Assembly: GCA_029378245.1 (NCBI GenBank)
Contig: JARKIF010000020.1
Span: forward strand, 682,001 to 746,000
Source: Roridomyces roridus
Taxonomy: Eukaryota > Basidiomycota > Agaricomycetes > Agaricales > Mycenaceae
Reading direction: 5' to 3'
Length of the DNA: 64,000 nt
Position numbers and translations under genes: made by a program. This document shows positions 1 through 64,000 of this stretch, piece after piece. The first letter of the stretch is position 1, and each line of letters opens with the position of its first letter. Below the pieces are notes generated by a model. That model made no database searches and was not told where the DNA came from. It was given only the letters and a program-made list of their open reading frames with translations.

Positions 1-2
1 AG

Positions 3-608
3 GATGTGGAGATGGGCGATGAGGAGGGATCGGTGCGCGCGGGCGAGAAGTTCAGGGAGGTCTCCTGGATTTGGACCATGACTGGCTTGTCTAGAACGGA
101 CATGGATCTGGAGGAACGTGATTACTCTCGCTTTCCTTTTGGGGCTCGTCTCTGATTACCATCCGCCGCAGCTCTGCGTATAGAATGGGCCAAGGCTTGG
201 GCACGGTCACGCCGCTGGGAGGAGGAGCGTCGGATGCTGGAGGAGGAATGGCGGCGCCTCGGCGCGTCCCACCAACATTCCGAAAGGGCGTGGGAGGCTA
301 GGGGGGCAACGGTGCCGGTGGGGGTGATAGATGGGGAGATTGCCGAGGGTAAGCTGGCCTACGCTATGAAGCAGGCTCACATGTACCGCGAGCTGCAAGC
401 GCGAGCCGAGGCGGTACGGACAGCCGCTCCTCTACGAAGGGGTCAAAAGCGGCATCGCCCGGAGGCGCTGCTGTACGGGTTCTCTGTGGCCGCGGAGGAG
501 CCAGAGGAGGAGGGTGAGGGACATGTGTCAGCAGGAGAGGACGAGGACGCCCGGGGTGGCATCGACAGCGAGGAGGAGCTGCTGATGGGTGGGGAGGTAG
601 ACGATTGA
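3..608 (+). CDS. KDZ-family transposase, C-terminal end (5' part outside window)
   Basis: Two exons can be read: 3-117 and 172-608, joined by a 54-nt GT-AG intron (118-171), with phase preserved. The first exon carries a V-S-W-I-W motif. The second begins L-R-I-E-W-A-K-A-W-A-R and runs into a Glu/Arg-rich helix with repeated E-E-x-R-R. Later come A-Y-A-M-K-Q-A and a strongly acidic tail. This order (SWIW, then EWxKARA, then an E/R helix, then AYAxRQA) is what I recall of the C-terminal end of Kyakuja-Dileera-Zisupton transposases of basidiomycetes. The DDE core would lie upstream and is not in the window, so activity cannot be judged. The motif cluster just downstream suits the 3' end of such an element. 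Family assignment is from recalled motifs only. Confidence 0.6.
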
Positions 609-1050
609 CGCGTTAAATGCATGGGGTTTATCGCGTTAAATACGCGGGCCTGGTCGTTTATCGCGTTAAATGCAATGTCACGTTTTTTCCTCCACTCTGG
701 ATTTATCGCGTTAAGTGGCTCGTCACGTAATTCTCTTCACGTTATTCTCCTTTTTTTTTTTCTGCTTCCCTTTTGGGTGATGATTTTATTGCGTTGAGTG
801 AGGGGAACAGAGGGAGGTTTTCGCGTTAAACCAAGGGGTGTTTAACGCGTTAAGCCGAAGGGAGGTTATTCGAGCTGATTAAGTGGTTAACCTGGCATGC
901 ACAGCATTGCCGTGAGTGCCGAATCATACCAGGAAAGCCGACGGAGCCGTGGCCCAACCGGTTTTACCCGTAGGCTCCCGGAAATTGGCTTTTTCAATAT
1001 CCCTGGGCTCAACGCGATAGGTATAGGCATCCAAATCCCTATATAACGCG
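605..1050. repeat. Cluster of CGCGTTAA motifs (possible subterminal repeats of the KDZ element)
   Basis: Six exact CGCGTTAA motifs start near 609, 632, 662, 706, 822 and 847. The last sits in a palindrome TTAACGCGTTAA. There are weaker variants near 788, 1011 and 1043. Several are preceded by TTTAT. They lie directly after the transposase stop and fade before the next reading frame. Short motifs repeated in the subterminal region are usual binding sites for DNA transposases, so I infer this is the element's 3' end. No terminal inverted repeat could be paired because the 5' end is outside the window. Confidence 0.5.
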
Positions 1051-1054
1051 ATAA

Positions 1055-1390
1055 GTTAGGTGGACAAGGTGTTCCCGTTCTCCCAGTCCACCAGCTCGTC
1101 GTCGGCGCGACTCCGGCTTCCACCCCGAACTCGATATCACAATCGACGACTTCGAGGTGGACGACGATATGCCACCGCCTCGTCCTTCGTCGTCGGCGGC
1201 CCAATCATCGTCGCAGGTTGCCTCCGCCGTGGAGGAGACCGTGCAAGACATGTTTGCTCTCTTCGGCCGTGTGAGTGAAACCCAGTCGTTCGAGGACTTC
1301 CTGGAGTCGGTGCGGGCGGAAGCGTCCAAGCGATGGGAGGAAGGAAAGGATAGGTCGTTCAAGGGGAAGAGATTCCATCGCGAGAAGTGA
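1055..1390 (+). CDS. Unrecognised C-terminal exon, 111 codons open
   Basis: Reading is open from 1055 (after an in-frame stop at 1052) to the stop at 1388-1390. The N-terminal half is Pro/Ser/Arg rich. The second half forms a plausible amphipathic helix (V-E-E-T-V-Q-D-M-F-A-L-F, then F-E-D-F-L-E-S-V) and the end is Lys/Arg rich. There is no early Met in this frame, so the piece is more likely a last exon. A TAG immediately before the frame (1056-1058) could be the acceptor. It follows the CGCGTTAA cluster closely and may belong to the mobile element. No function can be named. Confidence 0.3.
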   Translation, partial: VRWTRCSRSPSPPARRRRDSGFHPELDITIDDFEVDDDMPPPRPSSSAAQSSSQVASAVEETVQDMFALFGRVSETQSFEDFLESVRAEASKRWEEGKDRSFKGKRFHREK

Positions 1391-1621
1391 CGAAATCGGG
1401 TCGTGCGCCCGTTTGTATATTTGGTCGTAGCGTATCTGTACAGTGCCGGGGTCTAGCCCCATTATGAATCTATATTTTTTTTGTTTCGTCAATTCCTTTT
1501 ACGAGTGTTGTATAAGATTTTCTCCGGGGTCTTTCCTTCCTACCCCTTATGGTAAATAGATGAAACTAAATGCGGGTATCGGCCATCCAGTGGCGGGTAT
1601 CGTGTGATCGTTTGACGAGAT

Positions 1622-2092
1622 CTAGGCAGTCTTGACGCCCGTCGAGATCACGGTAGCGTCTACTGCTGTCCACGGGGTTTGAACCTCGGACCAATGCGCC
1701 TCCTTTGGCTCGGTCGGGTTCTGCGCAGAATCGTATTCGTCTTCGTAGTCGATTACCCCCTCGACGGGGCGTTCGGTAACTGCAGACGTCGTGCCAGTAG
1801 TGGGTGTTTCGATATCCACCAGACTAGGCATGGAGCTGTGCGTGCTCCGGGATGGGCTTGGACCGCGCGCTGCGGTTTCCGTCCAGACCATCCTGTCGTC
1901 GAGGTAATGTTGAACGGCTGGGCTCCAGCGATGTCCAACAACCTCGCCACGATCGTTGTGAATTTCGGTAGGGCGGTTGTGTTGTGGCCTGCCTCTGTTC
2001 GTTCCGCGCCCGTTGCGGAAATTCCTCGTGCGCCGAGTGTTACTCGGCATCGCTTCGGGGACTGGCCTTGCCATCCCTGCTATCCAATCCAC
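1622..2092 (-). CDS. Hypothetical protein fragment, polar and Arg/Thr rich
   Basis: A 156-codon frame on the minus strand. A sensible Met sits about 15 codons in (M-P-S-N-T-R-R-T-R), followed by a basic N-R-G-R-P stretch and a polar Ser/Thr/Pro segment with an acidic patch (Y-E-D-E-Y-D). It resembles low-complexity gag-like or disordered regions but matches no family I know. It overlaps the opposite-strand exon proposed at 2155-2352 only through flanking sequence. It may be a chance frame. Confidence 0.25.
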   Translation of the reverse strand: MDWIAGMARPVPEAMPSNTRRTRNFRNGRGTNRGRPQHNRPTEIHNDRGEVVGHRWSPAVQHYLDDRMVWTETAARGPSPSRSTHSSMPSLVDIETPTTGTTSAVTERPVEGVIDYEDEYDSAQNPTEPKEAHWSEVQTPWTAVDATVISTGVKTA

Positions 2093-2154
2093 TACTCCTG
2101 CAACTCTTCAATTTTATGTGCAAATAACTTACTCTTGATTTATTTAGTGAGCAG

Positions 2155-2352
2155 ACCTGGGGCTTCGTATGCACCACCTGCAACGCCCCTGGCTCCGTTT
2201 CCCTGGGAGGCGTCATCGCCTCGAGCTGCAACGTCGTCTCTGGATCGGGAAAGTGTCTCCAGATTGGCAGCAACATCGGGGACGCGGCCACTGTCCAGCT
2301 TTGCACCGATCTGCCCACTGGGCCGCAGCAGTTCAGCGTTTACCTCGCTTGA
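2155..2352 (+). CDS. Last exon of a possible small Cys-containing secreted protein
   Basis: After an acceptor-like GCAG at 2151-2154 the frame stays open for 65 codons to TGA. It encodes five Cys in a Gly/Ser/Thr-rich context (motifs V-C-T-T-C-N, S-S-C-N-V, K-C-L-Q-I-G and V-Q-L-C-T-D-L-P-T-G). That composition is typical of small secreted fungal proteins and loosely recalls hydrophobins, but the spacing is not the eight-Cys hydrophobin pattern. No upstream exon with a signal peptide could be joined convincingly, so it may be a gene relic. Confidence 0.3.
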   Translation, partial: TWGFVCTTCNAPGSVSLGGVIASSCNVVSGSGKCLQIGSNIGDAATVQLCTDLPTGPQQFSVYLA

Positions 2353-4900
2353 ATAATTTGTGTATCATAGTCTGTTATAATGTTGAAGTCGCGTTCAGGA
2401 ATCAGGATGGAGAGTCTAGGTAAATTCTAGCAGACCGTCTTCTCGGTCTTCTACAGCTTAGCAGCCGGCGCAGAGGGTTGCATCTTGATATGGACGCCCG
2501 ACGCGACGAGGCGGTGTTGCGTCTTGTTCCAAATCTCAGTCCGCGCGGACATGGCCCGTGCACCCACAGTCAGCGCGCAAACGATCAGTTCTCGTCGTAT
2601 TAAGCACCATGTTCGTGGTGCGTAATCTTTCCTCCCAATCATATTAGATTCACCGGTCAGAATAGATGACAGTCGTCGTTGCATTTATCACAACGTATCT
2701 CGAGTTGAGGTCTCTTCATTGTGCGTCCCCATCTGTCCTTCAATCTATACCCTGGGAGAGGATTAACAACTTAAGATTCAGCTGTGCAAACCAACGGCGT
2801 AGGGTGTACCCTAGCAAAGGCGGGCTCGGTTATAATTTTCGGGTACCTGATGTTGTTGGTCTCTGAGACGGGTCAGTTTCGTGTTGTCTTCGATCGGGAC
2901 CCATTCGAAGTGTTGCAGTCATCGTCGTCCTGATGGCTATCAAAGCGTATCGAGATTGTGAGGCATTCATTTTTTCGTGAAACTCGCCTGACACCGTGAT
3001 AGTGCGTTTTGTGCGACTACCCTAGCTTGTCCAGCTGTACCGGGAAGGTCTGTACTTCTCATTGACAAATTAATTCTCTCGTTCTGATGGTACGCATAGG
3101 AATCCTCTTCTACGTTTACATCTTGGGTGAGCTGCCCGCCCACGAGACCGCGCGAGATCCGTGTAAACTCATTCCTCTCCTCAGCCAACATCCTCGTCCC
3201 TGCACTGGCTCCTGTACGCACACACTCCATTCGTTTCGTTTCAAGCCCACTCACGGTGTATTGGCGCAGTCACGATTTTCCAACTGGCTCGCAAGGTTCG
3301 TACATTCGTTGTCCTTGCTACTTCTAATCCTTCTCATCCTCGCTGCATAAAAGCCCCCAGCGAGTACTACACTCTGTCCTATGCACGCGCGTGCTACTCT
3401 TGATTCGCCGACAAGCCGTATACCAGGACCCGGATTTGGATGGAGGGACTCATGATTATGTGCAGACGAGGGAGAGTGAGACAGATACGCGGTTGAGTTT
3501 CGCCACTCGAGAGTGGTGAGGGGTGTGGGACAAAGAAAGGGATTCTTCGGGACCAGGTGCGGTGAGCTCCGATTGAGCCCTAACTTGTCGTTGCTGCCGC
3601 GTTAGGTCGGCCGAGACAGACGATAGTATCTTTATCTTCTCCGGTATGTCACGAAGAGCAGGTAAAAATGAACTTGAAGACATATGCACTGAGCCCGAGT
3701 TGAACGGGCTCTGAACGTTGAACTCGGTTCAATGCTATCGGAGTACTAGTACTGAGGGACAACGTAAGCGGAACACCCTGGGCATCTGTGCGCTTGAACT
3801 GAATCACTGAATGGGATTATACAATGCGGTCCAGAGGAAAACGCTGTTCAAGAAAGGCAATAGAAGAAATAAAATGAGATGGAGGCAACATGGTCGGACC
3901 CCGAGTCGAACGGAGGTTGGAACGGACTGATGTGGGATCTGCTAAAGAACTCCACGTAGGGTACCTCTTCCTCATCTGAGTAGCCGAAAGCGAAAAACGC
4001 ACGAGGACGGGGCATGTCGAACTCCCCACCGCCGCACACGTGACCGAACGGCCCGTGATCCACATCAGATCAGCGTATCAACTCTTGCGGGTGCAATCCC
4101 TCTTTTCACTCTTCCCCTCATCTGCGACATCGCACCCTCACCAGCGGCGGACTCCTGCTTTCGATCAGAGACACCGATGAGATCCGGACATCAAACACAT
4201 TGGAAGCATGTTTCATGAAGCCCATTCGCGACTTTACTCCTGGCCCTGGGGCTCCGACTGCGAGGGCTCGACTGCCCTTTGCTCTGTACGGTGTTTGCTG
4301 CGTGGTACCGTTTAGGTTTTCGGTATACCCTGTAACAGTATTTGCGATCATCAAGTAACATTCCGCGCCGGGGTGCAGCTCAATTGTGACATGTGAAGGC
4401 CAAGACGAGGGTGTCATATGCTCCGAGGTCCGTCCTCAAAGCAGGCTGTCTGTCCCCGCTTAATATCTTCATATGCTTATCCTTCTTCGTGTGAAATTCA
4501 CTCCCCTCATTTCCCCAACATCTCCGGATTTTCTGTATCAGCTCGACACTCGCGTTTGGGAATCGCTCAACTCACATGTCTTCCGGTGACTGTAATACCT
4601 CCGCCTTCCATTGGATCAGTCGACGGCTCGCATACCGACATGCCTATGCCGCGTGTCTGCCAGGCACTCTTTTACATAAATACAGTTGCGGTGAGCTGCG
4701 CCAGCCCGTGTAAAGGCCAACGGGGACTGACACTCTTTGTCTACAGGATGGTCAATATCCACGGGGAACACAGTCTTCATACGATGAGATTGCATATTTC
4801 GTACGTTACATTCGACCCTTTCACTCACATCACATAACGCAACGCGGCAGGCGCGCGGCGCCTCCAAGCCTCACGGGAATTTCACCCTAGGCCTCCACGC
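2353..4900. other. No supportable gene
   Basis: Both strands hold only short frames without recognisable motifs, signal peptides or consistent exon joins. No strong repeat was noticed. Confidence 0.5.
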
Positions 4901-4921
4901 ACGCACCAGGAGGTCGCTCTC

Positions 4922-4928
4922 TTTATAA
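4922..4928 (+). promoter_or_regulatory. TATA-like box for the phosphatase-like gene
   Basis: TTTATAA lies 80 bp upstream of the chosen ATG at 5008, a sensible distance for a fungal core promoter with a short leader. No other strong TATA-like element lies closer. Confidence 0.4.
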
Positions 4929-5007
4929 CGTGGGCCCTGCATGCGCTCCGTCCCTCAGCCCCTTCCTTCAACACGGTACACCACTCTCTTATCTCCACCT
5001 ACCCGAT

Positions 5008-6660
5008 ATGTCCACCGTTCTAGGGGTCATCGTTTTGGCACGCAACGGCGACCGGCGCGAGTTCTACCAGGACCCGAATACCTACCAACCCTCGCTCACA
5101 GACTCGACCGCTCTCGGTATGGCCGACCTGCACCTCCTTGGCGCCCAACTGCGCTCAGCGTACCTCAATCCCACCTCCTCCTCCTTCATCACCGACATCT
5201 CCGCCGACCTCGCGGACACACAGCAAGTCAAGGTCCTCGCTAAAGCGGGTGGCGAAGGCGCGGTCGTTTTTGATAGTGCGACGGCGTTGTTGCAAGGGTT
5301 GTTCCCTCCGACGACGCGGAATAAGCTAAGGTTGGCGAACGACACGGTGGTGATGGCGCCGCTCGGAGGGTATCAGTATGTGCCGAGTGAGTTTATAACA
5401 TCTGCTGAATTTGGGTGTGGTTGACGCGATGTGAATAGTGGAGACAGTGGAGCCTGGGAACGACCGTTCCATGGAGAGTTGGACGGGATGCCCGGCCTTC
5501 GAGAAGCATATCGCGGGGTTCCACAAATCCGATGCGTTCAAGGCCAAGGCTGAGGACGCGGAACCATTTTTCAGGGATCTCAAGGATTTTGTGTTTGGTC
5601 GGCCGACAACACTCGAGAATATCGTGCGTGTCTGTATACGTTTTTATGTGCGCTGCTGACTGGATTATTTGCAGTGGAATGCAAGTCACCTGTACTCATA
5701 TCGTCGAGTCGCTAACGAGGGGCGTGGCTGCAGATCTACGATTTCTTGAACACTCAGCTCACCTACAACCAAACCTTCGCGTTTCGTCTCCCGCCGACTT
5801 ACATCGAGCAGGCACGCGCGTTGGCTGACTTCCACGAAGACGGCGTGTTTTCCGACGCCCACCCGAACGGGATCGGTAACAGTGCGTCATCCCACTTGAA
5901 GTTCCCCTGGAGACTTGTGCATATTCAAATGTATTTCAGTCGCAGGCCGCACTCTCCTCCACACGATCCTCAAGTCCCTCGAGCGGATCGCGTTCAACGA
6001 CGACCCGTTGCAACTCATGCTCATCCAGACGACGTACCAGCCATTCATATCTCTCTTCCATCAAACAGATATCGTCAGTCAACACCCCGAGCTCAAGGCT
6101 ATCCGTGCGTGTCTCCTCCTCCGTTCTAATTCCTGTCTCTCATCGCATTGTCACAAAAATAAAGCCAACTTCGCCTCGGCCCTCGCCATCGAGCTCCGCC
6201 GCACCCACGGACCTGACGCCCGCGACTTTTTGAGGTTCAAGTTCAAGAACGGCACAGCAGACCCCGAGGACTGGCAGCTCCTCCATGCGTTTGGACATCA
6301 TGCCGATATCCCGCTCACCGAGTTCATCTATCGCGCGGAGGGTTCGGCTGTTGGGAGTAATAGACATTGGGCGCAGGTGTGTGGGGTGAAGCCTTCGGGT
6401 GATGGTGATGACGTGCATGCGTCTCGATTCGGGGGTGCTGTGCCATTTGGTCTGGGTTCGGTCCTACTCCTTGGATTCTTCTTCCTCGTCGTGCTTGCGG
6501 CCAGAGTTATCCGTGCCCGGCGTGACCGCGCGTATGTACGCGTCCCGAGTGACGAGGTGCGTTTTCCTCTTCTTCTCATTCTCAACGGTTCTGACGGAGG
6601 ATGTAGACGAACAAGATGCAGCCGATGGTGGAGGAGATAAAGGGCGTCAGCATGGCTTGA
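5008..6660 (+). CDS. Histidine-phosphatase-fold membrane protein, probably catalytically dead
   Basis: Seven exons join with consistent phase: 5008-5386, 5439-5623, 5675-5680, 5734-5881, 5940-6104, 6165-6556 and 6607-6660, giving about 442 residues. The product resembles the agaricomycete 'phosphoglycerate mutase-like' branch of the histidine acid phosphatase superfamily: an N-terminal strand ending L-A-R-N-G-D-R, a central G-G-Y-Q-Y-V-P, and a C-terminal G-H-H-A-D-I-P-L. The superfamily's first motif is R-H-G-x-R, and its His is the nucleophile. Here residue 13 is Asn. Hydrophobic residues about 388-408 (V-L-L-L-G-F-F-F-L-V-V-L) form a C-terminal membrane anchor followed by a basic R-A-R-R-D-R tail, so the domain probably faces the cell exterior or a lumen. 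Exon 3 is only six bases (Trp-Asn), and the intron after it is GC-AG. Family assignment is confident; loss of activity is inferred. Confidence 0.82.
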
Positions 6661-7202
6661 AGAAGGATGGTTGTTGTATTTCTGAGAACATGTTTCTTTC
6701 CATTCAATATCCATCCTACCTTGACGTGCCTGCCGTCCTGCATACGGCGCGAGCGAATGGATTATCTTGTGTGTAAATCGAACCGAAGCGACCTGGAGGT
6801 CGGTGGACTGACCGGATTCACGAACCTAGCCATCTGCATTGCAAGTCAGTGCTCACGAGGGGCCGTGTCTGAGTCGAAAAAGGAAGCTAGCGGAAACGCC
6901 ATTTCAGAGAGGCCGAATCGAACGGAGACCTATTGCTTCCCGAAACTCCGCCGCTGCCTGGGTTTCTATCACCGCCTGCGTACGACCAAGCGATATGGAT
7001 TGAGCCATTCCGGTATTCCGATTTTACCTCGATGGGCTGGTCCTCTGGACGTCTTTGGTCAATCATGCGGGCGAACACCCTTCCTGCAAGCGGACGCATC
7101 CCAATGGAAGTGGCCACTTGGGATTGGACTCGATTGGTTGAATGGACAGCCACGGCACGCGTTGTCGATTGTTTCATTGTCTCTAAAATGTGATCCTAGC
7201 AT

Positions 7203-8076
7203 TCAAGCAGTGGCGGCGGGTACCCCAAACGTCGCAGCCCCACGCGAGCTATTAAAGACGACGATTACCAGAGCTCCCAGCAGAACGACTACTCGCACCC
7301 AACTGTGATCGAATATAGTACCGCCGCTCTTGTCAATGGTTTTAGTTTTGATGGCAGTCTCCTTCCTGGGCTCCACCTCGAGCTCTGATTCGGCGGTGGT
7401 GGACAGAGAGAGGAGGGACGCCGAGGTGGAAGTCCGAGAGAGAGCCACCATAGAGGACTTGCGTGAGACGGAGGGCGTGGATGGTGGTGTACGGGGTCGT
7501 TTGAACCCAGAGTCGGAGGATGGGGGAGGGGGGAGGAGGCATGTCGAGTTGCAAGCGGGGCATAAATCCGAGGCTGAGGGGCCGTAGATCCACTGTTCGT
7601 GTCAAAAGATGAGAGGAGATAGGCAACGAAGGGGCAGCTTACATCGTTTATATGCACCCGACAAAACAAGGCTCCGCAGCATTGTGTGCGTAGCCCATCC
7701 GAGGCGGGTTCCTCGCTGGACGAAAACGCGTCAGGTGAAATGGATGGCCCATTCAAATCACGCACCAGATACCACAATCTTGTTCCCCTGCAGCCCGAGC
7801 GCGCGCAGCCAACTGAGCCATGTCATTCGCAGCCGCACGCCGCAGCGTTTCAGAGGACGCCAGTACTCGGCGACGGAGATCCGGTTCTGGAATCGCCTCA
7901 GTCGTCCCACGATCTTCCTCAGTCCCAGGCGTCGATTCAGCCCCGAGGTCCATGCTGTAGTCCACGTCGGATTGGACTGCGGACTCGTTAGCGAGGGGAC
8001 TCAGGAGAGGAGAGGAGGACGGACAGGAAGGCATCCGGAGTACCATCTTTCTCAGTGGCTTCCTGGGGGACGCCAT
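7203..8076 (-). CDS. RING-type zinc-finger protein with C-terminal membrane segment
   Basis: Three exons on the minus strand (8076-7766, 7715-7643, 7592-7203) join with consistent phase and encode about 257 residues. The RING spans the joins: C-G-I-C from exons 1-2, then T-Q-C-C-G-A-L-F-C-R-V-H-I-N-D, then W-I-Y-G-P-(x5)-C-P-A-C. This is the classic C-x2-C ... C-x-H ... C-P-x-C zinc ligand order of an E3 ubiquitin ligase. A Ser/Thr/Pro-rich linker follows, and then a hydrophobic stretch (V-V-L-L-G-A-L-V-I-V-V-F) close to the C terminus that could anchor the protein, with the RING in the cytosol. The N-terminal ~105 residues are polar and probably disordered. The RING is well supported; E3 activity and membrane insertion are inferred. 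Confidence 0.78.
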
Positions 8077-10474
8077 AGCGGTGGGTAGCAGCTGCGGTAA
8101 GTGGTGGCTGGGAGGGAGAAATGAGCTAGACCGCCGTTGGCGGTCGCCGCAATACCACGTGCCTTATCCATACACATTGCCCTCCGGGCGGACCTGGCTC
8201 CTCCGGATATTGCTTATAATTAACTGGCAGCCCGGATCTAGTCCTGGGTCTCCGGCCGGACTTTAATCATGCCAGTACTTACGCCAGCCGAAAAGCCCGA
8301 CTGCCGACTTGCCGGTTAGCAAATACCATCATATAGGGCCAACTAAATGCAAAGAAAGCGTGGGAGAAAGTGTGCTGATCTTTGGCGGACAGACAATTAC
8401 TGATTTCAAACCTGGATACCTCCGGATCCAGGAAAATGTTGATGCCGCATCAAAAGGCGCATGCGATCAATCGGATCATTCGAGAGGTTGAACTCGGATG
8501 ATGTGCCGCGGGATGGCGTTGAGTCGTTGACAAGAGTGAATATCGTCATGCAAGAGCGCAAAGACGGTGTCGATCCAAAGAGAACCCACTATCTTCACCT
8601 TTTCACAGGAACATTGAGGAGGCTCATCCAAAGCTCGTCGCGATATGCAGACTTGAATGAGTACTAAATCTCCATTTCCCTGCCCACACGCTTGGAGGTG
8701 TCGTTTTTCGACCTTGATAAAAGTAGGTGAGCAGGATGAGGAGGAAGATTGATCCGAGACTGGTACGTCGCGGGCCCTTCCCCGCACTCAGAGTCACTAT
8801 GCAGCAGCAGTGCGGGGGCTGGATCGTTCCCACTGGCCGAAACGTATTCGCAGGCGCGGCGGCTCGCATAGCATGCACTGCAAAAAGAGAAGGAACCCGG
8901 TCGACGAGTTTGTGACCCAAGTTGCTTTGGGTACACCGGGATGTGTGAAAATGGTTGATCAGCCGTGGCTTTAGCGAAAGACGGACTCGGACATAGATCA
9001 CCTGCATACCCAGCCCAGCCTCGACCGTTTTATATCGCATTCCACACCAGTACCTGCCCGTCTCCATTTTCCATGACTACAGTATACCGTAAATGGGACC
9101 GGCCGAATCAGCGAACCTGAGCAAAGTGTCAACCAGCTTCAGATGTACGTACGGAGATCTGCGTGGTCGGTTCAATTTGAGACTTGGGCGTCCGGGCCGT
9201 TGCAAGCACGGCATATACGAGAACTTGGTTGGGTTAAAAGTATGGAACATAAATAATTGCTCAACCATTTGAACCGAGCACAAAGTCCTGCAACTTGTGG
9301 TTGAGAGACTGCAAGTCATTGATCAGTGATCATGATGTGGCCAAGTGGCTGTGTAGAGAAACCGGCTCCCTGTGACATGACTATTGTGATGCCTTTCTGG
9401 GCTACCTCACTCTGTCTGCAAGCCAAAACCTTGAAGAAAAAATGGCTTTTGACTACATGGGAGCACTCACCATAATATATAGAACCCTTCTATCCCTTGA
9501 CTTTACCTTACACTGCCAAGCCTAATGAGATTGGTTCAAATTCAATCTGTGGCCTGCAATTCAGCTGTCATTTGGCCCACTGGGACACTCCAACTGCAAC
9601 AGAAAGTGTTAGTGGTGGATGTACAATAGGACTGTTGTGAAATAGCCAAGCACTCAACAGACCAGGGTCCAAAATCCTGTGGATGGGATATACCCACTGG
9701 GTGTTCCAGTATCCACTGTCCAGGGTTTCAAGGAAAATGTGGGCTCTTGGCACACATCCAGGCCGAGATTTTGTCTTCAAGCTGCTCCAGGACTTCACAG
9801 CTGGGGTGAAATCTCAGTGAGGACACCAGAAATCAGTGTTAATGAATATGAACATCCAGAACAGAATTTCCCTCATTTTGATTGCAATTGTTTTTTGTGA
9901 TTTTTCTTGAAGGTGTGTTTAGCAGAAGTGCATGTCCTTCTTCAAGCATACCAATATGTCAGAGGCCCAGGGTCTCCAGTGAATCTAGAATGAGCTGATA
10001 ACAAACCCCAAGTAAATCACCAATATCATATTCAATATTGGAATGAGACCTCAGTCTCAGGGAACAAAACTCAAGTCCAGGTGCTGAAGGTTTACTTGCG
10101 AAATCTCAAGTCATTTGGGGGGAAATTGGATGCTCTGGAGAGAAAAGAAAAATTTGCTGATGGCAGCTGTCAAAATCAGTGATTGTAGCCGCAAAAAGGA
10201 AATGCACAGCCGCCACAATCAAAAGTTGTAATGATGTTAAAAAGTTGCCCAACTTCTGGCCTGACCAAATTTTAAAAGAACGAGAACTTAGCAAGTAAGT
10301 TCTCGTAATCCAGCCAGTATGTACATACTCTCGAACTTCAGAACCGGCGAGAACTCACTGGTGAAACTATACTATGTTTTCACTTCATTTTACAAGCAGG
10401 GCCGAGTAAATCGGCGAACATTGAATTTCATAGGGCCGCTGAATATTGAAAAATAAATGGAGAGCGATGAGTCC
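8077..10474. other. No supportable gene; AT-richer repeat-like stretch from about 9320
   Basis: From about 9320 to 10430 the sequence is visibly less GC-rich than the flanks, and frames are broken and unrecognisable. A minus-strand frame at 9568-9798 is the longest intact piece and has no known motif. This looks like decayed repeat DNA. Confidence 0.4.
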
Positions 10475-10642
10475 GTGTAGTACTGGTGAGCTTGCGAAGG
10501 CAGTACTGATTCTTGTGACAGCGGAGTGATGTGTGACCTGTGACCTGTGCTTTTCTCATCACACCACGACAATCTGCCAGCACTTCATGGAATGCATCCC
10601 CTGCCTCGATGAATCCACCCTCCAACATCTTCAAAATCTTTC
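10475..10642 (+). repeat. 168-bp repeat, copy 1
   Basis: The block begins GTGTAGTACTGGTGAGC and is repeated, apparently without mismatch, at 13698-13865. It contains a tandem TGTGACCTGTGACCTGTGC. It stands alone here, while the second copy is joined directly to another repeated block. Confidence 0.85.
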
Positions 10643-10964
10643 TCTGGCAACATCTGGTCTACCTCCTGTCGTTTTCAGCACCTGGATCACTGGTCTTGCC
10701 CTATTTTCCTTCTGGATACACTTGCTTTGCTCAGCCTTCAGAATTTCGACGGAGTTCTGGCTATCAGTTGCACCCGTTCTTGTTCTCTGTTATCAAAACA
10801 TCCCATCTCTCTCCACACTTTCGATATCTCTATAACCTCGGGCGCTTGATTGTCTTTCTCCTTTATCGGCTGAGTGCTGCGTTCCCTCTACGGCTTCTGG
10901 TTCCTTGGCCTCGAGTTCCTACAAATCATTCCCTCATTCCAGGCATATTCAGCTGCCGTACTTC

Positions 10965-11400
10965 CATAGCATTCGGATGTCTACTAGTTCTCGAGGTATC
11001 CGGGCATTGAGCTCCCTCTCAAGCATTCGGGTTTTTGATACCCATGACCTTCAAGCATTCGGGTTTCAACGCCCATGACATTCATTCATTTATTTTCGGG
11101 CATCGAGTCCCTCTTCAAGAATTCGGGCGTCCGGTGCCCATGACATTCGGGTTTCAACGCCCATGACATTCATTATTTATTTTCGGGCATCGAGTCCCTC
11201 TTCAAGAATTCGGGCGTCCGGTGCCCATGACATTCGGGTTTCAACGCCCATGACATTCATTTATTCATTTTCGGGCATCGAGTCCCTCTTCAAGCATTCG
11301 GGAGTCTGGTTCCCATGGCATTCATTCACTCCTCATTTTCGGGCATCAAGTTCCTCTTCAAGCATTCCATTCGGAAGTCCAGCTCCCATGATTTCCATTC
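10965..11400 (+). repeat. Tandem array of about 87-bp units
   Basis: The phrase GGGCATCGAGTCCCTCTTCA begins at 11098, 11185 and 11273, giving periods of 87 and 88 bp. Each unit also holds CATTCGGG and CCCATGACATTC. Weaker copies extend the array on both sides (near 11010 and 11340). No protein periodicity makes sense (87 bp is 29 codons, but the frames are broken), so this is taken as a minisatellite. Confidence 0.8.
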
Positions 11401-13544
11401 ATTCTTTTCAAGTGTTCAGTATTATTCTTTTGTCAAAACATTTGGACATTCAGCTGCCTCATATTCAATTCGTGCATTCATTTCTCATGCATACGTGACG
11501 GCGCAAATGTCGAATTTTCCGGGCGTTGAGTCCCCATCCATTTACATGCATCTACGTCTTATAGTGCTGGATCGCTTCTTTCCCCCGTGAATAGGGCAAA
11601 CCTGTCTTCTCTGGACAATCTTTATGCTACTATTATCTGGGGTCTCGTGCGATTATCTACGGCTACACCTCAAGAACGGCCCGGGCTAGAACACATGGTG
11701 GAACAACCGACCAGAATTTAACTCTTGCTTGCTTCATGCATCGCCACCTTCAACCTGAACTACACAAGATAAATGCCACGGCCTTACTGACCGCCAATAC
11801 TATTCTCCTGATCGAGCTGGCCTCTTTGACCGTGACCTCCCAGGCAGATATCTTCTCCGGTCTGATTACTTCACTCTGAACTCGTTGCTTTACCCCAATC
11901 CTTGTGATCGAAACTATTAAACTTCTTTCCCTCAGGCTATTGAGCGGCTCTTCTGATCGCTCGCATCTGTGATCCTCGGGCTCCGACTGGACTTGTATGT
12001 CTGTCTGCTACTGAAGGCGGCCAACCCATTCTCGTGCTATCGAAAGCATCGAGTTTCATTCTTACTAGGCGATCGAAGGCCCTTTTCCAAGCATTCATGT
12101 ATTCTTAACGGGCTCGATTGCCCTGTATCTCCGGCGATATCAAAACGGTCGCCTTTCACGGTCTTCTCCCTGTCTTCGAGGAAAATTTGCCCTCGGGAGC
12201 AGCCCTATTTTTCCGTGCCCTAATCGCTGGAGTTCCGCGTGCTCGCCGACGGCACTCACACATCCTCAGCGTTGGATTCGGGCTCATCATCGTGAATCGG
12301 ATTCATGTCCTCTCCGTTGGCAAAAATTTCCGTGGCTCGTATGTTTCACGATCGACCTGGTACCTACTCTTCATGCTACCGGTGTGAAGGGGCTGCAGTG
12401 CTGTACCATGTGCGACCGAAGGAGTCTGCAATACTCTGTGTTTCGGATTCACTGCCCTGGCCGAACTCGGGTGTGTAATCTGGCTCTTCAGAATCACACC
12501 TCGTGCGCACCATCGCGTCGAAACCCAGATGGTAGACCGTGAGATCGTGGATGTCTCGGGTCAATAACTTCCGCTACAACCTTCGAATTGTTTTCTTTCA
12601 TTGCCAAACTTTCTTGGCTCCCGGTTCATTCATTTTGTCGGGAGATGACGGTTGGGACTCGGCATAACTTGGCAGCTTTGATCGCGCTCCAACCCTGGGC
12701 CTCGGTCGCTCCGTGACCCTCGACGTACAACTTGAAGCCTCATGTCAATCCTGGTCTTTCCCCGGCGCGTCCGAGCACGAGCCTCAAGGCTTGGGTACCC
12801 TTCTTCGTACCAGCTATTCCATAGACATTGGTTCATGGACCACTCAGTGGAAGCACGTCAACTGCGGTGTCACGAGCCAGAACTCTCCCACCTAAACCTG
12901 ATTTCAATCTTTCCGCCTCACCGGGCTTCAAGCTTCATTCTTCGTTCAATTTCAATTTGTTTATTCCATTCTCCTTGTCCCGGGAGACCTCGCCGTACCT
13001 GCTGCGGGATTCATACAGATCCGCAATCACCACTCGCACAATTGCCAAGTGGCGCAAATTCTCCACTGTTGAAAACTACTCCACCTCGAGCCTTGGATAA
13101 ACAAACTTTCTAGAGTTAGGTTGGGGAGTTTAGACTCGGAGCTTTCTGTCCACAGCTTGCCCCTTTTTGCATGATACCTGTCCGAGGCTTATCAATCTCA
13201 ACTCCAAGGACCAAAGAGACTTTCTCTGCTCAATACCGGCAAGTTTTCTGCGACGTCGAACCAAGGACGATTCTTGTGTTTCCACTCAGAGTCAGCAGTT
13301 GAATTTGGTTTTCAACACACAAACTCCTGGATTGGCACTCTCCCTTCCCTTCCGGACGAGGCCTCACTATGATTCGGTCTTCAAGTCGAGTAATTTCCCT
13401 GTTCTGTGGGACTCGCTCCGAGTCGCTCAGGGTTTTCTTGTGGGCACTGGTCGAGGATTTGACACGGATAGATGACTCTTCGCCGCTTTGTTGGTGGGTT
13501 AGCCGTGGGCTTCGGTGATGCCCTCGTCTGGCGTCTCCGTGTCT
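11401..13544. other. No supportable gene
   Basis: Only short frames are present, none with a recognisable domain or a consistent splice chain. It is flanked on both sides by repeats and is probably decayed mobile DNA. Confidence 0.4.
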
Positions 13545-13697
13545 GGGTTCATTCTCACGCCTCACCGTCGCCCTACGACCTGGAGATCAGTGGTTTGGGA
13601 AGTCGAACCTTCCGCTGCTCCTCCACCCCCAACGAACATCTGTGGCTGCCTCAGATTTTATTTCAATTTCCAGACACAAACGAAGCGCAGAACAAGA
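13545..13697 (+). repeat. 153-bp repeat, copy 1
   Basis: The block begins GGGTTCATTCTCACGCCTCA and recurs at 13968-14120 with a single difference noticed (GATCAGTGG versus GATCAGCGG). Its right edge abuts the 168-bp repeat exactly. Confidence 0.85.
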
Positions 13698-13865
13698 GTG
13701 TAGTACTGGTGAGCTTGCGAAGGCAGTACTGATTCTTGTGACAGCGGAGTGATGTGTGACCTGTGACCTGTGCTTTTCTCATCACACCACGACAATCTGC
13801 CAGCACTTCATGGAATGCATCCCCTGCCTCGATGAATCCACCCTCCAACATCTTCAAAATCTTTC
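13698..13865 (+). repeat. 168-bp repeat, copy 2
   Basis: Same sequence as 10475-10642. It is joined directly to the right edge of the 153-bp repeat. Confidence 0.85.
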
Positions 13866-13967
13866 CCCGCCCACCCTCGCCTTCAAAGTTATGGTCATAC
13901 AAATATTGTTTTGTGGGATGTCCAGTTTCCCTTGGCATGTGGGCAGCACACAGGTAGGGCGGTGGTG

Positions 13968-14120
13968 GGGTTCATTCTCACGCCTCACCGTCGCCCTACG
14001 ACCTGGAGATCAGCGGTTTGGGAAGTCGAACCTTCCGCTGCTCCTCCACCCCCAACGAACATCTGTGGCTGCCTCAGATTTTATTTCAATTTCCAGACAC
14101 AAACGAAGCGCAGAACAAGA
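13968..14120 (+). repeat. 153-bp repeat, copy 2
   Basis: Second copy of the block at 13545-13697. Here it is followed by unrelated sequence, not by the 168-bp block. Confidence 0.85.
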
Positions 14121-15161
14121 AACAGGCCCAGGTTTCATGTATGTAAGTAAGCACGTGGAAACTGGCAAGAAACGGAGGCCTTGCCGAGACTCATCAATGT
14201 TTGGACAACTTGAACCCAGGCTCATTTAGAGCTTTCAAGTAGAGAGAGACGGGCAGAGCCCGGAGTTTGTCAGTCCGCTGGGCCTGGCAGTTGAACGGGC
14301 ATGTCATCCTTGTGGGGAAATCTGATTAGAACCCAATCGAGCAATTCCTCGACAACGCTGTTGTCATCCAACTGCGATGCAACTGCCGCGAATTACATAT
14401 TCGACAGGCAATCAATGATCTTCCGAAGACTCCGTGGATTCCGAGGACGGAGGAAGAGGCACACGAAAACCTCATGCAGATCAACGCCGATCTCGCCAAG
14501 AATGACAGCTGTACTAGTTGGTCTGATTGAGGTGCAACCCTTGTTGAATTGTTCCGAATTCGACAGCTAAAACGGTTAAATTCTATCCGCCGGCGCGATT
14601 ACAAAGGCAAGAACTTCCAACCGGCTGTTCCAACTCGAGTACCTGGAGTTCCAGTCACGAGTGCTGTATTCCGAGAGGACACACGTCTTCGGGTGAACCA
14701 ACTGTTACCATTCGGCATCATGGCTAGGGTTGCGTGCATCAAGTATCAATTCTTCACTGTCGTGCACTGTTCTTCTCTCTATTCGAACTTTTCGAAGAAT
14801 GAATACAAGCTAAGCGAGTGTCCGTGCGCGCCCCGACTCTTTCATTAAACCATCCACGGCATCACAAGCAGCGCTCTCAAGTTCCGGGGCATGCGGGAGT
14901 GCCGGCACTACAATCTATTGCATACATTTGTCGGTGATCTCGGAACGATCGCTATGTTGGACCAGTTGGTCGAGTGAGTGACCCTGAGAACGAAGCCTCG
15001 GTTGCTCGGATCGCCAATGACGAACGCTCGGATGTTCGGAGGCAGGACAGGATTAAACATGATATTAATTTTAAACAGGTCCATGCGTAGATTATGCTAG
15101 CTGGTTCAGTGTAAAGGTACCGCTGTGCCTGTCTCCACCGCCTGAACTACCGTGATTCGGC
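14121..15161. other. No supportable gene
   Basis: No recognisable coding sequence, RNA gene or repeat boundary was found between the 153-bp repeat and the 3' end of the Zn2Cys6 gene. Confidence 0.4.
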
Positions 15162-15978
15162 CTAAAAGCAAATAAGCAAGGCAGACTCGGGGTAACGAAC
15201 GGACGCGGCTGACCATGGACTCCCCAGTGATTCGTAGTTGTTGGCTGGGCTGAAGCCATGCCTATAACGCGCTGTTAGGTGAAGTTTGGTATGCATGAGT
15301 AGGTTGCGTACCATGAACTACCACCGCCAAGCCCATGAGTCCAAAAATCCAAAAGCACATCTCCTTGAAGTGGCGAATGTGCCCCGTAGTTCTCTGGCGG
15401 TCGTTGAGGCTGAATACCCGTCATAGGTACGTGAGACTGCGGAGCGGCGGTCCTGACGTCTAAATATTGTCGGGCATGCATGGCCTGCATGTCGTAGAGC
15501 ACGGACAGCGGGGGCTGCGGGTGTGGCTGTAGATGCGGGCGTATGGCCCGACGTGGGTCCGTAGGTGACGACGACGAGGAATATGGTGTTCGGTGGAAAG
15601 ACGGTACAGATAGCATGGTTGGACTCGAGCGGCGGTTTTTTGTTGGCATGCCCATGGGATCCGTGGCCGTGGCTGTCGAGGGTGGAGACGACTCCGAGTC
15701 TCCCAGATCGGATTCGGGCGAGTTGGAACTTGTTGGAGAGTGTGAGCGCGCATCTGCTGAGACGTATAGGCATGGCAGGTTTTTCGCTTTGCAGCGACTG
15801 CATGGTTTTGTCGGAGGTTGTTCGCTGGTTATGCACTACGCGTAAGAGATATCAATACTGGCTCATTGCTGGCCGATGGAGAACACACTCTGATTTTGCG
15901 TTTCCTGCAATGAGAGCAAGCAAGAATGGTGCGACGCAGCTTGCCGGAGCCAGAAGAAGATGGGGTGGGGCTGGACAT
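15162..15978 (-). CDS. Small Zn2Cys6 (fungal binuclear zinc cluster) protein
   Basis: Minus-strand exons 15978-15889, 15835-15312 and 15261-15162 join with consistent phase and give about 237 residues. The first intron splits the zinc cluster: exon 1 ends A-C-S-H-C-R-K-R-K-I-R and exon 2 continues C-I-T-S-E ... P-C-S-R-C-K-A-K-N-L-P-C. The Cys spacing is C-x2-C-x6-C-x10-C-x2-C-x6-C, the DNA-binding motif of Gal4-type regulators. The rest is Pro/Ser/Gln/His rich, and there is no room for the usual ~400-residue middle homology region. It is therefore a short regulator, a common type in Agaricomycetes. The start was set at M-S-S-P-T-P-S-S-S. The third exon is less certain; without it the frame ends at 15275. 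Targets are unknown. Confidence 0.8.
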
Positions 15979-17783
15979 GGGAGTTACGAATGTGCTGCGA
16001 ATTCTTACAAAGCGCCTTTTTATATGCGTTGTTCTGACCGCATCCGTCGCGTATCTCATATTGCTACTATCTCGAAAGCGGTGTGCGATCAGTCCTTCAC
16101 GTCAAGAAGCTCCATTGACTCAAATCTTGTACCGCTTTGGGAGAAACGGATCTGTGTTGTGCCGCGTCCCTGTGGCCGGTCAGAGCAGTGAAACACTGTA
16201 TGAGTGTGTTATTGAGCAGTCGCAGCAGACCAGTGGTTGCCCAGGGAATCCGTTCGGTAAATCGGAAGGGGGCGGGAAACTGACCGCAGTCGCAGCCCCT
16301 GTCAATACGAAAGCCTATTTGTCGAATCTTGTGTCAAACAGGGAAGATTTGGGCACGCACCGTTACTGTTGCGCCCATGCACGGGAGGGACAAGTCCTCT
16401 GACGGCGGTGTAGGCCTCGGTCGAGACCGACAGACTGATTTAATTTACCCTGTTGGAAAATTCAGGATGGACGGCGTCGACATGGATCTCACAAAGACGC
16501 CGGGGGGGAGTTTGGGTCATATAGGAGTAGAAGTGAGCCGCTAAATACTCCGCGTTGGCCAAGACCTTGGCACAGAAGCACCTAGAAGCACCGACGCGGA
16601 GAACAGGCTGCACCCCACCGGCTGAGGTCCCGGAAGATCCACGACGACCACGCAGCCGTGTTTCGACGTCGCCACGGATGTAATAATCAACAGCGCCCTG
16701 GCCCGTTGATGTTCATCAAAGATGATGGCCCACGCACTGGCGGCAGCTCACGGCTGTCAGCCGCGACTCGGCGACCTCGGCTTCTCAGGCACATGAAGCG
16801 CCAACAGCGCCCTGGCCCGGGATCACAATTAGCCCAGAGATCGACGCGTGTGTGGGAAGGTGTTGGATGATCTGGGGAAGATTGCCGGTTATCCTAGGTT
16901 AGCCTCTCCATAATTTCACGTAGGAGAAAACTCACAAATGGGTCGATGAATTCAAATTTCACTCCTCCGCAGCAGCCTTTGTCATGTACGCATCACAGGC
17001 ATGCGGTGACGAACCCTTCGGGGTCTAGCTCGGAAGTTGGGCCTCGTTCGAAACTAGATCATCCACCACTGCATGAGCAACACGAAATTCAAGCAATCCC
17101 ACAGCCCTCCTGCGTTTGCCAAAAAAAGTTGATTCCAATTTCCCGGAATCCATACATGACTCACCAATCAGGGCTGTTAGACGCATTTAAATTTAACCGA
17201 CGGGCGACTCGGAGACAATAATAGCCCGCGGCGTTGTTCCGAGAGGGCTCGTAAGCGAGAATTTGGCAAGAATTCTAATATTGATTGTTCGATTGTTCAG
17301 CAGGAGCAGCCACTGACACAGGGCAGAACTTACCGTGTACGTGATCTACCGCTGAATGGAACAGAACAACTAACGCGACCACACGTGAATGTTCCCACCC
17401 TCTAAGTCCCTCTTTGCGCCAATGGCGCTACCCTCAGCTTTGGGGGCGGATCTGGGTGTGCGACCGCACCCGATGGGTAAGCTGTTTATGTTGCCTCGGC
17501 GTCTAATGATGACTCTGCGCGCCTAGGTTTAACCTCGAGAGCTACTTCTACGGCTGAGTGGCGGCAATACTCTTGAAACAACTTGAGGGGGTTCTGATGT
17601 GATTTCAGAAACCTGTGTAAGTCAAAAAACTGTGCAAATTAATGTTCTCGTTCCAATCCATTTTTGCTATTGTACGAGCATGGGAAATCCGACGCGTCCG
17701 CGTGAACTGCGCAGCGTTGCTATTGTGAGTGGAAACGGGAGATGGGGGGTGAGACGAGCGCCCAGCAGGGAGACCTATGTTTA
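15979..17783. other. No supportable gene
   Basis: No convincing coding chain. The phrase ACAGCGCCCTGGCCCG occurs twice (about 16690 and 16806), a small local duplication. Confidence 0.4.
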
Positions 17784-18011
17784 TCATGTTTGGAACGGAG
17801 TAAGATCATGTATAGTCTTGTCAGAGTCAGGGCCGGTGATAAATAATTGAGAACCTGGCAGTCGATGACGATGGTCGATGTTCTCTGCGCCTCTCGCAGC
17901 AGTAAGGCACTGGTCCGCTGACTGCCAATAATCCCGACGGTGCATTACCAGGGAACACGAGAGGTGGTAGGATCCGATTTCGGGCCCGGGGTGGGATGTA
18001 CTTGCCGACAA
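17784..18011 (-). pseudogene. Degenerate tail of an F-box-type protein
   Basis: On the minus strand R-R-D-Y-W-Q-S-A-D-Q is followed by a short polar tail. It closely matches the R-R-D-Y-W-Q-F-A-D-E segment of the adjacent pseudogene (18088-18823), and the DNA following it (the phrase encoding H-R-L-P-G-S) is also shared. I read it as a partial tandem duplication of that gene's 3' end. Confidence 0.4.
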
Positions 18012-18087
18012 ACACAGTGATTAGAGCACGATGACTCACGGTGAGCGGGATAATGGGCCAGTATGTATATTATGCCTGCATGGAATT

Positions 18088-18823
18088 TTAGATTGGCCGA
18101 ACGCACCCTGGATCCTCGCAGTCGCTCGCAAAGAGCCGGGAACCTGGGAGGCGGTGCGATGAGATGCGAAGAGTCTGTGACCGTATGTAGGAAAATGACT
18201 TACGATCAATCTTACCTGCACGCTTCGCCGCGAGAAATTCGTCGGCAAATTGCCAATAGTCCCGACGTCCGGCTCCGCCACGGAAGAAGTTGCGATAAGT
18301 CTCTTTTTCTTCAACCATCAAGAAGCGATTGCCGGTTGAATAGTCGGGAATTCCTCGCGCGTGCACAAGCTTGGGTGCGACGAGAAAAGCCATACATTCA
18401 TTGCAATCTGGAGTTGGGGAGCATTTGTGGATCCAGCGCGGTGTGGACCTCTGGGAGGGTGAATGCAAGGTGTGTATTGTTGAGGGCCAGTGCGAGGCTA
18501 TGACCGATATGGGCCCCGAGAGAGGCATGGTAGGATTCGAGGAACTCGAGGTGCGTGAGGTTGTGGAACAGAGGCTGGGAGAACTGGATAAGCTCCAGCT
18601 TCCTATACGCGAGGGGACTGATAGTGAGCCGCTCGAGGCGCGCCCTGCGATTGAGCATCGCAATGTAATCCACAGGCTCGTGCAGATCCAGATCCAGAGA
18701 TACAATCGTAACGTCAGTGGGACAGACATCAAACACGGGAACCAAGTGTTTTGCTGCATAATAGCCCTCCGACATGGGTGGTGAGTTGAAGGAGGATCGG
18801 TCCCTTATCGCGGATCCTGGCAC
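18088..18823 (-). pseudogene. F-box-family protein C-terminal half, frameshifted
   Basis: Minus-strand frame from 18823 gives leucine-rich text with a repeated hydrophobic pattern (V-S-L-D-L-D-L, L-E-R-L-T-I-S-P-L, L-T-H-L-E-F-L-E), as in the LRR-like part of agaricomycete F-box proteins. It stops near 18400. A second frame then supplies the family's usual ending: a V-A-P segment, F-L-M-V-E-E, then R-R-D-Y-W-Q-F-A-D-E-F-L-A-A-K-R-A-G-K-I-D. No splice pair joins the two halves cleanly, and the N-terminal F-box is missing, so I call it a pseudogene. An unrecognised intron could rescue part of it. Confidence 0.5.
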
Positions 18824-20306
18824 GCCGGTTCTCTGCCCAGATCATAGGAAAGCCTTCGGCGCGCAGCATATGAGCTATCTCTACAGATGACGAGGTGGAG
18901 AGAACGCGACGAACATAAGGTTACAGCTCTTTGCATAATTGATGACAGTGAGCCAAAAAAAAACAATTCACAACATTTCGGTCAAAATGCACTTTTTGCT
19001 TGAATACCGTGCCTCTCGTACTTGGTGGAGCTGTCCAGCACTCTCGGCATCATGTAATAGTGGCTATCCCTTTAAACGACCCAAATCGGCCCCACAGCCT
19101 GTGTCGGATCGAAATACCGAAATCAACACGGAAGCAAAAGGCATGCTTCTTTTCGCTGCCACGTCTCTCTCTTCCCTCCTTGCCCGCCCGACACGACCGC
19201 CCCATCCTTCTACCAGCCTCCTGCCCTGCCGACCAATCGCTGCGCTCCGAAGGCGCCACTCGGAGCCCCGCGACTTGATTGATACTCACACCACTTGCTC
19301 GCCCACTTGGATCTACCACGCTCCACCAGACTGGCTCCCGACTGCCCATTGACGTGAGCCGACGACGTCAAAGCCCACCGACGCGAACGAAGATATCACC
19401 TCACTCGGAACGCCCCGCCTTGGGCTGCCTCTTAACGTCAGCCAACGGGCAGCTTGGCCCTTGGTCTGGACGGCGGAAACGGGAAAGGAGGAATGGCCCC
19501 GGGAAGGGCGGGTGGGACAGTAGTCGGCTCACGAGGGTGTGTACACTGCATGAAGGGCGAGGGAGGCTTGGCGAGAGAGGGGCACGGAGCCGCGAGCATT
19601 GTAAAGGTGCCATTTTGTCGTATCTTTGTTATTCGTTAGAACCTTTATCCACCCTTCATTCTGCCATTCTTCATCTCGAGAATGGGCCCTGCCAAGGCAT
19701 ATTGTGTGTCCTATCCATCCCCAGCCCACCCAGACCCGTGGCTCCGCGCTAGAGACGGAGAGACATTCGTTTGATCAAACTTGCGCGATCATGAGCAGGA
19801 AAGCTTCGTTCTGAGCCGTTCCACAGCCGTTTCATGCCATCCCAACGACGTAGAGAAGGGATCTTATCATAAGAATGTCACCTGCATAGCACACAATCCC
19901 TAAAGCGCGCTGGGAGGCTCACAAACGAACAAAAAGACTGATTTTCCGAAATGTTGTGAGTTGTTTTCTTTTTTTTGCTCACTGTCATCAATTATGCAAA
20001 CAGCTGTAAACCCTAGACAACAACGTGAGGGAGAATTGCGAACGAATGCCGAGAAGACGCACCAATGCTTCACCCGCCACGCCACACGCATGTTGTCGCG
20101 GTTCTCTGGCAATTCTCTGGTGTGGGGTGAACTGTGGGAAGGATCTCGGTGGAAGGACGGGGCAAGCTCTCAAATATGATGCGCTCGAGCTCTGGAGAAG
20201 AAGAGGCCCGTGAGAATACATTTCCAAGCGTCCATGGTCGTGGTTTGTGGACAAGAGAGTTGTGGCAGTGTTGTGGCTTTGTCAGCACTCTTGCTTCTGA
20301 CGCCCA
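18824..20306. other. No supportable gene
   Basis: Only short, unrecognisable frames. There are Pro/Ser-rich frames near 19000-19800, but no domain and no consistent splice chain. Confidence 0.4.
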
Positions 20307-20362
20307 TCATGTCGCTCGATGGCTTCGATGAGCACGTTCTGGGCGAGATACTCTGCTTCCTG
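20307..20362 (+). pseudogene. Duplicate of the F-box gene start
   Basis: A copy of the first ~50 bases of the F-box gene at 20506 (ATG, then D-E-H-V-L-G-E-I-L-C-F). It runs into a TGA after L. It lies 199 bp upstream of the intact start, in the same orientation. Confidence 0.65.
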
Positions 20363-20505
20363 TGATGTCCAAATCCGGCCACCCGTCCCCTTGAAGCTAC
20401 CTCACCGACGGGGTGCGAGCCGAGCGGCAATCCACAATCTCCCAATATCAGCCAAGCACAACAGCCTCTCCCACGTCAGCTTAAGTACGTCGAACGCCCA
20501 TCCCC

Positions 20506-22066
20506 ATGTCGTTTGCTACCCTCGATGAGCACGTTCTCGGCGAGATACTCTGCTTCTGCGACATTCATTGCGTCCTACGCTTTTCCCAGGCAGGCACCAC
20601 ACCCCAGTCTTGGACATGGCCTTGACGAGCTCATTTAGGTCAACAAATATTACCACCACGTCGCCTTTTGGAAACACGTCTGGATTTCCCTCGTCCGCGA
20701 CCTCGAATTCCGCGGATTGCGCGACAGGGATCCAGACCTCGAACTCCAAGCCTGTACGACGGAGTCTCTGGTCGATATGGCCAAGCGTGTAGCTCTCGGA
20801 CCGCGCACCTGGTCTCCCGCCTCGGCTGTGCCGCCGACGCTCAGTAGAGAGGTGGAGGTGAAACTCGGAGAGTCGTTTGAGGTCACCGATCCAACGCTCG
20901 TCCATTTGCTCCCCGGTGGCAGACACCTTGCAGTGCTTCACATCTTGGGCGGCTTTTCGTTGTGGTCGGTGGCAACAGGAGGGTGTATCTGGACATATGA
21001 AGCCCAAGGGCTCGTTTTCTTCGACGTGGATTTGAGGCACGGAGGTGACGTGGCTGTTTTCGCTCTTTCGTCCGGTAGTATTCAAGGGTACGCCTGGAGT
21101 CACCTCCTTTTTTCTCACTACAGGTACATTGAGGTTTTTAAAGTCGATCTCAGCACGGGGCATTTGTTTATGGCTCTTCGTTTCAATCTTCTGTGGCGCC
21201 GAGGGCACAGCCAGAAGACGACCCTCTCAGGAGACTTCCTTCTCCCAGCCTGTCTTTCCAAATCTATTGATACAGTCCAAGTCGTCAACTGGCGTGCAAA
21301 TACGTGTATTCGGGTGCAGCTCCCAACGATTATTGTATGCTCTGTCCTCCCGCTCAATACCAGCCACACTAGCTGATTTATTTTCCAGATCAACGCCGAA
21401 ATTGTCGGCGACCACCTACTTGTTATACACGGCACGCACGACAGTCTGCTGCTCGACGTATACTCTCTCGACTCCTTCGACGACTGGCACTCTGATCTCT
21501 CCTCCGACGCACCTCCGGTCACCCAGGTTCCAGCTGCATCACTTGTCGTCCCATTTGAGAATGTCGAGGATACCATAACTCCCCATATCATGATCCACAA
21601 ACATCCGGCACGGAGAGGCGCATACAGAATCATATTTGATTCGTTCCTCTCATGCAGAAATCATCCCTTAGCTCGGCCGAAGTCTCTCGTTGGGAGAGTA
21701 TGGAACAAGATACGCACACCCGCCATCGATGCGACCAAAGGAATTCGACACACATTCTCGTTCATTTCTCCGTCGAACGGCACCCCGCCGGGCCTCCGCC
21801 TCGTCTCGATAGCCCAATTCGACCGATCACCGGGAAGTTCGTCGGGATATTTGATGGAGCTGCACAGCTACACCACGGGTAGCAGTGCCGTTTTGCTTGA
21901 CGGGTATTTGGAACGAGATGGAGTCAGTTCCAAGGAACGGCCGCGGCGGGTTGTGCAGTGGCCTCGAGTGGATGGGATGTCCTATGCATTGCCATCTCTG
22001 AGTGTTTACAGCGCGGCGGTTGTATTGGTGGAAGGGAGGATGCTCAGGATCTTGTATTACCAGTGA
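20506..22066 (+). CDS. F-box protein
   Basis: Three exons (20506-20589, 20639-21334, 21389-22066) join with phase 0 throughout and give about 485 residues. The F-box is at residues 1-60: L-D-E-H-V-L-G-E-I-L-C-F-C-D, then V-L-R-F-S-Q|V-N-K-Y-Y-H-H, then V-W-I-S-L-V-R-D-L, the usual order in agaricomycete F-box proteins. The rest has repeated short strands (such as L-L-P-G-G-R-H-L-A-V-L and L-L-V-I-H-G-T) that suggest a beta-propeller-like substrate-binding half. It would act as a substrate adaptor in an SCF ubiquitin ligase. The first intron begins GCAGGC, so it is a GC-AG intron. A possible extra 36-nt in-frame intron lies at about 21090-21123; retaining it is harmless. The substrate is unknown. 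Confidence 0.78.
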
Positions 22067-22251
22067 AATGACGGCCATCTGTGGGTCTCAGCTCCTTCGA
22101 AATACGGTATGATCGAGTAACAAGCCGCAAGCACTTTCTTTCTGAGAATATGTAGCAGACGCTAGTGTACGAATACACACTGTTGCTCATCACTTTTCGC
22201 GTCTGCGTGGGATTTGTGTTATGCACGAAATACTGGATAGCTTTCAGAGTA

Positions 22252-22306
22252 GCTGACGCTGTTGGACGGAACATTCCCTCGGCCGGGTTCGACTCCCCAC
22301 GTCTGC
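22252..22306 (+). tRNA. tRNA-like unit, anticodon arm deleted
   Basis: It starts GCTGACG and ends ACGTCTGC, with D-arm text GTTGGACGGAACA and a B-box GGGTTCGACTCC between. At 55 nt it lacks the anticodon arm, so it is a relic of the family seen intact at 33096-33186. Confidence 0.4.
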
Positions 22307-22322
22307 ATAACTGGACCTTTGC

Positions 22323-22415
22323 GTCTTTTTTTGAGGGTCAAACTGGGAACGATGGGATAAATTCAACTGAATATGAACACAGATTCGAAGTGAGTCGACT
22401 TTCGCCATCGCGCGT
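22323..22415 (+). repeat. Spacer module following tRNA-like units, copy 1
   Basis: A T-run is followed by GAGGGTCAAAC, then CTGAATATGAACACA and GTCGAC. The same order (T-run, GAGGGYCCAA or GGGGGTCAAA, AACGAATGCGAA, GGGCTRAATATGAACA, CGCTCACGATCA) recurs at 25535-25630, 32348-32440 and 33208-33320. Each copy lies downstream of a tRNA-like unit. Confidence 0.55.
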
Positions 22416-22477
22416 TCAAGCGCCAGTCCGCATTCTCCCAAAACACGCACGCGCCACATTGCATAACTACAACCACC

Positions 22478-23465
22478 TCAATACGCTCGCCAGCCCTGCA
22501 TAACCCTCTTCCCCCGGTTCATATTCATCATAACAACATTCAAACCCTGCGCCTCGAACGCCTGTAATCGCAGACCAGCGGTTTTGATACGAATTCGCCC
22601 GAGGTACAAGCGGAGGAAACGAAGTCCCGTGGCAGCGTGCAACCTGGATTCGACCATGTCCACGAAGGCTTTGCGATCGATGGCGTCTTTGCGATCGCCC
22701 CAGGACAAGGAAGTGAGGCGTGGGCCAATGATTTCCTCTTCAGCAGAGGAGGTGAGAGTGAGAGCATCGATGAGCAATGCGGTTTCAACCCCTGGGCCCA
22801 AAACGTCGACGGCGAGAGTCGTCAGTCCTGGCGTCTCGCGCAGGATTGTGAGGACCTGTGAGGCTGGGCGCTGCACATGAAGAGCGTGAGGCTGGTCAAA
22901 GTCGCCGCGCACTTGGACCGGTAAAGGAAAGGGAGGATGGGCTCCAAACTCTCGCCGTGGACATGCAGGTCGAGGAGTGCCGGGGCGATGAGATGCGGGA
23001 GGAATGAGGCGCTGGTGGTGACGAGGCGGCGAAGATGTGGTAGGGAGACGTCGCCCATGTCAAGCGGGCGGACTGTGAAGTCTATATCACACTCGACGAG
23101 GTTGACGGCTTTCGAGAGGTTCGTAAAGTGCATCATTGAATCGTGGAAGGATGCTTTGTACGAAGCCAATTCCTTCCACGAGGACTCGAGTGAGATGTGT
23201 ATGGATGACTCCCTGCTGGCTTCGCCAGTAAGACCCGGCGCAGATTTGGCATGTGGGCGTTCGCGAGTAGGGTGTTCCAGTCTCGGCCAAGATACTCCAG
23301 GGACATGTGCATCCCGCAGGAGAAAGAGATCTCCTCCAGCATCGGTAGTGCTCCCAGCTCTTTGAACGGCTCCGGCGCCATATCCCACCAATGAAAGTCG
23401 AAATGCAGCGACCGCCACCGCGCACGGCGCTCCATGAGTTTGCTGAAAACCTTCCAGTGCGATTA
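22478..23465 (-). pseudogene. F-box/LRR-type pseudogene A (5' end missing, frameshifted)
   Basis: Minus-strand text starts inside the gene (M-E-R-R-A-R-W-R-S-L-H-F-D-F-H) and runs through L-P-M-L-E-E-I-S-F-S to an ending V-M-M-N-M-N-R-G-K-R-V-M. Alignment by eye with pseudogene B (26800-31754) shows both derive from one gene. Relative to B, copy A has a small indel near 23210 that shifts the frame, and a second shift near 22880. The F-box and everything upstream of the M-E-R-R-A-R motif are absent; tRNA-like sequence lies there instead. Confidence 0.72.
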
Positions 23466-23522
23466 GATGGGTTGTGCAAAAGCCGCATGAACCGCGTGCG
23501 GCTCCGTGCGGCTGTCTTGTGA

Positions 23523-23555
23523 CCAGGGCACCGGGTTCGACTCCCCGCCTCTGCA
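23523..23555 (+). tRNA. tRNA-like 3' end only
   Basis: CCGGGTTCGACTCCCCGCCT carries a T-stem/T-loop with a B-box, followed by CTGCA in place of the family's acceptor 3' strand. The 5' part is missing. Confidence 0.35.
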
Positions 23556-23692
23556 TAGTGTCAGTGTCACAGCATCCTTTTGAATTTCAAGGGCCAAACC
23601 GCGCAGAGTCGTCGAGGAATTTTCAAAAAGAAAAATGATGCTTTACAAAAAAAAACATACAAAGATATGGACCTGAGGGACGACACTGAAAA

Positions 23693-24227
23693 CTACACAA
23701 GCTTCGCCGTCGATACGCTGAACCGCTCCTGCAAAACCACGAAACTGAGCACAACCATAAGCTTCTTGGCCCTCACATCAATCGCTCCATGCGACGGATA
23801 CACAGGATCCTCCAGATACCCCCTCAACAACTCCTCGACGTACCCCCACTCAAACAACCCAGTTCGTTCGACAGTGGTTTTGGTGATACGGTCGCGGAGG
23901 CGCACCTGCAACGGAGTGAGGTTCTTTATGTCCGAATTGGACGGCTTGGGTGGTGGGTTGAAATGGATTTTCTGTCGTTTGTAGATTTCGTCGGTGATGA
24001 AGGGCTTCATCGCCTCTCGGAGAATCCATTTTTCTACGAGTGTCCACTTGTTCGGGTCCTCGCCTGCGATTGGGCGGAGTTTCAATGACCTGGAGGAAGA
24101 GGTTATTGCGAGAAGAATGACGAGGGAGATAAACACGGCGGCAAGGAGTTGACGTATTCCACGAGATGATGGTCGAGGAAGGCGACACGACTCTCGATGG
24201 AGTTGTTTTTTGCATCAATTCCGGATT
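23693..24227 (-). pseudogene. Asparagine-synthetase-like C-terminal fragment
   Basis: Two minus-strand exons can be read, about 24227-24139 and about 24090-23693, with a GTGTTT...CCAG intron of about 49 nt between L-P-P and S-L-K-L-R-P. Text includes S-I-E-S-R-V-A-F-L-D-H-H-L-V-E-Y, then W-I-L-R-E-A-M-K-P-F-I-T-D-E-I-Y, then a C-terminal L-S-F-V-V-L-Q-E-R-F. These are the recognisable end of the asparagine synthetase synthase domain (S-x-E-x-R-x-P/A-F-L-D motif). The glutaminase domain and the ATP-pyrophosphatase loop are absent, and the 5' edge coincides with a tRNA-like unit. It is therefore a truncated relic, and no product is expected. Confidence 0.7.
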
Positions 24228-24231
24228 CAAG

Positions 24232-24334
24232 TGAGGCTGGCTGAGGGCTCATACGGAGCAACCTGTTCCTCCTCTTCTCTGGGCAGCTTCAGCGACAATG
24301 GACGAGTGAGACGGGTTCGACCCCTGTGTCTGTC
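24232..24334 (+). tRNA. tRNA-like unit, degenerate
   Basis: It begins GAGGCTGGCTGAGGGCTC and ends with B-box GGGTTCGACCCC and TGTCTGTC. The D-arm is recognisable only by position. Confidence 0.3.
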
Positions 24335-24403
24335 TCTGAATCTGATCTGGTCTACACTTTTTTGGCGCCGAGTACAGTACGACCGTGCTAAGGGTTAGAC
24401 GTA

Positions 24404-24493
24404 ACGGACGCCGGTGTATGAAACACGCTCATGCAATCAATCTACGCTGACGTTTGTGAGTACGAGGAAGCAGGTTCCACTCCCCACGTCTGC
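24404..24493 (+). tRNA. tRNA-like unit with anticodon-loop insertion
   Basis: Ends match the family: GGACGCCGGTGTATG at the 5' side and CCACGTCTGC at the 3' side. The T-loop is GGTTCCACTCC. The middle is longer than a plain tRNA, as in the other units. Confidence 0.45.
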
Positions 24494-24566
24494 TTGTCGG
24501 ACTAAAGTCGAATACTTCCTTGTCTCTTGACACCAAAATCTACTACACATTGATGCTGGGTAGCCC

Positions 24567-24650
24567 GCAAACGGAAGTTGCTCTACGGACCACGCTAGCA
24601 TTCTACGCCGCTGAGGATTTACAAGGCAGCCGGGGTTCGATCCCCTGCGC
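24567..24650 (+). tRNA. tRNA-like unit, degenerate
   Basis: T-arm CCGGGGTTCGATCCCCTG is intact. The 5' half is hard to align and the acceptor 3' strand has become GCGCTTG. Confidence 0.3.
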
Positions 24651-24813
24651 TTGTTTAGGTGGAAGTTATAGGCCTTTTTTTTATCTTTCGCATTTAACCC
24701 AGGTTACACCGATTCAGAGTCACGGAGGCTGGTGTATGGGACCGCTTCTGGCACCGCGATGGAATCCTCGGAACGTGCGTGAAACAGATGAACCTAGGGT
24801 TTCGAGTCCTATC

Positions 24814-24907
24814 CGACGCTGGAGTACGCAACAACGGCGTCTGTGGCCTTCTCGGGGCAACTTCAACAAGGATGTACGAATGAGATGGGTTCGACTCCCT
24901 GCGTCTG
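24814..24907 (+). tRNA. tRNA-like unit with insertion
   Basis: 5' CCGACGCTGGAGTACGCAAC and 3' GGGTTCGACTCCCTGCGTCT. Acceptor strands CGACG/CGTCT are only partly complementary. A 5'-half relic of the family (GGAGGCTGGTGTATGG) lies just upstream near 24730. Confidence 0.35.
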
Positions 24908-24924
24908 TCTACGCCCTTTCAATC

Positions 24925-24955
24925 TGATTGCGCCAGGGAGCAGGGGTTCGATTCC
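24925..24955 (+). tRNA. tRNA-like 3' end only
   Basis: CAGGGGTTCGATTCCCCGCC with CTCTGA after it. T-arm and B-box only. Confidence 0.3.
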
Positions 24956-25114
24956 CCGCCTCTGACTGGGTTTCGACCATCAGTGTTCGATTTTGCACCG
25001 AAGTCCAGGTGGCACCGAACTGGATAGCTTCCAGAGCAGCGGAGGCTGGTGTACGGCACACGTTCCTGCCATCTTGGCGTGAACGAGATCTATGAGAGCA
25101 GAGAGTGTAGAACA

Positions 25115-25203
25115 GCGGACGCTGGTGTACGGCACACACCCTCGCCACCTTGCATGTTTTAAGATGGTTACGAGGGAGAGAGGGTTCGACTTCCTGCGTC
25201 TGC
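25115..25203 (+). tRNA. tRNA-like unit, Met(CAT)-like family, with loop insertion
   Basis: Acceptor strands GCGGACG and CGTCTGC pair with one wobble. The D-arm is GGTGTACGGCACACACC. Anticodon-stem strands CCCTCG and ACGAGGG face each other around an insertion of about 20 nt. The T-loop GGTTCGAC is kept, but the T-stem is weakened. A 5'-half relic precedes it at about 25034-25060, and T-runs follow. Confidence 0.5.
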
Positions 25204-25281
25204 ATGCTTGGAGTGCCCCTATTTTAGACTAATTTTTGCACAAACTCTTCAATGCCACGCCACGGGAGAGGGTTCAAAGTA

Positions 25282-25327
25282 GCAGATGTTTTACGAGGGC
25301 GGGTCCGCGGTCAAACCCCACGTCGGC
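25282..25327 (+). tRNA. tRNA-like unit, D arm missing
   Basis: GCAGATGTTTTACGAGGGC followed by a T-arm-like GCGGTCAAACCCCACGTC. The D arm and half of the anticodon arm are gone. Confidence 0.25.
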
Positions 25328-25397
25328 GTCACTCGTGTTCTTGAAAGAATTTTGGTACGAACTCATGAGTACCACGACGCGGGAGAGGGTTTAAAAG

Positions 25398-25500
25398 AAC
25401 GAAGGTTGGTGTACGGAACACACCCTAGTCATCTGTGCAATTTCATCCAGCTTTGCTCCAGCTAGTACGAGGGAGCCGGGGTTGGACTCCCCGTGTCTGC
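25398..25500 (+). tRNA. tRNA-like unit with loop insertion
   Basis: D-arm GTTGGTGTACGGAACACACC and anticodon-stem strands CCCTAGT and AGTACGAGGG surround an insertion. The T-arm is CCGGGGTTGGACTCCCCG and the 3' acceptor strand is TGTCTGC. The 5' acceptor strand is degraded. It is preceded by CCACGACGCGGGAGAGGGTT, a phrase found upstream of several units. Confidence 0.45.
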
Positions 25501-25551
25501 TTATCCAGCCTGAGTCCTGAGGTAGAAGGGCATGTCTTTTTTGGGGGTCAA

Positions 25552-25671
25552 AGGGACAACGAATGCGAATATTGGGCTAAATATGAACATAGAAGCCAAG
25601 GTCAGTACCGTTCACGATCAAGCACTTGAGAGTGAATTCTCCGGGGATGCGAGGTTCGATTCCTGGTCCCG
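25552..25671 (+). repeat. Spacer module with its own T-arm-like end, copy 2
   Basis: It starts GGGACAACGAATGCG and ends GCGAGGTTCGATTCCTGGTC. A second copy at 33219-33357 ends GCGAGGTTCGATTCCTCGTC. The terminal block has a perfect B-box and a T-stem, so this spacer may itself derive from another tRNA, but no complete cloverleaf could be drawn. Confidence 0.45.
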
Positions 25672-25704
25672 TAATTGCACGTGTCGGGACCCCTTTTGTC
25701 ATCC

Positions 25705-25800
25705 CAACCCCTGCCCACTTGCTTACATTCCGCCGACGCCCCTATACCTTTTTGGGATGGACACCGCCTCAGTGATCGCGGCGAGCCACGGCAGACAATT
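25705..25800. repeat. Inverted repeat, left arm
   Basis: Text containing GCCGACGCCCCTATACC and GACACCGCCTCAGTGATCG matches the reverse complement of 26465-26575 at roughly 80 percent by eye. The enclosed ~660 bp shows no gene. Confidence 0.6.
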
Positions 25801-26464
25801 AATGTGCCGGGCTGCCGCTTTGACCACACAAAACCCAAGTCCGTCTCAGTACACTCGCCGATTTCGAATGAGAATGTTATGAACGGAGCACGGTGCAGAC
25901 ATGACTAACTACGCCCAACGCCACGCTTCCATCGGCGCGACTATAGTACGAGACTACGAGTCCGCGATGCACTTGCAAGTCGTCCGTCCGTTTGGATAGT
26001 GGGGTCGAGCGTCGAGGTGAGAGGGTGACGGCAGCAGCAAGGACGATGCGAAGCATGGTGGTGGTGCAGGACGAAAGGGCCGGGGAGCAGGCGAAGGGGA
26101 AAGGGAAGAGCGAGCGCAGGGCGGCTGACAGTCGTTGGGGGAAAGACGCGGCTCGCTGGCGTCGAATATGAGCCTCCGATCGAATGGAGTGGTAGCTACT
26201 ACATGTTGAATTGGTGTTAGAACGAGTGGTAGTCAGATAGGCGAGGTAACGCACCGGCGCGGTACTGCGACCAATCTACACTTACCATCGGCTTCACGTT
26301 GAGGCCCGACTACCCTGGGCGAGGTCGGCCGGCGGAATGCTCGGGCATTGGCGAGGTGACCGTTGATGTCGAGGCCGACATTTGGCGGGATAAAGATACG
26401 GGCGACGGAGGTAATGGGAGAAGAAGGGAGGCTGGTGTTTGGCACCACAAACACTTTGCGGCAC

Positions 26465-26575
26465 GGTGATGGTAGACATGGGTGCCGACAGGATGCCGCC
26501 ATCAACGAGGCGGTGCCTGTCCCATTCGGGTATAGGGGCATCGGCGGAATTCGTTGAGTGCCCCTGCCCACTGAC
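26465..26575. repeat. Inverted repeat, right arm
   Basis: Reverse complement of the left arm at 25705-25800. The arms encode similar short peptides in the same relative sense (P-P-x-P-L-Y, then T-A-S), which suggests the repeated unit was once protein-coding. Confidence 0.6.
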
Positions 26576-26579
26576 CCAC

Positions 26580-26682
26580 ACAAAAAATCTAATCCGAAAT
26601 CATCACACCTGCTCACAAACCGCTTCGACACAAACCCACACCCCACCGCCGAAGGACTGCGCGGCTTTGCCAGTGCCTGCAT
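26580..26682 (-). pseudogene. 3' fragment of a gene like the Cys-rich repeat protein at 33523
   Basis: Minus-strand text V-G-C-G-F-V-S-K-R-F-V-S-R matches the C-terminal G-C-G-F-V-S-K-R-F-V-G-R of the secreted protein at 33523-34859. Its downstream flank (AATCCGAAATCATCACA) is also shared with 33413-33430. It is a short duplicated tail without the rest of the gene. Confidence 0.6.
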
Positions 26683-27286
26683 AGTCGAAGAGGGGCCGCC
26701 TTTCGCCGACGGCTGAGTGCCGAGCTTTTGCGGAGGGCTGAGTTCCCAGTCAGGACGGAAGGTACTAGGTTCTGATGCACTGGCATAAATACAATCAGCT
26801 CAATATGCTCTCCATCCTACCGCCATAACCCTCTTCCCGCGCTTCGCATTCATGACAACCACATGCAATCCCTCCTCCGCCAACGCCCGCAATCGCAGGC
26901 CAGCGGTTTTGATATACGGATGCGGCCGAGATATAAACCGAGAAAGCGAAGCCTGGGAACCGCACGCCAGCGGGATTCGACCATATCAACGAATGCTTCG
27001 CGATCAATCGTGTCGTTGCGATCGCCCCAGGACAAGGAGGTGAGATGAGGGCATATCGGCTCTTCTTCGGATACAGAGGAGACGGTGAGCGCGGTGATGA
27101 GCAACGCAGTCTCAGCCGCTGGCCCCAAGAAGTCGCAGGGTCGTCAGTTCTGGCGTCTCGCGCAGGATTGCGAGCACCGCAGAGACTGGGGCGCTACACA
27201 TGAAGAGCGTGAGGCTGGTCAAGGTCGCCGCCGCGCACTTAGACCGGTAGAAGAAAGGGAGGATGGGCTCTAACCTCTCGCCGTGG

Positions 27287-29867
27287 TATGGAAGGTCGGA
27301 CACTCAAGCTGATGTGATGGACATCGCTTGACACTTTTGGCAATTTCACCCGGCTGCCGCTCGCTTAGAGTTTGATTCGCACCAATGTTTGATCCCCCAG
27401 CCGATTGTGCCGATCCTCAGCCGGCATTTCCTTTGCATTTTAGTGTAGGCAATTCCTCGAGGCGCTTACACTTTGCTTATTTGATTCATTCAAGAATGTC
27501 CCTTCCGTGGTCGAGTTGGGTATCTCTCGTGTGCCCGCATCCATTTCTACGCCACGAAACGCCCATTACTAGGCCATATCTTGAAGAGCAATCTCAGCCT
27601 TGTTGAATCCAACATCAATGCCAGCAGCTGCGTTCCCAGTTGAGATTTGTGTCCGAGTTTTGCCGCGAATTCTTTGGGGCCAGAAAGCAGATTCAGCCTG
27701 GTTAATGAGGTGTCGGAGATTACCCAGGGCCAGATCTGAGATAAACGCGACGGAATTTCATCGGCCAGATGCTAGTCTCGGAGAATAGGACCGCCAGGCC
27801 TCGTGAGCCAAGACACCCCTCGCAGAATAGTCCACTTGAACCGTCACTTCGAGCAACGCGACACTTGCAAGGGAGATGAACATCAAGGGCCAAGGCTGAT
27901 GCCTTCACTCGATATTGTTCACCCTGGATGAGCCGAGCATTAGATTCGAAGCAGATTCCAAGATACGACTGGTTTCACCTGAGGTAATTTGTCTTTGCCC
28001 AGGGACACGGGCGCTTGCCCAGAGACTTGAACATGGCATTCCGGTATTGAAGTCTAGCGACCGTTTGGCGTTGTCAGCTCAGCGTTTTGACTCTGTCAGA
28101 TGAAGCTGGAAGCCTACGGAGTCCCCAGATGTGGTCGCAACGTAGTCGGCATTCTCCGTACCTTCAAGATGATTTCGCCATGAGCTGTGAGTTTGAAATC
28201 CGACATGAATACTAGATGTCGTTTGTCGAAGAAGGTGGCGGTAAGAAACGAGCCGTGGGCAACGTCTTCCGAGTCCGGACGTGCCTACTTAGTCTGGATT
28301 GGAGCCATTGAGTGGGACACTGCACTCACCACAGGATCGCGTCACACAATGTGACATGTGATGATCCCATCAACCTGGCGGCGCCGTTTCGCTAGCGCTG
28401 CCTGTTGCCTCGCGGCACCTTCGCCTGGCCGCGCGGTTTCGCTCACGCTGTCTCGGCCTCGCGGCACGTCCTCGCTCCCGCTGGGTTTTGCCTAGCGGCC
28501 CATTTTCGCTAGCGCGGCAGCTTCCCCGGGCGGCCAGTGCACTACATAGTTTCCTTGCATCTGTACTAGTCCATGGTTTTCTGGCATCTGGAACCTGTGA
28601 AATGATTATTCCTCATTTAAATGCTCGTGGTGCTGCCCGGTTTCTCGCTGGCAACTTTGTTGCACAGCGGAACCTTTTGAACCTCCCCGAAAGATCGATG
28701 AGAGTGGAACACTCATTGCGGCGCCGGCCGCGACGGCCAGGGTTCCACCCTGGACCCGCCGGGGCTTTGCCCCCGGACCCCATCGCTGCGCGAAGCTTGC
28801 CGCTCGCCGCGGAGGCCCACTGCGTGGTGCTTTTGCGCTGCCGCGCGGGCAATCCTTTCAAGTTATCAGCTCATCGTTTTTTATGCCAATCTTGGAACGG
28901 TGATTCCATTCAGAATGAAAACTACATAAATACATGAGCCGAATCACACGAAGTCTACCATAATCTTAACGCATCCGGAGCACGGTAGCAAAGGGTGCCT
29001 TGGTGGTATTGAGGAGCGGAGGATGTAGGCTAGGCAACCACATGCGGCCAAGATGGAACGTGCCACGACAACGGTCGGCGGAAAGGGTGGGGTGCAGGCA
29101 TGCCGAGGAGAGGGAGCGAGGAAAGGGAGTGTATGTGGTGTGTATAGTGACCAGGTGCATCGAGAAGAGGGATCGGGGAGGGTGGCAAATCGAGCTGGCA
29201 TATTGGGACGACGGTGACGACGGTGACATGCACGGTGACGGCGATGGCAGGATCGGTAACGTTGGGAGTATGTTACTGCGAACGGGTGGGTGAGTGGGTG
29301 ATGATGAGCTGGCAGGTTTACGCACCATGCGAGTCGCGACTGTAGTTGGTGCTGCAGCAGTGGGTAGTTGGCGAGCTGTTGGACGTCGGTGGGTGCATGC
29401 AGTCGGGTTCGACGCTAGCCATGGACCCTGGACGACATTTGCTGCGGCCGAGCACAGACGAACGGTATCTGTGATAGTGGCGGGCGCTTGAGTAGCTCGG
29501 GAGTCGGGGCAGCGGTGATAGCGGCAAGGGCGGTAGGGTGAAAGGCAGCAGAGAGTAGCAAAGGCAGGAGCGAAGGAGCGAGGGTGGGCGGGGGAGGCAG
29601 AGGAGTGTGGGCGACGTCGATTCTGAGTCGGGTTGGTGAGCTGGCAAGAGAGTGACACGTCACAACGTGACGTGATCCTGTGGTGGGTTCAAATTCCCAT
29701 TGAGTGAGATAATAGATTGAACTGGAATGCCGGCTGGCGGTCGGCACGATCGGTCGGGGTATCCGCCACTGATGTGAATCACACTCTAAGCGAGCGGCTG
29801 CCGGGTCAAATTCCCAAAACCGTTAAGCGACGTCCATCACATCAGCTTGAGTGTCCGACCTTCCATA
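27287..29867. mobile_element. 2581-bp element with 43-bp terminal inverted repeats
   Basis: The left end begins TATGGAAGGTCGGACACTCA and the right end is its reverse complement for 43 bp, with one difference noticed (GGACATCGC versus GGACGTCGC). CCGTGG flanks both ends (27281-27286 and 29868-29873), while the uninterrupted copy A has CCGTGG once, so this is a 6-bp target-site duplication. No transposase was recognised inside, so the element is probably non-autonomous. It contains a nested inverted-repeat element (28327-29685) and a GC-rich stretch near 28380-28540. It is inserted in pseudogene B. Confidence 0.88.
28327..29685. mobile_element. Nested 1.36-kb inverted-repeat element
   Basis: The left end reads CACCACAGGATCGCGTCAC, and the right end is the reverse complement of CACCACAGGATCACGTCAC. 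Each end is followed by a small palindrome (GTCACACAATGTGAC on the left, CACGTCACAACGTGACGTG on the right). No target duplication was seen, and no transposase was recognised. It lies wholly within the 27287-29867 element and is therefore the younger insertion. Confidence 0.6.
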
Positions 29868-30323
29868 CCGTGGACATGCAGATCGAGGAGTGCCGGTGCG
29901 ATGAGATGCGGGAGGAATGAGGCGCTGGTGGTGACGAGGCGGCGAAGATGTGGTAGGGAGACGTCGCCCAGGTCAAGCGGGCGGACTGTGAAGTCTATAT
30001 CGCACTCGACGAGGTTGACGGCTTTCGAGAGGTTCGTAAAGTGCATAATTGAATCGTGAAAAGATGCCTTGTACGAAGCCAATGTCCCCCACGAGAGTGA
30101 GATGGGTATGGATGTCCTCCCGGCCTCCCCGAGTACAACCTGTCGCAGATTTGGCGTATGGGCCTTGGTAAACACGGTTTCCCATGCAGGGCCAAGATAC
30201 GCCATGGTCATATGTATCCCGCTAGAGAAGAAGACCTCCTCCAGCATCGGTAACGGTCCCAGATCTTTGAACGGCTCCGGGGGCTTAGCCCGATAGTGAA
30301 AGTCGAGATGCAGGGACCGCCAC

Positions 30324-31291
30324 CATCAGGAAACACACTTTTGTTAGGTAGCTCCCACCAAGCGGTAGGTAGGTCTGATAGCTCCAGTAGCCATGGTAGC
30401 ATTGAGTGCGTGGCTCAGTAGCTCTTGGTAGCTCTGAGTGGGGAGTCCAGTAGCACTTGGTAGCTTCAGTAACCATACCCTCTAACCCAGTAGCTTAGAT
30501 ATCTATGCCCTCAAACTCAGTAGCCCAGATAGCTTCACACTAATGTCTCAGTAGCACTTGATTGCCTGCCTGTGTTGACTTGGTAGAAACAATAGCATTT
30601 TTATAGCATTGGGCTGGCTGGCTGATAGCACTTGTTTGCCTCATTTTCTCATCCCTCTGGATGAAACCTCTTTACAGAGTGCCCAAATGATTCAATGTGC
30701 ACATCCCCCTCACTAACAAAAATGACCTTGCCTAAGTAAGTTCAAGTAACAGTGAAGACATTGGCTAACAGGCCAACTTCTACTTGAGCTCAGTCTTGTG
30801 CCTGTGCTTTCAACTTCCACAGCCAGTTCAAATTCACTACAGGATATATATTTTCCAGAGGTAGTTGTGGTTGGAGAGACAATGGAGTGGCATGCGGTTA
30901 CCCGATGTGGAACAGACATGCACACAATCTGCAATGCGTATTTAGTGTAGTTGTTTAGTTGTCTCTTTAATATTATTTGTCTTTTGCAAATGTCATCAGT
31001 TCGAGTCCCGCCGCCTGCATTCCTTTAATTAAATTCCCAACTCATTCTGACCTTGGTCACTACAGTAGAGTAGCAACAGGTCCCAGTGTTTCTTTTGAAC
31101 CTTGTGAATTCTGTTAGGGTCAGCTCCTCCCTGCACTGGAGTAACAGTAGCCTCAGTAGCCCGCTGTTCAGTAGCACTGGTAGCAGTTGGAGGCAGCTTG
31201 GTAGTACACAGTAAGGGGGTACTTGACTACCGGGCTACTGAGCCTCCGGAGACTCGGGAGTGCTACCTAACCAGGTGGCTTTTTCCTGATG
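30324..31291. mobile_element. 968-bp inverted-repeat element rich in GTAGC motifs
   Basis: The ends are CATCAGGAAA at the left and TTTCCTGATG at the right. After a 10-11 bp unpaired gap the inverted repeat resumes as TTAGGTAGC and GCTACCTAA. The flanks share AC or ACC, a 2-3 bp target duplication, and copy A shows the uninterrupted site. Both ends hold many GTAGC or AGTAGC motifs (about ten at the left, eight at the right), as expected of subterminal transposase-binding sites. The interior is AT-richer and non-coding, with a tRNA 3'-end-like phrase (GTTCGAGTCCCGCCGCCTGC) near 31000. Confidence 0.85.
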
Positions 31292-31986
31292 ACCGGGCAC
31301 GGCGCTCCATGAGTTTGCTGAAGAGCTCCCAACCCCATCTGCCTGGGCTGAATGTGTCTTGATAGGTGAACCGAAACAGAATATCGAGCGGAGTAGTGGT
31401 TCCAGCGCGGTCTATCTGAAGGTCTACGTACCGCCCTCGACGTTCCCAGGTCTCCGTCGACAGCGCGATGGAACTCCAGAGGGGCGCGTACGCGAGGGCT
31501 ATGGTGCGCCAGGTGCTGCAGACCTGCGCCAGGGACCAAGGAGCACCGAGGGACCAGGGCTTGGTGCGATTGTAGGTGTCCCAGACTGTGTGCCGGGTGA
31601 GTGCCACGGACGGGGCACTGGGCTTGAGCGGGGGGACCGTTAATGTGAAGATGTGGCAGAGGATCTCGGGGAATAGAGACGATATTGGTGATGCTTCGGA
31701 GATGCGGAAAGCCTCAAGTTCCTGGGAGAGCTTGGGGAGAGTGTCGTCAGGCATGGATTTGAGTCAGGGATGGGAAAGAGAGATGATTTACAGGAGCAAA
31801 TAGAAACAAGCTCATCAGCACCGCTTTCTTTCGTCTCACACCACCACAGCGACCGCGCGTCTAGTCTCAGATCCTGCGTGAAACAACGCCCAGCTCACCC
31901 AATCCCCACTCGAATTACTCCGGAATTCAGACGCCTCGCTTTTTCTTCACTGCCCAGGCAGCCACCCACTTGAATCCAAAAAATCA

Positions 31987-32016
31987 TGAGGGAACGGGGC
32001 TGGACTCCCCAGAAAT
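31987..32016 (+). tRNA. tRNA-like 3' end only, degenerate
   Basis: GAGGGAACGGGGCTGGACTC followed by CCCAGAAATC. The T-arm shape is kept and the B-box is damaged. Confidence 0.2.
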
Positions 32017-32058
32017 CCTGAGTACCACAACGCGCGCGGGAGAAGGTTTTATCTAATA

Positions 32059-32147
32059 GCAGACATTGGTGTACGGCACACACCCTCGTCATCTTCGAGA
32101 TTTCATGCAAGGCTACGAGGGGCCTGGGGTTCGACTCCCCTGTCTGT
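32059..32147 (+). tRNA. tRNA-like unit, Met(CAT)-like family, with loop insertion
   Basis: Acceptor strands GCAGACA and TGTCTGT pair (one G-T). The seventh pair is A-T here and G-C in sister units, a compensatory change. The D-arm is TTGGTGTACGGCACACACC. The anticodon arm reads CCCTC-GTCAT, then an insertion of about 22 nt, then AC-GAGGG, which gives loop G-T-CAT-A-C if the insertion is removed. The T-arm is GGGGTTCGACTCCCC. Confidence 0.55.
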
Positions 32148-32236
32148 GTCCAGCGTAAGGCAGGTGGTGGCTTTTTCTTTTTACTGATTTTGGTTCGAAT
32201 CCATGACCACAGCGCGAGGGAGGTGCAGAGAAAGTG

Positions 32237-32328
32237 GCGGACGAGTGTACGGAACACACCACCGTCACCTGCCCTCGGACGTCGTCGACCATTCACGAGG
32301 GAGCCGGGGTTCGACTCCTCGCGTCGGC
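32237..32328 (+). tRNA. tRNA-like unit with loop insertion
   Basis: Acceptor GCGGACG / CGTCGGC (one mismatch). D-arm AGTGTACGGAACACACC, T-arm CCGGGGTTCGACTCCTCG. The anticodon-stem 3' strand ACGAGGG is kept. A T-run follows at about 32350. Confidence 0.5.
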
Positions 32329-32347
32329 ATGAAGGATCCAGCTGTCT

Positions 32348-32440
32348 ATCGTTTTTTTCGAGGGCCCAACGGACAAAGCTTAATATGAGCACCCAATCCA
32401 CGGTGAGGGTCAACGCGCTCACGAGCGAACGAGCTACAGC
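32348..32440 (+). repeat. Spacer module, copy 3
   Basis: TTTTTTTCGAGGGCCCAACGG, then TTAATATGAGCACCC and CGCGCTCACGAGC. Same order as the other copies but with a deletion in the middle. Confidence 0.45.
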
Positions 32441-32495
32441 CATGACTGTCGTACGAACTGAGGGGTACAACAACGCAGGAAAGGCTTGTAGAACA

Positions 32496-32668
32496 GCAGA
32501 CGGTAGTGTACGGACACACGCCCTCGTCCGACATCACCTGACGGACAAATATCTTTGAACGAGGTCACAGGTAAAACTTGCGTAAAACGACGGGGAAAGG
32601 ATACACTTTCGCCAACTGGAGAGATTTGTCGGGCGTACAAGGGCATCAGGGCGATTCCCTGCGTCTAC
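32496..32668 (+). tRNA. tRNA-like unit, expanded and degenerate
   Basis: The 5' half GCAGACGGTAGTGTACGGAC and anticodon-stem text CCCTCGTC/ACGAGG are clear. The T-arm (GGGCGATTCCCTGCGTCT) follows only about 80 nt later, so extra sequence has entered. Confidence 0.3.
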
Positions 32669-32746
32669 GTGATCATGAAGAGTGGCGCGTGCATTTTTTT
32701 TTGCAACAATTTTGATACGAACTTAAATATATCGAGGGATTTCATA

Positions 32747-32834
32747 GCGCACGTTAGTATTCGGAACACGCCCTCGTGATCTTGTCAATTTTCCAAGCAG
32801 TAGCAGGAAGACGGGGTTCGACTCCCCACATCTG
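32747..32834 (+). tRNA. tRNA-like unit with loop insertion
   Basis: 5' GCGCACGTTAGTATTCGGAA, anticodon-stem strand CCCTCGTGAT, T-arm ACGGGGTTCGACTCCCCAC, 3' ATCTGC. The acceptor pairing is weakened. Confidence 0.4.
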
Positions 32835-32959
32835 CGTGTCGCTGGCTAGAGTTGTAGTCTTTGGGTGCAATTTTTTACTCGAACACGTTGGCTGGAGTTG
32901 TACCTTTTTAATTATAATTTTTGAGCGAACTTACGGCGGATACCACGGGTTGGGGGACA

Positions 32960-33033
32960 GCAGACGTTGGTGTACAGAACACGCCATAGCTCGAGCTCTA
33001 CTAGGGAGATGGGGTTCGACTCCCCGCGTCTGC
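32960..33033 (+). tRNA. tRNA-like unit, 74 nt, no insertion
   Basis: Acceptor GCAGACG / CGTCTGC is perfect and the T-arm GGGGTTCGACTCCCC is perfect. D-arm TTGGTGTACAGAACACGCC. The anticodon stem CCATAG / CTAGGG is nearly paired around an 11-nt loop. This is the only full-ended unit with the length of an ordinary tRNA. The loop does not present a canonical anticodon. Confidence 0.5.
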
Positions 33034-33095
33034 ATATGAGGCTGGATGACTTTGTTTTTGTACGAATACCACGACGCGGGGGAGGGTTCATAGAA

Positions 33096-33186
33096 GCAGA
33101 CGTTAGTGTACGGAACACACCCCCTAGTCATGTCCGCACGTCTTGCACATTTACGAGGGAAACGGGGTTCGACTCCCCGCGTCTGC
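33096..33186 (+). tRNA. tRNA-like unit, best-preserved of the Met(CAT)-like family
   Basis: Acceptor GCAGACG / CGTCTGC and T-arm CGGGG-TTCGACT-CCCCG are perfect, with A as the following base. The D-arm is TTAGTGTACGGAACACACC with the G-G of the D-loop. The anticodon arm has GTCAT after the 5' strand and TTACGAGGG on the 3' side, with about 18 nt between, as for a tRNA with an intron after position 37. A T-run follows 25 nt downstream. One extra base between acceptor and D-stem, or a missing base 26, departs from the standard cloverleaf. A functional tRNA is therefore possible but not proven. Confidence 0.55.
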
Positions 33187-33218
33187 ATATGTATACATAC
33201 ATTGCCTATGCTTTTAGG

Positions 33219-33357
33219 GCCCAGAACACAACGAATGCGAATGCGAACACTGGGCTGAATATGAACACAAAATTGAAGAGGAGTCGACGCTCACGATCAG
33301 CCACTCGAGCTGCAGCCAAGACGACTGAAGGGGATGCGAGGTTCGATTCCTCGTCCC
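33219..33357 (+). repeat. Spacer module with T-arm-like end, copy 4
   Basis: ACACAACGAATGCGAA, then CTGGGCTGAATATGAACACA, then CGACGCTCACGATCAGCC, ending GATGCGAGGTTCGATTCCTC. It matches the copy at 25552-25671. Confidence 0.5.
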
Positions 33358-33522
33358 TCCTTTTCTGAGAGCACTCCGAACTTTTTTTCTTACAACGGCC
33401 ACACAAAAAAATCCAATCCGAAATCATCACATTTGCTTGCATGTTACAAAAAAGAAATAACAATAAGTAATTTGCGCGCAGCGGCATCATGTAGAGTAAG
33501 TACACCTCCTCATCCTCATCCC

Positions 33523-34859
33523 TCAAGCAAGCATCTCCCTTCCCTTGCTGCTCACAAACCGGCCAACAAAGCGCTTGGACACAAACCCACACCCAGTCTT
33601 GCCAGCCTGCGTCTGCGCACCGACGCCAGAGCAGATACCCGACGGGCCGGCGCAGCATCCAGAAGCGCAGTCGGCAGCGGAGAGACATTGACCGCCGATG
33701 AACTGCCCGGCTTTGCCGTTACCGACGTTCTTGACGCCTGCGGGGTCGAAAGCGGGACCACCAGCAGAGGCGGTACCGGCAACAGCGGCGCCAGTGGAAG
33801 CGGGGGCAGCGGCAGCGGCGTTACCGGCAGCAGCGGCAGCGGTGGTAAGGGAAGATTGGCCGGAGACGAAACCACAGCCGGTCTTGCCAGCCTGGGTTTG
33901 CGCGCCAACGCCGGAGCAGATGCCCGAAGGACCAGCGCAGCAGCCAGAAGCGCAGTCAGCGGCGTTGAGGCATTGACCACCAATGAACTGGCCACCAGCA
34001 CCGTTACCGACGTTCTTGGCGCCTGCAGGGTCGAAGGCGGGACCACCGGCAGAGGCGGTACCAGCGGCGGCGGTCCCAGTAGCAGCGGCAGCGGTCGTGG
34101 CGGCGGCGGCGTTGTCACCGGCGTCGGCGACGGCGGAGGAGGTGAGAGAAGATTGGCCAGAGACGAAACCACAGCCAGTCTTGCCAGCCTGGGTTTGGGC
34201 ACCGACACCCGAGCAGATACCCGAAGGACCAGCGCAGCAGCCAGACGCACAGTCAGCGGCGTTGAGGCATTGACCACCGATGAATTGGCCACCAGCACCG
34301 TTACCAACGTTCTTGGCGCCTGCAGGGTCGAAAGCAGGACCGCCGGCAGAGGCGGTACCGGCAGCAGCAGTGCCTGTGGCAGCGGCAGCGGTCGTCGTCT
34401 CAGCAGCAACGGCCGTGGTAGAGTCGCCGGCAGCAGCTCCTCCACCAGCGTTGTCACCGGCACCCGCAGCACCGGCAGCGGTGACTTGGAACGCGGTGGT
34501 GGTAGAGAGGCTCTTCTCGATGTCGGCAGCGTTGACAGCCTCGAGCGTGTACGAGCTACGCGAATAACTCCATGAGTGAAAGCAATCTAGCCGAAGAGTA
34601 AGGAAACGCACCCAGTGGGAATGCCACCCAGATTGACAGTGGTGTTGCCCGTGGTGGGGTCAATAGCAGTGGCGACGTCGATGCCCTCGGCCCCGTCGTG
34701 CATGATGAGCGTGAATTTGGGGTCCCCGGCGGCAGGCGTCCAGGTGACGGGCATGGCGCCGTTCGAGACCGCTGAAGTCGGGACGTTGAGCGTCAGGCCC
34801 ATCGCGGATGGGAGTACACATGATACGGCGAAAAGGAGAGTGGAGGTGGTGAGGACCAT
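33523..34859 (-). CDS. Secreted protein: Kre9/KNH-like N-terminal domain plus three Cys-rich BAS2-like repeats
   Basis: Minus-strand exons 34859-34612 and 34555-33523 join with consistent phase (about 426 residues). Residues 1-20 form a signal peptide (T-S-T-L-L-F-A-V-S-C-V-L-P-S-A-M-G). Residues ~21-110 resemble the fungal Kre9/Knh1 immunoglobulin-like domain (M-P-V-T-W-T-P, F-T-L-I-M-H-D, Y-T-L-E-A-V-N-A-A-D-I-E). Three near-identical repeats follow, each G-Q-F-I-G-G-Q-C-L, D-C-A-S-G-C-C-A, G-I-C-S-G-V, K-T-G-C-G-F, with six Cys. They resemble the single domain I recall from biotrophy-associated secreted protein 2 of plant-pathogenic fungi. Ala/Thr-rich linkers separate them. Acting in the wall or outside the cell is inferred. 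Repeat DNA is very similar, so unequal exchange is likely. An ATAAAAAG about 115 bp upstream could be a TATA box. Confidence 0.8.
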
Positions 34860-35970
34860 CGTGAGTGATTTCTTGAGAACAGGTGGATTGGAAGAAAAAA
34901 AAAGAGGAGGAAACGACGAGGCTAGCTCGAAGGAAAGAGAGAGAGATGGGGAGCGAGTGGCAGGGGAAGCCCTTTTTATTGCGTGGCAGGATCAACCTGT
35001 TGCCACGTCAACCTAACTGCGATCAAACTGCGCTCCTTGTTTCAGACCACAGCATTCCTCATGGCTGTGGATTGAATTTCACGCGTCTCCAACCTTCTAT
35101 CGCTCGGGAGACAATCGTCAAGGCTCGCGTCTTTCACTGGGTTTCACAAAGGACGCCTTTCTCATGCAAGCACCCCATTTGTCCGAAATGCAGATCCTAT
35201 CCTGCTCCGTCTTTGTTCCATCTTTGTTGGCTCTTTGTCTGGATGGCTCTTTCTTTGTACCTTGATTAATTGGATTGGAGATCTCTTTAGCATCCACCTC
35301 ATGATGCAGCGCCCATTCTCACACGTCGACGGTATTCTCGGCCTCGATCAGAACAAACCCATACCTGCTCTACCTGCCTCGCGTGTATTTATCAGGCTCT
35401 GGATCCGCGCACCACAATGGAATCTCGGGGACGCCGCGCTCACCGCGCTCACCGGAACTACTTATGGAAAAATCCAACTCGGCGTTCGAAGATCCGAATG
35501 CGATGCTCGGAGTTCTCTTACCGACCTCGCATCGTGCTTGTGCCTAGAACCGAGGCTCCACTCCTCGTCTAGACTACATCCTATTTTGCTTTGAACGCTC
35601 ACTCTTCAAATTCAGGACGACCTTTCGGCATCATGACGCAACGATTCGGGATTCCTCTCGGCCTGGGCCGCATCTTCAAGTCAACGGTGACTCTGCATTG
35701 TTCATGTATGAAGCATACGCCTCTCAGCTTGCAGTGCTCGTGCTCGGGTTCGGGTTCGACCCCCGATCTGGACTTGATTGTTTGGGAAATATGCTTCCAT
35801 TTTGCTTGACCGGAGCGCCCACAGGTCCAGGTTGATTGCCAAGAAGGACGGCGTTTCCTGTTATATTTTTCTTCAGAGGAGAGATCCGATCGGTATGTGG
35901 GCGCAGTAGATTTCGCCGCAATTTGAACCATCCCCACAGGTCTAGTTTTATTACATCCGTCGTCTCTTGC
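34860..35970. other. No supportable gene; isolated T-arm-like phrase
   Basis: No coding chain. At 35741-35770 GGGTTCGGGTTCGACCCCCG is a T-arm-like relic of the tRNA-like families. Confidence 0.4.
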
Positions 35971-35973
35971 AAT

Positions 35974-36052
35974 GGCAAACGCAGGGACTGATGTACGCCA
36001 CACATGTGCCCTGAGTGCAAGGCAGCACGGGGTTCAACTCCCCGGGTTTGGT
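35974..36052 (+). tRNA. tRNA-like unit, family with CAAAC/GTTTG acceptor
   Basis: 5' GCAAACGCAGGGACTGATGT and 3' CCCCGGGTTTGG. Five acceptor pairs (CAAAC with GTTTG) and a perfect T-stem CGGGG/CCCCG with loop TTCAACT. The sister unit at 36454 has CGAAC/GTTCG, so one acceptor pair has changed on both strands. Confidence 0.45.
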
Positions 36053-36228
36053 TGGGCAAAATACGCAGCGGATTTTTTACATCTTCCCAAGTTCGATTCT
36101 CTAGAACGCGGAGTAATTCTGTGCGTCAATTTCTTACTCGCGTCGAAAAAATCTGGTTTGACTCTTCAATATCAGGTCAGTCCGTGAGTACTTCCCACCG
36201 CAAAACTGCGTCTCGCTACCGTATATTT

Positions 36229-36300
36229 GCAGGATGTGGTGTACGGAACACGGTCTTCTCCAATCAACGGACTTTTGCGGTAATCGGTTTGCCTTTTTCT
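36229..36300 (+). tRNA. tRNA-like 5' half, Trp(CCA)-like anticodon
   Basis: GATGTGGTGTACGGAACACG gives a clean D-arm (GTGT/ACAC with the loop G-G). GGTCTTCTCCAATC follows, which reads stem GTCTT, loop C-T-CCA-A, i.e. a Trp anticodon. No T-arm follows; a T-run does. Confidence 0.4.
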
Positions 36301-36453
36301 TCGTCCTTGGCCTACCAAGGTGTATATGTACTCCAGGACGGGATGAGTCCACGCCGCCTTCCACCATCAGTAAGTTGTCGCCCCAGATTCTTGCCGCAAT
36401 TTTAATTATCCGCCATGTCCAGTGATATGATACATCGGACCTCTCTCGCAAGG

Positions 36454-36537
36454 ACGAACGCAGGGACTGGTATACACCACACACTCGCCTTCAATGTAGA
36501 TCCAAGGCACTACGGGGTTTGACTCCCCGGGTTCGGT
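36454..36537 (+). tRNA. tRNA-like unit, sister of 35974
   Basis: 5' CGAACGCAGGGACTGGTATA and 3' CCCCGGGTTCGG, T-arm CGGGGTTTGACTCCCCG. It shares the GCAGGGACTG phrase with 35974 and has compensatory acceptor changes relative to it. Confidence 0.45.
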
Positions 36538-37636
36538 TGAGTAGAAGGGATTTGCGTTTTTTGCCCTCGCTATTTGGAACGCTCAGTGATTTTGGCCTTA
36601 TGTAACCTTTTCCACTCGTCAATATCCTCCTCGTGTCTCCCTTGGGGGTAATTCTCGCAACATTTTTCCTGTTCCTTCTCGGGCACTGATCACGACGCCA
36701 GGGCCGTCATCTGGTTCACTGATGCTATTCACTAACTTCTCGGTGCACGCAGCACGGTCTTCTTAGATGATTTGCCATATCATCGTAGGCGGGTTCGACT
36801 CCTCGTGTTGGATAGATCTGCCGGCATTCCTTTTATCTTGCAAATTGCTCAGCTCAATACTTGCTTCGGCATCTCCACCACGTCCTCAGATGAATTCATG
36901 TCGTTTGACGCTTCGATGTGGGACCCGAGCCCAGGCGATGATTTGCTTTCCGCGGGTGACGGACTCGCTCGAGCTGAACTCTTCCCTGGCTCCGCCTGTT
37001 TTCTGGCTCAGTGGAATCCACCAGGGGTCATTTGCTTCCGAATCTTTCCAACCCGCGCCTTTAGTCTATCCCGTGTTGAGATGGACTTCTTCGATTCGTT
37101 CTCCCTGGGCGATGATTCCAAAGTGTCGTGGTGGTGGAGTAAGATGTTGACTTTAGCCGGTAAAGAGACAAAGGACACGGAGTTGGGAAGCGAAGTTGGT
37201 GAACAGCGAGATGGACGACTCCGAGAGGACGCTCTCGGACGAGATCATGGGGATAGAGCCAGAGGAGGAGATTGAATCCGAACACTCGAGATATCTTTCG
37301 GTGCGAGATTTCTGTGGCTTTTCAAGGCGAGTGCTGCTCATCGTAGTCTTCTTAGCTCAAGTGAGGTACATGCATGGTGAGCACGCGCACTTGGTTTTGA
37401 TTCGTTCCGGGTACGCAGTTCGCTGTGCCGCCGCTCTCGAGATCTCTCCATCAGAATCTTCAAGCCAGTCAAAACTCAAGTGGGACTCGGTTCACCTGCG
37501 ATAAAAGTATACAGCCACGGGGATCCATGAATCTATTTCGTCGAGATACCAAATGTGACCGCCGATATATCCTTCCATTCCTGATAAGCGATAGCGCATG
37601 TTTCTACAACTGTGATGTTGGCCGTAAAGCTTCTGA
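36538..37636. other. tRNA-like relic, otherwise nothing supportable
   Basis: At 36741-36810 CTCGGTGCACGCAGCACGG, GTCTTCTTAG and GCGGGTTCGACTCCTCG mark a Trp-family relic. Frames at 36900-37500 contain acidic and hydrophobic patches on both strands, but no domain or splice chain could be defended. Confidence 0.35.
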
Positions 37637-39810
37637 TCAGCTGGTTCCTTCTTCTTCTTCTCCATCCCGCATTGAAGCCTGATCAGAGGGTACCGTCTCT
37701 TTTCCAATCGAAGACATTAACACAAAGAACACTGCCGCAATCGAAGCAAGAGCAACGGTGACCCAAGGACCCCACTGTCCAACCGCAGTGACTGTCTCCT
37801 GTGCCAGCCTGGCCTTTCTCAAGTAATTCTCCCCCTGAAATACCTGTACAATGAGAGCAATTGGCCCGCCGACAACGGCAACAACAATGAGATAAAGCAT
37901 AACCGCCGGACTATCTCTTCTTTTGTGTCTCTGGCGTGCAATTCTGCCTGCGTCTCTCACTACTTCGCGCATCACGATGAGGAGGTCGAGTGGGCTTTCG
38001 GAGAAGAGCGCCGCTACCGCGAGGATGAGGGCGACCATCATGAAAATAGTGCAGGATATTCCCATCACTATGCCGAGAACAGAGAGCCCGCGGAAGACGT
38101 GGCTTACTGTGATTGTGGACGATTGAATTTGTGCTTGGCCAGCGGTCCGGTGGATGGAAGATTTCGTAGAACAGAAGGAGGCGCAGGCACCGATGTCTGG
38201 TGCGACACTCCGAATGGAACCATCGGAGAGGGTGATATTGGCTAGTGCGCAGGGTGGGATGGTGCTTGGCTTTGTAGTCATGGTACAGATGAAGCCGCTG
38301 GCGATGAGGATGCCCCAGGCGCACACAATGACTACGGTTGAATGCATGTAGCCCGTGCGTCGACGAAGGCTGTAGGAGCACATGAAGAGGGGAGGGTAGA
38401 GGTATACGCAGACGGCGAGAATTTGGAAGATTGGGAGGCTGTCGAGGTCGATGGTACCTCGCTGGTCGGCTCGGTGGGAGGAAACGGCCAGGATTATTGC
38501 ATGGATGGCGCCTGCACCTGCATAGGCCATTGCCGCACCCAGAAAAGGCCCTGAGTTTATTTTGAGCCAAACCAGGGAAATTCAGAAAGGTGAAACACAC
38601 CAGTCATCCAGTTGGAAGCGGTGAAGAGTCCAATAACCCCGAACAAGAGCAAGGCATACAGCAACATTCTCTGTAAGAAGGTATATGTTCCATTCATCTG
38701 GTAGGCACAGAGATATTGTGTCGGGGCGGTGGTAACACCATATAGGCTACCACCCGATGTCAACCCTCGCTCGTCACCGAGAGTAAGGATGAAGGCTGCG
38801 CCAGGTGAGATGGATGGGTACCAGTCGAAACCTTCGCCCCGGCCATCCACCACTGTGATGTTGGACGCGGGGACGATGACATCAGTGTTTTAACATTTTA
38901 CTTGGCGGCTTTTGGCCCTTGTCAGCTTGTCCACAAGGTCACAAGTTCGAACACCGACCGGGATATTATTTTTTCTTGTTCAGAAATGTGAAAGAGATGC
39001 GCTGGAGTACTCAAATGGCCCCAAAAACAATGTCTCTTCATTTTTATTCTGCACACCGAAGCCATCAGAGCAATGGCTGGGGAAACAAAAAATCAAAATA
39101 ATGCACTGCCCAAGGGTTGAACAGTGGACCTTGTGGAATTTAGACATGAGCTTGTCAGCTTGTCGCAAAATTGAAATTCGTCTCATTTTGGCAGAGCTTG
39201 TCAACTTGCCGAGGCTGACAAGCAGATTGTTAAAAGTCTGATGGAGCGTGTCCATATCCTGTCTTTGTGTGCGCCCAAGAGTTGTCACTCGGACGCTAAT
39301 ATTCCTGGAGCAAAGATTATGTATCGAGTTAGGTCTCGGAGGCGGCCGTCTCGTACCCCTGTGTTGTACCCCCTGCCCACCATATTCTTGTCGGCTCTCC
39401 AATCACAAAGTCTTCGGACGAGCTTGTGAAGTTGAACGGCTGAGTGTATACTGTAGAACAGGTCGAATTGCTGAAATCAGCTAGAAGATAGAGTTCTGCG
39501 GCGATCCAGCCTTTGTTGGAGCTCTTCGAGTCCATCCACTACGACGATGTCAAATTTGGCGGAGGATTCGGAATGTCAACACTCGCACCGTTAACCAGAA
39601 CTCTGGATATGGAATGGAAAAATTGATGGCGTGCCCGACGTTATCGTCAAAACGCTGCGAAACCGCCCAGGTTTGTGAGTCATTCCAGGGGAGCAACACG
39701 GCGGTATCCATGTTGGATGGCCGGGTAAGCAAGAGGTCGGGAGTGCACCGCGCGGCGTGGACGTCTGTGGATAATAGGCTCAGGACAGGAACAAAGAGAG
39801 GTGTGAGCAT
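37637..39810 (-). CDS. Secretory-pathway membrane protein with seven predicted helices
   Basis: Four minus-strand exons (39810-39589, 39538-39370, 38852-38601, 38550-37637) join with consistent phase, giving about 518 residues. The start M-L-T-P-L-F-V-P-V-L-S-L-L-S opens a signal peptide. Residues ~20-190 have many N-x-S/T sites and few Cys, as in an extracellular domain. Seven hydrophobic segments follow, the first M-L-L-Y-A-L-L-L-F-G-V-I-G-L-F and the last W-V-T-V-A-L-A-S-I-A-A-V-F-F-V-L, then an acidic tail. I do not recognise the family. Intron 2 (38853-39369) is 517 nt, ten times its neighbours, and contains a small repeat-flanked insertion. The last exon is solid; the B-C join rests on phase and splice sites only. 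Confidence 0.65.
38918..39222. mobile_element. Small insertion with CTTGTCAGC inverted ends
   Basis: CTTGTCAGCTTGTCC at the left and GAGGCTGACAAGC at the right are inverted copies, and GCTTGTCAGCTTGTC occurs again near 39147. It sits inside the oversized second intron of the 7-TM gene. No target duplication was identified. Confidence 0.4.
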
Positions 39811-40274
39811 CTCCGACAAGCGGCAGTGTGAAGCAGAAAGTGAAGTATCCCTTTTAACAGTCGTCGGACTACAGCTTTTAGCCGCTGGAAAGAAACGACG
39901 GGAGGGAAGGTGGTCGCCAGCCGGTCATACAAATACTTATGTCCTCTACGAGGCAACGCGACCGCATCAGACAGCTGTCGGAGCAGAGAACTTTTTGATA
40001 GTCGTCAGCCATACAGCTTTAGACGCTGGGAACGAAAGGACGAAATGGCGCGCCGCGCACCACAGCTAGAGCACGCTCCTTTTGGCTTTCGGTTCAAGTT
40101 CGTACCGGCGGTGGCGGTGGCAGACATCCTATGTCTTCCGGTGGTCTTCCGGTGAAGCTTTGAAGTCAATGTCGAATCCGCCCTCGCGTTGGTGGAAGGT
40201 GGAGGGGCTGAGAAGGGATGTGGGACATCGTGTACGGAACGTGGTACATCACTATTTCGATTACGACGACGGCG

Positions 40275-40612
40275 TAGGTCAAATAACGAGCTCCGACTTG
40301 ACAAAGACGCACCGAGGTTGTCGATTCTGCACTGCGACTCAGACACCCCTACAGGCCGGAAGGCCGATTGGTAACTCGCATTGAGGAAATCGTCATCGAT
40401 TTGAATCGTCGGTGGTACATGGGTAGATGTTGGACGCGAAGTAAGGCCGATCTACACGGAGAGTACGGATTCTGAGGAGAGCAGCAATCTAAGAACAGCG
40501 CCCGATGCCACGCGACATGATGGCGACGAGATTTAGGTCCGTTGTGCGCCGTCGGTGAGCAGCGAGAGTTGGGATGGAGGTCAAAGACAAGCCACATTGA
40601 TGAGTGATGGCA
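40275..40612 (-). pseudogene. Duplicate of exon 1 and upstream region of the EF-hand/ZZ gene
   Basis: Matches 48042-48390 at roughly 90 percent by eye, in the same orientation, with small indels. It covers the promoter side, the first exon (D-D-D-F-L-N, then S-Y-Q-S-A-F-R) and most of intron 1, and then diverges just before the acceptor. The rest of the gene is absent here. Confidence 0.75.
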
Positions 40613-40633
40613 ATTCACGGACTTTGAAAAAGT

Positions 40634-40672
40634 GGAAGACAGTCCGGGGTCCGACTCCTCGTGTCCTCGGTC
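40634..40672 (+). tRNA. Trp-family tRNA-like 3' half
   Basis: GTGGAAGACAGTCCGGGGTC followed by CGACTCCTCGTGTCC. The anticodon-stem 3' strand GAAGAC, T-arm and acceptor 3' strand remain. Confidence 0.35.
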
Positions 40673-40722
40673 CGCTGAGGTGATGCTCGACGTAGAGATG
40701 TGCCTCTACTTCGAGTTATATA

Positions 40723-40796
40723 CGACTGACTTCTCATGGTGCACGTAGAACGGTCTGCTTGGACATCCGTACGGGGTTCGATTCCTCGTGTCCCCC
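40723..40796 (+). tRNA. Trp-family tRNA-like unit, shortened
   Basis: CTCATGGTGCACGTAGAACG, GTCTGCTTGG, CGGGGTTCGATTCCTCGTG and TCCCC. The anticodon-stem 3' strand is missing. At 74 nt it has tRNA length but does not fold fully. Confidence 0.35.
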
Positions 40797-40924
40797 TCAG
40801 GGCGATTGAAGTCTCGTTTTTCTTCCTCGGTCTCAGGGGCTGACTTGGGGATGATGCTCACGCAAGGTGAGCATCCGTTTCGTTCGTGGTATTGACCAGC
40901 TTCTCTCAGCGTTGAGCTGTGACA

Positions 40925-40969
40925 TTTGGATTGTAGAAGACAGTCCGGAGTTCGACTCCTCGGGTCCGC
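40925..40969 (+). tRNA. Trp-family tRNA-like 3' half
   Basis: GTAGAAGACAGTCCGGAGTT and CGACTCCTCGGGTCCGC. It has the anticodon-stem strand, T-arm and acceptor 3' strand. A 5'-half relic (CATGGTGCACGCAGCACGG) follows at 41055-41073. Confidence 0.35.
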
Positions 40970-41167
40970 TTTTGACAGCTGGTAGCATACCATTTTTTTC
41001 TTGCTCGTTCTCGGGCACTGACTCCGGCCGCCGGCGCCAACGTTGACCAACTCATGGTGCACGCAGCACGGTGATGCTCGACGTACAAGTGTGACATCTA
41101 CCTCACCCATTGTATTCACTGGCCTCTTTATCGTTGAACTGTCAGCGCGTGTCACCGCCGTACATAT

Positions 41168-41257
41168 GCGGGACATGGTGTATGGAACACGGTCGTATCC
41201 AATAGTTGGAGATTTGAAAGGTAGAAGACAGTTCGGGGTTCGATTCCTCGTGTCCGC
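41168..41257 (+). tRNA. Trp(CCA)-like tRNA gene or relic with loop insertion
   Basis: Acceptor GCGG(G)ACA / TGTCCGC pairs apart from one extra G. The D-arm TGGTGTATGGAACACG has GTGT/ACAC. The anticodon arm is GGTCGTATCCAAT, an insertion, then GTAGAAGACAG, which puts CCA at positions 34-36 after T33 and before A37. Variable loop AGTT, T-arm CGGGG-TTCGATT-CCTCG. An intron after position 37 is normal for fungal tRNA-Trp. The extra G and the weak anticodon stem make it doubtful as a working gene. Confidence 0.5.
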
Positions 41258-41429
41258 CTTGAGGACGATTCTTCTAGCATTTTTCTCGGGCAACTGATAC
41301 TCAACGCAAAAATGTGCACCGGAGAGATGAAATGTGTACAGTCCAGCACAAGCCAACAATTTGAATCGACCCATATCAGCCACGGCCCACGGGTATTCAC
41401 ATAATCCCCTCGCCTGCGTAAGGGTCTCG

Positions 41430-43910
41430 ATAAATTGCCGCGCTGCTGCCGCGGCGGTAAGCGCGGTAGCGGCGCGGCAGTCAGCGCGGTACTGATTTTT
41501 TTTACATGTGCTATTCCTCTCAATATGCTCCTGGTTGATGCCGCACCAGGCATTGCAGATAGATAAAGTTCAAGTAGAGTACGAGACATATTTGATTATC
41601 CAGCACTCTGCCTCGAACAGCCTTTCCAAAATCTCCTGCTGCCCTATTTTGTCTCAATAGACCCCTATTCCTGTTGAACAGTAGGTCAAGTTCAAATGAA
41701 GAACGAAACATGTTTGATTACCCAGGACTTGGCCTTGACAAAGTTTTGAAAGGTCTTGTAAAATCTGACCAAGTGCGGTAGTCGCGGCACGGCGCGGTAC
41801 CGCTCGCGGCGCGGCACTCAAAAAGCGCGGCAGCTTCGCAGTGCCGCGCTGCAGTGTGGTAATGGCGCGGCAGTTGCGCGGCAGTGACGGTGCGGCGGTG
41901 TGACAGCTGCCGCGGCAGTGGCAACAGTCGACGCTTTGAAAACGCAGTAGCGTTCCAGCACTTGTGTGAGGAGTGAATGGTCCAATATGGAGCCTAGCAG
42001 AAGGGTGCTCGATCAAAGTTGCACCACCACGGTACAGCCACCGCGGCACTTTGCTTACAGCTCTTTGCGGAACATAAGGCGCGGCTCGATTTTTGTCAAA
42101 ATTGTTGAGATTTTGATCACTTTCACTAATTACGCTGTCGTGAGCTCAATTCTTGTCCGATTGTCTTCGGACATGAACCATTCGATTCCCACGGTTGTTT
42201 TACAGTGCTTAGGCTACTAAGATGAATTGTTCTTATCTACATTTCAATCACAAAGAAGCAAACAATCAATTTTGACTATCTACACAGTAGCAGTGGAATA
42301 AAGCTTGCTGGGGTCCCGGTATTTCACTGGGGTAGTCTGATAGGGTTCTTACAGTGCGCCAGGGTACTAATTTGCTGTGAGATACATCAGGGGGACACCG
42401 GTGTATTGAGGTCTCCAGCCATCACTGCTCAACTGGATCTCAGCTCATGGTGGGCAATTTTTCTCAAATAGTGCATGCAGTGCAATGAATGAACACCTCA
42501 ACCTACCATTCCGCCCCATCCGAAGGGCATATACGCCTTGGGCAGCGAGCAGAATGTTGCCCGACGCCGTTACTTGTAGTTGACGTAACATCACTGTCAA
42601 AGTTGGATCTTTTGGACTGATTATACTGTTCTGAACTCAGTTCTTATCCGATTGTCTTCGGACATGAACCGATCGATCCCCACGGCTGATTTACAGTGCA
42701 TAGCACTATGAAGATCATCTATTTTATTTTCCCTTGTACTGAATCACATCCAACAATGTTTTTGTCAATGTGCTGCACTCTGGACAGTATCCGGAGGAAA
42801 TCAGACCCTCGGATGGCCCGGGATAGTAGTAAGTGGTACTCATGGAGTGTACCAAATGTTTCGTTTCAGAACAGTTACTGTCTGTGAGGTAAAATGCATC
42901 TGAGTGATGCTGGCTATATTTCTTGGCATACCCTGTGTATCAGGATTGATACAGAACCAAATTAAGCACCCAGTGCACTGTAAAATACCATACAGAATAC
43001 CCTTACGAGGTATTGGAATCCCATAATCCCCTGATGGTCAGTTGGGACGTGGATAGTTGAAAATGATATCTGGGTCTTTTCTGGCTCACGACGCACACAG
43101 AACAATTCATTTGAGTAGCCTAAGCACTGTAAAACAGCCGTGGGAATCGAATGGTCCATGTCCGAAGACAATCGGACAAGAATTGAGCTCACGACAGCGT
43201 AATTAGTGAAAGTGATCAAAATCTCAACAATTTTGACAAAAATCGAGCCGCGCCTTATGTTCCGCAAAGAGCTGTAAGGATTGCGGCACACCAAAAAAAA
43301 TTGGTACCCCATATTCCACGGAAATTCGACCAAGTAATGAGAGAGGATTAGGCCATCGATGACCGTTCTTTGGGAACTTCACGGAGTCGAAAGATATTTC
43401 GATTCTAAGTGAAGTTCGGATTTCCGGGGATTGACCATTTGGGGAGTGCAAAGCCGCGTCGAGAGCCTTGAACCAATGGAGAAGGCTCTGCCATTGACAT
43501 ACCTGATCCAAGCTTCCCGCAAGCGCTAACTCACGGTACCCAGTAGCCCACAAGTCTCACGTCAGAGCGGATCCGTTTCAACAACGTGCGTTTCCAACTT
43601 CTGAAAGTTCGCTGGAGTTAGCCTGAGTCAACAACCGCGCGGCAGTAGTCCAATCGAACTCCATTTCGACCTCAATGTTCAGCACGCAGATTAATTTTTT
43701 TTTTTCAGGTGCCCAGCGGTCAACAGTGTTTCCCCCTGGCCTCTTTGGTTCATCCCGCTTGTCCCGGGGTCAATTTACGTGGAGTTGAGAATACTTTAAA
43801 TTATCGCGGCACTGACGCGGCACTGACCGCGGTAGTGACCAAAATCGCAGCACTCGGCGGCGCGGCGCGGCAGCGGCAGCGGCAGCGGCAAAAGTGCGGT
43901 AGTGCGGCAA
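41430..43910. mobile_element. Probable non-autonomous element with GCGGCA/GCGGTA motif clusters at both ends
   Basis: Dense GCGGCAGT, GCGGCACT and GCGGTAGT motifs fill 41434-41960 and 43803-43910, all in similar context, while the middle has almost none. The pattern is like subterminal repeat clusters of a DNA transposon. Exact termini and target duplication could not be fixed. A foldback element (42055-43277) sits inside. Confidence 0.45.
42055..43277. mobile_element. 1.22-kb foldback element with ~180-bp inverted arms
   Basis: The left arm (42055-42234) begins TTACAGCTCTTTGCGGAACA, and the right arm (43098-43277) is its reverse complement with only scattered differences. A third, partial copy of the arm text (TTCTTATCCGATTGTCTTCGG) lies at 42625-42705 in direct orientation. 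No coding potential and no clear target duplication. Confidence 0.85.
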
Positions 43911-43968
43911 TATATAGGAGCCCCCTGCGTAAGGAGTAAATACTCTAGTACCAGCCAGACACACACGT

Positions 43969-46900
43969 TCACTCTGAAGTGAATTTCTCCAACATGCCCT
44001 GAAGCAACGCCTCGAACGCCCCAAATCGCTGATCCAACTTGTCCTCCAACGCCACAATTCTCGAATCCAAACCCACCAGCCTCGTGTCTAACCCGGCCAT
44101 CTTCGTCTCCAGCTCCGCGAGCCTCGAATCTGTCGACGCCGGCTCGGGTATCGGTGTACTATCCAGGATCCGGACGAGCGGATGGTCGAGAGTGTGGGCA
44201 GGCGACGTACCGCTGGCGAGTGCGCTCATGCCTTTCTCTTCACACTCCACGCAGACGTAGGCATATTTGACTGCCAAAAAAAGACTTTGTCAGCAGACGA
44301 CTACACAGCCAAGGGAGCGCACGACATACCACGGCACGTAACACAAACCCAGCACGGACAAGAGACACCCTTCCCACAACAACAGCAAACCTGGGGTCCC
44401 GAGTCTTTGGACGTCGAGCCCGCATGCCGACCCTGGTCGTTGGCTTTGTCTTCTCCAGGATCGAAGCTCTCCTTCACGCGGGCAGCGATGGCGGTTGCCT
44501 TGGGTATCACCTGCGCAAACTCTCCGTCATGAAGACGCCGGCGGACCTTGACGAGGACATGCGAGGGTGCGTGAACGAATTGATCTCGCGTGGCGGGTTT
44601 GTCGATACACTGAACGCACAGGTCGATGTTGTCTTTATACTGAGGCTCCATGCATTGCAAACAAAACAACCACGTCTCCCGGATGTTTCGGTGGCAGAAA
44701 TCGCAGGTCGATTCGCTGAAAATTTCGCTCAGAGCTGTATTTACCAGGAGAAAATTGAAAGACGTACAAATCAATCGCCTTGCGCATCTCAAACCAAGTG
44801 AGCGCGCGATAGAATCGACCGTCACAAGAGCAAAGATCAGCTCTGAGACGATATAACTCGCTCCGCTCATCCGGAGTCAAAGCCCTCCACGGACTATACT
44901 TGCCCCAGGTTGCAATATCCCGCGTCTCCAACTCCATATACCGCCTCCTCTCCGTGAACCGCTTCTTGAGGAATGCCCACGAGCAAGAGTCTCGTCGCAC
45001 TTGTTCGACAACAGCAGCAACGGCGAAACCCCAGCGCGCCTGCACTCGATTGGTCGCAAACTGAGCCTCGGTGTACCGAAATCGGAAAACCTCCGCAGGC
45101 ACGCGTGTAAAGATGACCGGCCACGTCGTGGTAGCCACATCCTCCGTCGCCGAGTTCGCCGAGTCCGAGTCAGAGTCGCTTCCCGACTCGCTATCACTAT
45201 CGCGGTCCTCATCGTCTGCATCCACCCACTCACCCACAATCATGTCCCTCTCCTCGGAGTAGCTCCCCGTACACTGCACCGCGAATCCGTCCGGCCAAGT
45301 TATCTTGAAGGCGACCTTCTTCCCATCCACCGTCCCCGTCACGCCCAAGACTCCAAGATAGTTCTCCGCCCCACCCTTGAGCGTGTCCCCAACACGAGAA
45401 AGGACCATCGTAATCGTTCCCTCGTACACCATCACATCCTTCTCCTTTTCCTTCACCTGAATCTGTCCTACCCAAACACCATCCAGCGGGTCCGTCGTTG
45501 AAGGGATCGGGTGACGCGTCTCAAAATCATACATCCCCTGTGGCGCATCCTGCATCGGATGCCTCAAAATCCCCGCGTTCGTCTTCGCCAACACGCTCTT
45601 GGTCTTTGCCTCGTCATCGTCCGACTCTGGCCCAATATCCTCGTCTTCCTCATCATATCCGTCCTCCACTTCAAACGTACAGAGGGAGTTGTTCTTCGGC
45701 ACAGGTTCGGGGTTGCCGTATGATAGCGCAAACTGGGACAGAGTATCAGGATTCAGAACGAGACTCGGAGAACTAGAGGACATGCAAGTACATACCATAC
45801 CGAAAGCAAAGTGACGGAGACGGTCGTGGACGTCGGCTGACGTGGCTTTGAAGATGGCTGCAGAGGCAATGACTATGGGTCAATGCAGGTAGTGAGGACA
45901 TAGTACTCACCCTCTATGTTCGCAACGCGCTCGTCGACCGCCTTGAATACCGCCGTGAGTGAGGCACTCATCACATCCCACTCGGAATCGTGAAGAATGT
46001 GTAGATGCGCGAGGCGAATGATATCGTAGTGGCGTCTCAGCAGCAGATGGAGGAGAGGAAAGAGGTACTATCGCGCAAATCGGCATCCAGGGATGCTCAA
46101 CAAGGAGTGCACTCACCCGCTCTATCCGCCTCGGACCCGTAAGCAGCCTAATCGTATCAACGTCGTCCAGCTCATACACCAACCCCTCCAGCTTATCCTT
46201 CAACTTCTTCTCCTCCGCCTCCTGGAAATCGTCCGCGACTTTCGTAAGCCTCAAATCATCATACGCCGTCTCCGGCGCAGAGCGGGTGGAGCGTAGCAGA
46301 AGCTCCACACGCGCCATTGCAGACCCGTAGAGATACTTGTCTGCCGCTTGTCGATTCCCGCTCTTGACGCGTCGCACGAGGGAGAGCATCGCGTTGAGGA
46401 GGACATATATCCGATTCTTGTACCATGTAACGGTAGCGTGCCAGCCCGCCGCCCAGAACGCTACCCAGCTCAGAAGGCTACGAGGGGGTGAGTTTGAAGG
46501 ATCTGAGAGGAAGGAAAGGAAGCCACACCTCCACCCCTCAGGACGGGACGTCGCAAAGTCATTAGCTTCCTTAATACTGACGTAGCCCGTACCGTCGTCG
46601 TCCACAGCCTCGAGAATGTGCTGCAGATGCGTGACGTTGATGTACGCGAGGGCCCATCGGTCGTCCATCGCCCCTGCGTCCGAAAAAACGGGTGATGTCG
46701 GCGTCGGAGCAGCTTTTGCGTGGTCCAGCTTGCTGAGCTCATCCGTGTAGTAGTCATTCAGCGCAAGCACAAAGTGCCTGGCTTTCACGCTGCTCCTCCA
46801 GCCCTGGTCCTTCCAGATCGCCTGCATATCCTGAGAAGGCCAAGAATTATCAATATGCGGGAGAGGGAGACTACCAAGCTACACACCGGGTCAAGAATTT

Positions 46901-48203
46901 TATCGTGCGCCCCGCCCGAGAGGACAGTGATGATGTGCTCCCCCGTCACGCTAATCGTATCTGCAAGCTGCTTATTCTGTGCCTCCAGCTTGCGGTCGAA
47001 GAGTTCGCCATTTCTCCGGAATAGTTCGTCCACATCCTCGGACAGCTCCTTCGCCACCAACCTCCTCGCACTCGCGATATCCCCACCCTCACCGCTCTTC
47101 AGCACCAGCTCCTGCAAGGTGGAGTCGTTGTCGCAGCACGCCTTCGGACCGCCGTTATCGTCTATGATCTTCTGTACGTCCCTCTCGCGCGGAGTGTCGA
47201 GTTTGCGGAAGATTGCCTCCATTGTCTCCTCGATCACTTGGAAGTGCTCGTCCTGCCCGTCGAGTTTCTTGTTGACGAGGTCCACCCCGAGCGCCGTATG
47301 CATGCTCAATGCGAATTCAATATCCCTCTTGTGCGTGGCGAAGAGAGTGACGTAGCCTGCGAGCCGGCTCTCGTAGATCTTCGACTTGAGAGTCTTGGCT
47401 GGGGGCGGCATGAGCTACAGGGAGGATGAAACAGCGGGAAAACGCACCGAGGAAGGATTTCTTCATGTACACATCGCACGCCGATCCACAGGCCGTAATG
47501 TCCTTCGCAATAGCTTGCATAAGGCTCGCAAAGCGGTCTGAGAGTGTTGTCCCATCGGGTCCCTTCTCCTCTGGGTCCCGCATGTGCCGGAGTCTATCCA
47601 ACCCGTCGTGTCAGGCGCAGTCGCAGATCATTGAGGACGACGCACTGAAAGAGGATGCACATCAACTCCTGCATCTGAATCTTGACAGCCAAGACTTTCT
47701 TGTTATTCTGTCTTCGAGTAATGTCGAGCGTGATGACGAGCTTGAAAGCGAGAACCACGACTTGAAACCCGTTAGATCAGAATCGGAGAGACAACCGAGC
47801 AGACCCACCCCCGACGAACGGATGAAGCTGTCCTAGCGCATCCAATCCCTTCATCACCACCGCCGAGGTCTCCACAAAAGTGCTTATCGTATTCTCGATC
47901 GACTTGACATCCAAATTCGCGACAGAAGCGAGCGCGCTCCCTGCAGCGCCGAGCGCAGCAGCGTTGGCGACGTAAAAGTCATTGACAGCCTGGTACGCTT
48001 CGTCCCCTTTGCTGATTTGTACGGAAAGCCTGTCCTCTGCGACGGTGTAGGTCAAATAACGAGCTCCGACTTGACAAAGACGCACCGAGGTTGTCGATTC
48101 TGCGCTGCGACTCGGACACCTCTACGGACCGGAAGGCAGATTGGTAACTCGAATTGAGGAAATCGTCATCGACTTGAATCGTCGGTGGTCTAGGGGAGGA
48201 CAT
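43969..48203 (-). CDS. Large EF-hand and ZZ-type zinc-finger protein
   Basis: Twelve minus-strand exons join without a phase error: 48203-48086, 48036-47809, 47760-47646, 47593-47448, 47398-46887, 46830-46529, 46477-46117, 46067-45911, 45857-45796, 45732-44768, 44715-44330, 44270-43969. The product is about 1217 residues. N-terminal helices hold the family's H-P-F-V-G-V-V-V-L-A-F-K and V-K-I-Q-M-Q-E-L-M. An EF-hand loop D-D-D-G-T-G-Y-V-S-I-K-E is near residue 450. An acidic stretch and a beta-rich region (D-G-V-W-V-G) follow. A ZZ-type finger (C-D-F-C, C-L-Q-C, C-V-Q-C) is near 990-1040, and more Cys pairs (C-W-V-C-V-T-C) near 1110. The C terminus is a coiled coil. I recall this architecture as widespread in Agaricomycetes but of unknown role. 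Calcium binding and zinc binding are inferred. Introns are 48-63 nt. Confidence 0.88.
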
Positions 48204-50180
48204 GGGTGGATGTATCAAGGCCGATCCACACGGAGAGTACGGGATTCTGAGGAGAGCAGCAATCTCAGAACAGCGCCCGATGCCACGCGAGTTGATGGCG
48301 ACGAGATCTAGGTGCATTGTGCGCCGTCGGTGAGCAGCGTCAGGACTCAGAGTTCGGAGGAGCTCGAGGTCAAAGACAAGCCACATTGATCGGCGATCGC
48401 GGGACTTTGCTACTCGTGAACTTGAAGTCTACGCGAATGGATTCAATACACGAGAGGCCACTTTGAAAGTAGTATCAAAGCTATTGGTTTCACTACGTAC
48501 TCGCAACAACCCCAGACCGAGGAACCAGCCGATCTTCACGGCTGATCTTCACGGCTAACCACACGGAGCCCAGCGAGAAGAACGCTTCCCTCCACGTCTG
48601 CGTGCACGAAATCACCTGCTCCTCGCTCGACGACAACACTGGACCTCTCCACCTGCCGACCCCACGAGAAATCATGCCACCCTCCTCCTCCCTTATCGCC
48701 CTGTCCGCCCCATACCATTGCTCGCGGCAGGCCCAGTAACCTCTGGACGACAGCCGAGCCGAGGAGGAGTTGCTCCTACAATCGAGAATGGCTCGTGGAT
48801 CAACAAGGAAACGACGGCAAGGACGATGCTCTCCCCGAATGAGATAAGGCGAGTGGTAGAGGGGAGGGCGGAAATGGGAGAGCGTCCAGCGTGCGGCCTG
48901 CCCGCTCGACGTGCATGCAGGACGGCTGGTTAGAAGTGACGAAGAAGCACTCGACTACGAGGAGGGGAGGAGGAAGATGCGCTTCCCAAAGGGGATACAG
49001 GAGTGACGACGTCGCAGACCAGTGGCGGGAGGGAGAGGAGGGTCAAGACGGAACCAAGACACTGTGTGTCGCTCCGTGAGCGTAGGTCCCTCGTCGTCTT
49101 GCTCAGTAGGGCGATGGGGTAATGTGGAAGCCATTGCGAGCACGTCCATGCCGGTACACAGGACCGCACGAGCACGAAGAGTGTATCCGCGAGGTAGTAA
49201 GGTACTACCGGTCGGGACATTGAGACGGAGGACTATTGTCCACCGAGCGATGGTGGGATCAATGAAGATCCTCGGGGGGAGGAAGGGGAGCGCGGTGACG
49301 GTGATGCCGCGACGGTGGCGACTCACGAATCCCGGTGTAGGGGGAAAGGCCATAGTCGGGGAGGATGGGCAGCGAGCCGCTGAAGAGGATGCGCGAGCGG
49401 TACGAGCAGTCATGAATGAAACGGCAGGGATGATGAATCGTTCTCGCCGATGGGCGGACCCATAGCGAACGTATGAAGTCGGACTGCCAGGGAGCGATCG
49501 TACGGGGTCAGCGCGGGAGACACGCTGGCAATGGTCTGCACCCGCCTCCTTATCAAGACGATCCAAGGGCGAATCTTGACGGCAGGTGTGGGCGTAGGCA
49601 GGCACCAGCAGACGGGGTAGTCTGCCAACACAAGCGTGGCAACTGCGGCGAGAGCCCAGTGGAAGTATGAGGCCTCGCTTTGCGGGTTACTTGACGACAG
49701 ATGAGCATCTCAGCCTCAAGAGATCGCGGGTGGACGTACCTTAGCTCTGATCCATCCTCCCCACACCCCCGTCGGCCACAGCACTTTGCAGGAAAGAGGA
49801 GCTACTAGAGATACATGTCAATCAGTCGACGAGTTGAAAAGCACAGAGGTTACGAACGAGAGTCTCCGTGTGATCGTCCGTGGGCAAGGTCATCAAGACG
49901 ATCTGAAGGCGAAGCTGAGAAAGAGACCGATGGGAGCGTTTGGGAGGGCTTGCTGTAGCAATATAGGTGCGCCCAGTGCGATTACCATCGACGATAGCGG
50001 GACTGGAGTACATAGAAAGCTGAGATTGGGGCTATCCGACGACAACGTGTGAGCACCTCGGTCGTCATTACGAATGCAAGACGCACCTTGGCTCTGTCGG
50101 AATACGACGCGAACGAAAAGAGCAATGAGATTCGAGAGCGGCCATATATAGTAATAGACCCCGTGACGAACTTCCCTCAC
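48204..50180. other. No supportable gene
   Basis: Minus-strand frames at 48930-49630 and 49820-50180 have hydrophobic patches (for example S-S-M-V-I-A-L-G-A-P-I-L-L-Q-Q), but no consistent exon chain. Part of this may be the upstream portion of the Copia LTR. Confidence 0.35.
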
Positions 50181-50353
50181 TCGCGTACCACAACGTCTTG
50201 TGAGGGTAAGTCGTCGAATACCTCACCTATAGCGCGTAGACTCACATTAGTTACAGTTCTCGTACTTACACTGCGTGTATAGGTGAATAAGACTCGCGTA
50301 CCACAACATCTTGTGAGGTTCTCGTACTTACACTGCGTGTATAGGTTTCAACA
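50177..50353 (+). repeat. 3' part of the Copia 5' LTR with internal duplications
   Basis: ACTCGCGTACCACAAC occurs near 50180 and 50292, and TCTCGTACTTACACTGCGTG near 50256 and 50321. The segment ends in CA right before a primer-binding-site-like sequence, which is where a 5' LTR should end. A TATATA box lies at 50145-50150. The LTR start could not be fixed, and no 3' LTR is in the window. Confidence 0.5.
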
Positions 50354-50364
50354 GGTTATGGGTC
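50354..50364 (+). promoter_or_regulatory. Primer-binding site, half initiator tRNA-Met type
   Basis: GGTTATGGGTC immediately follows the LTR end. GGTTATGGG is complementary to the anticodon region of initiator tRNA-Met, the half-tRNA priming used by Drosophila copia and related elements. Confidence 0.5.
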
Positions 50365-50486
50365 TTTGACTCGCGCGTTTCTGACGACGAGTCTCGATTC
50401 CTATACGCAGGACATTGTTTCCCATTGGGCGAGTCACTTTACGACACGGCGCGGCGCGCTACTTCACGACAGCAAGACCTCGCGCC

Positions 50487-53400
50487 ATGGCGTACTATAA
50501 CCACCCACTCCGCCCTTCGTTGTCCTCGAACAACCCTTTCCAATCCGCGCGCGCGACACACGGCCTCACGGTGAACCCGTTCGCTGGCCTCCCGTCCTCC
50601 GCCTCTTTCGATGACGCGTATACCACGGAGGACCCTACCCATCCTCCAGTGCGACAATAAGTGCCCATGCAACATCACGCTCGTTTCGCGACACCTCCAC
50701 CCTCATCCATCCCGTACATTCCTCCACAACTCCGTCCCGTACGCACGGAACCCAGCTCCGTATCACAGTACGTCGCGGACCCGGGCTACATCCCCCGAGT
50801 CAGCCAGCTCAAAGTGTCCGGTTGGGCGGAGGAGGACAAACTCTCACTGGAATCCGACAATTGGGCACAATGGAGCACACGGGTTTTGGACGAACTTGGT
50901 CTGCAGCATGGCGCAAAACGTTTTCTCCAGCATGACGCAAAAACTCCTCCACTCGAATTCTTCCCCGAGCAACATCACTGCTGGATGGCATCGGACGATG
51001 TCGTCCGCTCGTTCTTGTCAACCGTATGCTCGCGTGCGGAACGGAGCTACATCGACGGGTGTACATTGGCGAAGGAAGTTTGGGAGGCTCTGCGACGCCG
51101 TCACGAGGAGCGAGGGCCCGTGGGCCAGATCAAGATCCTACGTCAGATGCTCGCGCTGACCCACGGATCTGACCCCAAGACATGGTCGCAAACCAACACT
51201 GCGATTGACGACCTCAACAAATCGCTTTGGGCGAGCGGGGCTCCCGATCCGGACTCCTTCAAAGCGGTCATCCTCCTCATGTCCCTGACGAGCAATCACC
51301 CAGCGTTCGTCCAATCCATGTTGGGCCAGACAAATCTCAGTCTCGGCGTCATTCGGGAACGCATGGCCGCGTACAGTGCCTTTGACCCTTCATCAACTCC
51401 CTCCTCGATTCCCTCCACGGCATTTGCGGCAATGCAGGCCCCAACACGATGCACGACTCGTGGATGCCCTCGCCCCGAAACCCACACCTGGCCTTACTGC
51501 ACAACGCAAGGGGGTGGGATGGCAGGAAAGACGGTGAAAGAGGCTCAGGCGAAAGCGAGAGCGGAAGGGGCTCCCAACGGGCGAGGGAAGACAAGTAACG
51601 AGGGCGGAGGAACCAAAACGCAAAAGTTCGCATTCAAGAAAAACGCCGACGGCAGGGCCTGCATGACCATCGACGGCACCGATTACCTTCTAGCGCCGGC
51701 GCCTCCCGCAAACCTCTCACCTGCAGCCTCCGCCCCGATAATTCCTGCGGCTCATTTTGCCAGCCTGAGCACCGACCCTCTGCCCGAGGGGGTGGACCCG
51801 GTGTACGACTGGGAGGCGATGCTCGCCGAGGATGACCCGAAGGCCTCGGTGAACTGGAACGACATGCGCGGACCCGTTGTGTGCACCGCTGTCGGTGACT
51901 TCATCATATATGCAGACACGGGAGCCAACGTGCACATCACTCCCCATCGCACCGACTTTGCCACGTTCACAGAGATCGAGCCGCGCCCTATCAAGGGTTT
52001 CCAAGGGAGCTCTATCAACGCCGTGGGCATAGGCACGGTTGTCACAAGCGCGTTCACCCTGCAGAACGTCCTCTACATCCCGGGCGCCTCTATCCGCCTC
52101 CTCTCCGTCCTTCGGCTATGCCGAGAGCTACAAATGGAGTTCCATTGCGACGACAAGCGTGCCATCATCACCGACAAGACCTCTGGTAACATCGTCTGCG
52201 ACGGCTCGGTCCATCTCGAAAGAAATCTCTATCGCATGCATTGTGCGGTCGTATATCCAATAATTGCGAGCGCCACCACCGAGCCTACCCCACGCTCCTT
52301 ATCCAGCTACCACTTGCGCCTAGGTCATCCCCATCACCAAGCCATCGTCGACATGTATCAAAACGAGCTGGTTGACAGTATGGACCTTGACACTTCTTCC
52401 GACGCGCCTGTTTGTGACTCTTGCATTCGGGGAAAACAGGGTCGCACAAATGTACCCAAGGAACGCGTCGGGGATAAGTCCACCCGTAGGCTGCAGAAGG
52501 TGCATGTGGATCTGAGCGGAAAGATAGATGTGAAGTCGAGAAGCGGAAATCATTACACGCTCGATATTGTGGACGACTATTCTACTCGGGGTTGGTCCAT
52601 CCCCATTCCTAATAAATCATCCGCTTTTGACAATCTGCGCGCGTGGACACTGGCGATGGAGAACAAGACCGGAGAGAAAGTGGGACGATTCACAGTGGAC
52701 AATGGAGAGCTGCAGTCCACGGCGTTCGAAAAATGGGGCGCAGAGCGGGGATATGAGATCATCTACACACCGGCACATGTGTCCAAGATGAACGGAAAAT
52801 GTGAACGTTTTCACGGCATCGTCCATGGGAAGGCGAGGGCAATGCGCTTACAGTGCAACGCGCCGGAGTACCTGTGGGACGAATTCTGCGTAACCGCTGC
52901 ATATTTGCACGCCAGAACACCTTCTCGAGCACAGGGAGGTCGCACCCCACACGAATTCTTCGAGCTGTCCAAGCCCAACATCTCCCACCTACGTGAAATA
53001 GGCTGCCGGGCATTTGTCCTCATCGAGAACAAACATAACCCCAAGGTGTACGCTCGCTCCCTGGAATGCGTACTCATTGGATATGCTCCTCGATCCAAAG
53101 CCTACAGAGTCTGGAATCGTACGAATGGACAGGTCTACAATTCATACAACGTTCGATTCATTGAGTCTGGACAAGTCGAGAAAGTCAGCTACAACCCCGA
53201 CCGCTTGGCAAAGCGCTTGGCAAAGCCCAGCCACATCGACCCCGAGGCAAGCGTGCCAGATGACCAAAGCGCACCAGATCCCGTCCTACGCACTTCCTCT
53301 ATCCCCGATGGTGGAAAAGTCCCAATCACCCAAATTCCCGGCACACCTGAGCTTGAAACTCCCCCCACGTTGCGCCGGTCCACCCGTACCCGAGTCCCCA

Positions 53401-53868
53401 TACGCCATCCGGATGGCACGGTCGTTATGGCCACGGAAGAAAGCCGGCCCATGGACAGTGACCTAGAGCTCGTAATGGACTATGAACGTACGGCGGCGGA
53501 AACACCTGAGGACGACGACGGGGAGGAAACATGGATCACGGAACAACTGAAAGGACCCACGCTCGTACAAGGAGGCCATGGCGGCGCCTGACAGGGAGAG
53601 ATGGGAGGAGGGTACAAGGGAAGAGTTGCAGGCAATGAGAGACATGGGGGTGTACCGGCTGGTGCCGCCTTCGGCCGTCCCGCAAAACAAGACCGTCCTG
53701 GACTTGAAACCTACCTACCGTCAAAAAAGGGACATGGCTGGGAACGTGGAACGGCACAAGGTGCGATACTGCGCGGGAGGAAACAGACAGGTGTTTGGTA
53801 GGGACTATACCCAAACCACTTCGCCGACTGCCCGCCTGGAATCTTTTCGCGCCATCCTGCATATCGCC
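50487..53868 (+). pseudogene. Copia (Ty1) retroelement gag-pol, interrupted and truncated in RT
   Basis: The frame starts M-A-Y-Y-N-H-P-L-R-P at 50487. It meets an in-frame TAA at 50658-50660 and continues open to 53591. Domains in order: UBN2-like gag, an aspartic protease (A-D-T-G-A-N-V-H), GAG-pre-integrase with the H-H-C-C zinc site (L-G-H-P-H-H ... C-D-S-C), and an integrase core (V-H-V-D-L-S, F-T-V-D-N-G, E in G-K-C-E-R-F-H). The RT start is in another frame from about 53560 (R-E-R-W-E-E-G-T-R-E-E-L, then L-D-L-K-P-T-Y). RT ends at H-I-A where the inverted-repeat element begins at 53866, and RNase H and the 3' LTR are missing. Order protease-integrase-RT is diagnostic of Copia. The element is dead in its present state. 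Confidence 0.88.
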
Positions 53869-53982
53869 TACGGTAAGCGAGACGGTTGAGGTTCGTTTCC
53901 AGGCTGAGAGATGTCAGATGTCAAACCTGTCGGATAGATAACCGTGATAATCATCAATCTATCAGCGGCCGGGATGTTATCA
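53866..53982 (+). repeat. Left 117-bp terminal inverted repeat
   Basis: Reverse complement of 59099-59215. Just inside, CTCGGCAA and TTGCCGAG (54003-54024) form a small hairpin related to CTCGGTAAG at the right end. Confidence 0.85.
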
Positions 53983-54210
53983 CTGATGATCTCTGTTCCG
54001 TACTCGGCAAGATGATTTGCCGAGCGTGTGTTGCATGTGATGTCTGTTGCGCAAATCATGTAAAATGAAGACTGTTCCACTGATTGAAGTGCTCTACATT
54101 AGAACAGTAAGCCTGAGCAATACCAGAATGCTCAGTTTGGAATCAGTGATGAAATCACAAGCAGATCAAAAAGGTAGAGCTCAATTGTTCGGACACGCTA
54201 CTCAGTACAG

Positions 54211-56705
54211 CTAGTCATCGCCGACATCCTGGTCATCGCCGTCTTCACCAGGACCCGCGCCCTCTGATCCAGAAGCCTCAGTTGCATCTGGGCCCGGAAT
54301 ATCTGCCGGGAGCTCCAAGGGGAAGATGTCGTCAAACTCGAGCCGTTTGCACAACTGGTTGCACTGGTGAGTGTTGATGAAAGACTCAATACCCTCGAGA
54401 CCAAAGTCTCCAAGGCCGGAACCCCTGTATAAAAACATTAATTTAGAGCAATGAGACTAGGGACAGACACTCACCCGTCTTGAGTGTGGGTCATGACATC
54501 AAACAAAACCAAACCATCATGACCACGGACCGTAGCGGGGGTTCCTTGAATATCAGCCATAACAAGTGTTCCGGTGGCGGAACCGAACACATAATGTGCA
54601 AAGCTGTGAATGGTGAGGTGCGTGAGGTCGGAGCCACGAGCCTTGTGGTTGAGTGCGGAGGTGAATTGAATGACAGCCGCCGCACGCTTGGGCTCAACCA
54701 TCCACGTCATTCCCTCATCCTCGAAGCTATCAAGGCCAGAGGCCACGCTGGGTGAGCGGGTCACTTGAACCAGCATCTCTTGGGCAAGGTAGGCTGAGGA
54801 AAACTCGATGACTAGACTATAGTTTAGGGCAGTCTTTGAGAAAGGGTCACGGTGACGCACAGTTAAAAATTGCAACATCCATCTCCTTGCAATATGCCAC
54901 AAAATCTCCAAAGAGTTCCCTGCCCAGAGCGAGACGGTGGCACTCGGATTCAAGTAGCGCACGATTATGCACCACAGACACGCCGTTAGAGAGCGAGTGA
55001 GAATCGTCATCGGATGTACGGTAGATACGCTTGGCAACAGCGCGTTCCTCCTTGTCGTTGACAAAGATGGTCATCTGGGTGGAGAAATGAGTTGCAGTTC
55101 AGCCCATGCAAATTAACCACGCACATCATATGCAAGTTTGGAACCGCCCTTGGCAAAATGCACGTCGTCGATGACTGCTTCAATTTGCCCAGACTTCTGG
55201 ATGAGTTCTGGCTCGTACTGGGGTGGATGGACGGAGATGTCACATCTCTCAAGTGTTACACGCGACTGAGTCTTGGGTGTCATAAGTGCGGGAGTGCGGC
55301 TGGAGCCGGCGGCACCAAAGCGCGACCCAAGGGTTGAACCGATGTCTAGAAAAAAGTAGAAACAAGATGAGACAAAGCCCGTAGAAATTTCACGCAATAG
55401 ACATACTTGAATTGGTCAGTGCACGAAGACGCTTACTGAGGCCCCCAGAACTGGTACCCGAGATGGCGCGCTTTCGACTGGTAGAATTTGGTTCGTCTAC
55501 ATTGAGGTTGCGTGCCACCGCATCGAGCTCTTCACGATCTCCGTACTAAGAAAAGTTAAAACCTGAGTCAATATAAGACAGGCATTCACGCACCGAGTCC
55601 ATGTTCACCACCAACTCGAGGCAGAGTAGCTTCGTATTATGGCCCCGGGCAAGGGTGCGGAAGATACTGGGAATATTGTTAACGTACGTCGCAATTTTCT
55701 CAGTTGTTGAGGAATGCATCATATAGAAATTGGCCAAACTGCCGGTCATTGAGTTGGGTTCGGGAAGGCGATTGCCGGACCAGCGTAGATCAACGTCGCC
55801 ACTACATGAGATGGAATGAGATCAAAGGTATGTACGCAAGACGAGAGCAGTGGACTTACATCTCAAGTGGGAGCATCCCAAGCTTGTACTTGACAAATTG
55901 CGGCGACACAACATCAACAATTTCTTGAACGAGGTCTATCAAATACCATTAGATGAGTTGAAAACTTTTTTTGGCAAGAGAAATACATACCTGGCATGGG
56001 GATGGACGACCGGTACAGCTTGATGAGGTTGCCAATCTTGGTATTGGTTGCCTTTGAGTCGCTCATGCGAGTCTACAACATGTTCAGTTGAACAAACAGG
56101 CAGTTACTGTGAGGAGGAGAAGAACATACCATTACTGCAAGCCGAATCATATCCTCCGCCTGGCCACCAGTCCCTCCCTCGTGGAAGATCAGAGCGGCCG
56201 TGTGCAACGAAGTGCCGGCTCTGGTGGTGCCCACAGAAGTACGCAAGCGCTGTTTCATGGCAGCAGCGCGGGCCTCATAAGTCTCCGGCACACTGTTTGT
56301 GTTGTTGTTGTTGGATGTCGATCCGCCTTAGCCCCAGTCATCAAAGGTAGGAATGAAGAAAGGAACAGAAGAAAAACATACCCTGGGTGCCGGAAGTGGC
56401 ACTACCATTCTCCTTCCGAGCCTCGTCGACACAGCGGGAAGCACCACAGGTCTGGATGGTGCCAATCAACGGCATGTTGTTGCGGCGTGTGAGGCCGCAA
56501 AAGGCGCACTGCGGTTGTTCCTGCCACACAGTAGTCAGAATGGGTATTGTTGGGTCCACAGATCACTTACCTCAAGCTGCTGGTAGTCTGCAGTGTCGCG
56601 TTTAAACTGAGACAACTTCTCGCACTTTTGACAGATACTGTCATCGGTGCGGAGACGGAAAGTGGTCCCACAGTCGGAACATTGGGAGGGTGCGGTCTCG
56701 GTCAT
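54211..56705 (-). CDS. Alpha-type protein kinase (MHCK/eEF2K-like) with zinc-ribbon-like N terminus
   Basis: Eleven minus-strand exons join without a phase error: 56705-56571, 56520-56382, 56326-56130, 56072-55991, 55935-55860, 55801-55594, 55545-55407, 55345-55125, 55074-54861, 54811-54475, 54424-54211 (about 653 residues). Cys pairs C9/C12 with C25/C28 and C50/C53 with C70/C75 suggest two zinc-binding modules. The C-terminal third is an alpha-kinase: I-H-S-F-A-H (His 539, 543), V-M-A-D-I-Q-G-T-P (Asp 557), F-D-V-M-T-H, G-L-G-D-F-G-L-E-G-I, and H-Q-C-N-Q-L-C (Cys 604, 608). The His/Cys set fits the family's structural zinc site, and D-x-Q-G is its active-site motif. A very acidic tail follows. 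All expected motifs are present, so activity is plausible. Basidiomycetes have many such kinases. The substrate is unknown, and its location in a mobile element is the odd feature. Confidence 0.9.
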
Positions 56706-57315
56706 TCCAGAGTTAGTTATTTGGGGGAAGTTCAGTGAAAGACTGGGAAGGGACCTTCGTGCTTTTAAATCTCGTGAATGGTCGGTTAAGTTTGAGCAGC
56801 TTGAGCATCCTAGGCGGCGCCAGTGATGCGCTTTCAGCTGAACGGAGTAAGTGTCGACGGGGTTGTGCAAAGCAAAAGAAAAAAAAGACGGACTTGAACG
56901 GACCTTGGACCAACTGTGAATTACGGAGTGGAACGGGAATGAGCCGCCGACTGGAATTCAACGGACTGGAACGGACTGATTCGGGTGGACGGACTTGACC
57001 GGATTGCTTTGCAAGAATTGGCTTGGCTTGAACAACGGACTGGAACGGGCTTGAACAGGGAACAACTAATAGAATGATTAGCATGATTACTTCCCAATCG
57101 ACTAACCGCTGTTCAACACAAGTTCAACAACAATTGAAAGGATTACTCACCTGTATGCTCAGTCAGCCACCAACGGCCCCGGCATGTTGGGATGTGCATT
57201 AGACGATACAATCGTCCGCTCGGCACCTCCATGATGTTTCCAGGTGCGTCGGAATATTGTGACTTAAAAGCTCAGCGAGAAAAATATCCCTTTCATAACG
57301 CACCCACCAAACACG
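56706..57315. promoter_or_regulatory. Divergent promoter region between the kinase and the DDE gene
   Basis: The two start codons (56705 minus, 57316 plus) are about 610 bp apart, so one intergenic region serves both genes. It holds several copies of GGACTGGAACGGACTGA-like text (about 56960-57050; ACTGGAACGG and CTTGAACGG repeated), possible regulatory or transposase-binding repeats. Confidence 0.4.
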
Positions 57316-58910
57316 ATGCCAAATCCTACTGGCAAAAATGGGCATCCATCTCAAGACCGTGAGTTTGCAATGACACATCTCCCAGTTGAATCCTGATAAT
57401 TCCTTAGCTCCTGACGATGAGAAGCTTCGGGAGGCCCTCCTCAAATATGCACGGCAGGGATTAAGTCGCGAGCACCAGATTTCGGCTTTGGCGTCCAATT
57501 TCAAGTATCATATTAGGTGTGTTCGATGTTCGCTACCGCTTTGGCTGTCTGATGATTTTTTTCTCAGACTAAGCTCTCTCCGCAAACTCAAAGAACGGCT
57601 CGGCATCAAAGCCAGTGTGCGCACGCAGAAGCTGTCCGTGGACCAGGTCAGACAAGCCGTTGTTGATGTGGTGGAGAGGGATCCCGCTCAGCTGCGTGGA
57701 CCGGCATTCATCAAAGACCAACTTCGTCTCAAAATGCTATTTGCTCCCCGGTGTGTTACTATCTTCTCCACAGCAATTCAGCTGAAAAATCCGCAAGTGA
57801 TCTTATCCGCCAAATCATGGTTGAACACTACCCCGGTGGCTTCGAAGTTCGCTTCCCTGGCCGCAAGAACCGTCGCGTAATTCGTGTTCCTCTGCGTGCG
57901 AGTGGTCCGTACTATGAAATTAGTAGTGATGGACATGAGAAACTCGCACCTGCTGCTCTCCGCATGGGTGGAGTGGGCTTTTCCATCTACGCATTCAAAG
58001 ACAAATTCACCGATGCACTGGTTTTCATCAAAGTTTTACCAGACATACGTAGCGCCGGGGCTGGGGGGCACATTTTCCTTGACTTTGTTGAGCACACCGG
58101 ATGTGAGTACTTTAACTCAGATGTGTCTGACCGTTCACTCACAAAGCATTCCTTTTATCGCAGTCATTCCCATCCAACTGACGACGGATAAGGGTTCTGA
58201 GGTTGGATGGATCTATGCATTTATGGCGGCACTGAGGTATGTGGTCCATAATTTGCGGCACATCCGCTGACCCTCTTTTGTCAGAGAGATGTATGCCCCC
58301 GACATCGATCCAGCACTATATCCATTCCATGTCCTGATCAAGAGTGTTCATAACACTGTAATTGAAGGATTTTGGCGGCACTTGAAGGAGAAGTTGGGTT
58401 TGAATTTGAAGGATTATCTGTTGAGAGGCCGGGCGGAGCATCTGTTCAACCCTCATGATCCATTACACGAGTAAGTTTAATCAACTCAGCCTGCCCTGTG
58501 ATTTGACTTACATTGGGTAATGTAGGCCTCTTTTCTATTGGATCTTTTCTCCTCTCATCCAGCGGGAACTGGATGATTTTGCCGACTGGTGGAACAATCA
58601 TCGCGTTCGACACCAGCACGACAAGATAATGCCGTCGGGGCATGTCCCATCGCACGCTATGGAGTATCCTGAACTGTTTGGGGCGCTTGACTGTCGAATC
58701 AAAGTCCCCCAGGTTGCAATTGATGCACTGCGGGATCAGATCAGTGGTGAGGAAGGTCCTAAATCACAGTTTCAAAGCTGGCCAGGCCTCACGGCAGAGT
58801 TTGATGTGTATGCATGCCGGGTTTATGAAGAGATTGGAGAACCCACTCTTACTATGGAAACAGGTTGGGATGTGTTTGTTAATATGACTGTTGCAATGAC
58901 TGTGGCGTAG
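57316..58910 (+). CDS. Integrase-core (DDE) protein, probable transposase of the element
   Basis: Seven exons: 57316-57358, 57408-57516, 57568-57750, 57774-58102, 58164-58236, 58285-58470, 58526-58910, about 435 residues. A helix-turn-helix-like N terminus (L-R-E-A-L-L-K-Y, L-R-K-L-K-E-R-L-G) precedes the catalytic region. Candidate acidic residues are Asp164 (S-S-D-G-H-E-K-L), Asp230 (T-T-D-K-G-S-E-V) and Glu273 (H-N-T-V-I-E-G-F-W). The C terminus has D-W-W-N-N-H-R-V-R and ends Y-E-E-I-G-E-P-T-L. I recall this integrase-core family from many agaricomycete genomes. Phase is consistent only if a 23-nt GT-AG segment (57751-57773) is removed; that is either an ultrashort intron or a frameshift. 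Other introns are 48-61 nt. It probably mobilises the element; this is inference. Confidence 0.82.
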
Positions 58911-58975
58911 CTAGAATACCATGTTCGATGCACTCATACCACATCACTTCCGTTGAGTTGGCCGAGTAGCCTCAA

Positions 58976-59215
58976 TGATAACATCCCGGCTGCTGATAGA
59001 TTGATGATTATCACGGTTATCTATCCGACAGGTTTGACATCTGACATCTCTCAACCTGGAAACGAACCTCAACCGTCTCGCTTACCGAGTAGCCTCAATG
59101 ATAACATCCCGGCTGCTGATAGATTGATGATTATCACGGTTATCTATCCGACAGGTTTGACATCTGACATCTCTCAACCTGGAAACGAACCTCAACCGTC
59201 TCGCTTACCGTAGGC
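58976..59215 (-). repeat. Right terminal repeat, tandemly duplicated (2 x 123 bp)
   Basis: Two adjacent copies (58976-59098, 59099-59215) of the terminal inverted repeat, virtually identical to each other. The left end of the element has only one copy. Confidence 0.9.
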
Positions 59216-59327
59216 TGGCAGCGGGAAACAATCTCTCTGCTACAGACTCGGAAGCTATCACACCGCATTGCCGCTATATCTACTGGGAGGTTCCACGCAG
59301 AATCGGCACCTTCTTTTTTTCTTCCCC

Positions 59328-59694
59328 ATGACTGTGCTCGCAGGCCGACCGCTTTTCCTCTTTCTTGGATTGTTGAATTTACTCTCCGGCCTATTTCCAG
59401 TGACTGCTGCGCCAGTCGGTGGCATAGTCGGCATCGCCGAGGTCGCCCTTAACTCGGGAGACATATTCTTAATCGTGCTCGGCGTCTGTGAGTAACTTGT
59501 ACCTCATGGCCTCCCATCGAACTCATCCTCCGTCTCCGAATCCAGTGGTGTTTCTGATGATCTCCGCCGTCGTCTTGGCACACCTGGGAGAAAAGCTGCG
59601 GCTGAAGCGTGACCGTGAGCTCGCCGAATTCGGGAAGGCAAAGAAAATGGCTCCTCTGGATGCTCCGACACAGCCTAGTGGCGTAGCAGGTTGA
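59328..59694 (+). CDS. Small single-pass membrane protein 1
   Basis: Exons 59328-59487 and 59546-59694 give about 102 residues. The N-terminal signal peptide is P-L-F-L-F-L-G-L-L-N-L-L-S-G-L-F-P. A short polar loop is followed by a second hydrophobic segment spanning the intron (D-I-F-L-I-V-L-G-V-L-V-F-L-M-I-S-A-V-V-L-A), and then a basic tail (K-L-R-L-K-R-D-R-E-L). Same plan as the next gene (signal peptide, short loop, helix, K/R tail, one intron inside the helix), so the two are probably paralogues. No family is recognised. The gene starts about 110 bp beyond the mobile element. Confidence 0.6.
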
Positions 59695-60275
59695 ACACGG
59701 GCAGTCATGGCCAGTTCAACATAGTAGTACTGGATGTATTCAACGTGGCTCTATAAGCTGGCAACACGACCTTTAACATTGCAGTTTTATGTACCGAATT
59801 TTGTTCGAGTATACGAAGGACCCGACAGTTCGAGTTGAAATTTGAACCTTGATTTCAACCATGATCGGATCAATTGATCATCAGCGCCAATATTTCAGCC
59901 GCACAGAGTAGACAAGTCTTGCAGCCGGGGGAGTTTAGTTGACACTCCGCTGCGACGGGACCAGTCGGAGTCAAATCGGAGTTCTAACAGTCGATTCTTG
60001 AATTCCCCGGCCCTCAGTTCTCAGGATCATAGCAGTCTAGAGCTGTTGAAATATTAATCTTCGTTTCGCCATTGGTAGAACAAAGCTATTGATTCCGCAC
60101 GTTCCATCTTTCGCCAGTCGGAGTTTCCATATTTCCGAGCGGACATTGAATCCGACTTGATGCGCCACCTTCCTGAACAAATCGAAAAGTCTTTGGAACT
60201 CCGCAGGCGGCGAGGAAGCCGAAGCGATGGGTATATAATAGATAGCTCTGGGTGAGACCTGCAACCGCCTTCTTC
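59695..60275. other. No supportable gene
   Basis: Intergenic sequence between the two small membrane proteins. GTATATAATAG at about 60230-60240 lies some 45 bp before the second start and is a good TATA-like box. Confidence 0.45.
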
Positions 60276-60574
60276 ATGACCTCCCAGACACCACTGTTAT
60301 TCCTCCTACTTTTGACCGGCCTACCTTTTGGTCTGGCTAGCGACGCGTCAGACGGCGCAAGCGACCAGTTGACCAACGTGATCCAGTCCGGAATCCCAAC
60401 GGGAGACAAGGTGGCAATTGGGGTCGGAGTGGGTGGGTACTGATAATGTGCAACCGCATGCTCGAGCACTGACTTGTGAACTTCACAGTGTTCTTGTTCG
60501 GGCTCCTTGGCGCTTTCACTCACTGCGTAAAGAAGCGGCAGAAAGCGAAGGATGCTGAGAAGGCCGGGGCTTAG
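60276..60574 (+). CDS. Small single-pass membrane protein 2
   Basis: Exons 60276-60432 and 60489-60574 give about 80 residues. Signal peptide P-L-L-F-L-L-L-L-T-G-L-P-F-G-L-A, a short acidic loop (D-A-S-D-G-A-S-D), a hydrophobic helix V-A-I-G-V-G-V-V-F-L-F-G-L-L-G-A-F, then a basic tail K-K-R-Q-K-A-K. The donor was taken as GTGGGT because the alternative GTACTG four bases later breaks the helix frame. Paralogue-like to the gene at 59328. Function unknown. Confidence 0.6.
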
Positions 60575-60759
60575 GGCTACCAAGAGGTCTCTCCATCTCC
60601 AATTCGTCTCAGTTCCATCGCTAAAATGTGCACCAGTGGTCATTGAGAGTGAACATTGGATGTACGGCAGAACTTACGAAATCTTACGATGCACGATACG
60701 TCTCCAGTCTGGGTTTGCGGGAAATTTTGTATGGCTCTTCGCTCGAATCAAGTTCATGT

Positions 60760-62075
60760 TTATTCAACCTGCATTGTTTCTGTATATGGCTCTTGAAAGA
60801 GATAGACGATGAGCTCCTGCACGACCTTGACATTGACGCTGTTCCCGATGAGTCGATATTTAGTTTTGCGCGACATGCCGTTTGGCCAGATGAACGATTT
60901 CTCCGGGGTGAAGTTGAATAACCGGAGAAGCTCGTCGGGAGAAAAGTATCTGAGCCTGAGTGTATCGAGGATGCGAACCGAGTCGGCTGCGCTAGAAGCG
61001 AGGAACGTGTCAAAGACCGCTCCCGTCTGCGTGATTGTGAGCTGTGCACAGAGAATGTAGATAACGGAATTACATCCTCGTCTTCGTTCATTTGCAGGAT
61101 GGAGCCAGACCGCTCGACCAGCTGCGTATAACCTGGATAGCAAATGAGGGAAAAGAAGAAAAAAACAGAGGAAAATTACCCCGTGTGAAGCAGCAGGTGC
61201 GTCGTGAGGAAGGAAGGATGATGTCGAACAGTCTGCCCCATTTCGACAGAATTTTGTCTGGAATAGTGTAGTCCTCGACGAGTTCAGAATCAAGATAACC
61301 TCGTATTTCGCGGACATTGTCGTCTGGAGCGCCGTTCGATGCGCGAGGGTCAATCCATGCGCTAAAGCCAGGAATATGGCGCAAGGTTCCGCCGGGTTCA
61401 TGTCGGAACGCGAGGGGCATCCGTTTGGCAAGAAGATAATACCGCAAGCGAGAGTTGGGTATACCGAATTGAAGCGGAGTGAGTAGGAATTCAGCGATAG
61501 CGTATCCGAGGCTCTGGAGCGTCGATACAAGGATCTGGCGGGTGGTGGAAGTCTGGCAACATTCAGACAGGCGTTGAATGACGGAGTCAACCCTTACCTC
61601 GAAGCCTCCAACGTTCTCGACCAGGAGGTGAGTGGGATGCGAATTACTCTGCGCAAGTTGCGGAAGGATGTGCTGTACTAGATGAAGTAAGGACGCTGCT
61701 CGTGGGTCTAGTTCGCCTTTTGCCAAAGGATTCAAGACGGTGTACGGTTGGCATGCAGGGGACAGCAGCCACAGTGCTGCTTCCAGCGACTCCAAGTACG
61801 AAGCCGTCAGTGTTGAAATGTCCATCTAGTCCGACATTCAGACTGCGGATTAGATCTTGGTGAGGAATGACGGGACCTTCCTCGCGATTCCTGGGCCGAA
61901 GTTGGCAGAATAGACGTCACAAGCGTTTTGGTCCCAGTCAAAGGCATGTGTGATTGAGGCGGACACATTGCTGCGAGAGAGGGCTAGATGAAGGCCTCCT
62001 TTCATGCGGGTCAGCTAGGCGGATTGAGTTGGGCGGCGAGAGACCTATTCCGCTGTAAAATTCAACAGCCTTCAT
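60760..62075 (-). CDS. DNMT2: DNMT2 (TRDMT1-type tRNA cytosine-38 C5 methyltransferase)
   Basis: Six minus-strand exons (62075-62045, 61998-61877, 61825-61598, 61552-61180, 61132-61074, 61026-60760) join without phase error and give about 359 residues. Motif I is V-E-F-Y-S-G-I-G-G-L-H. Then D-W-D-Q-N-A, the catalytic-Cys motif S-P-A-C-Q-P-Y-T (Cys76; usually P-P-C-Q), E-N-V-G-G-F-E, G-I-P-N-S-R-L-R-Y, the DNMT2 hallmark C-F-T within R-T-C-C-F-T-R-G, and the closing G-N-S-V-N-V. The C-F-T motif and overall length separate it from DNA methyltransferases. Known members methylate C38 of tRNA-Asp in the cytosol or nucleus. The Pro-to-Ala change before the catalytic Cys is unusual. The start shares a 66-bp region with a divergent gene. 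Confidence 0.9.
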
Positions 62076-62141
62076 CGGGACATGGTCGTTCGGCTTCAAG
62101 CGAGTGATGCGATCAATACCCTTCTTCTTTCCACCATCATC
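62076..62141. promoter_or_regulatory. 66-bp bidirectional start region
   Basis: DNMT2 (minus, ATG at 62075) and the conserved gene (plus, ATG at 62142) start 66 bp apart, so their 5' leaders or core promoters must overlap. Confidence 0.55.
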
Positions 62142-63549
62142 ATGACCGTCTCGGATGCGGACAGATTCCGAATCGCAGTGGTGCGTTGGTCCTCTTGCAA
62201 AATAACAAGAATCGAATGTTTCTAGGCACTAACCGCTTTGAAATTCAAACCTGCCGACCAATCGTGTGCATGTAGGAGCTCAAAATTTTCTCGGTTTGAA
62301 CCGAACTCACCGGGTGCAGCCTACGTCTTGCATCTTCGCTCTATCTTTCCTCCATCTGCGCCTGCTGCTCCGACGACTGATGGATCATGGAAAAGCCATG
62401 CGTTGGCTCTGGAGAAGGATCTTGAGAAAATGAAGGAGAAGTATCAGGCCGAGCAAATCAGTCAGTGAATTTTCGGTGTATCTATCTCCTCATCTTAACG
62501 TCTCTCTTCTTCGGTGCCCGCCACCGAACCCAGCGGAAGTCAGCCCGTTAAACGCAAACCAAAAAAAAAGACGACGGACAAGATACCTGCACGCGCTGAC
62601 CTCGAAACCGTTCTTGCAAGCCTTGACGGGCGTAAGTCCAATCTTGTTATTGACATTCTTTTCTTGATTCACCAACAAAGGGCCGGATTTCGTCTGCCTC
62701 CCCGATTCAGAGTCGTTGTTCTCCAACTTTTCGGCTCTAAATCAACTCACTTTTGTGCTGGGAGCCTCAGAGACAGCCGTTACCACTGCCCAGCGGTCGC
62801 TCCTTGTTTCCACGGCCGTCCGTTGTATCACAACGCTCTCTGTTGTGCTACATCCCATCTTGCGTTCCACCGGAACCACCGCCTCTCAGGCCACGACACT
62901 GCATACCTTGACTGTTCTACTACACCATCTTACATCCTCTTCCATCCCCCTTCTCTTCCGCAAGTCCAAGTCGAACGCAAACTCCCTATTAAACAAAGTC
63001 CTTGATGCATTGATCACATTCATATTCAACCCCATCTTGGAATCTTTCTCGCCTCTCTCGCACCGGTACCTTGCGAGTCTTTTTTCGCCCACGTCCTCGG
63101 ATAATCTGCCTACCGACCTCCGCCCAGACGTGTTGCGAATGTTTCAAAGTGGATTCTCTCCGCTTGTATCCATTGCAGCTGCCTACGAACTCGATCTACA
63201 GAGCACACTGGCGCTGACAGCGCTACGCGAGTTGGAAGGTCTGTTCCCGGAAGCGCGCGTTCCTTGGACACACGACAGTCGCGTGAACGCGCTCGCCCGG
63301 AAAGATGCGTTGTGGTATACGTGTACCGCTCTACACACTCTATTCGGACCCATTAAAGATTGTTGGACGTCGTCGGGATCGCCGGGAGCCATTTCCGAAG
63401 GCAGGATAGCGGATGCCTTTTCCCGCATTGTCAGCCGCTGTCGTGGGTGTCGGACTGATCCGGATGTAAATGTTGGCGGGGAAGACATGGATGAGGTAGG
63501 ATATGGGATGATCCTGGGCATTATGGAGCGCTTTTGGGCGATGGTGTGA
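62142..63549 (+). CDS. Conserved fungal protein of unknown function
   Basis: Exons 62142-62180, 62226-62464, 62534-62631 and 62681-63549 join without phase error and give about 414 residues. It begins M-T-V-S-D-A-D-R-F-R-I-A-V. A short helix (L-E-K-D-L-E-K-M-K-E-K-Y) is followed by a Lys-rich linker (K-R-K-P-K-K-K-T) and a mainly helical C-terminal two thirds with many Leu/Ser/Thr. There is no signal peptide or membrane span. I do not recognise a named domain, though the sequence looks like a conserved agaricomycete hypothetical. Exon 2 has an Arg/Ser-rich part (about 62260-62330) that might hide another intron. Confidence 0.7.
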
Positions 63550-63564
63550 ATTGCTTTCAGGAAA

Positions 63565-63737
63565 TTATGCAGCGATCCGAATTACAAGATGCTCAGTCAC
63601 ATGAATAGTAACCTGTACGACTTGACGCCCCGCACGAACTTCCGGCCCCACCCGACCAAGGGCCTCCAAATTGTCTTCGCTCTCTTCCTCCTCCCCTTGG
63701 TCCCCGTCGTCCTCTTCACTTTCATCGTCGTCGTCGG
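63565..63737 (-). CDS. Last exon of a minus-strand gene (rest outside or unresolved)
   Basis: After an acceptor CGCAG the exon reads A-D-D-D-D-E-S-E-E-D-D, a long acidic run, then L-G-R-V-G-P-E-V-R-A-G and a short end V-T-I-H-V-T-E-H-L-V-I-R-I-A-A. The upstream exon, near 63783 and beyond, could not be joined with certainty. It is convergent with the gene ending at 63549, with only 15 bp between stops. Confidence 0.45.
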
Positions 63738-64000
63738 CTGCGAAGGTCCTTGTGCTCAGTAAGTTTAGGGTATTCTACCAGCGTCTTTTGGGAGGTCTCA
63801 ACGACTTGTCGGAGGATATCAGACTTATCTTAGGCCGCGGCTCATCCAGAAACTGCTCTCAGCACGGGGTCGAGAACACGGGGGCCCTTTTTGTCAACGA
63901 CCTCAACGCGGTGAGAATTCATTGGATGGATGCTCGAGTCGTCGGGAGCCTGCATCGAAGAAGGAAGCAAGAAAGTTAGTGCTGACAGGGAAGTTGATTC

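What the first reader, a model, noticed from the sequence alone, without database searches (positions are those of the whole stretch)
53866..59215. Alpha-kinase and DDE transposase-like gene packaged between 117-bp inverted repeats
Both genes have uninterrupted multi-exon models with all the motifs I expect (kinase D-I-Q-G and His/Cys zinc site; DDE residues Asp164, Asp230, Glu273), and they are divergently transcribed inside one inverted-repeat unit. A eukaryotic-type protein kinase travelling with a cut-and-paste-type gene would be a cargo or regulatory-kinase arrangement. It might also explain why basidiomycetes have so many alpha-kinases. The pairing and repeats are seen directly; mobility and cargo status are inferred.
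Basis: partly seen in the sequence, partly recalled or inferred. Interest (0 to 1): 0.92.

Follow-up and report, generated by a model that had tools for sequence, protein, structure and literature searches.

The report
Mushroom jumping gene carrying a kinase
This is a recently active mushroom DNA transposon that carries its own protein kinase, nearly every kinase of that type found in this genome sits beside such a transposon gene, and two copies here appear to have moved a stretch of host DNA between them.

Summary
Window 53869-59212 is a complete DNA transposon of the IS3EU kind: TACGG..CCGTA ends, ~118-bp inverted repeats, a rva_4 (PF24764) DDE transposase and a divergent alpha-kinase (PF02816). 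Five copies, 99.8-100% identical, lie in this genome (Roridomyces roridus). Three have exact 6-bp target duplications; one has an exact empty allele. The pairing itself is in print: Kojima 2025 (PMC12730594) reports alpha-kinase and transposase in opposite orientation in TET-carrying fungal IS3EU. New here, as far as I could search: first, a form without TET in a mushroom, in four families whose inverted repeats enclose both genes. Second, 20 of 21 alpha-kinase loci found by Pfam in the genome have a related DDE gene within 10 kb (19 of 20 divergent); the reverse does not hold, as many DDE loci lack a kinase. Third, the window copy is half of a 17,265-bp composite: two identical elements in inverted orientation around 6,577 bp of host DNA with a DNMT2-type gene, inserted in a Copia reading frame with one outer 6-bp duplication (ATCGCC). 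Native versions of the host DNA lie elsewhere without the element. The kinase's role is inferred, not shown.

The parts
53863..53868 (.). Left copy of the 6-bp target duplication ATCGCC of the composite insertion; its partner is at G000:C113:753134-753139, outside the window
   Evidence: flanks
53869..59212 (+). Complete kinase-bearing IS3EU-type element (copy A, 5344 bp), ends TACGGTAAG..CTTACCGTA
53869..53986 (+). Left terminal inverted repeat (~118 bp)
59095..59212 (-). Right terminal inverted repeat
58962..59207 (.). Perfect tandem duplication of 123 bp at the right end; present in copies A and B, absent from the other three full copies
54211..56705 (-). Alpha-kinase gene, 11 exons, 658 aa; N-terminal CxxC-type motifs, C-terminal alpha-kinase domain with DIQG and His/Cys motif
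57316..58910 (+). DDE transposase gene, 7 exons, 427 aa; rva_4 integrase core
59213..64000 (.). Part inside the window of the 6577-bp host segment between copies A and B (C113:741213-747789); native versions at C455 and C491
60760..62090 (-). DNMT2-type cytosine methyltransferase gene inside the host segment (approximate limits; not spliced)
50661..53868 (+). Copia-type retrotransposon pol, split by the composite insertion; a pol reading frame continues beyond copy B when the outer flanks are joined

Best explanation
The unit is an autonomous cut-and-paste-type DNA transposon of the IS3EU kind whose normal gene set is a DDE transposase plus a divergently transcribed alpha-kinase. Shown by sequence: ends, 6-bp target duplications, five near-identical copies, an exact empty allele, and recurrence of the gene pair inside inverted repeats in four families. 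Shown for this copy: it and an identical inverted copy 6.6 kb away form a 17,265-bp composite that reads as one insertion in a Copia frame. Inferred: the transposase binds the repeats, cuts and rejoins with a 6-bp stagger; the kinase serves the element, most likely by phosphorylating the transposase or a host silencing or repair factor to license movement; and the outer ends of the two copies were used together, as in bacterial composite transposons.
For: Five full copies 99.8-100% identical. TSDs GACCAG, GTCATG, ATCTAC in three. Exact empty allele at C482: the 300-base site predicted by joining the flanks with one GACCAG is found letter for letter (one search had an off-by-one join that showed as a one-base gap and printed TSD False). 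Transposase frame intact in 5 of 5 copies, kinase in 4 of 5. Of 7 diverged pair loci scanned, 4 have 25/25-matching TACGG..CCGTA inverted repeats around both genes; of these, 2 have exact 6-bp duplications, 1 a 7-bp one and 1 none. The best chance match with a perfect 6-bp duplication in 20 single-base shuffles of one locus was 13/25. 20 of 21 alpha-kinase loci paired, 19 of 20 divergent. Changes are most frequent at third codon positions in both genes against two other families. Catalytic residues are kept in relatives. Composite: outer ATCGCC on both sides and a continuous Copia frame; host segment colinear with C491 and C455, where the element is absent from the fetched stretches.
Against: No transposition or kinase activity was measured. 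Placement within IS3EU rests on ends, TSD and domain, not on a tree with Repbase members. 23 of 43 transposase-like loci, and 40 of 40 rva_4 loci, have no alpha-kinase within 10 kb, so transposases of this kind often lack the partner. The window copy and its partner have no TSDs of their own. Three of 7 scanned paralogous loci showed no inverted-repeat pair; the C223 copy has no exact duplication. One full copy has a frameshifted kinase. The kinase structure model was too poor to use (mean pLDDT 49). The search with the left Copia flank showed no empty allele of the composite site.
Confidence: 0.86

Rival explanations
1. The kinase is cargo that benefits the host or rides passively and plays no part in transposition.
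For: The kinase is a typical eukaryotic alpha-kinase. 23 of 43 transposase-like loci and 40 of 40 rva_4 loci have no alpha-kinase found within 10 kb. One full copy has a frameshifted kinase.
Against: Pairing and orientation are kept in diverged families enclosed by their own inverted repeats, 20 of 21 kinase loci are paired, and codon positions suggest amino-acid constraint. Passive cargo should be lost often.
Confidence: 0.17
2. The 17-kb composite is an assembly artefact at a 5.3-kb perfect repeat.
For: Copies A and B are 100% identical over 5343 bp, and such repeats can misjoin contigs. No second allele of the site was found with the left Copia flank.
Against: A single insertion would show a left end on one side of the Copia and a right end on the other; both outer ends here are left ends with matching ATCGCC and a continuous Copia frame. 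The host segment also differs from both native copies (2 SNPs and 2 indels against C455 over 5493 bp, a 516-bp insert and about 3% against C491).
Confidence: 0.1
3. The composite arose by alternative (reversed-end) transposition during replication, as in maize composite insertions, not by joint use of the outer ends of two separate insertions.
For: A and B are identical, including the 123-bp duplication, so one was probably copied from the other recently. The host segment is still present at its native sites. Maize precedent: PMC4270019.
Against: The host segment is colinear with one native locus end to end, with no internal junction of two flanks.
Confidence: 0.25
4. Kinase and transposase are chance neighbours between unrelated repeats.
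For: None found.
Against: Whole-unit copies, TSDs, the empty allele and recurrent pairing.
Confidence: 0.01

Closest known systems
TET-positive IS3EU transposons of rust fungi (Pucciniales), one also in Tuber indicum, Kojima 2025 (PMC12730594; abstract, passages and section 4.1 read)
   Same: TAYGG..CCRTA ends, TIRs over 30 bp, 6-bp TSDs (stated for the rust set); alpha-kinase and transposase genes in opposite orientation
   Different: Those carry a TET/JBP gene between the two genes. Here only 610 bp lie between the start codons. The host is a mushroom of the Mycenaceae. The term search of that paper gave two mentions of alpha-kinase, both about the TET-positive families.
IS3EU/GingerRoot superfamily (PMC10045372; passages read)
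   Same: TA..TA termini, usually 6-bp TSDs, DDE core
   Different: No kinase is mentioned in that paper (term search)
Bacterial composite transposons (Tn10, Tn5; recalled)
   Same: Two full elements in inverted orientation with a gene-bearing segment between them, outer TSD
   Different: Eukaryotic, IS3EU-type; the segment holds a DNMT2-type host gene
Maize Ac composite insertions (PMC4270019; abstract and passages read)
   Same: Termini of two nearby elements act together and duplicate flanking DNA, with TSD
   Different: Different superfamily (hAT, recalled). The maize insertions contain joined re-replicated flanks; here the segment is colinear with its native locus.
KolobokP composite-like transposons (PMC9587614; passages read)
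   Same: Composite layout in a eukaryote
   Different: Long terminal direct repeats of about 450 or 660 bp flank an internal region that encodes the transposase

Membership tests
IS3EU DNA transposons | TA..TA termini (TAYGG..CCRTA in the fungal set) | tested here: met
   TACGG..CCGTA in 5 of 5 full copies and in 4 of 7 scanned paralogous pair loci
IS3EU DNA transposons | Usually 6-bp target site duplication | tested here: met
   3 of 5 copies individually, the other two jointly as a composite; exact empty allele for one. In other families: 6 bp in two, 7 bp in one copy, none in one
IS3EU DNA transposons | DDE transposase with integrase-like core | tested here: met
   PF24764 1.3e-11; DDE kept in 39-40 of 40 aligned sequences; predicted fold matches TnsB, MuA and RSV integrase chains at E 1e-4 to 3e-4, TM-scores only 0.2-0.4
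IS3EU DNA transposons | Phylogenetic grouping with Repbase IS3EU transposases | not testable with these tools
Kinase-bearing fungal IS3EU of Kojima 2025 | Alpha-kinase gene opposite to the transposase | tested here: met
Kinase-bearing fungal IS3EU of Kojima 2025 | TET/JBP gene between the two | tested here: not met
   Only 610 bp between the start codons at 56705 and 57316. This marks the TET-positive subset, not IS3EU as such.
Alpha-kinase family (PF02816) | Full domain with catalytic Lys, DxQG and His/Cys zinc site (site names recalled) | tested here: met
   Profile 1-185 of 185 matched; K414, H543, D557, Q559, G560, H602, C604, C608 (P0001 numbering) kept in 11 of 12 or 12 of 12 aligned sequences, the one exception being P0011
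Composite transposon | Two full elements flank a foreign segment, one TSD at the outer ends, none of their own at each element | tested here: met
Composite transposon | Mobility as a unit observed | not testable with these tools
   Only one composite copy was found; needs strains or an assay

The most novel reading that the evidence does not exclude
In this mushroom lineage the alpha-kinase family is almost entirely transposon property. Each kinase is a dedicated licensing or anti-silencing enzyme of its own IS3EU element, kept under selection with its transposase, and pairs of such elements can pick up and move complete host genes (here a DNMT2-type gene) as Tn10-like composites.
Probability: 0.4. 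Interest if true: 0.82.

Novelty: new variant of a known kind. Interest (0 to 1): 0.66.

Why it matters
Alpha-kinases counted as signalling genes in mushroom genomes may largely be transposon genes: in this genome 20 of 21 such loci found by Pfam sit beside a related transposase gene. The element gives a concrete, recently active system, with intact copies and an empty allele, for asking why a transposon would keep a protein kinase. The composite is a clean natural case of two eukaryotic cut-and-paste-type elements carrying host genes to a new site, which would be one route to gene duplication in fungi.

Tried and rejected
TA as the target duplication (first guess from the window alone): rejected, because copies share TA inside the ends and carry 6-bp duplications outside it. 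Inversion by recombination between two separate insertions as the origin of the pair: rejected, since it would not leave the same 6 bp and a continuous Copia frame on the two outer sides. The lack of duplications at the window copy itself as evidence against mobility: explained by the composite. The 516-bp extra stretch in the host segment is made of repeats seen in many places in the genome and is not part of the element. The kinase structure model was too poor to use, so no fold search was made with it. The loci C257, C334:1.49M and C201 gave no inverted-repeat pair; their ends may lie outside the fetched stretch or be decayed. At the C13 and C334 sisters of the C112 element only one end each was found where predicted. 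In one search the kinase column check was faulty because alignment records overwrote the protein names; it was redone. One search joined flanks one base off, which gave TSD False and a one-base gap; redone. The first splicing attempt for the kinase was out of frame and was corrected; the transposase of the C13 copy failed on a fixed intron word and spliced. An earlier count gave the composite one base too long and says the C223/C458 family has no exact duplication; one search shows a 7-bp one at C458. The binomial figure rests on a simple independence model and the 13 loci; I do not lean on it. Literature searches gave mostly unrelated papers.

Full report
Host and frame. The window is C113:682001-746000 of a 90.8-Mb, 501-contig genome. 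Protein records 98% identical to my two models are named Roridomyces roridus and lie on contigs of exactly the lengths of C442 and C113, so the host is taken to be that mushroom (Mycenaceae). Some small contigs look like second haplotypes: sites on C122 and C46 have flanks 97-99.9% identical over 1.8 kb each, and C482 matches a C442 flank at 100%.

The unit. The inverted arms are real (121 nt, 98%). Aligning copies fixes the element at 53869-59212, beginning TACGGTAAG and ending CTTACCGTA. The right end is duplicated in tandem (123 bp twice). The kinase (54211-56705, minus, 11 exons, 658 aa) and transposase (57316-58910, plus, 7 exons, 427 aa) read without inner stops and match Alpha_kinase 1-185/185 at 1.5e-23 and rva_4 at 1.3e-11. 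There is no RNA evidence; the deposited models are 653 aa (P0001) and 435 aa (P0013). A profile of 11 kinase sequences finds myosin heavy chain kinase A (2.2e-13) and eEF2 kinase (4.7e-8) structures through its C-terminal part; the transposase profile found no solved structure by sequence. The transposase model (pLDDT 81) matches TnsB, MuA and RSV integrase chains by fold at E 1e-4 to 3e-4, with low TM-scores (0.2-0.4).

Mobility. The genome search found five full copies: the window, C113:747790-753133, C13:~299189-304408, C442:~2498453-2503673 and C113:~90339-95559. Identity to the window copy is 100, 99.81, 99.90 and 99.89%. Two short palindromic relatives (about 185 bp, about 85%) lie at C122 and C46. 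Target duplications are GACCAG (C442), GTCATG (C113:90k) and ATCTAC (C13). The C442 insertion has an empty allele on C482: the 300-base site predicted from its flanks with one GACCAG occurs there letter for letter. Diverged paralogous sites for the C113:90k insertion (88%) and the C13 insertion (71%, two contigs) also lack the element. The transposase frame is intact in 5 of 5 copies and the kinase frame in 4 of 5; the C13 copy has a frameshifted kinase.

Kinases pair with transposases in this genome. A search with the kinase found 13 further loci, and 11 of 13 lie within 10 kb of a DDE hit; C20 and C468 do not. The family-wide test is cleaner. Pfam Alpha_kinase finds 21 loci in the genome, the five copies included. 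Of these, 20 of 21 have a transposase-like hit within 10 kb, and 19 of those 20 are divergent; the exceptions are C20 (unpaired) and C201 (same strand). C468, seen only, would make it 20 of 22. The reverse is weaker: one search holds 43 distinct transposase-like loci by my grouping, of which 23 have no alpha-kinase found within 10 kb, and 40 of 40 rva_4 loci grouped from the 74 rows have none. So the kinases belong to part of these transposases. Counts are lower bounds because the search is exon by exon and scores only its best candidates.

Ends of other families. I scanned 7 diverged pair loci. Four have perfect 25/25 TACGG..CCGTA repeats with both genes inside (L029, L030, L038, L039). L029 (CACGAC) and L030 (GTAAGG) have exact 6-bp duplications, L039 a 7-bp one (ACCAGTA), L038 none; L031, L032 and L033 gave no pair. 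With a perfect 6-bp duplication required, the best of 20 single-base shuffles of L030 was 13/25. L038 and L039 have the same repeat, so with the window family, C101 and C112 this makes four families. Changes against C101 and C112 relatives fall most at third codon positions in both genes, for example kinase versus C101 146/103/248 over 370 codons, as expected under amino-acid constraint; only stretches alignable as protein were counted, which favours this result.

Other fungi. The kinase search listed 12 proteins, one of them the host's own and 11 others with fungal names, ten of them Mycena; only the 7994 candidates sharing most words were scored. The transposase search listed 120 of 181. By equal contig length, 3 of 10 other-species kinase rows with a contig share one with a listed transposase relative (M. 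amicta, M. kentingensis, M. alexandri). That is suggestive only.

The composite. The window copy and C113:747790-753133 have no duplications of their own, but the left flank of the first and the outer flank of the second are both ATCGCC. Joining the outer flanks with one ATCGCC gives a continuous Copia pol frame (..HIAATKGWDIKQFDVKTAFL..). The simplest reading is one 17,265-bp insertion (C113:735869-753133): copy A, 6577 bp, copy B inverted. The 6577 bp are colinear with C491:556724-562817 (96.9%, apart from a 516-bp repeat present only here) and with C455 over the first 5493 bp (99.66%, two SNPs and two indels); no element match was found in the 10 kb and 20 kb fetched around these places. 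The segment holds a gene matching DNMT2 / tRNA C38 methyltransferase chains of the PDB (2e-30) and Pfam DNA_methylase, with N-terminal EFYSGIG and C-terminal pieces present in frame pieces (motifs recognised from memory, gene not spliced). At least one further long reading frame without a Pfam match lies in it.

What it works like. Cut-and-paste is the usual mode for such DDE elements (established knowledge); the 6-bp stagger follows from the empty allele. Excision was not tested. A and B share the 123-bp duplication and all bases, which suggests that one derives from the other recently. Joint use of outer ends or an alternative-transposition event in replication are both possible; colinearity favours the first.

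What is known. [quoted passage not shown] the rust families have TAYGG..CCRTA ends and 6-bp duplications (PMC12730594; passages and section 4.1 read). IS3EU has TA..TA termini and usually 6-bp duplications (PMC10045372 passages). So the core of the finding is a mushroom member, without TET, of a known kind. The listings showed no other paper in this library that, from title and abstract start, joins alpha-kinase with IS3EU, nor an IS3EU composite; I opened five papers. The library lacks most subscription journals, and Repbase entries were not searchable. A rust genome paper has the alpha-kinase family in a table of Pfam domains (PMC5295586, one passage, table heading not seen); I did not test whether that reflects IS3EU.

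Odds.

Noticed in passing
window 59213-64000 and on to C113:747789 (L019): The host segment of the composite includes a DNMT2-type methyltransferase gene also present at native loci on C455/C491; in the motif usually PPC it reads PAC (motif recalled).
   Followed up: partly
L019 about 6726-7240 (C113:747226-747740): A 516-bp repeat absent from the native C491 locus; its parts match many places in the genome, as expected for a MITE-like element.
   Followed up: partly
L013 (C122:~14114-14298) and L014 (C46:~607128-607312): About 185-bp palindromic, gene-free relatives of the element ends at what looks like one allelic site, flanked by ATCTAC on both sides like a MITE of this family; the C13 full copy has the same 6-bp duplication.
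   Followed up: partly
whole genome: 40 rva_4 transposase loci (my grouping) and 23 of 43 closer transposase-like loci without an alpha-kinase found nearby, many with long open frames: kinase-free branches or decayed copies.
   Followed up: partly
C455 near 230971: The native copy of the host segment on C455 breaks off at segment position 5493 and continues into other sequence beginning TGTCGC, perhaps another insertion.
   Followed up: no
C201:566111-569590 (L033): The only pair with kinase and transposase on the same strand; possibly rearranged.
   Followed up: partly
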